A stretch of DNA of 34,482 bases, from contig JAJRTO010000037.1 of NCBI GenBank assembly GCA_024278235.1, forward strand, positions 1 through 34,482, read 5' to 3'. The translations under genes were made by a program, and so were the position numbers. This document shows positions 1 to 34,482 of the stretch, in pieces. The stretch comes from Candidatus Poribacteria bacterium (lineage in GTDB: Bacteria > Poribacteria > WGA-4E > JAJRTO01). Positions within the stretch are counted from its first letter, which is position 1. Each line of letters starts with the position of its first letter. Below the pieces are notes generated by a model, which saw only the letters and a program-made list of their open reading frames with translations, did no database searches and was not told the DNA's origin.

Positions 1-218
1 TAGCACAAAAGGGTCGATAAATCTCTACAGACGGAAGCCCCTACCCAATCCAAGAGTTGACGCTTCAACTTCGAGGCAATTATATATCAGTCAACCCCCT
101 GTTTCAAGGATTTTCTTGCCTACTTTCATCCCACGATTAAGGATCCTGGATCTTCTCACGGGAGTTTCGGATCCTTACCAAAGCCGGCCGCAACAGAGAA
201 CTTTCAGAAAACATTTTT

Positions 219-255
219 GAACGCGCACGCTGCGCGTTCTACTGAGGTGTAGAAC
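219..255. repeat. Overlapping inverted repeats with head-to-head GTAG motifs (possible diverged REP pair)
   Basis: Perfect 9-bp stem GAACGCGCA-cgc-TGCGCGTTC (219-239), and GTTCTAC-tgaggt-GTAGAAC (236-255). Confidence 0.5.
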
Positions 256-402
256 AGGCGGCTCACCCGTTTGAAACAGGGCGAAACGGTTCAGGCGCAA
301 TGGCTGGAGTAGTTCCCTGGATATGCAGCAGCGACAATACAGGCATTTGCCGTCGGCATGTCCACGGAGGCGAAACGTCTTGCTTCACCGAATCTCTGGC
401 AG

Positions 403-2496
403 TTACCGTTGAGCATCTGCGGGGATGCGTGTCAGCGGCTCTGTGATCTCCTGTCCTGCGAAGTCAACGGTCTCTCCTGCCGGATTAGCGATCCACACAT
501 ACGCGTTCGTGTCGTGATACTTGTCAGGGTGCTTCACTCGTACCCCAAGTGCATGCCTTGTTCCTGACAGGGGGATGAATTCCAGTTCTGGCGCGGTCCT
601 TGTGAGAGATATGGCCCATATCACGCGCGCTTTGCGTCCCTTCTGGCGAGCAATTATCATCGGCACTCGATCTTCCGTGTTACTACCAATCCCCGTACCC
701 CAGATCAAACGAGTTTCTCTATCGGTCAGTATTGTAACAGAAGTCTGCCTGTCATCGTCAATCGCAGCGATGAGTTGGGTTTCTCCGGATATATCCCTGC
801 TCATCGCATCTCGGATATGCATGTAGCCAGGCTTATCGGGCGGCGTCCAGGGAGCACCTTCGGGAACCCTCGTCCAGACGCCATACGTATGATAGGCAAA
901 ATCAAACGTATGTTCAGCATCCGCAACCGCCTGATCGATCAACAGGATGAGACCCGGGGTCACCAGTATGGCACTACGGTAGAACGTCACGCCATCATAG
1001 ATGTCGCCCGCTTCCAGCATGACGGCATCGAGTGCTGCATCGAAGGCAACGGTTCGACCTTCAGCAGGTTTTTGAGAGTGCTCGTCCACAGTGAGCGTGT
1101 TGTGTGCGATCGTCTGACGATACCATTCTTGCTGGATCGGAACACCATAATGCGCGGTTCCCGGATCCGGCGCAATGACCTCCCCACCCGCGTAAAGTAC
1201 GAAATTGAGCTTGTCCGGATGGCCATGTCCTCCGCCATGGGGTCCATAATCCACACACAACCAGGTGGCATCGATACCCTCGCCTTTCGAGAGGATGGCA
1301 TAACCCGATCCTGTGTAGTTTCTGCTCCCCTGCGAGGCGGTCACATCCTGTCCCGGTTCGACTACCCCATAGAGCATGGCCTGTTTGCTGTTACGATGGG
1401 TCAACACCCGCCGATACTTCGGTTCTCCGTAACGTGCATACGCCACCTCATAGAGCGAATTTCCAGCGATCTTCACTTCTCCGGAATCGTTGAATGCCGG
1501 CAGGTGAAGGTTCGGCATAGCAAAGTCGATGGGGGCATCGAACATGCTCTTCAATTCCGACCCATACAAGTTGATGCCATTATGGTAGGCCGCTTCTGTG
1601 AGACTCCAGAGCGCGCTTAAAGTGTAGAAATGGTAACCCCATGCTCCCTCAAACCAGGGTCCATCTGGCCGCACCCCTTGAGCCATTTGCTGCCGGTATC
1701 CATGATCCGATTCGATGGCATCCCACACCAGATCCTTATCTCCCAGCAGGAACCCGGTAAGGCCGACTGCTGAATTCTTCCAGCACTGGATGTTGTGAAT
1801 TCCCATGCGGTGTTTTTGGATGACATCCACGGCGGCAGGATAAAACAGATCTTCGCTGACCTTCCGGACTTCAGACCCGGTGAGAGTGTCCCAGATCATG
1901 TCGGCTCCCTGTGCGACACGGATGAGCCAGGTTGATTCGTCGAGCGACTGAGGGCCGACACGACCGCCGCCGACTTTGGCCTCTCCGTGAATGTTGTGCA
2001 AGGGGTAGGTCAGATATTTCTCCGCGTAAGCGAGCAGAATCTCCTTCCCCTTATCCGCATACCTGGCATCCCCGGTTACCTGGTACATGAAACCAGTATC
2101 CCAGATAGCATCTGCAAACCGACCATGTTTGCTGGCAAGCACCACATCGTCGTAAGGATAACCTGTATAGACTGTTCCACACACAGAGCACACATGTTCT
2201 GTATCCGATTTCGTTTGCAAACGTGCCCCGTCCTTTTTGCAGGAGTACCAGTGCCACCATTGGCTTCCACGATCAGGGAGCACAACCTCCCGGTCGAGCC
2301 AGGCATCAGCGTTGCGACGGATTCCTGCATAGACCTTCCGGGCCCATTCGACATTTTCGATACGTTCGCGAATCTCAGGTAGATCCTGTCTGGTAAATAG
2401 GAGCCGTGGGTGGTCTGCGAAGGAAACGGTATATTCTTGATCCGGCGGAAGATTGGATATACCAAAGAACATGAGAGAAACAACATAGGAGATCAT
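403..2496 (-). CDS. Heparinase II/III-like / alginate lyase-family polysaccharide lyase
   Basis: 697-aa ORF. N-terminal 'DHPRLLFTRQDLPEIRERI', (alpha/alpha) toroid-like middle, and C-terminal 'SGYAILSKGEGIDATWLCVDYGPHGGGHGHPDKLNFVLYAGGEVIAPDPGTAHYG...WYRQTIAHNTLTVDEHSQ', typical of heparinase II/III-like proteins. Confidence 0.85.
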   Translation of the reverse strand: MISYVVSLMFFGISNLPPDQEYTVSFADHPRLLFTRQDLPEIRERIENVEWARKVYAGIRRNADAWLDREVVLPDRGSQWWHWYSCKKDGARLQTKSDTEHVCSVCGTVYTGYPYDDVVLASKHGRFADAIWDTGFMYQVTGDARYADKGKEILLAYAEKYLTYPLHNIHGEAKVGGGRVGPQSLDESTWLIRVAQGADMIWDTLTGSEVRKVSEDLFYPAAVDVIQKHRMGIHNIQCWKNSAVGLTGFLLGDKDLVWDAIESDHGYRQQMAQGVRPDGPWFEGAWGYHFYTLSALWSLTEAAYHNGINLYGSELKSMFDAPIDFAMPNLHLPAFNDSGEVKIAGNSLYEVAYARYGEPKYRRVLTHRNSKQAMLYGVVEPGQDVTASQGSRNYTGSGYAILSKGEGIDATWLCVDYGPHGGGHGHPDKLNFVLYAGGEVIAPDPGTAHYGVPIQQEWYRQTIAHNTLTVDEHSQKPAEGRTVAFDAALDAVMLEAGDIYDGVTFYRSAILVTPGLILLIDQAVADAEHTFDFAYHTYGVWTRVPEGAPWTPPDKPGYMHIRDAMSRDISGETQLIAAIDDDRQTSVTILTDRETRLIWGTGIGSNTEDRVPMIIARQKGRKARVIWAISLTRTAPELEFIPLSGTRHALGVRVKHPDKYHDTNAYVWIANPAGETVDFAGQEITEPLTRIPADAQR

Positions 2497-2527
2497 CTGT
2501 ACGATACCTTTCTTTCGGTGATATTAA

Positions 2528-2556
2528 ACGATACGATAATTGGAGTGTGGTGTCAA
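2528..2556 (-). promoter_or_regulatory. Predicted sigma70-type promoter for the heparinase-like gene (TTGACA-17-TATCGT)
   Basis: Minus strand TTGACA (2556-2551), 17-nt spacer, TATCGT (2533-2528), about 30 nt upstream of the start codon. Confidence 0.45.
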
Positions 2557-2567
2557 GCCCAAGCTGC

Positions 2568-2595
2568 CAGTCATCAGTTGTCAGTCATCAGTTGG
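2568..2595. repeat. Heptad direct repeat, 4 x 7 bp (CAGTCAT CAGTTGT CAGTCAT CAGTTGG)
   Basis: Read directly. It also forms two 14-bp copies differing only at the last base. It lies between two divergent predicted -35 boxes. Confidence 0.7.
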
Positions 2596-2625
2596 CACGG
2601 GATACAGCATCACGCATTGTGAACC

Positions 2626-2654
2626 TTGACACTCATGGGATCGTCCTGTATCAT
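2626..2654 (+). promoter_or_regulatory. Predicted sigma70-type promoter (TTGACA-17-TATCAT)
   Basis: TTGACA 2626-2631, 17-nt spacer, TATCAT 2649-2654, 34 nt upstream of the 2689 ATG. Confidence 0.55.
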
Positions 2655-2688
2655 CTTTGGCAGTCATCCACATTGAGGAGAAGGCACT

Positions 2689-3834
2689 ATGCAGACCATT
2701 CGAGTTGGCGTGGTAGGCGCAGGTATTCTGGGAACGCACCATGCACAGACCTGTGCTGCCAATGAACTGGCAAAGGTGACCGGAATTGCTGACTTGCGCT
2801 TTGAGCAAGCTCAGAAACTTGCGGATAAGGTACAGGCCACACCCTATACCACCGCTGAGCAGATGTTTGCCGGAGAGAAAATCGATCTGGCAGTGATAGC
2901 GACTCCCGATCCCTTTCACAAGGAACCATTCCTGCTGGCAGTAGATGCAGGTGTGAAGGCGATCCTTTGTGAAAAACCGCTTGCGACAACGACAAGCGAT
3001 GCCGAAGAGATGATGTTAGCGGCGGACCGAGCGAAAGTGCGAGTGTTTGTGAACTATGCGAATCGCTTTGCCTGGCTCTATATGGCCACGCACCATATCG
3101 TCCAACAAGGGTATATTGGAAAGCCTGTCTATGGCGAGGCAAGACTCGATGACAATATCAGTGTTCCCTATCGCCTCTGGGGAGACCGGAGTAAGGATTG
3201 GACATCGGTTTCTTCAACCGCTCACTTCCTATTGACGCATGTCGTGGATCTCCTCCATTGGTTTTTTGCTCCAGCCCGGGTCGAAGCCGTGTATGCGATC
3301 AAGCACCAAGAGATACTTGGATTCACCCCGGATCTCTACGATGGCTATCTGTTCTGGAATAATGGGATGAAGAGCCGTGTCAAGGCGGAGTGGATCAAAC
3401 ATATTGAGAACCTTGTCGAGTTCTACGTGTGTCTTGGGGGGGCCACAGGGAGTATTGTGGCGCACAGACGCCCCGGGTATGGAGGCCGGGAAGGTTGGCG
3501 AGCCATGTTGGACAGTCAGCTTTCCACAGATGCTGTCCAATCGGCGGCCCGGTGGCTTTCCGAGAATGATCTGCCCATCAAGTCGCAGATGATCCCCGAT
3601 CCCACCTGCGGTGGCGAGCAGCAACGCGGTTATCTCGAATTGGAAAAACCGGGAGAACGGGTGGACGATGATCTGTTCCTGCAAGCCGTCGCTGAAGATA
3701 CCGATACCCCCAGTAACTGGCAGGGATTCGGCCCTCTACCCTCAGGGGAAGATGGCCTGAAAACTGTACGAGTCATCAGCGCGCTCACGGCCTCTGCTGA
3801 TACCGGACAGATGGTCAAGTTGGCAGGAATATGA
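2689..3834 (+). CDS. Gfo/Idh/MocA family NAD(P)-dependent oxidoreductase
   Basis: 'RVGVVGAGILGTHHAQTCAANELAKVTGIADL' Rossmann motif and 'VIATPDPFHKEP...AILCEKPLATTTSDAEEMM'. Confidence 0.9.
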   Translation: MQTIRVGVVGAGILGTHHAQTCAANELAKVTGIADLRFEQAQKLADKVQATPYTTAEQMFAGEKIDLAVIATPDPFHKEPFLLAVDAGVKAILCEKPLATTTSDAEEMMLAADRAKVRVFVNYANRFAWLYMATHHIVQQGYIGKPVYGEARLDDNISVPYRLWGDRSKDWTSVSSTAHFLLTHVVDLLHWFFAPARVEAVYAIKHQEILGFTPDLYDGYLFWNNGMKSRVKAEWIKHIENLVEFYVCLGGATGSIVAHRRPGYGGREGWRAMLDSQLSTDAVQSAARWLSENDLPIKSQMIPDPTCGGEQQRGYLELEKPGERVDDDLFLQAVAEDTDTPSNWQGFGPLPSGEDGLKTVRVISALTASADTGQMVKLAGI

Positions 3835-3841
3835 AAAAGGG

Positions 3842-4471
3842 ATGTCCGATACACCTGTAAACCTACACAATCACATGGGGCTGGATCTCGCACTCCATGT
3901 GGAACATATGACACCGCCAATTTGTTGGGAGACAGTTTTCGGGAATTCTCATCCGGTCGATATCGAAATCGGCAGTGGCAAAGGACGCTTCCTGTACGAA
4001 GTGGCATCCCGTTTCCCCGACCGAAATTTCGTGGGCATCGAACATTGGAGAAAACGCTATCTCTACACCCTGCAGAGGATCACAAAACACGCCCTCACCA
4101 ATGCCCGTGTTACAGATGTGGATGCAGTACCTTTCATCGAGGAATTCGTCGGCCCGAATTCGGTGAGCGCGTTCCACATCTATTTCCCGGACCCCTGGCC
4201 CAAACGGCGGCACCACAAGCGGCGTATTTTCCAACCGGGGTTTGTCGAAATACTGAGCGAGCGGCTCCGGGAGAAAGGACGCATCTACTTTGCCACAGAT
4301 TTTCGAGCATATGCTGAAATTGTCCATCATCAGCTCGACACGTGTGAACGATTAGTGCAGGTTCTGCCAACTCCAGAGCCAATGGCTCCTACGAATTTCG
4401 AGATCAAATACCTCATGGAAGGACGGACGATCTATCGGTATGCGTACGAACGCGTAGAGATAAGACCGTAG
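3842..4471 (+). CDS. trmB: tRNA (guanine-N7-)-methyltransferase
   Basis: 'DIEIGSGKGRFLYEVASRFPDRNFVGIE' and 'IYFPDPWPKRRHHKRRIFQPGFVEIL' are hallmark TrmB motifs. Confidence 0.95.
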   Translation: MSDTPVNLHNHMGLDLALHVEHMTPPICWETVFGNSHPVDIEIGSGKGRFLYEVASRFPDRNFVGIEHWRKRYLYTLQRITKHALTNARVTDVDAVPFIEEFVGPNSVSAFHIYFPDPWPKRRHHKRRIFQPGFVEILSERLREKGRIYFATDFRAYAEIVHHQLDTCERLVQVLPTPEPMAPTNFEIKYLMEGRTIYRYAYERVEIRP

Positions 4472-4599
4472 TGCGATAATCCCTTGTACTGTGCTGGAGG
4501 ATGTCATCGTGCTCACCCACCTCCGTCGTTGCATCTGCTCAAAATCGGGAGTTGAGTGCATTGATCTCCAGACAAACCTGGCATCTGAAAGGCTCCAAA

Positions 4600-5514
4600 A
4601 TGCAGAGCACACCGCAACAAATACCAGAAGATTTTCGATCTGGCTTCGTGAGTATTATTGGCGAACCAAATGTTGGGAAGTCTACACTGCTCAACTCTCT
4701 GATGGGGCAGAAGCTGGCGATTGTCACTCCCAAACCGCAGACAACTCGCAATCGGATCACGGGAATTCTCACAACGGACCGCTATCAGACGATCTTTCTC
4801 GACACCCCCGGGATTCTCAGACCATCCTATGAGTTGCACGAATACATGATCAAAGCGGCTTACAATGCAATGGCCGATGCGGACCTGATCCTTTACATGA
4901 TCGATGCAACTCACTCATCATCGGAGATTGAATCCGAGATTCTGGAGAAACTCAACGAGGGCAAACAGCCAGTGATCCTGCTGATTAACAAGATCGACCG
5001 GATCCCCAAGCCTGCTCTGCTGCCACTCATGGACGTATATGTCCACCGGTTTGATTTCGCTGAGATCATCCCGATCTCTGCCGTGAAGGGAGATGGTTTG
5101 GCGGATCTCCTGGAGGTGTTGCCAGATTATCTACCGGCAGGGATGCCCTATTACCCTACGGATATCGTGAGTGAACTTCCCACCCGTTTCTTTGTAGCGG
5201 AAACCATCCGAGAGAAAGTATTCCTCAGAACTCACCAGGAGATCCCCTATGCCACCACAGTCATGATCGAAGAGTTCAAGGAGCGGAGCGAGGGGAAAAC
5301 TTACATTCGAGCAGTGATCTACGTTGAACGTGAGTCACAGAAAGGAATCCTTGTGGGGAAAAGGGGAAGTGCCATCAAGGAGATCGGTCGATTAGCACGC
5401 GAGGAGATCGAGCATTTTCTGGAGGGTCCCGTCTTCCTCGAGCTTCTGGTGCTTGTACAACCGAAGTGGCGTTCCAGTACACACCGTCTCCGCGAGTTAG
5501 GCTATGCATTCTGA
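4600..5514 (+). CDS. era: GTPase Era (start probably at 4600 rather than the longest-ORF start 4501)
   Basis: 'GEPNVGKSTLLNSLMGQKLAIVTPKPQTTRNRITGI', 'DTPG', 'NKID' and C-terminal KH domain 'ILVGKRGSAIKEIGRLAREEIEHFLEGPVFLELLVLVQPKWR'. Confidence 0.95.
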   Translation: MQSTPQQIPEDFRSGFVSIIGEPNVGKSTLLNSLMGQKLAIVTPKPQTTRNRITGILTTDRYQTIFLDTPGILRPSYELHEYMIKAAYNAMADADLILYMIDATHSSSEIESEILEKLNEGKQPVILLINKIDRIPKPALLPLMDVYVHRFDFAEIIPISAVKGDGLADLLEVLPDYLPAGMPYYPTDIVSELPTRFFVAETIREKVFLRTHQEIPYATTVMIEEFKERSEGKTYIRAVIYVERESQKGILVGKRGSAIKEIGRLAREEIEHFLEGPVFLELLVLVQPKWRSSTHRLRELGYAF

Positions 5515-5543
5515 TTGACATGGTACGGCTTTTCTGATATGCT
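5515..5543 (+). promoter_or_regulatory. Predicted sigma70-type promoter (TTGACA-17-TATGCT)
   Basis: TTGACA at 5515-5520 abuts the era stop codon. 17-nt spacer, TATGCT at 5538-5543, 54 nt upstream of the next ATG (5598). Confidence 0.5.
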
Positions 5544-5597
5544 TGCTAAAAAGCAGGTTCCCTACTCATCTTTCTACAATACAGATGGAGGTAAGCG

Positions 5598-6602
5598 ATG
5601 GTCAAAGTTGGTATCGCTGGTATCGGATTTATGGGAGTGACTCACTTCAAGGCATACCAGCAGGTCGAGGGCGCGGAAGTCAGGGCGATTTGCACACGGA
5701 GCCCCAAAAAGCTGCAAGGGGATTGGCGTGACATCAAGGGGAATTTCGGTGAGGGTGGTGGTGTTCATGACCTCACAGACATCCGCAAATACTCTGAATT
5801 GGATCAACTGTTAGCGGACCCTGATCTCGATCTGATTGATGTTTGTCTGCCAAGTGCAATGCACAAAGATGTGGCGATTGCGGCTGTCAGGCAGGGAAAA
5901 CATGTGCTTGTGGAGAAACCGATAGCCTTGAATGTCGCGGACGCGGATGCCGTTATCGAAGCAGCCACCCAGGCAGACCGATTGATCACCGTAGGGCATG
6001 TACTCCGATTCTTTCCGGAGTTTGCTGTCATCAAGCAGGTCGCTGATGAAGGTGAATACGGTCGGATTCTCGCAGCTCATTTCAAACGGATGATCTCCGC
6101 GACCTGGTTTGAGGATCCTACGAGAACAGGCAATACAGTCGATGAACTCTACATCCACGATGTGGATTTCGTGCGGTATCTGTTTGGAATGCCGGACGCG
6201 CTGAATGCGATAGCCTTCAGAAGCAGGGGCGGGGATGCCGCCTATCTCAACGTCCAATATTACTACCCGAACGAGAACGTTTGTGTGAGTGTGAATAGTG
6301 GCTCCATTGCCATGCCAGAACTGCAATTTGAACACGGCTATGATGTCTATTTCGAGCGAGCAACCATGCAGTTCAATTCAACCTGGGGAACCCCGGTGAC
6401 ATTATATACTCGTGACCAACAGAAACTGACCCCAACAGTCCCCTTTGACGATGCCTTCGGAGCTGAGTTACAGTATGTGGTTGATGCGATCCGCAATCAA
6501 GAAGAACCGACGGTTCTATCTGGACAGTCAGCCCGAGATTCTCTCTACCTTTGTAAAAAAACGCAGGAATCCATCGACGTTGGACAGATCGTTTCCATTT
6601 GA
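5598..6602 (+). CDS. Gfo/Idh/MocA family oxidoreductase
   Basis: 'VKVGIAGIGFMGVTHFKAYQQVEGAEVRAICTR', 'DLIDVCLPSAMHKDVAIAAVRQGKHVLVEKPIALNVADADAVIEAA'. Confidence 0.9.
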   Translation: MVKVGIAGIGFMGVTHFKAYQQVEGAEVRAICTRSPKKLQGDWRDIKGNFGEGGGVHDLTDIRKYSELDQLLADPDLDLIDVCLPSAMHKDVAIAAVRQGKHVLVEKPIALNVADADAVIEAATQADRLITVGHVLRFFPEFAVIKQVADEGEYGRILAAHFKRMISATWFEDPTRTGNTVDELYIHDVDFVRYLFGMPDALNAIAFRSRGGDAAYLNVQYYYPNENVCVSVNSGSIAMPELQFEHGYDVYFERATMQFNSTWGTPVTLYTRDQQKLTPTVPFDDAFGAELQYVVDAIRNQEEPTVLSGQSARDSLYLCKKTQESIDVGQIVSI

Positions 6603-6651
6603 TTTTTAATGCGTATTCCCATACGACAGATGAATCAGGAGAAACAAGACA

Positions 6652-7446
6652 ATGTCAGGCGAAACTCTCGGGAAGAGGACCGTTGAAAGTCTCCGGCAGA
6701 TGAAACAGCAGGGGCAGAAGATCACAATGCTGACAGCTTATGACTATCCCACAGCGCGGATATTGAATCGCTCTGGGATCGATATGATCCTGGTGGGCGA
6801 TTCGCTCGGAATGGTTCTGCTGGGATACTCGTCTACTCAAGAAGTGACAATGGACGACATGCTCCGCCATACTGCGGCTGTTGCTCGTGGTAACACTTGC
6901 TGCTTCCTTGTGGGGGATATGCCTTATCTCTCTTATGAATCTCCCAAACAGGCGCTTGAGAACGCACAGCGTTTCCTGTCTGTAGGAGCAGATGCCGTCA
7001 AATTAGAGGGCAACTATAAAGAGATCGTCCAACATCTGGTAGGACATCAGGTTCCGGTCATGGGGCATATTGGGCTTACCCCCCAGACAGCCACAAATTT
7101 CAAGGTACGAGGTCGCACAGAAGCGGCAGCTCGACAACTTCTATGCGAGGCAGCGGAACTGCAAGACGCAGGTTGTTTCTCGTTGGTGATCGAATCGGTG
7201 CCTCGCAAGCTGGGAGCCCAGATCACACAGCAGCTTGATATTCCAACGATTGGGATCGGTGCCGGGCCTGATTGCGATGGTCAGGTGCTTGTCTGGCACG
7301 ATGTGGTTGGGATTTTCGAGGAGTTCACGCCACGCTTCGTAAAACGTTACGCGCTATTAGCGCCCGAGATGGAAAAAGCCGCCCGCGCCTATGTCGAGGA
7401 TGTGCGTGGAGGCATCTTCCCAGGGGATGAACACTGTTATAATTGA
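6652..7446 (+). CDS. panB: 3-methyl-2-oxobutanoate hydroxymethyltransferase
   Basis: 'MLTAYDYPTARILNRSGIDMILVGDSLGMVLLGYSSTQEVTMDDMLRHTAAVARG' and 'GHIGLTPQTATNFKVRGR', diagnostic of PanB. Confidence 0.95.
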   Translation: MSGETLGKRTVESLRQMKQQGQKITMLTAYDYPTARILNRSGIDMILVGDSLGMVLLGYSSTQEVTMDDMLRHTAAVARGNTCCFLVGDMPYLSYESPKQALENAQRFLSVGADAVKLEGNYKEIVQHLVGHQVPVMGHIGLTPQTATNFKVRGRTEAAARQLLCEAAELQDAGCFSLVIESVPRKLGAQITQQLDIPTIGIGAGPDCDGQVLVWHDVVGIFEEFTPRFVKRYALLAPEMEKAARAYVEDVRGGIFPGDEHCYN

Positions 7447-7455
7447 GGGTTATCC

Positions 7456-8472
7456 ATGAAAGCAGCCATGCTCTATGGTGTTCGTGATGTACGAGTTGAG
7501 GAAATTGCAGATCCAACACCCCAGGAAACGCAGGTTCTGATCGATATAAAAGTATGTGGCGTCTGTCCGAGCGATGTGCGCTGGTACACAGGGGCACGCA
7601 CGACGGACCAGTATCCGCGCCGATTGGGTCACGAGTGGGTCGGAGAAATTATGGAAGTCGGACCTGAGGTGGAGGGATTCCAACCCGGGGACCGGGTAGT
7701 CCCTGACTGGCGTGTGGTCTGCGGCGAATGCCACTACTGCCGGCGGGGGATCTTCAACTACTGTTCCAACACACGTGGTGCTTTGGTACGAGGTGGGTTC
7801 TGTGAAGAAGGCGTTGCCATTGCGACGAACCTTCGGGTTATTCCGGAGCATGTGAGTTACGAAGAAGCCTGCTTCACTGAGCCATTAGCCTGTTGCCTCA
7901 ACGGCATCAGAAAGAATCGAATCCAACCTGGGGATGATGTCGTGATTGTGGGTGTGGGGCCCATTGGCTTGATGCATACTCAGCTTGCCAAGTATCATGG
8001 CGCCCGGGTGATCGTGTGTGATAGGATCGACAACCGACTCCAGAAGGCAGAGGAAGTGGGTGCCGATGTGACGATCCAGGTGGATGAGGAGGATGCGGTT
8101 GCGCGGGTCACCGAACTGACGGATGGAAGGGGCGCAAACGCCATTGTCGTTGCCGTTGGCTCCACAAAGGCGGCTGAAATGGCTCTTTCGATGGCTGGCA
8201 TCAATGCCTCTGTAAATCTGTTCGCAGGTTTTTACCCTCCGGGAACGATGGATCTTGATCCGAACGTGATCCACTATAAGCAGATCGACCTCACAGGAAG
8301 CCACGATTTCACGCCTCATGATTTTACCACGGCACTCAAACTCATCGAGTATGGTATCGTCAAGCTGGAACCTCTGATATCCCATCGTCTGCCGCTCGAT
8401 GAAATCTATCATGGATTCGAGGCTGTTGTCCACCAAGAGGGCCTAAAGGTTGTCATCGAAATCCAGGAATAA
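7456..8472 (+). CDS. Zinc-dependent medium-chain alcohol dehydrogenase
   Basis: 'GVCPSDVRWYTG', 'GHEWVGEIMEVGPEVEGFQPGDRV', structural Zn motif 'CGECHYCRRGIFNYC', cofactor motif 'VIVGVGPIGLMHTQLAKYHGARVIVCDR'. Confidence 0.9.
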   Translation: MKAAMLYGVRDVRVEEIADPTPQETQVLIDIKVCGVCPSDVRWYTGARTTDQYPRRLGHEWVGEIMEVGPEVEGFQPGDRVVPDWRVVCGECHYCRRGIFNYCSNTRGALVRGGFCEEGVAIATNLRVIPEHVSYEEACFTEPLACCLNGIRKNRIQPGDDVVIVGVGPIGLMHTQLAKYHGARVIVCDRIDNRLQKAEEVGADVTIQVDEEDAVARVTELTDGRGANAIVVAVGSTKAAEMALSMAGINASVNLFAGFYPPGTMDLDPNVIHYKQIDLTGSHDFTPHDFTTALKLIEYGIVKLEPLISHRLPLDEIYHGFEAVVHQEGLKVVIEIQE

Positions 8473-9913
8473 TGCCTATATCCTCGCTATCGATTTGGGC
8501 ACGACAAGCTGCAAAATCGCGTTATGCGATTATCATGGCGAGTTTATTGCATACCGGCGAGAAGAGATGCCCCTATACCATCATCAACCCCGCTGGGCTG
8601 AAGCCGATCCCAATGTATGGTGGCAGTCCGTATCCCGGCTCATCCCGGGGGTGTTGGGCGATGCTGGTGTCGTGGCCGATCAGGTAGATGCCATCGGCCT
8701 CTGTGGATTGATGCATGCTCTCGTGCCTGTGAACGCCGCCGGTGAACCACTCGCGAACAGCATGCTCTGGATGGATCAACGATGCCAGCCAGAGTGTGAA
8801 CTGATCGCGGCCACTCACGGAGATCGAGTACGGGAGCTGACCGGGGGACTCCCGCGCACGACGACCTCTGCGGCAAAGCTCTATTGGCTCAAACGTCACC
8901 ATCCGGATATCGTGGATGCAACTCATCAGTTCCTCCTCCCGAAAGATTTCATACGGCTGAAATTGACGGGTGCCTGGGCCACCGATCCCTCGGATGCCGG
9001 TGGTACGTCACTGCTAGGCCGTGAACCGGATGCAGGCTGGTCGGAGCCTTATCTATCGGAAATTCTGGATGTCTCGCCATCGAAGTTCCCACAGATTCGA
9101 CCATCGACACAGATTGCCGGATTCACGACACACCGGACGATTGCATGGGGGTTGCGCGCTGGAATCCCTGTTGTCACAGGAAGCTCTGATGTGCGGGCTA
9201 CCATACTCGGCACGAATCTGTACATTCCCGGTCGCCTCTGTCTGTATATGGGCACTGCTGCCTGGTTAGCCACGGGACTTTCAGGGAGCGGGGAACAGAT
9301 GCACACGCGATTTCTCGGGGCCACTTCAACGTTCGGATCTGCAATGCGATGGTACGTGGAGAACCTCTGTGAACAAGAAGCAGACGCTACGAATTATGAG
9401 ATGGCTGAGAATCAAGCATCCCAGGTCGCGCCTGGGGCTGACGGGTTGGTATTCCTCCCGCATCTGATGGGCGAACGCGGGCCTTACATGAGCCCCGGAG
9501 CCACCGGAGTATTCTTCGGGCTCACTTTGAGCCATCGGCGAAGCCACCTGTTTCGATCTGTCCTGGAGGGAACGGCTTGCCAGATTCGTCATATCCTGGA
9601 GGAACGCGAGATGCTGGATGCGACGGACCTCTGGTGTGTGGGTGGTGGGACACGATGTCAGCTTTGGCTGCGTATCATTGCAGATGTGACGAGCATGCCC
9701 GTGATAACCCCACGTATCCCGGAAGCCGGTCTGTTAGGAAGTGCTATGATGGCCGCTGTGGGGATTGAGCGTTTCCCGGATCTCCGAACCGTCGCAGATG
9801 TCTGGGTTCAACCAAGCAGTCGACTGGAACCGAAGCGAGAACCCATGTATGAGCAGCTTTATGCTCGCTATCGTGCACTGGATGATGCAATGCAACCTTT
9901 CTTCCAACAATAA
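8450..9913 (+). CDS. FGGY-family carbohydrate kinase (xylulokinase-like)
   Basis: 'AIDLGTTSCKIALCDYHGEFIA', 'PLYHHQPRWAEADPNVWW', 'LPHLMGERGPYMSPGATGVFFGLTLSHRRSHLFRSVLEG', 'CVGGGTRCQLWLRIIADV'. TTG start overlaps the upstream gene by 23 nt. Confidence 0.88.
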   Translation: MSSKSRNNAYILAIDLGTTSCKIALCDYHGEFIAYRREEMPLYHHQPRWAEADPNVWWQSVSRLIPGVLGDAGVVADQVDAIGLCGLMHALVPVNAAGEPLANSMLWMDQRCQPECELIAATHGDRVRELTGGLPRTTTSAAKLYWLKRHHPDIVDATHQFLLPKDFIRLKLTGAWATDPSDAGGTSLLGREPDAGWSEPYLSEILDVSPSKFPQIRPSTQIAGFTTHRTIAWGLRAGIPVVTGSSDVRATILGTNLYIPGRLCLYMGTAAWLATGLSGSGEQMHTRFLGATSTFGSAMRWYVENLCEQEADATNYEMAENQASQVAPGADGLVFLPHLMGERGPYMSPGATGVFFGLTLSHRRSHLFRSVLEGTACQIRHILEEREMLDATDLWCVGGGTRCQLWLRIIADVTSMPVITPRIPEAGLLGSAMMAAVGIERFPDLRTVADVWVQPSSRLEPKREPMYEQLYARYRALDDAMQPFFQQ

Positions 9914-9992
9914 TCATCACATCGGTGTCATACCTATGATGAACCTGGTTTATTATGATGACGGGAATGGTTAGCTGCGAAAGGAAAAACAC

Positions 9993-10799
9993 ATGAACAC
10001 TGGCAAACAGATACGCTTGGGTCATCTTTTTGATTCGACATCGGGGAACACAGTCATCATCGCCATCGATCATGGTCTGGGAGGTGTTCCGGGTGGACTT
10101 GAACGGGTCCGTGAACGCCTCGGGCAGATTCTTGATGGCCGGCCGGATGGGCTTATCCTGAGCGCAGGACTCGCGCGTTGCACGGCTGATCTGTTGAGCG
10201 GACGCGGCAAACCGGCACTGATCATCACGGTGGATCGGCCTACGGGGAGTACTCTCCCCGGGAAACCAGCAACAGGGGAAGACTATCGTTTGATCGTTCC
10301 CGTGGAGGATGCTGTGCGGCTGGGAGCCGACGCGGTTAAGATGGTGATGTCCTACGGACGCGCTGATGCCAGGATTCACGCTGATAACGTGCAGGCAGTA
10401 GCCCAAGTTGCCAGTGAATGTGAACGGTGGGGGATGCCACTTTTACTGGAGCCTGTGCTTTGGGGGCAGCAGGCCACAACGGAGGATCGTCAGGACATCA
10501 GCATACTCAAACATATTTGCCGCATGGGTATCGAAATGGGGGCCGATATTCTCAAGATCAGCTACATCGCAGAGGGATTCGAAGATGTGGCCCGCATGAG
10601 TCCCATCCCGATTGTGATCCTGGGTGGAGCGAAAACAGACACCGATGACGCCATGTTTCAAATGATTCAGGGCGCAGTCAACGCAGGTGCGAGAGGTGTT
10701 GCCTTTGGAAGAAACGTGTTTCAACGGGACGAGCCTGCCAAGGTGATCGGACAGATCCGCAAGATCGTGCATCAACCTGGCCAGAAGGGAGACTCATAA
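9993..10799 (+). CDS. Class I aldolase of the DeoC/FbaB/LsrF superfamily
   Basis: 'VIIAIDHGLGGVPGG', 'LGADAVKMVMSYG', 'MGADILKISYIAEGFEDV', 'PIVILGGAKTDTDDAMFQMIQGAVNAGARGVAFGRNVFQRDEP'. Confidence 0.8.
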   Translation: MNTGKQIRLGHLFDSTSGNTVIIAIDHGLGGVPGGLERVRERLGQILDGRPDGLILSAGLARCTADLLSGRGKPALIITVDRPTGSTLPGKPATGEDYRLIVPVEDAVRLGADAVKMVMSYGRADARIHADNVQAVAQVASECERWGMPLLLEPVLWGQQATTEDRQDISILKHICRMGIEMGADILKISYIAEGFEDVARMSPIPIVILGGAKTDTDDAMFQMIQGAVNAGARGVAFGRNVFQRDEPAKVIGQIRKIVHQPGQKGDS

Positions 10800-10800
10800 G

Positions 10801-11487
10801 ATGAACCGACGTTGGTTGTATGGCGCAATCGGATTGATTCCGGTGATTATCGTCGCGCTCTTTCTCTATGCAAGGCAACCTATTACCACTGAGACAGATC
10901 GGCTGGCAGATCCCACAGGTTCTACGGTGCAGAGAGATCATGATGATTCCGGCCAAACTAAATTGTCACCCGCCGAGGCACGCATCACTGTCTCAGATCA
11001 AGAAATTGATAAAATCTTCGAGGAAGCGATTGCCTTTCTGGATCGTCTTGCATCCGGTGAGGCCGAAGCTCAAGAGTATGGTGACATCCGGGAAGAGACC
11101 ATTGAGACAGAGATGATTCGCGTAGAAGGCCCGATGTCTGAATCAACAGAATCGCTCTCAGATGGGATGGCTGAATCGATGGATGAGGAATCCGTAAAAC
11201 CCGAACTGGTCATAGATGAGTTTGTTGCCGCCCTGAGAAATCTGGATCTGGATACAATGCTCTCGATGGCGCGGGGACAGGCACGTGAGAAGATAGAACA
11301 GTTGCGCTTTGATGAGCTGCCACCAGAGGCCGAGATGATGTTTCAGCAGATCCAGCCAACCAATGGACGACTGGTGAGTGAGAACGAATTCAGGTTCAAT
11401 CTTGCGATGCCGATGGGCGATCAATCTCCTGAGATCGTGATGCACCGGGATGGTGGTCGCTGGTGGATCGACGAGATCATCGATTAA
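10801..11487 (+). CDS. Membrane-anchored hypothetical protein with possible DUF4878/NTF2-like C-terminal domain
   Basis: N-terminal hydrophobic helix 'WLYGAIGLIPVIIVALFLYA', acidic linker, C-terminal 'VIDEFVAALRNLDLDTMLSM...GGRWWIDEIID'. Confidence 0.6.
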   Translation: MNRRWLYGAIGLIPVIIVALFLYARQPITTETDRLADPTGSTVQRDHDDSGQTKLSPAEARITVSDQEIDKIFEEAIAFLDRLASGEAEAQEYGDIREETIETEMIRVEGPMSESTESLSDGMAESMDEESVKPELVIDEFVAALRNLDLDTMLSMARGQAREKIEQLRFDELPPEAEMMFQQIQPTNGRLVSENEFRFNLAMPMGDQSPEIVMHRDGGRWWIDEIID

Positions 11488-11501
11488 CAATCCTCCATCG
11501 A

Positions 11502-12875
11502 TCAGTCAAAGAACGTCAGATACGGCTTGCATTGTGCCTCACGTAACAGTAACAGCGCAAGCTCTCGGGCATGATAATCGCCCCACATGGATGATTCCCC
11601 GTTGGGAATGCTGCTTCCTTGTGGGATGTAATCCCAACCGTTGGGTCGATGGTAGACTGAGTGTAAGATAAGTCCCTGATGGTGTGGCTCCTCGGAAAGG
11701 TAAGGAGGAGACAATAGCGCCTCAGCCACCGTCATACCCGCTTGATAGTAGTGAGATCCTGCTTCCTGTCTCCCCCGGTTTTTCAGGTAGTTTCCGAGTC
11801 GGATCAACCCTTGAGCAGCAATTGCAGCAGCGGAACTATCGACTGGTTCGTGATCATTGAAAGGCTCGGCAGCGCGGTTCCGCCAGTCTCCCAGGTGCAC
11901 CAACCCCGGTGCTCCCGTATCCCAGTATGGAATTCCATCGGCCGCCGTATTCTCAATGTAGAAATCAGCCGTTGCACGGGCCGCTTTGATCATGTGTTTC
12001 GTCACCTGATCTTTCCCGCCGTAGGGTTCCAGTTCGCGATCATCGATGTTTTCGAAAAACTCCAACTGCTCCGCATAGCCTGTGATGACCCAGGCAAGCC
12101 CACGTGTCCAGGTCGTAAACGGTGAGTAGCCCTGTTGTGTGCTCGGACAGCGATAGTTTCCATCATTCATGTTGAAAATCGATTCATGAGCGACCCGCCC
12201 GCGTATATCATATGCGTCTCGTTCTTCCCCATAGTAGATATTGTATTCCGCTGTTGTCTTTGAATGCAGGATCAGACGGTGCAGCAGCGAGATGGGACGA
12301 TCTCCCTCCGCCATCAACACATGTCCAAGCTGGTGTGCAATGCCGAGAGCACGGAGCGAGCGGATCGTATCGGAAAAGAGCGAGTGAGGGCCATTGAACG
12401 AATAGATGAAACCGAGATCGTTTCTGATGGAAGACCAGCGATTGGCCTGGATGGCGCCCGAGGCTTTCAGTGCGAGTTCATAGAAGTTCATCTCCCACGA
12501 ATCAGCCGGGATTCGTCCCTCGCGCATCAGGCGACGCAGATTTCCATAGGTTGAGACATTGTTGAACCCATGATCATGGACTCCCACATGTGTTACGTGC
12601 GGTGCCATACACTCGACTGTATTCCGCCGGCCGATCTCCAGGAATTTTTCATCCCCGGTTGCATCAAACTGTAAAATCGCTGATCCAAACAGAAATCCCT
12701 GGGTCCACTCGGTCCAGCCGCGTGTGGTATAACACCCCTGGACCGTGAATACAGGGGTTCCTTGTGCGGGGTCCCATGTGTCCTCTATGGCAAGGATCTT
12801 GTGTCCAGAGAGTTCAAAGAGCCATTCTAACTGAGGTCGGAGTTGAACAGGTGTAATCGATTGATTGATGAGCAT
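11502..12875 (-). CDS. GH88-like unsaturated glucuronyl hydrolase
   Basis: 457 aa; 'TQGFLFGSAILQFDATGDEKFLEIGRR', 'YSPFTTWTRGLAWVITGYAEQLEF', 'GIPYWDTGAPG...EPVDSSAAAIAAQGLIRLG', matching the GH88/GH105 (alpha/alpha)6 pattern. Confidence 0.82.
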   Translation of the reverse strand: MLINQSITPVQLRPQLEWLFELSGHKILAIEDTWDPAQGTPVFTVQGCYTTRGWTEWTQGFLFGSAILQFDATGDEKFLEIGRRNTVECMAPHVTHVGVHDHGFNNVSTYGNLRRLMREGRIPADSWEMNFYELALKASGAIQANRWSSIRNDLGFIYSFNGPHSLFSDTIRSLRALGIAHQLGHVLMAEGDRPISLLHRLILHSKTTAEYNIYYGEERDAYDIRGRVAHESIFNMNDGNYRCPSTQQGYSPFTTWTRGLAWVITGYAEQLEFFENIDDRELEPYGGKDQVTKHMIKAARATADFYIENTAADGIPYWDTGAPGLVHLGDWRNRAAEPFNDHEPVDSSAAAIAAQGLIRLGNYLKNRGRQEAGSHYYQAGMTVAEALLSPPYLSEEPHHQGLILHSVYHRPNGWDYIPQGSSIPNGESSMWGDYHARELALLLLREAQCKPYLTFFD

Positions 12876-13041
12876 CTTTATCTTCTTCCGTCGCCTGACT
12901 GCGTTTGCATGGGTTCCGTATTTCTCCTGCCGTCACAGTGAAACGTGGCGCAGGGCTAAGAATATGGCTTAAAATATCATAGATGCAACATATGAGATTG
13001 TGCGCTGAAAGTGAGGATAGCCGATCTTGCACTGTGGGTCA

Positions 13042-13083
13042 AGTGTTTTGTGTGGAGTGTTTTGTGTGGAGTGTTTTGTGTGG
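13042..13083. repeat. Perfect 14-bp x 3 tandem repeat (AGTGTTTTGTGTGG)
   Basis: Three identical consecutive copies: 13042-13055, 13056-13069, 13070-13083. Confidence 0.95.
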
Positions 13084-13201
13084 ATGTCAATGGAAACGCG
13101 GAAATATCCAAAACGACAGCCAGATTTTTGATCAACATGGACTAAACGTCATCCGAGATACTCAAACCGAAATAGTCGTATTGGATATCCCTGTTTCTCT
13201 C

Positions 13202-13230
13202 TTGCTTGTATGCATAGTGTGTGTTACAAT
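13202..13230 (+). promoter_or_regulatory. Predicted sigma70-type promoter for the exopolysaccharide genes (TTGCTT-17-TACAAT)
   Basis: TTGCTT 13202-13207, 17-nt spacer, TACAAT 13225-13230, about 115 nt upstream of the start at 13345. Confidence 0.4.
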
Positions 13231-13344
13231 AACGCGATGCTTTTATGCTTCTTCCCCAAGGGTCTTACAAAAGCATATCATGGTCATCCTGAACTGAAAT
13301 AGCCACGTTAATATACACAGTTCTCCGAGGAGGAAGTAAACACG

Positions 13345-14508
13345 TTGCCTAAGTCTATTGTTAGTTATACGTTCGTTTGTATCCTGTGTGGGTTGATTTG
13401 TATTCCCCCCCTCGTAAATGCTCAGAACTCACAAGATGATTACAAAATTCATGTCGGTGATCGATTAGATATTTACATCGAAGGATATCCAGAATACAGT
13501 CGGCAGTTATCTGTCCTACCCAATGGCATGATCTCCTATCCACGCATAGGGGATGTTCGTGTGGCTGGTATGACTCCTGCCAAGTTGAGTGAGCTGATCT
13601 CCCAGAACTTAGCGGGCCTTAACTACCCCACCGTCTATGTTTCTGTGTTGATGGCACAGCAGCGTGAGGTCTATGTCCAGGGCATGGTGAAAACCCCAGG
13701 ACGCTATTTCTTTGATGGGGATAGTGTTCATCTGCTGCAGGCACTGGCACTCGCGGGTGGTCTGGATCATGAAAAAGCCGACATGAAAAATGTGAGGGTC
13801 TTTCGTAATGGACAACTGTTGAACTCGATAGATATCAGTGGGCTGCTCAATGGCGATGCCGAGATCGATCTTGAACTTCAATCGAAGGACATGGTGCTGG
13901 TCCCCAGTCGTCTTCAGCAACGACTTATCGCCGTCACCGGAGCTGTTGTAAAGCCTGATGGCTTCTCCGTTGAGGAAGAACGGATCCATGTGTTAAGGGC
14001 ACTCTGGATGGCAAGTGGTCCGCTACAGGATATATCTGATTTAGAGAATGCCGTGGTGATCCATCCCAATAGCAGTACTACTCAGGTAGATCTCAAGCAA
14101 CTTTCTCAAGACCCTACCCTTCAATCCGATCGATATATGATGTCCCCAGGTGATGTCCTTTATATCCCCAACGCCTATGTTGATGAGAAGGTCAGTGTTA
14201 TCGGCGAAGTTAAATCTCCGGGGCAATATGCCGTTAAAGGATCCATCGATGTGCTCGAAGCCTTATCGCTCGCAGGTGGACTTGTCGAAGATCGAGCAAA
14301 CCTCAAGAAAGCATTCATCCAACGCAGGGACGGAAGCAGAGAACCTGTGAACCTTATGGATCTGTTTGATGAAGATGCGAAGACTGCAGGACTTATGCTT
14401 CATCCTGGAGACACGTTAAGCATTCCCAAACGTTTGAAGGTCAACTGGAATGCTCTCTATACGGTTGTACTGACGGCTTCGCTTATCTATAATATTGCTA
14501 CGCGCTAA
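13345..14508 (+). CDS. Polysaccharide export outer-membrane protein (Wza-like, SLBB domains)
   Basis: 'DYKIHVGDRLDIYIEGYPEYSRQLSVLPNGMISYPRIGDVRVAGMTPAKLSELIS' followed by SLBB repeats such as 'KVSVIGEVKSPGQYAVKGSIDVLEALSLAGGL'. TTG start preceded by GAGGAGGAAG. Confidence 0.9.
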   Translation: MPKSIVSYTFVCILCGLICIPPLVNAQNSQDDYKIHVGDRLDIYIEGYPEYSRQLSVLPNGMISYPRIGDVRVAGMTPAKLSELISQNLAGLNYPTVYVSVLMAQQREVYVQGMVKTPGRYFFDGDSVHLLQALALAGGLDHEKADMKNVRVFRNGQLLNSIDISGLLNGDAEIDLELQSKDMVLVPSRLQQRLIAVTGAVVKPDGFSVEEERIHVLRALWMASGPLQDISDLENAVVIHPNSSTTQVDLKQLSQDPTLQSDRYMMSPGDVLYIPNAYVDEKVSVIGEVKSPGQYAVKGSIDVLEALSLAGGLVEDRANLKKAFIQRRDGSREPVNLMDLFDEDAKTAGLMLHPGDTLSIPKRLKVNWNALYTVVLTASLIYNIATR

Positions 14509-14522
14509 TGAGGTGAGTCGAA

Positions 14523-17500
14523 TTGATGCAGCATCAAGAGAATGAAAATATCACAAGCGTCCGATTGGAGCAATACTTTCTTATTCTTTATCGCAGCAAG
14601 TGGAGTGTCTTCTTCATCCTATTGTTGGCACTCATGACGGCATTCATCAAGAACGACATCAGTCAGCCTACCTATCAGGCGACTGCACAGCTCTGGGTCA
14701 AACAGCAGGAGAAAGGTCTTCCTTCAAGTGGTTTCGAGGATATGTTCATGACGGGGATTTTTGGACGTGCTGCGGAGTTGGAGACGCTCAGTGAGATTAT
14801 TCGAAGCCCGGCCACACTGGAAAAGGTCGTCGATGGGCTTGCGTTGCTGGAAAATCCTCTACCTAAACACCGTGGCAAGTTCCTCACATGGTTCTCTGAT
14901 CGACTTGGGGTAGGGATTCTGAGCGCTATTCCGGAGATGAGCGCTACAAGTTACCGTGAGTTCCGAAATAAGTGGCTGGCACTGGAATTGCCTTATCGGA
15001 TTGCACAGTTAGAAGATCTTGTGGGTAGCCTTGGGGAGAACACTCCAGTGTCCCAGTATAATAAGATCCGTGCAGTATCGAAGCGTCTGGGGCAACTTTC
15101 GCGATTGGACTTTGATAGAGAGCGTGCCAACGAAATAAGACTGGCTACGGCGGATCTGAAGCGTTCTATAGAAGCCGTCAGAAAGCAGAGGCCGAAGGAC
15201 TATGAATCTCTACAAAAGGCCATAGGGTCACTTGCGGAACTATCGAAAACTTTCGAGGTGAATGATACAGAGCAGGAGTTTCTGGGGACGCTTGCTGTCC
15301 ATACGTTCCAGCAATACCTGAATCTCGAGTCGACATTTGGATTGGAATCTCGCGAAGAAACTCAGAAGGCGATCCAGAAAGAAGGTCTCCGCCCTGTTTA
15401 TGACGCCAGATACGATGAAGATGATCTCGTGTCCCCCCCAAGGTTCGCTGATTTTCAAGACTACTATATGGATCCGATCTATAACTATGGGGATTACCGT
15501 CGATTGATCCAGCGACGGATTCAGGAGGACGAAATTCGCGATGCGTACAGTCGATTCCTTCAAGAGAATATAGATCACCCGGATCGAAGTCTATGGTCCT
15601 TTGATGAGTTCCGACAGTACTACCGGCGAGTACAACACGAAAAGCTGGTGAAGGAACTCCGGGAAAATCTGAGCGTTCAACCTCTGCGCGATACGGATGT
15701 GATTCGGATCACTGTAAAGGCTGCTACCCAGGAACGTGCGGTAAGTATTGTGAATCGGTTAGCCGCCGTGTTCGAAAAGCTTATGGTTGACGATTCACGC
15801 TCGCGGATGCAAAAGACCAAGAGATTCGCAACTGAGAAGAAGCAAATAATTCAGAAACAACTCAGCAGCGCGGCCAACGAGCTGAGCCGATACCAAACAG
15901 CACACGATACGATTTCATTGACGGCAGAAGCTGAAGCGACGATTACATCGCTCAATCAACTCCGGTTGCTGCTGACGAAAGCAAAGATGAAAAGCCGTAG
16001 TGCCGACAGCCGCGTGAAGCAACTGACGGCGCAACTCCAGGAGGAAGATCCAACGATCTTAGCGAGTGAGACACTGACTGCCAATCCTGCGTTGGTTGAA
16101 CTCCGCCTTAAGCTAAAAGATGCCTATGTCGAACTTGCTCGTCTGAAAGCCAGATATCCAGATGGTCAGAACGAGGAGATCGCCCGGCAAGAAGTCGTGA
16201 TCGCTGCCAGGGAACAAGCTCTCCTGGATGAGGCGGAAAATCAGGTAACGCAAACCCGAAGTCCAAATCCACTGGTAACGAGCCTCATGGATCAATTGAT
16301 CCGGGCACATTCTGAAATGCTTGCTGCACAAGCGGAGATCGCAACTCTCGGTGAGCAGATTGGATATTACGAAGGATTACTGGCGAAAATGCCTGATATG
16401 GAGAAAGAACTTGCAAGACTCAAGCGAGAGGTGATGCTTTATCAATCTCTCAGTGAGACGCTTGCTCAGGCAGAGCAGGAAGCGATGATGCTCAGTGAAG
16501 CGGAACCTGGGAATATCACGACATTCCAGCCGGCAGCTTTCAGCCAAGACCCCCTTCCAATCAGCCCTCGAAAAATGATGAATCTGATGCTTGGCGGACT
16601 GATTGGATTATCACTTGGCATCGGACTTGCCTTTTTAAGGGAGTATCTTGATAATACCTATGGCACGGTAGAGGAAGCCCAACGAGATCTGGAACTCAGT
16701 AGCAAACGTATGAATGCCGCATTAGAGCCTACCTTCTTGACGATGGTGCCCGCAATTGAGAGCATGGAAGGAGATCGCAGCTACATTGTAGCAGTGAGGG
16801 AACCCAAATCGGCAGCCGCTGAAGCTTTCCGGATCATCCGCACGAAGTTGCAGTTCATGGGAGCCCAGACGCCTGTACGCTGTATTTTGGTTACCAGCTC
16901 GACCCCTGGAGAAGGTAAGTCGACGATTTCCTCCAATCTTGCCGTAGCCCTTGCTCAGCAGATGGGAAAGCGAGTGCTTCTCATTGACGCGGACCTAAGG
17001 AAATCCGTACAGCATCGGATCTTCAGAACAGCAGCCAATAACCCTCATGTCAGAACCAACAGAAACGAAATAGAGGCAACAGTAGGGACCGAACTGGTAC
17101 CATCAGAGGCCGATGAGGACACAGATGGACAATTAGCCCTCGAACATGACAGAAAACCTGGCCTCACCGATCTGCTGATACGCTGGCGGCTTATGTTCTC
17201 GAATGAACCAGAAGATTCTCCGGTCAGAAGATGGCTCGAAGCACGCCAACATAACGCCGACGTCCGTATTCCCGATGGTTCCAATGGATCGAAGGTGCTC
17301 GAGGGTGCTGATGAGGAGATAGCGCGACAGCAAATGCAGGAGCTATTACAGGGAATTGTCAGACAAGTTTACATCCCCAAGAGCAATGAGCAGACTGTCG
17401 TGGATCAGCAACTTCCCGACATGGATCTAAGCCTGATTCCCAGTGGCACGAATCCGCCAAATCCCTCAGAGCTGCTCGGTTCTGAAAGTATGGAGCAACT

Positions 17501-17855
17501 GCTGGAGTTTTTGCGTACTGAATATGACTATATCGTGATCGATTCCCCCCCGGTACGCGCCGCCGCCGATCCCATCATCTTGTCATCTTTGGTGGACACC
17601 GTGATCTACACCTTCGATATCGTCAAAACCAAACGGTTTGATATTCGTACAGCTCTTGAAGAACTACTCGAGGCGAATCCAAGGAACATAGGGACACTCT
17701 GTAACCTGACGGAGGTACAGCATGCTGGCTACTATGGTTACGGAGGACGCTACGGCTATAACAAATATGGTTATTACTATGGGCGCTACCGTTATAGCAA
17801 CTACTATCAGTATTACTATTCTGACAGCAACGACGATCAGGAAACTGAAACCTAG
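14523..17855 (+). CDS. Wzc-like polysaccharide co-polymerase / bacterial tyrosine autokinase with extra insertions
   Basis: N-terminal Wzz-type TM domain; 'VTSSTPGEGKSTISSNLAVALA' (Walker A), 'RVLLIDADLR' (A'), 'YIVIDSPPV' (B), 'LIPSGTNPPNPSELL', and a C-terminal tail with a 16-Tyr cluster. Confidence 0.9.
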   Translation: MMQHQENENITSVRLEQYFLILYRSKWSVFFILLLALMTAFIKNDISQPTYQATAQLWVKQQEKGLPSSGFEDMFMTGIFGRAAELETLSEIIRSPATLEKVVDGLALLENPLPKHRGKFLTWFSDRLGVGILSAIPEMSATSYREFRNKWLALELPYRIAQLEDLVGSLGENTPVSQYNKIRAVSKRLGQLSRLDFDRERANEIRLATADLKRSIEAVRKQRPKDYESLQKAIGSLAELSKTFEVNDTEQEFLGTLAVHTFQQYLNLESTFGLESREETQKAIQKEGLRPVYDARYDEDDLVSPPRFADFQDYYMDPIYNYGDYRRLIQRRIQEDEIRDAYSRFLQENIDHPDRSLWSFDEFRQYYRRVQHEKLVKELRENLSVQPLRDTDVIRITVKAATQERAVSIVNRLAAVFEKLMVDDSRSRMQKTKRFATEKKQIIQKQLSSAANELSRYQTAHDTISLTAEAEATITSLNQLRLLLTKAKMKSRSADSRVKQLTAQLQEEDPTILASETLTANPALVELRLKLKDAYVELARLKARYPDGQNEEIARQEVVIAAREQALLDEAENQVTQTRSPNPLVTSLMDQLIRAHSEMLAAQAEIATLGEQIGYYEGLLAKMPDMEKELARLKREVMLYQSLSETLAQAEQEAMMLSEAEPGNITTFQPAAFSQDPLPISPRKMMNLMLGGLIGLSLGIGLAFLREYLDNTYGTVEEAQRDLELSSKRMNAALEPTFLTMVPAIESMEGDRSYIVAVREPKSAAAEAFRIIRTKLQFMGAQTPVRCILVTSSTPGEGKSTISSNLAVALAQQMGKRVLLIDADLRKSVQHRIFRTAANNPHVRTNRNEIEATVGTELVPSEADEDTDGQLALEHDRKPGLTDLLIRWRLMFSNEPEDSPVRRWLEARQHNADVRIPDGSNGSKVLEGADEEIARQQMQELLQGIVRQVYIPKSNEQTVVDQQLPDMDLSLIPSGTNPPNPSELLGSESMEQLLEFLRTEYDYIVIDSPPVRAAADPIILSSLVDTVIYTFDIVKTKRFDIRTALEELLEANPRNIGTLCNLTEVQHAGYYGYGGRYGYNKYGYYYGRYRYSNYYQYYYSDSNDDQETET

Positions 17856-17973
17856 CCTGATAAACCACAGTTGCTCTTGTCCTCTTGCCATGTCCCACAT
17901 CTGAAGAACCCATTGTATTGCTGTACCGAGTCTCTTCCTTGCACGTCGCTCGCCCCCTTCCCGGGAGGTCTCC

Positions 17974-19005
17974 ATGGTGGATGTACCAAAACTGCTGAAG
18001 CGGAACCGCGAAAAGGTACAGCGCTGCCTCATGGAGTTCCTGCCGGTGACTCATGAGCACCCAAATCTCCAGGCTTTTTACACGATGATGTGGGATTATC
18101 CTCTGCGTGCAAGCAAGGGCCTTCGTTCCACATTGTGCTTGTTGATCTGTGAAGCGTTTGGCGGCAAACCACATTTGGCCATCCGTACAGCGGCTGCCAT
18201 TGAACTGTTCCAGAACTGGATCCTTATCCACGATGATATTGAGGATGCCTCGGATCTCCGACGCGGGGAGCCGTGCCTGCACCACAAGTACGGGATACCT
18301 ATGGCGATCAATGCGGGGGATGCGCTTCACAATCAGATGTGGTGTCTGCTTCATCAGAATGTGGAGGATTTGGGTTATGAATGCTCCTTCCAGGTGCTTC
18401 ATGAATTTACCGAACTGGTAAGTACTGTGGCCGCAGGACAACACATTGAATTGAGTTGGGTGGCCCAGGACACCTGGGATCTTTCCGAAGAAGATTACTA
18501 CTTGATGTGTGAGCGGAAGACAGCTTCCTATACGTGTGTAAGTCCGTGCAGGCTTGGTGCCCTCATTGCAGGAGCATCGAAGCGAGAGATCAATGCTTTC
18601 CGAGAAATCGGTCGTACATTGGGAATCGCCTTTCAGCTACAGGATGATCTGCTGAACCTCACAGCCGATGAGGGCAAATATGGTAAGGAGATCGCGGGGG
18701 ATCTGTGGGAAGGTAAGCGCACGCTGATTCTCATCCATCTGCTGCGACGTAGCTCACAGATAGAAAAAGAGCGGATTCAAGCGATTCTCAGCGAACCACG
18801 AACCATGAAGCAGGAGTCGGATATCTTATGGATCCTTGATCAAATGCACTCCCATGGTTCGACTGAATACGCCCGCACACATGCTCAGCGGTTAGTGCAG
18901 TTTTCCAAACAACTGTTTAACGAGCAGTTTCCAAGACTTCCGAACTCACAGGCTCGTGAAGCATTCCTGGATGTAGTGGATTTCGTGATCGAGCGCGAAT
19001 ACTAG
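17974..19005 (+). CDS. Polyprenyl (geranylgeranyl/farnesyl) diphosphate synthase family protein
   Basis: First Asp-rich motif 'LIHDDIEDASDLRRGEPCLHHKYG' and second 'FQLQDDLLNLTADEGKYGKEIAGDLWEGKRTLILIHLL'. GGGAGG RBS before ATG 17974. Confidence 0.88.
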   Translation: MVDVPKLLKRNREKVQRCLMEFLPVTHEHPNLQAFYTMMWDYPLRASKGLRSTLCLLICEAFGGKPHLAIRTAAAIELFQNWILIHDDIEDASDLRRGEPCLHHKYGIPMAINAGDALHNQMWCLLHQNVEDLGYECSFQVLHEFTELVSTVAAGQHIELSWVAQDTWDLSEEDYYLMCERKTASYTCVSPCRLGALIAGASKREINAFREIGRTLGIAFQLQDDLLNLTADEGKYGKEIAGDLWEGKRTLILIHLLRRSSQIEKERIQAILSEPRTMKQESDILWILDQMHSHGSTEYARTHAQRLVQFSKQLFNEQFPRLPNSQAREAFLDVVDFVIEREY

Positions 19006-19018
19006 CTTCCCGGAGGTA

Positions 19019-20629
19019 ATGACCATGCTCCGCACCACATTTGCGATTCTTCCACTATTGGTTCTATGGATCTTCTTCACAGGCTGTGCCACCCATCCCC
19101 CTCCTTCAGCCAACATTGATCGGACGCTCTCCCCTGAGGATCTGACGAGTCAGGGATCGATCACGGAGGCAACGGAGACTGAGGAAGAAGAATGGACTCC
19201 CCCTCCCCGTAATCTGATGGCAGATATTCCGCGAGCTTATCGTGACGCTGTACGTCAGCAGTTCGGGAATGCCCTGGAAGCAACCCCCATCCTGGACTGG
19301 TATGATCATGGTATGGAGGCTTATCAAGAGGGACGCTACAAAGAAGCCGAAAGATCCCTGAAGAAAGTGCTTGAAGAGATGCCTGGCTTCCTTCCCGTTC
19401 TCTATAACCTCGGACTCACCTATTACTATCAGGAACAGTACACGGAATCTATCGACACTTTTGAGCAACTGATTGAGCAAATCAACAAAACCGGAGTGGA
19501 TGATGTGAGTCTATTGCTCAATCCGGATATTCTGCACGATGCTTATATCAATCTTGGGATGGCATACTATAAAGCGGGAGACTTTGGTAAGGCTATTCCA
19601 ATGTTCATGAAAGTCATGCCGGATGAAACCGCCCACTACAACCTTGTGTCTGTCTACTACAGCATGAAGGATTATCCCAAGGTGGTCACACTGGTTACAG
19701 AGTTCATAGAGAAATATGGCCAGGACGCTCAACTCTATAATCTCCAGGGGCTCGCACACTACCACCAGGAACAGTACGATCAGGCATTGAGAGCCTTTGA
19801 ACAGGCAGTCCAGATAGATTCTGAAGATGCGCAGATTCAACTCAACGTTGGCCTGCTCTACATACGTCTTCAGCAGTACGCAAAAGCGGAAGCTGCCTTC
19901 CGAAAAGCAAAAGAATTAGATCCAGAAGTCAACGTTGATGAATACGTCAACCTTGTGCAACGTGTGGACAAGCGCGAGGGACGGATCCACTATAACCGGG
20001 CCGTTCAGTTTCACAAAGATGGAAAAATCGACGCGGCGATCGTTGAATGGAAAAAAGCAATTGAATTGGATCCTGAATTCATCGAGGCTCACATCAACCT
20101 TGCAGCGGTCTATAGTGCGCAAGGACGACAGGGAGATGCAATTACCCATTTGGATCAAGCGACACAACTTGATCGGACATCGTTTGAAGCCTACTATAAT
20201 CTGGGGCTTGCTTATTTCAAAGTTCGTCGCTATAAGGATGCCATTGAGGCTTTGCAGCACGCGACAAAATTGAACCCGGATCACGCAGAGGCACAGTTTA
20301 ATCTCGGGATGGCCTTGTATCGAAATAAACAGCCGGAAGAAGCGATTGAACCTCTTCGCAAAACCATCCAGCTCAAGCCTACGTGGCTAGAGCCTCGAAA
20401 GAATCTTGGACTCATCCTGGGGCATCTGAGACGGTTTGATGAGGGGATTGATGTATTCAAAGAACTCTTGAAATTTCATCCTCGTAACAGTGATGCTTAC
20501 TACAACCTTGGGGTACTCCACTTTAAGAATGGCAATAGAGAGGATGCTATTGCGGCACTTGAAAACGCGATACGCTATGATATGATGAACACAAAGGCCC
20601 ATGCGATGCTTGAGCAACTGACCCAATAG
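19019..20629 (+). CDS. TPR-repeat lipoprotein
   Basis: Lipobox-like 'LWIFFTGCATHPPPS', then many TPR units, e.g. 'AHINLAAVYSAQGRQGDAITHLDQATQLDRTSFEAYYNLGLAYFKVRRYKDAIEALQHATKLNPDHAEAQFNLGMALYRNKQPEEAIEPL'. Confidence 0.9.
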   Translation: MTMLRTTFAILPLLVLWIFFTGCATHPPPSANIDRTLSPEDLTSQGSITEATETEEEEWTPPPRNLMADIPRAYRDAVRQQFGNALEATPILDWYDHGMEAYQEGRYKEAERSLKKVLEEMPGFLPVLYNLGLTYYYQEQYTESIDTFEQLIEQINKTGVDDVSLLLNPDILHDAYINLGMAYYKAGDFGKAIPMFMKVMPDETAHYNLVSVYYSMKDYPKVVTLVTEFIEKYGQDAQLYNLQGLAHYHQEQYDQALRAFEQAVQIDSEDAQIQLNVGLLYIRLQQYAKAEAAFRKAKELDPEVNVDEYVNLVQRVDKREGRIHYNRAVQFHKDGKIDAAIVEWKKAIELDPEFIEAHINLAAVYSAQGRQGDAITHLDQATQLDRTSFEAYYNLGLAYFKVRRYKDAIEALQHATKLNPDHAEAQFNLGMALYRNKQPEEAIEPLRKTIQLKPTWLEPRKNLGLILGHLRRFDEGIDVFKELLKFHPRNSDAYYNLGVLHFKNGNREDAIAALENAIRYDMMNTKAHAMLEQLTQ

Positions 20630-20662
20630 CAACGGCCAGGAACTGTCTTATCTGAGGTATCT

Positions 20663-20944
20663 ATGACCATTCAGGAATTTCAGCGATGCATAGAGGAACT
20701 CTACTATGATCGAGACCAACAGAGAGGCATCGATAGGACATTTATCTGGTTCGTAGAGGAAGTGGGAGAACTGGCGAGAGAAATCAAAGACAGTCGAGAT
20801 CCTCAAAGGCTCAAAGAAGAGATTGCCGATGTATTTGCTTGGTTGAGTACCATTGCGAGTCTCTTAAGGATCGATCTCGAAGATGCTGCATCAATCTATG
20901 CGACGGGTTGCCCTAAATGCCAACAAACTCCCTGCACATGCTGA
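20663..20944 (+). CDS. MazG-like nucleotide pyrophosphohydrolase
   Basis: 93 aa; 'FIWFVEEVGELAREIKDSRDPQRLKEEIADVFAWLSTIASLLRIDLEDA' (EExxE...EEIADVFAW motif) with terminal 'CPKCQQTPCTC'. Confidence 0.85.
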   Translation: MTIQEFQRCIEELYYDRDQQRGIDRTFIWFVEEVGELAREIKDSRDPQRLKEEIADVFAWLSTIASLLRIDLEDAASIYATGCPKCQQTPCTC

Positions 20945-21093
20945 AAAGATCGAAGCAGAAATATCGTCGGGCTACACTCTGGTTCCCGTTCAGTCTCATC
21001 GTCATACTTGTGGGAATCCCCTGGGACCGGGCACGACTGCCAGGTTAGGCTCATCCCCTCAGAACCAAACGATATTAGCACAGAGACAGATGG

Positions 21094-21771
21094 CTATGTT
21101 CGTTCGTCTTTTTCGACGAGGCCATCACGGAGACGAACGACACGCCGTGCATGGCGTGCAATGTCCTGTTCGTGCGTGACCATGAGGATGGTGTTGCCTT
21201 CTTCATTCAAGCGGTCGAAGATCTCCATGATCTCCTCACTGGATCGAGAATCGAGGTTACCCGTCGGTTCATCTGCAAACAGAATAGATGGGTCGTTGAC
21301 CAGTGCCCGTGCGATAGCAACCCTTTGCTGTTGTCCTCCCGACATCTCATTCGATTTGTGATGGATGCGATCCGCTAAGCCTACGGCCTCCAGAGCAGCC
21401 ATCGCCCGTCGCCGCCGTTCTCGACGTCCGGTTCCAAAATAGATCAGCGGCAGTTCAACGTTATGCAGTGCTGAAGTACGTGGCAGCAAGTTATAGGACT
21501 GGAAGACAAACCCAATCTTGCGGTTACGGATCTCTGCCAGTTGATTGTCTGACAAGGTTCCCACTTCTTCACCGTCCAATTTATAAGAACCCTCCGTCGG
21601 CTTGGACAGACAGCCAAGAATGTCCATGAGTGTCGATTTCCCCGATCCAGATGGTCCCATAATCGCCACGAATTCCCCTTGTTCGACGTTAAGATCCAGG
21701 CCGCGCAACGCCCGGACCTCAACTGTCCCCATCTGGTAGACTTTCGTCAGATTATGAACTTCGATCAACAT
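21094..21771 (-). CDS. ABC transporter ATP-binding protein (MacB/LolD/YknY type)
   Basis: '[32 protein letters not shown]', '[36 protein letters not shown]', '[21 protein letters not shown]'. Confidence 0.95.
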
Positions 21772-21774
21772 TGT

Positions 21775-23760
21775 CTAGCGTTCTCTTTCTTGTTGGGTTA
21801 GCTCTTCAATAGAAGGGACAAAGACACGATCTCCTTCTTGAAGTCCTGCAAGAATCTCATAGTGCGTATCACTGCGCAAACCGACCTCAATGGGCGTTTC
21901 TACTCCTTTGAGTTCATTCTCGTCTTTGGACCTTCTCCAGCGTCTGAACCTTTTCCGGCGTCCGGATTCTTTTTTATCCTTATCCCCGGGTTTGTCCAAT
22001 CGTACAAAGTAGCGACGTTCACTCTGCACAACAGCTTCGAGATTAGGGATCTGTTGTTCATCCTCGAGATTAAGAGTGATCTCTGTTGGGCCACTTCGAA
22101 GTCCTTTGGGAGAGCGATCCAGAAGAATATGGACATTCTCACGTGCCTTTGATGAGTCAACATCGAGTACTTTTCCTTTGAGCTTTCGACCTGAAAGTGT
22201 TTCCACTTCGAGAGACTGCCCCGCATAGAGCGCACCGATATCTGAATCAGGGACGTTGACTGTGATGATCAACCGTTCTTGTCGGATCACCGCATCTATC
22301 GGAAGTTGAAGGACATCATCGCGTTGATCCACGATGATATCAACATCGGCGCTCATAGCAGGCCGCAACTCGCTGGATTCACTTTCGACCTCGACAGTGA
22401 CCTCAAACTTGATCACGTTTTCTCCCGGGATGCCGCTTGGAGCAATTTCTGTGACAATGCCCTCAAAGGTTTTCTTTGGATACGCGTCGACTGTCACCTT
22501 TGCCTTCTGATCGAGCTTGACCTTACTGATATCGTGCTCGTTGATCTGTACTTTTACAACCATTGTAGAGAGATCTGCGATCTGCATAATCGCCGGACCT
22601 TGTGCAAAGGCGGATCGTCCGGAGGTAATGATCTCACCTTCCTCTACTGCCAGTCGGGTGATCACACCTGACATCGACGCAACGAGTAATGTCCACGTGA
22701 GTCGATCTTTTGCGTTCTGGAGAGTGCTCTTAGCTCGCACGAGGTCAGCCTTCGCACTCTCCTCGGCATACTTACTGATCTCCTTTTCAGCTTCGATGCT
22801 CTCCATCAGTTGCTGAAGGCGCGTTTGCGTATTCTTGAGTTCTACCTCGGCCTGTTTCTCTTGAGCAGCACGGGAAAGCTTCAGAGACTCCACATTCTCA
22901 CGTTGATAATCAAGGGTTGTTTTACGTGACTCAATGGCAGTATTACGTGCCTCAACGTTCTTTTGCTGGGAGTCAACAGTCTTTAGCTGAGTTGCAACAG
23001 TCTGCTGGGCCGCCTGGTACTGTGAAAGCATATTTGCTTCGCGCGCCTGCGCATCCTCCAGGGTTTTCTTGGAGACATATCCTTTCTGGTAGAGATCCTG
23101 CTGACGCTTGAGATCCGAACTCGCATTCTCCCAATTGATCCGCGCCGATTCTTCCGTATTTCGATATTGTTGTAGCACGAGTCTGGCCTGCTGAAGCGCG
23201 ATCTCCGCCTGATTCAGTGCGATCAGATCCTGCTGCAAGCTGTCCTCTGTTGTTGATATTTGGGTCTTCGCTTGCGAGATCTGTTGATAGGTGATCGCCT
23301 TTGCAGCATCATAAGCAGCCTGTGCAGCGATCAGAGTCTCACGAGCCTGCTCCAGAACGCTATCCTGCTGTTTCTCTGTCAGCAAGGTGCGGCGTTGTGC
23401 CTGCTCTAAACGGGCTTCAGCGGCATCCATGTTGGCCTGCGCCTGGTTCATTTCTTCCCGGATGAAACGGTCGTCGATCTTCAGCAGAGGATCCCCTTTA
23501 TTAACAAGCTGACCATCATCAACATAAACTTCCTGGACTTCACCTTCGACGTTGGATTTGACTTCGACTGAAATCAAGGGTTCAAGATTTCCTCGCTCCT
23601 TGATCTGAACGGTGAATTCACCTCGGCGGACGATCTCAATTGAATTATCGTCTTCATTGGCCTCACCACGACGGAAGGGCCGAAAAACAAGGACAAGCAC
23701 CAAGATTGGTAGGATGATGGCTGAGCTAATGATCACGGTTTTCTTTTTTGGTCTTCTCAC
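21775..23760 (-). CDS. HlyD/MacA-family periplasmic adaptor, long coiled-coil (adaptor B)
   Basis: 'GNLEPLISVEVKSNVEGEVQEVYVDDGQLVNKGDPLLKID', long coiled coil, 'ELRPAMSADVDIIVDQRDDVLQLPIDAV'. GTG start overlaps the TolC stop (GTGA, 23757-23760). Confidence 0.9.
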   Translation of the reverse strand: MRRPKKKTVIISSAIILPILVLVLVFRPFRRGEANEDDNSIEIVRRGEFTVQIKERGNLEPLISVEVKSNVEGEVQEVYVDDGQLVNKGDPLLKIDDRFIREEMNQAQANMDAAEARLEQAQRRTLLTEKQQDSVLEQARETLIAAQAAYDAAKAITYQQISQAKTQISTTEDSLQQDLIALNQAEIALQQARLVLQQYRNTEESARINWENASSDLKRQQDLYQKGYVSKKTLEDAQAREANMLSQYQAAQQTVATQLKTVDSQQKNVEARNTAIESRKTTLDYQRENVESLKLSRAAQEKQAEVELKNTQTRLQQLMESIEAEKEISKYAEESAKADLVRAKSTLQNAKDRLTWTLLVASMSGVITRLAVEEGEIITSGRSAFAQGPAIMQIADLSTMVVKVQINEHDISKVKLDQKAKVTVDAYPKKTFEGIVTEIAPSGIPGENVIKFEVTVEVESESSELRPAMSADVDIIVDQRDDVLQLPIDAVIRQERLIITVNVPDSDIGALYAGQSLEVETLSGRKLKGKVLDVDSSKARENVHILLDRSPKGLRSGPTEITLNLEDEQQIPNLEAVVQSERRYFVRLDKPGDKDKKESGRRKRFRRWRRSKDENELKGVETPIEVGLRSDTHYEILAGLQEGDRVFVPSIEELTQQERER

Positions 23761-25169
23761 TGAAGTTCCCCCATGGCTTTCCTGAGCTGGCTCTGTGCGA
23801 TCTTATAATCGTAGAAAGCATTGACTCTTGCTGTGAGTGCCTGGGCATAATTATTCTGTGCATCCAGTAATTCCAACGGAATAGCGAGTTCCTGTTCAAA
23901 CCGGGCGTTCGTAACTTCGAGATTGAGTTCTGCATCTCGAACCCGCTTTTTTGCAATATCCAGGGCTTTTTCAGCACGTTGCACTTCCAGATGAGCTTGA
24001 CGAACCTCCAATGCGATAGAGCGTTCCAGGGCAGCCGCATCCTCTAGTTCCCGCTCTCGTTGCAGTTCAACTTGTTCAACTTGACGTTTCGTACGTCCAC
24101 CATCGAACAAAGGAAAACTGAGGGTCGCCAGCGCTTGCCATGATCGGTGATTCTTAAAGTCATCGCGTTCCCTTAGATAATCATCGAGTAGGACATTATA
24201 ATCATAGGAAGCTGTCAACCGAGGCCAACGCTGTAATCTGGCCAAGCTGAGTGACCAGTCCAGGCGGTCGAATGTCGCTTGGGTCTCTGCTCTCTCTGGT
24301 CGTCGTTCAAGCGCCCTTTCGGTCGCTTCATCAATGGAGATGTCCAGTTTGGGTAACGGTTTCCCATCTATATACGCCTGATAATCTGGATCTTCCGCGA
24401 CGTTGACAAGAGTTCCCGGATCCAGGCCCAACAACGTAGGGAGTGCCGCCATTGCCACATCGAGCGCGTTTTGATCGTTGAGCAGATTCAGTTCACTGAT
24501 CGCCTCATTCAATTCGATATTGGCAACATCCGCATCGATGAGCGAACCGACATCCCGAAAGGCTTCGGCCCGCTTTGTATTCTGACGGGCTTGTTCCAAC
24601 AACTCCTTATCAACCTTGACCAGTTCCTGTGTTCTGAGGATATTATAGTATCCACGAGTAATGTCCAGGAGGAGATTGAGTTTCAAGCGTTCATACTGAG
24701 CCTCGCTGAGACGCGTGTCCGCTTTACTTTGGCCAAGTGTGGCTTCCCGTTGACCATGATCCCACAAGACATAGCTACCACGGATCGTCGAATCGTAATT
24801 GGGTTGCTCCCAGCCAAAGTCAATCTGATCCGTGAACTGGTAACGTCCGTTCACACCGATATCAGGCAAATAGTTCGACTTGGCATCCTGTACACGGAGT
24901 CGATTTAACTCAACGTTTGTACGCGCATTGCGAATCGTCGATGAGTACTGGAGGGCGATGTCGATACATTGAGGAAGTGTCAAAGGTTCCGAAAGTTTCA
25001 GATCCTCGGCATCCACGGGATGGGCCGTGAGAAAAAGAAAAAGGAAAGGAAAGACAAGCAAACGGTGAACTGGCATAGGCAAATGCTCCTGGGTTTGGTA
25101 TCGTCCACTAAGACGTAGAAGATGCAATGGAAGTTTACGTGAGTACCAATGGGGTTTCCATTTATTCAA
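23757..25169 (-). CDS. TolC-family outer membrane efflux protein
   Basis: 'LTLPQCIDIALQYSSTIRNARTNVELNRLRVQDAKSNYLPDIGVNGRYQF' and 'ALEVRQAHLEVQRAEKALDIAKKRVRDAELNLEVTNARFEQELAIPLELLDAQNNYAQALT', as in OEP domains. Confidence 0.9.
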   Translation of the reverse strand: MNKWKPHWYSRKLPLHLLRLSGRYQTQEHLPMPVHRLLVFPFLFLFLTAHPVDAEDLKLSEPLTLPQCIDIALQYSSTIRNARTNVELNRLRVQDAKSNYLPDIGVNGRYQFTDQIDFGWEQPNYDSTIRGSYVLWDHGQREATLGQSKADTRLSEAQYERLKLNLLLDITRGYYNILRTQELVKVDKELLEQARQNTKRAEAFRDVGSLIDADVANIELNEAISELNLLNDQNALDVAMAALPTLLGLDPGTLVNVAEDPDYQAYIDGKPLPKLDISIDEATERALERRPERAETQATFDRLDWSLSLARLQRWPRLTASYDYNVLLDDYLRERDDFKNHRSWQALATLSFPLFDGGRTKRQVEQVELQRERELEDAAALERSIALEVRQAHLEVQRAEKALDIAKKRVRDAELNLEVTNARFEQELAIPLELLDAQNNYAQALTARVNAFYDYKIAQSQLRKAMGELQ

Positions 25170-25180
25170 TAGGATTTCAT

Positions 25181-26491
25181 TTATTCATACCTCAAGGCTT
25201 CGATGGGGCTTAAACGGGCAGCCTTGCTTGCCGGATAGAGACCAAAAGTAATTCCCACGCTGACGGCTACAATAAACGCGATGATCACAGAGATCGGAGA
25301 AAAAACCACCGGCCATTGAGTCCCCTCCCAGACGAGTCTTGAGATGAGATTCGCGGTCGCGTTGCCGAGGACGTATCCGAAGCCAGCACCCAGGATACCG
25401 CCGCCCAGACTCAATGCCGCGGATTCAACGAGAAATTGAAACAAAATGTCACGCCGTCTGGCCCCGATGGCTTTCCGCAAGCCGATCTCTTTTGTGCGTT
25501 CCGTAACAGAGATCAGCATGATATTCATGATACCAATTCCAGCGACAAGAAGTGCGATACTCGCAATGCCACCGAGCATCAGCTTCATGATGAGGCTAAC
25601 CTTCTCCGCTGTTTGTAGTTCCTCAGTGGCCATCCAGATCTCATATTGATTTTGGGGTCCCGGATGCTGCCGACTCAAAACGGCCTCGATCTCTTGCACG
25701 CTCTGCTCGATCTGTGTGACATCCGCTACCTCAGCTCGGATGCGTTCCAGGCGTTTGCTACCGGTGACTCGCTGTTGAAAGGTCGTGAGTGGCATAATGA
25801 TCGTGTCATCCCAGCCCTCTGTAGCCCCTGTATCCCCCTTGCGTTCCATCACACCAATGATCTTCAGACGCATGTCAAAAGAATCTCCCCAGTGTTGGCG
25901 GAAACGTTGAGCACGGATTTCCAGCCCAATGGGATCCATCTCGCCAAAGAGATCCTGCGCCAACTGGGCTCCGATGATCCCAACCGTGGCTCCTCGTTCG
26001 ACATCACGGTCATTCAGGAACCGACCTTCCAACACATACCAGTTGTGAGAACGCTGATATCCCGATGTCGTCCCCACGAGACGTGCGTTTTTTGTGTTTC
26101 CTTCAACACTGGCATTCACATCGTTATTATCAAGCTCAGGAACGGCCTGCACAACGGAAGGCGCGCGTGTTTCGATTGCAACGGCATCGTCAAATTCGAG
26201 ATCCTCTCCCCGGTTGTAGGTCCACCGTCCACGAACCACTTGACGGGCTGTCTGACTGAGGGTTCCTCCTCGGCTACTCCGCTGCCACGGATTCCGGTAG
26301 ATCTCGACAATATGAGTACCACCTGTCTGCTGGATTTCATTGAGCGTCAAGACACGGGCACCATCACCAATTGCCACCACACTCACGACGGTACCGATCC
26401 CAATGACAATTCCCAGCGTTGTGAGGAGAGCGCGTAACGGATGCTTTCGGAGGTCAGAAAATGCCATCGCAAAGCCATCGAAGAGATTCAT
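25181..26491 (-). CDS. MacB/FtsX-type ABC transporter permease (permease B)
   Basis: 'LRALLTTLGIVIGIGTVVSVVAIGDGA' and 'GGIGIMNI'-like 'VAGIGIMNIMLISVTERTKEIGLRKAIGARRRDILFQFLVESAALSLGGGILG'. Confidence 0.93.
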   Translation of the reverse strand: MNLFDGFAMAFSDLRKHPLRALLTTLGIVIGIGTVVSVVAIGDGARVLTLNEIQQTGGTHIVEIYRNPWQRSSRGGTLSQTARQVVRGRWTYNRGEDLEFDDAVAIETRAPSVVQAVPELDNNDVNASVEGNTKNARLVGTTSGYQRSHNWYVLEGRFLNDRDVERGATVGIIGAQLAQDLFGEMDPIGLEIRAQRFRQHWGDSFDMRLKIIGVMERKGDTGATEGWDDTIIMPLTTFQQRVTGSKRLERIRAEVADVTQIEQSVQEIEAVLSRQHPGPQNQYEIWMATEELQTAEKVSLIMKLMLGGIASIALLVAGIGIMNIMLISVTERTKEIGLRKAIGARRRDILFQFLVESAALSLGGGILGAGFGYVLGNATANLISRLVWEGTQWPVVFSPISVIIAFIVAVSVGITFGLYPASKAARLSPIEALRYE

Positions 26492-26494
26492 GTG

Positions 26495-27751
26495 TTACTC
26501 CGTTCTAAGAGCTTCTACCGGTGCCAGACGTGCTGCACGAATAGCAGGATAAAGCCCAAAGGAGATACCTATCGTTGCTGAAAAAACAAGAGCAACCACA
26601 GCCCAGAACAGGGGGAGTGCAGAGGGCCAATGTACTGACTTGATGATAAAACTGGTGATAACCCACGCCACACCTACGCCAAAGAAGATCCCCAGAGCCA
26701 ATCCAATGATACCACCCAGGGTGCAGAGAAGAACCGCTTCTATCAAGAACTGACCGAGGATATCGCGTCGCTTCGCGCCCAGCGCCTTGCGCAATCCAAT
26801 TTCATGAGTGCGTTCAGCGACCGATACCAGCATGACATTCATGATACCGATGCCACCGACAAGGAGCGAAAAGCCCGCCACACCACTCAGTAGAATCTTG
26901 ATGATCTTGTTGATCCTCAGCACAAAATCCAGGCCGCTTGCGACATCTCGCGTTGTGAAAAATTCTTCCCCCCGATGTCGCTTCTTCATGAGTTCGGTAG
27001 CTTCTATAATTGCTTGAGGGACTTTATCCACACTTTTGGCCTGGATGGAGAGCATCCGGACATAATCGTTCCCTGTGAACCGTTGCTGTACCGTGGTGAG
27101 CGGAATGAACACAGAATCATCCAGGTTCCAGCCGTATCTTAAGCTGCGTCCTCGAGGTTCCATCGTTCCGATCACGGTGAAACGTTCATTTCGGAGTTTT
27201 ACCGACTCGCCGACGGGATTCTCGCCATCGAACAATTCATCGACGACCTCCTGGCCCAGCACACACACAGAGAGGGCACGATCCACATCCGTATCTGAAA
27301 TAAAGCGTCCCCACCGGACAGACCACTTCATCCCCTCCTGGAACGATGGTGTGACTCCTTGATAACCGGAGCGCATCTCCCGCGCTTCGGCCCCTGCACC
27401 GGTGCTGACATGCACTCCTCGCCATTCAGGGATGGAGGGCATAGCAAGCCTCACAGAGGGACATTCCGCCTCAATTGCGAGAGCATCTTCATACGTGAAG
27501 CGTTCTTCACTATCATTGCGCACCCATCTGCCACCTTTTTGAATATGCCGGGAGCGAAAGAATCGTATCATCGTTGCGCCGCCAAGTTTTTCAGAATCTT
27601 GCATGATGATCGTTTTGGCTCCATCCCCAATAGAGATCATGGAGATAACGGCTGCCACGCCGATCATAACGCCGAGCATCGTCAGAAAGGTGCGCATCTT
27701 GTGGCTCAATAAGGCACGAATTCCGGAGGCGATTCCCTCTAGCAGATTCAT
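26495..27751 (-). CDS. MacB/FtsX-type ABC transporter permease (permease A)
   Basis: 'MNLLEGIASGIRALLSHKMRTFLTMLGVMIGVAAVISMISIGDGA' and 'VGGIGIMNVMLVSVAERTHEIGLRKALGAKRRDILGQFLIEAVLL'. The homology start at 27751 is preferred to the longer ORF start at 27859. Confidence 0.92.
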   Translation of the reverse strand: MNLLEGIASGIRALLSHKMRTFLTMLGVMIGVAAVISMISIGDGAKTIIMQDSEKLGGATMIRFFRSRHIQKGGRWVRNDSEERFTYEDALAIEAECPSVRLAMPSIPEWRGVHVSTGAGAEAREMRSGYQGVTPSFQEGMKWSVRWGRFISDTDVDRALSVCVLGQEVVDELFDGENPVGESVKLRNERFTVIGTMEPRGRSLRYGWNLDDSVFIPLTTVQQRFTGNDYVRMLSIQAKSVDKVPQAIIEATELMKKRHRGEEFFTTRDVASGLDFVLRINKIIKILLSGVAGFSLLVGGIGIMNVMLVSVAERTHEIGLRKALGAKRRDILGQFLIEAVLLCTLGGIIGLALGIFFGVGVAWVITSFIIKSVHWPSALPLFWAVVALVFSATIGISFGLYPAIRAARLAPVEALRTE

Positions 27752-27773
27752 GGATAGTATGCCCTCCCTCTCC

Positions 27774-29714
27774 TCACGGCCTTCGTCTACCTCGCTGCGC
27801 TGGACCACCCGCAGGTCCTGCCGTCTGGACAAGGACACGATCCCCCTCACGCAAACCACTCAAGATCTCGATGTCAGTATCGTTCTGTTCGCCAACCTCT
27901 ACGATCTTCTTGCTTCCTCTGAAAGTATGACCTTTCGTAGGGCCATCTGAACCTTTCCCCGGAGACACCAGCATCACATGATATTGCTTGCCAGGTCGAA
28001 GCATGGCAGGAATGTTTGGGATGGAGCTATCACCGACCGTCAGCGTCACTGATGTTCTGCCAGGACGCACACCTCGTCCCACGTTGGTCAGAGTAACCTG
28101 AACGTTTCCACGTTCGGCACCAGGCTTATATTGCGACACGATTCCTGCAAACTTCTTGCCGGTGCCTAACCCTAACTCGACGGTCGCTTGCCGTGTCAGC
28201 TTCGTCAACTGGCTTGTTGGAACGGTCAACTGTGCGACCAATCCCCGCTCTTCTTTCACGGCTTCAATCGGAAGTAATAACACATTCTCGTTTTCCACCA
28301 CAATAATATCCACATCGGCTGTCATACCCGGCCGCAGTTACTTGGGGGATCCTAATACAGCGACCATGACCTCAAAATAGATGATATTGTCCCGAGCTTC
28401 GCCACTCGGAGAGATTTCGCGCACTTCCCCACGAAAAGGACGCTTTGGATAGGCACTTACCTGGATCTCTGCCTTCTGTCCGACCTTGAGCTTTTCCATA
28501 TCGACTTCGTTGATGAAGGTTTTGACGACCATCTGGGAGAGATCCACGATGCTCATCAGTGGAGGGCTCTGTGAGAAAGCCGAGCGACCGGAGGTGACGA
28601 TCTCTCCCTCCTCAACTTCCAGGTTGATGATCGTCCCCGACATAGGAGCAATGATGGTCGTCCATCCCAGACGCTCCTCCGCATTCTTCAATGAGCTTTC
28701 AACTCGCAGGAGATTGGCTTCGGTACTCTTGAGAGAAAAGCGGCTCACATCCTTTTCAGCTTCGATATTTTGCTGAAGTTGATCCAGCCGGGTCTTGGCA
28801 ATGTTCAGTTGTAAGGCAGCTTGTTCCTCCTGTGCCTTCCGGGTTTGCTTCAGCAACTCCAGGTTCCGCTCCTCGAACTTCAGCGTCGTCTCCCGCATCT
28901 GGACAGCACGCTGACGTGTCTCAATGGTTTCTGTCTGCGACTGCACCGTTTCCTTCTGAGATAGCACCCGTTTCTGTGTTGCATCATACCGTGAGCGAGC
29001 ATTCGCATGAGTCGCCTGTGCGTCCTCCAACGCCTTCTTCGCAACATACCCTTTTGCATACAATTCCTGGGTGCGTCTAAGTTCGGCCTCCGCATTATCC
29101 AGATCTACTTTGGCTGCGACCTCCGCTTCCTCCAATTCACTGAGAGTGATTTTTGCCTGTCGAAGTGCGATTCTAGCCTGTGAAAGCGCCGTTTTGTCCT
29201 GTTCCACGGCCTCTTTGGTGTTTTGTACATCCGTCTCTGCCTGTGATATCAATTGTAACGTCGTGGCCTTCGTCACGTTATAGCTGGCCCGTGCTTGCGT
29301 GACGTTGTCTTGCTGCTGTTGTAGATCGCTATCTAATTGTTTCACCTTGATGGTAAGGGAACGTCTGGCTTGCTCCAACTGCGCTTCGGCAGCATCCACG
29401 TTTGCTTTCGCCTGTTTCATCTCTTCTCGGATCTGCTCATCATCTATCTGGAGCAGGATCTGACCCTTCTCGATGAAATCTCCCTCCTTGGCATAGAGAC
29501 TCTCAATTTCCCCCTCGACGTTCGATTTCACTTCGACCGATAAGAGGGACTCCAGATTTCCTGACGCGTTGATCTTGATGACGAAATTTCCCCGTCTAAC
29601 AACTTCTGTCCTCGGAGGTACTTCATCCCCATTCTTGCCACGTGTGAGTCCAATTCCTAAACCCACAGCCACAAGCAGGATAATGGTACCACCAATGATG
29701 ATCAGTTTCTTCAC
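27774..29714 (-). pseudogene. HlyD/MacA-family adaptor (adaptor A) interrupted by one in-frame TAA stop at 28340-28338
   Basis: ORFs 28338..29714 and 27774..28325 are in the same frame. Read-through gives '...NIIYFEVMVAVLGSPK*LRPGMTADVDIIVVENENVLLLPIEAV', collinear without gaps with adaptor B 'NVIKFEVTVEVESESSELRPAMSADVDIIVDQRDDVLQLPIDAV'. Confidence 0.85.
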
Positions 29715-30229
29715 GGAAAGGAACCTCCTTTTATTTCCTCAATGGCTTGACTGATGTAGCGGCGAACCCATTCACTCGATTCTCGTTCTAGCATCTGGTG
29801 CAAGACGGGAAGTGCTTCTGCGGATCTATACTGTCCCAGAGCGATCACCACCTGAGATCGCACAGAGACATCCTCATCATTGAGTGCCTGTATCAGAGGA
29901 TGCAAAGCCCTCCCATCCTTGAATCTGGCTAACGCCATTGCAGCCGCTGTTCGAATGTCACCTTCCATATCCTCAAGAGCTGCAATCAAAGTATCCAGAG
30001 CACGCTTATCTCCATAGTCTGCAAGAGCAGATACAGCAAAACGCCGGATCGTACTGCTCTGATTCGTCACTGCCTCCAGGAGCGGCCTCAAAGCAGTCTC
30101 ATCACCGAACTTGCCCAGCATCTGTAGCACATAAGTCTGTTTCTCAACCGAATCCGATTGAAGCTGAGCGATGAGCCGCCGGGTGAGCCATTTGCGCCAT
30201 AACCGATTGTGCTTCTTCCATTGCCCCAT
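29711..30229 (-). CDS. HEAT-repeat (PBS lyase-like) protein, first gene of the efflux operon
   Basis: 172 aa with repeated 'ALRPLLEAVTNQSSTIRRFAVSALADYGDKRALDTLIAALEDMEGDIRTAAAMALARFKDGRALHPLIQALNDEDVSVRSQVVIALGQY'. Overlaps adaptor A by GTGA. Confidence 0.85.
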   Translation of the reverse strand: MGQWKKHNRLWRKWLTRRLIAQLQSDSVEKQTYVLQMLGKFGDETALRPLLEAVTNQSSTIRRFAVSALADYGDKRALDTLIAALEDMEGDIRTAAAMALARFKDGRALHPLIQALNDEDVSVRSQVVIALGQYRSAEALPVLHQMLERESSEWVRRYISQAIEEIKGGSFP

Positions 30230-30278
30230 GATAGGCTCGTAATCTCAGTAGTTCACAATGCTTGACCTTCAATCCTCG

Positions 30279-30300
30279 GCTTGGATGGCCAAATCCAAGC
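30279..30300. promoter_or_regulatory. 8-bp perfect dyad (GCTTGGAT-ggccaa-ATCCAAGC) upstream of the efflux operon
   Basis: Read directly, about 50 nt upstream of the HEAT-repeat start codon. Operator or 5' UTR hairpin. Confidence 0.4.
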
Positions 30301-30542
30301 TGCAAAAATGCAGAAGCATAAATATGACGACAACAGGAGAGAGAACGTTTATATTTTGGCTCCTTAGATATAATTGTACTGTTATATCCCCTGAACTAGC
30401 AAGTAGGATTCGATAGGCACTTTGACATTGCATCCTTTGCATGAAGATGAGATAATCCAGTTTGGAAAGAGAGGAAATTCTCTACTTCCTCTGATCATTG
30501 ACGTTCCAGACGTCATAAAGTTTTGATAGGAGAGACATTTCT

Positions 30543-31490
30543 ATGGACTGGACACAGATACGCTCAGCGTTTGAGGAATACGATGTGGTTCTCGTACCCG
30601 ACGAGGATACCCCCGAATGGTGGGCAGGTGCACCTTCTGTGGTGCAGGATGATTACGGCGCCTTTTGGCTCGCGGCGCGCATGCGAGAAGGTAACTCACC
30701 GAGAGGTCAACGAGGGTATGAAATCCGCATCCTAAGGAGTGAAAATGGGGCTGATTTCGTCCATGTCAACTCAATCAGGCGTGAGGATGTGCCGATCATC
30801 GGGTTTGAGCGACCTTCCCTGATCATTGAACCGGAGACAAAGTCCTTTCGACTCTATGGCTGTGGCCCCTGGGGAGACGAGGAGAACCATCCCTGGTGCA
30901 TATTGAAATTCGATGATATCGAAGATCCGACGAACCTGGATCCCAAAAGTTGCCGGCCCGTTCTGCAGCCATCACCAAAAGCACGCCAACTGCGCAGAAA
31001 CGATGTTGTGGGTTACAAGGATCCCTTTGTTTTTTTCACAGATGGGAATTATCATCTGTTTACTATTGGCTACAGTCGAATGGAGCGGTGCTATCACTTC
31101 ATGTCGAAGGATGGGATATGCTGGGAGCCTGTCGGCAATGTCCCGGCGTTCGATGTGGGTGGCTGGCACAGCTTCTTCACACGTCCTGCATCTGTTTTGC
31201 CCGTGGGTATCGGTTACTTCTTCATCTACGAAGGCTCCCATCCCACATGGTATGACCCGGTCTACAACATCGCAACAGGATTGGCATACACCCCGGATCT
31301 GCTGACATTCGTCGATCTCACACCGGATGAGCCACTGCTCAGGAGCACGACCCCTGGGGATTATTTCACCTGGCGATACTCACACTGGCTGCGCGTTGAG
31401 GATGAGATCTGGGCTTATGCTGAAGTCGCATGCCCGAATAACACGAATGAAATCCGGCGTTTCCGACTACCGATGACGGTCGCAAGATAA
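30543..31490 (+). CDS. Five-bladed beta-propeller glycosidase-like protein (GH43/GH32/GH130 superfamily)
   Basis: 315 aa; 'GAPSVVQDDYGAFWLAARMREG', 'YEIRILRSENGADFVHV', 'VVGYKDPFVFFTDGNYHLFTIGYSRMERCYHFMSKDGICWEPVG', 'THEG'-type blade 'FFIYEGSHPTWYDPVYNIATGLAYTPDLLTFVDLTPDEPLL'. Confidence 0.7.
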   Translation: MDWTQIRSAFEEYDVVLVPDEDTPEWWAGAPSVVQDDYGAFWLAARMREGNSPRGQRGYEIRILRSENGADFVHVNSIRREDVPIIGFERPSLIIEPETKSFRLYGCGPWGDEENHPWCILKFDDIEDPTNLDPKSCRPVLQPSPKARQLRRNDVVGYKDPFVFFTDGNYHLFTIGYSRMERCYHFMSKDGICWEPVGNVPAFDVGGWHSFFTRPASVLPVGIGYFFIYEGSHPTWYDPVYNIATGLAYTPDLLTFVDLTPDEPLLRSTTPGDYFTWRYSHWLRVEDEIWAYAEVACPNNTNEIRRFRLPMTVAR

Positions 31491-31551
31491 GCCTGTTCCA
31501 TGACCACACGCAGGTCGGAGAACCTATGGCGTGTGTGAAAGGGAGGGTAAA

Positions 31552-31828
31552 ATGCTTATGGAGAGCAAAGAACGAGTGTTGAGAACTTTCGAGCACGAAG
31601 AGCCGGATAGAGTGCCTCTCGAGACTCACCTTTCATGGTGCGATAGACCATCAGCACATTCTCCCCTGGTTCCGTCGAGGAGAGGTACGCCGCGTGATCG
31701 ACGTTCTGGCTCCTGGCGGTGGATTTTGTCTCGCTCCGAGCCATGATCTGATGCTGGATGAATTCCCACCTGAGAACGTGGTTGCGATGTATGATGAAGC
31801 GTTCGAGTATGGCGTTTACACTCACTGA
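31552..31828 (+). pseudogene. Uroporphyrinogen decarboxylase (URO-D/MtaA)-family remnant: N-terminus joined out of frame to C-terminus
   Basis: N-terminal 'MESKERVLRTFEHEEPDRVPLE' (frame of 31552). Then in another frame up to TGA 31826-31828: 'VRRVIDVLAPGGGFCLAPSHDLMLDEFPPENVVAMYDEAFEYGVYTH', a typical URO-D-family C-terminus. The roughly 250-300 aa in between are missing. Confidence 0.8.
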
Positions 31829-31939
31829 TCTGTCGATGCGCTCTCCCTACTAATTTGTTGAACTTCGGTGCTAAGACTGATAAAATTGGCGAGTATAAGA
31901 TGAGGTGACAATACGGACATCGGATGGGAGAATCCACCT

Positions 31940-32821
31940 ATGAAACCACACATCACGAAGCTGGGCACTATCGACTGTGATCTTGTTGAAACCACGCCGA
32001 TCGTCTTCAAAGGGAGACTCTATCGCTTCGAGTACGTTCGACCGGGATACGAAGGGAACCCCACCGGCGATTCCTACTTTCGATTCGTGGAGCACGGATC
32101 CGGCGACTTAAGCCCTCCCTTTGCCCACGGATACCACCTGGGGAACGTGTTCGTTGAGGACGATGTGCTCTACGTGACCGGTACGGACATCTGGGATGGT
32201 GAGCGGGTTGACATCTTTGTCTCGGACGACATGGAGCACTGGGATTCCTGGAACGCGCTCGAACTGCCGGGATACGGCCTGTTCAACACATCGCTATGTA
32301 GAGCGGATGACCAGTACGTATTGATGTTTGAGGTTGGCAAGCCACCGGAGATCGCGGGCGTGCGTTTTACCGCGCGATTTGCCACATCCCGCGATATGAA
32401 ACGCTGGGAACTGACCCCACCGGAATGCACCTACTCGAAGGATCGCTACACTGCCCCTCACTGTCTTCGATACCTTGATGGGTACTACTACAACTTCTAC
32501 CTGGAGGCATATCAGGGATATGAGCAGCGAGTTGTGCGTTCCAGAGATCTCATCCACTGGGAGCCGAGCCCTCTGAACCCGGTTCTGAAAGCTTCAGACG
32601 AAGACAAAAGGATCGCCAATCCCAATCTCACGCCGGAGCAGCAGCGGCGAATCTCCGAAGCTGTCAACATCAACAACTCGGATATCGACTTCTGTGAATA
32701 CAAAGGTCAATTGATCATCAATTATTCGTGGGGTAATCAGCAAGGAGTGGAACATCTTGCGGAGGCAGTGTACGAGGGGACATTACGGGAATTCTTAGAG
32801 GGATGGTTTCCGGAAGGATGA
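31940..32821 (+). CDS. Beta-propeller glycosidase-like protein (GH43/GH32 superfamily)
   Basis: 293 aa; 'VETTPIVFKGRLYRFEYVRPGY', 'VFVEDDVLYVTGTDIWDGERVDIFVSDDMEHWDSW', 'FATSRDMKRWELTPPE', 'RYLDGYYYNFYLEAYQGYEQRVVRSRDLIHWEPSPLNPVL'. Confidence 0.7.
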   Translation: MKPHITKLGTIDCDLVETTPIVFKGRLYRFEYVRPGYEGNPTGDSYFRFVEHGSGDLSPPFAHGYHLGNVFVEDDVLYVTGTDIWDGERVDIFVSDDMEHWDSWNALELPGYGLFNTSLCRADDQYVLMFEVGKPPEIAGVRFTARFATSRDMKRWELTPPECTYSKDRYTAPHCLRYLDGYYYNFYLEAYQGYEQRVVRSRDLIHWEPSPLNPVLKASDEDKRIANPNLTPEQQRRISEAVNINNSDIDFCEYKGQLIINYSWGNQQGVEHLAEAVYEGTLREFLEGWFPEG

Positions 32822-32828
32822 AAGTCTC

Positions 32829-33989
32829 ATGACCGATAAGGAACGTTTTCACGCCATCATGAATTTCGAGCCGTGCGACCGTCTTCTCTACTGGGAGCAG
32901 GGATTCTGGGGCGGAACTGTCGAACGATGGTATCGAGAGGGGATGCCCAGAAAACACGGCGTCGAAGGTGCGCCGGCCTTTGGAGATACGGTACGCGGCC
33001 CTGCTACCCCCATTGCACAGGGAGATAAAATTTGTCACGATATCCGGGAATCTGCCGGGCTGGATAAACCGAGCTTGCGGGTTCCGGTGGAACTCTACCT
33101 GTCCCCACCATTTGAGGGAGAAATGCTTGAAGAAACAGAGGATCAGGTGACGATGCGAGATACCTTCGGCATCGTGAAACGGATGCCGAAGGCCAAAGAC
33201 AGCGTTCCGCATTTCCTCTCATGGCCCGTGAGTGACTGGTCCGATTTCGAGCGGATCGCTGCGGAGCGTCTCGACCCTGATGCTCCCGGACGCTTTCCCT
33301 CCGACTGGCAGGCTCAGGTTGAGCGACTCAACCGTTACGATGGTGTGGTCGCCATTGGAGGCCATCCCTGCGGTTTCTTCGGATCGGCTCGCTACCTGAT
33401 GGGAGAGATTGCACTTCTGATGGGTTTCCTGGAGACGCCGGAATTGGTCCGAGCCATCATCAATCACCTCGCAGATCTGTGGGCGGCGATCTACTCCAGA
33501 GTGTTCTCTGAAGTAAAGGTGGATTGCATCCATATTTGGGAAGATATGTCCTTCAAGAATGGCCCCCTCATTAGTCCCGCACTCTTTGAACAGTTCATAG
33601 TGCCCGCCTACCGGAAGGTCACCGATGTGGCGAAAAGTCATGGTGTGGACGTCATTCTGGTGGACACCGATGGCAACTGTCATTCGTTGATCCCTCTGTT
33701 CATGCAAGGTGGGGTCACAGGACTCTATCCGTTTGAAGTGCAGGCGGGGATGGATGTTCGGCAGATCCGAGAAGACTTTCCAAACCTACAGATCCTGGGA
33801 GGAATCGATAAGAAGGAGCTTGCGGGTGGACAGGAGCAGATCGATGCAGAATTGGAGCGGCGCCTTCCAGGGATGGTATCGAAGGGAGGGTTCATCCCGA
33901 TGGGCGATCATCAGATCCCACCCGATGTGTCCTGGGAAAACTATCTCTACTACCGGAGACGGTTAGCGCAACTGTCGGTGTTGGAATGA
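32829..33989 (+). CDS. Uroporphyrinogen decarboxylase (URO-D)-family protein, probably a corrinoid-dependent methyltransferase-like enzyme
   Basis: 'MTDKERFHAIMNFEPCDRLLYWEQGFWGGTVERWYREG', 'IHIWEDMSFKNGPLISPALFEQFIVPAYRKVTDVAKSHGVDVILVDTDGNCHSLIPLFMQGGVTGLYPFEVQAGMDV', 'GGFIPMGDHQIPPDVSWENYLYYRR'. Confidence 0.85.
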   Translation: MTDKERFHAIMNFEPCDRLLYWEQGFWGGTVERWYREGMPRKHGVEGAPAFGDTVRGPATPIAQGDKICHDIRESAGLDKPSLRVPVELYLSPPFEGEMLEETEDQVTMRDTFGIVKRMPKAKDSVPHFLSWPVSDWSDFERIAAERLDPDAPGRFPSDWQAQVERLNRYDGVVAIGGHPCGFFGSARYLMGEIALLMGFLETPELVRAIINHLADLWAAIYSRVFSEVKVDCIHIWEDMSFKNGPLISPALFEQFIVPAYRKVTDVAKSHGVDVILVDTDGNCHSLIPLFMQGGVTGLYPFEVQAGMDVRQIREDFPNLQILGGIDKKELAGGQEQIDAELERRLPGMVSKGGFIPMGDHQIPPDVSWENYLYYRRRLAQLSVLE

Positions 33990-34017
33990 TCCAATTTGAG
34001 TACCTCACATTTTCGCC

Positions 34018-34068
34018 GTAGGAGCGTCTTCCTGGACGCGATCATCGTGGCCGGGAGGCCACTCCTAC
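34018..34068. repeat. REP/BIME-like element: two mirror-image GTAG-headed 25-nt hairpins separated by 1 nt
   Basis: Plus strand 34018-34042 GTAGGAGCGTCTTCCTGGACGCGAT; minus strand 34068-34044 GTAGGAGTGGCCTCCCGGCCACGAT. 19/25 identical, with stem-compensating differences. Confidence 0.8.
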
Positions 34069-34136
34069 CATAGAATTGTGATCTACTGAATCTGGACGCC
34101 TTCGACACACATCACACACTGGAACAGGAGAGTATC

Positions 34137-34379
34137 ATGGCAGAAACCAATTGGGGTAACGTTTACACGAGACTCGGCGTACGTCCGGTCATCAACGCGG
34201 TGGGGAATCAGACCGTTCTGGGCGGTTCCACCCCTTCCCCGTTGGTGAGACAGGCGATGGACGAGGCCAGTATGAGCTTCGTAGAGATGAAGAATGCTGC
34301 TCCACGTACCGATTTTGGATCTTGTCAATCACCACGGACTGAAACCGAAGAGGTGAATCATGAAAATCCAAAGCATTGA
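34137..34379 (+). pseudogene. Truncated SelA-like / PLP-dependent fold-type I protein (N-terminal remnant)
   Basis: 'NVYTRLGVRPVINAVGNQTVLGGSTPSPLVRQAMDEASMSFVEMK' matches the N-terminus of L-seryl-tRNA(Sec) selenium transferase-like proteins. The similarity stops after about 50 aa and the 80-aa ORF ends inside the next gene. Confidence 0.7.
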
Positions 34380-34482
34380 AACATTCACACAAGGAAGTCT
34401 GAGCGTTGTTCGAGTCCGGACCGACGACGGCGCGGAAGGTTATGGTCAGATCGCACCGTTCAATGCCGATATTTCTGCGATA
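34360..34482 (+). CDS. Mandelate racemase/muconate lactonizing enzyme (enolase superfamily), 5' fragment running off the window
   Basis: ATG at 34360 after GAAGAGG: 'MKIQSIETFTQGSLSVVRVRTDDGAEGYGQIAPFNADISA', similar to MR_MLE N-terminal domains. Confidence 0.65.
   Translation, partial: MKIQSIETFTQGSLSVVRVRTDDGAEGYGQIAPFNADISAI

Follow-up and report, generated by a model that had tools for sequence, protein, structure and literature searches.

A GTAG-headed hairpin pair in a Candidatus Poribacteria genome is probably a REPIN-type core carried by a 91-bp MITE

The window analyzed here (the whole 34,482-nucleotide stretch of contig JAJRTO010000037.1, C424 in our numbering) belongs to a Candidatus Poribacteria draft genome (G000; 5.19 Mb in 536 contigs, 91% complete) and carries two GTAG-headed, REP-type hairpins close to its right end. 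Hairpin A (GTAGGAGCGTCTTCCTGGACGCGAT) occupies positions 34018-34042 on the + strand and the inverted hairpin B (GTAGGAGTGGCCTCCCGGCCACGAT) positions 34044-34068 on the - strand, and the single bp between them at 34043, the centre of the pair, is a C here and differs between copies; both hairpins are defined by pattern matches, fold and covariation. The arrangement given in the initial annotation, a 25-mer followed by C and an inverted 25-mer, matches the letters of the window exactly, and the correct term for it is an inverted repeat rather than "mirror-symmetric." With up to three mismatches allowed, the 25-mer pattern matches the window twice and is absent from 100 shuffles. As single-stranded DNA, the 51 bp have a minimum-energy fold of -13.5 kcal/mol (z -3.3) with two hairpins closed by GTAGGAG/CTCCTAC pairing, which is the three-way junction predicted earlier, and the A/B differences at 8/21 and 10/19 do preserve the stem as had been claimed. 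The same A-B pair is present in nearly all copies, so these differences at the window locus alone are not evidence of selection, which is why the covariation test (below) compares hairpin types.

Comparison of the flanks of the genome copies gives a longer repeat unit of 91 bp, in the order CAGTACCTCACATTTTCGCC, hairpin pair, CATAGAATTGTGATCTACTG. The initial annotation had put the unit at 34018-34068, which is too narrow: the conserved mobile unit in the window runs from 33998 to 34088 (+ strand) and is flanked by 5-bp duplications. Its left arm (33998-34017, +) has 56 genome copies with at most three mismatches (control 2) and its right arm (34069-34088, -) has 54 (control 0). The outermost 12 bp of the arms (33998-34009 and 34077-34088) are terminal inverted repeats, CAGTAnnTCACA, whose consensus is identical at 10 of 12 positions. 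Further copies of the 25-mer, for which a genome search had been proposed, are plentiful, as the host genome contains 135 hairpins against two for a reversed control pattern, mostly as one A-B pair type in a constant 26-bp register. Hairpin A, left arm and right arm number 54, 56 and 54, respectively, a ratio of about 1:1:1. The length is exactly 91 bp in 33 of the 44 distinct two-armed copies, and these 33 have a mean identity of 97.2% to their consensus; the element is short, has no transposase gene and is present in about 54 near-identical copies. We also note that at one locus (L110, contig C374) the hairpin pair occurs twice in tandem with about 60 bp between the copies, and that the repeat is absent from the related loci gathered via the neighbouring URO-D-like gene.

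The window copy, called family 1 here, lies between AATTT (33993-33997) and AATCT (34089-34093), a target-site duplication with one mismatch, and its own first base is changed from the consensus C to G. Ends this short and imperfect were beyond the power of a general search for inverted repeats in the flanks (none of 12 host loci passed), so target duplications were used for this genome. Exact 5-bp duplications flank 30 of 44 distinct copies (those of the approximately 54 with both arms and flanks read), where 3.4 are expected and the maximum was nine in 2000 trials in which the right flanks were shuffled among copies. No excess was found among the 44 for duplications of 1-4 or 6-9 bp, and the duplicated 5-bp site has the consensus ARNYT. 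An open frame of at least 120 aa spans only 4 of 38 copies, compared with 139 of 190 random stretches from the same loci. There have thus been about 54 insertions of CAGTAnnTCACA-ended elements at 5-bp ARNYT sites, mostly intergenic, with duplication of the site.

Terminal inverted repeats together with a short duplication of fixed length are the hallmark of DDE-type transposition. Target duplications, on the other hand, are not a known product of IS200/IS605-type (Y1) transposition (PMC2817692). The CAGTAnnTCACA ends and the exact 5-bp duplications therefore argue for a MITE moved by a DDE-type transposase and not for a free REP or BIME. A search of the host assembly with PF01609 found four DDE_Tnp_1 genes, none of them with CAGTAnnTCACA ends, and distinctive end patterns, searched for a transposase-bearing element in this 91% complete draft, returned only further MITEs; we therefore infer the transposase of the MITE from its products.

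The same CAGTAnnTCACA ends and 5-bp duplications also enclose two other hairpin cores. Family 2 elements (113-114 bp, core GTAGTCAGGCACG...CGTGGCTCACTAC) have exact duplications in six of seven copies. Family 3 elements (about 91 bp) contain an CCGTTGGATTGCCAAATCCAACGG-type hairpin pair and have exact duplications in loci L325 and L056; the search pattern for this family was loose and also caught copies of families 1 and 2, and its total of 40/64 is set aside. No fewer than three distinct hairpin-pair cores are thus carried by one set of ends. The GTAG head is missing from the family 3 cores, which means that a hairpin core is not necessarily a REP. A truncated relic of a related element is present in the window itself at 30246-30310 (+): one end, CAGTAGTTCACA, is there, next to it comes a CTTGGATGGCCAAATCCAAG hairpin like that of family 3, and the second end is missing. 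The host has a second MITE, with TATACTGAGCGCA ends and TA at its termini, and most of its copies contain the GTAGGAG pair; in loci L387 and L395 the same arms hold an unrelated, non-REP core. The core of the TA-flanked L387 copy includes a tandem repeat of about 8 bp (TGTCTCAC).

Nested arrangements of this kind recur in other genomes. In G014, a member of another family, GTAGGAG pairs lie inside elements with three other end sets. Those with TATAGTGAAC ends are about 137 bp long and have TA at the termini, those with TACCAATTCTAATA ends measure 153-189 bp, and 143 bp is the length with GGTGGTGCATAAATG ends. No Y1 transposase was found in G014. Locus L077 of G019 looks similar, with TAGTGAAA ends and perhaps the same backbone as the TATAGTGAAC elements. 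The hairpins also occur in other settings: G036 has many single REPs, most of them armless, and G012 and G049 contain tandem REP arrays.

What the GTAGGAG core is can be judged from its relatives. Hairpins of the form GTAGGAG..TCC..CGA number tens to hundreds in many genomes of four families of the same class (f1, f2, f6 and f7) and are essentially absent from families f3, f4, f5 and f8. RAYT genes in the class often have GTAG-headed hairpins in their flanks, and several of these hairpins share exactly this head-loop-tail type; one RAYT gene of G012 has a GTAGGAGCGACCTCCCGGTCGCGAT hairpin on both sides. Four hairpin-flanked RAYT proteins of relatives score 122-137 bits against NCBIfam NF047646 (REP-associated tyrosine transposase; cut-off 80 bits). 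Three RAYT genes of relatives (L130 in G044, L135 in G005 and L147 in G022) are flanked by GTAG hairpins of different types, namely GTAGGTGCGGTTTGCAACCGCACC, GTAGGCGCGGCATCTTGCCGCGC and GTAGGCGGGGCATCTTGCCCCGC, respectively, which suggests RAYT-specific REP types within the class. Across 16 hairpin types from the class, head, loop and tail are invariant and stem changes occur on both sides of the stem; since a pattern was used to choose the types, a constant head and loop are in part built into the sample, but this does not hold for the pairing, with 94.8% of cells paired. Stem covariation among these types is 0.842, compared with a shuffled mean of 0.176 and slid controls of at most 0.178. 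The core has the GTAG head beside an imperfect palindrome that marks REPs, and is an extragenic, inverted pair in high copy; it is not its own unit of movement, as the unit ends at the arms and the duplications lie there. By this comparison of sequences, the GTAGGAG core most likely descends from a REP pair.

The situation of RAYT-like genes in the host differs from that in its relatives. None is visible in the window, as the initial annotation stated, and in the host assembly (91% complete) we found neither a close match to the class's hairpin-flanked RAYT nor a RAYT gene flanked by GTAGGAG hairpins of the sort present in relatives. The proposed check for a Y1/HUH gene did find Y1-type genes on contigs C178, C317 and C405, those on C178 and C317 lacking GTAGGAG hairpins in their flanks. 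The C178 protein is the sole host protein above the NF047646 cut-off (103.7 bits), and its RAYT-like Y1 gene (11133-11654, within 10982-11733 of locus L108) is bounded by an inverted repeat of another kind, the 16-bp GAAGCTTTAGCTGGTC, and by no GTAG hairpin, so it was set aside as the cognate RAYT. A solo copy of GAAGCTTTAGCTGGTC lies at 5453-5468 of the same locus, and gene and repeat together have the look of a TIRYT accompanied by a small repeat family of its own, a layout resembling that described in PMC3733652. The C317 Y1 protein, a weaker NF047646 match, was likewise set aside, having no GTAG hairpin nearby. On C405 (locus L031, 1246-1686), an IS200-like transposase frame leaves its family after about 55 residues, and this gene is probably broken.

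The REP-type hairpins, the RAYT flanks in relatives and the stem covariation make the core look like a REPIN cassette nested in MITEs. We consider it probable that the pair is the REPIN-type core of the 91-bp MITE, captured and then multiplied by DDE-type transposition. The core would be a REPIN, that is, a GTAG REP pair of the kind that flanks RAYT genes in relatives, and it would have entered an already existing MITE, perhaps when a RAYT acted on the central part of the palindrome in single-stranded form; no arms joined directly without a core were seen among the copies. After entry, the core could have multiplied by riding the MITE's DDE-type transposase, with no need of a RAYT. A wider form of this idea, that REPINs of the class repeatedly enter MITE centres, escape their RAYT and persist and multiply without a cognate one, is tentative, and we hold it as possible rather than probable; the nesting of this REP type in at least five MITE backbones (two in the host and three in G014) is in keeping with it.

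A different origin of the hairpins within the same MITE has to be weighed. MITEs are often two ends of an IS joined together, and hairpins A and B could be subterminal sequence of the left and right ends of a parent IS, their likeness to RAYT-associated REPs being convergence; the consistent difference between A and B, and their constant orientation to the arms in the copies seen, would fit this. We nevertheless think it unlikely, because the same arms carry unrelated cores, the GTAGGAG..TCC..CGA hairpin is also found in unrelated MITE backbones of the host and G014, and this hairpin type adjoins RAYT genes and occurs as armless single copies in G036.

The initial annotation read the pair as REP/BIME-like, with any RAYT acting in trans, and an ordinary REPIN/BIME population moved in that way, its arms being conserved flanks copied along, is an explanation that we regard as very improbable. 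Much of that reading holds, in that the pair is GTAG-headed, inverted and present in many copies and has RAYT-flanking homologues in relatives, and the NF047646-positive protein of the host leaves a slight possibility of RAYT activity there. The pair itself, however, is not the mobile unit: movement by a RAYT in trans is contradicted by the exact 5-bp duplications at the ends of the 91 bp and by the equal numbers of hairpins and arms, and the state of the host's RAYT-like genes (above) also speaks against it. It is harder still to believe that selection has spread the element and maintains it chiefly for a role at gene ends, as a functional RNA or a terminator. The window element lies 8 bp past a stop codon, folds strongly as RNA (-42.1 kcal/mol, z -5.9) and shares the intergenic bias of the other copies, but a terminator scan was negative with no terminator-like T run, and Rfam gives only a far sub-threshold microRNA match. 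Target duplications moreover account for the spread without selection, and selection against gene disruption would yield the same intergenic bias.

The usual account of REPINs is that of long-lived repeats dependent on a single-copy RAYT. Here, a repeat whose movement is usually credited to a dedicated enzyme appears to be transported by mobile DNA of a different kind, and a REPIN cassette on a DDE-type transposon in genomes where no cognate RAYT was detected would represent a second route of spread. MITE-borne REPINs offer a testable account for RAYT-less REP families, and REP counts per genome are not necessarily a measure of RAYT activity.

The element resembles ordinary bacterial MITEs such as Correia/NEMIS, RUP and Nezha in its short length, lack of coding sequence, terminal inverted repeats and target duplications. 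Those elements depend on a related transposase acting in trans, whereas here the parent transposase is deduced from its products, the CAGTAnnTCACA ends and the 5-bp ARNYT duplication; to our knowledge, the cores of those MITEs have not been described as RAYT-type REP pairs. With REPINs and BIMEs the core shares the GTAG head, unpaired GA, covarying stem and GAT/GAC tail, as well as two inverted hairpins in high extragenic copy (PMC3116915; PMC2817692), and its hairpin layout is that of the GTAG-1 REPs (PMC3733652). It differs from them in that the mobile unit exceeds the pair, ends in terminal inverted repeats and is bordered by target duplications, and in that the host assembly yielded no cognate RAYT.

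A MITE with a GTAG REP has already been described, QMITE2 of Coxiella burnetii (PMC5896051), which is likewise a bacterial element with terminal inverted and direct repeats and a GTAG REP inside, located mostly in 3' untranslated or intergenic DNA. QMITE2, however, is 150-190 bp long with direct repeats of 7-11 nt, where the element here has 91 bp and a fixed 5-bp duplication; its REP is described as a target of IS1111, where here a complete inverted REP pair is the core; and the present system has several cores inside one set of ends. In Anabaena variabilis, GTAG-15 REP dimers lie regularly inside long TATAGGA...TCCTATA palindromes (PMC3733652, section 7), as GTAG dimers do within a longer palindrome here, although both the REP family and the ends are different. 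That section gives no duplications or transposon reading and reports that REP-less palindromes were not found in Anabaena (PMC3733652). Given these two precedents, what is new here for REPIN-cored MITEs is the target-duplication evidence, the several backbones and the exchangeable cores.
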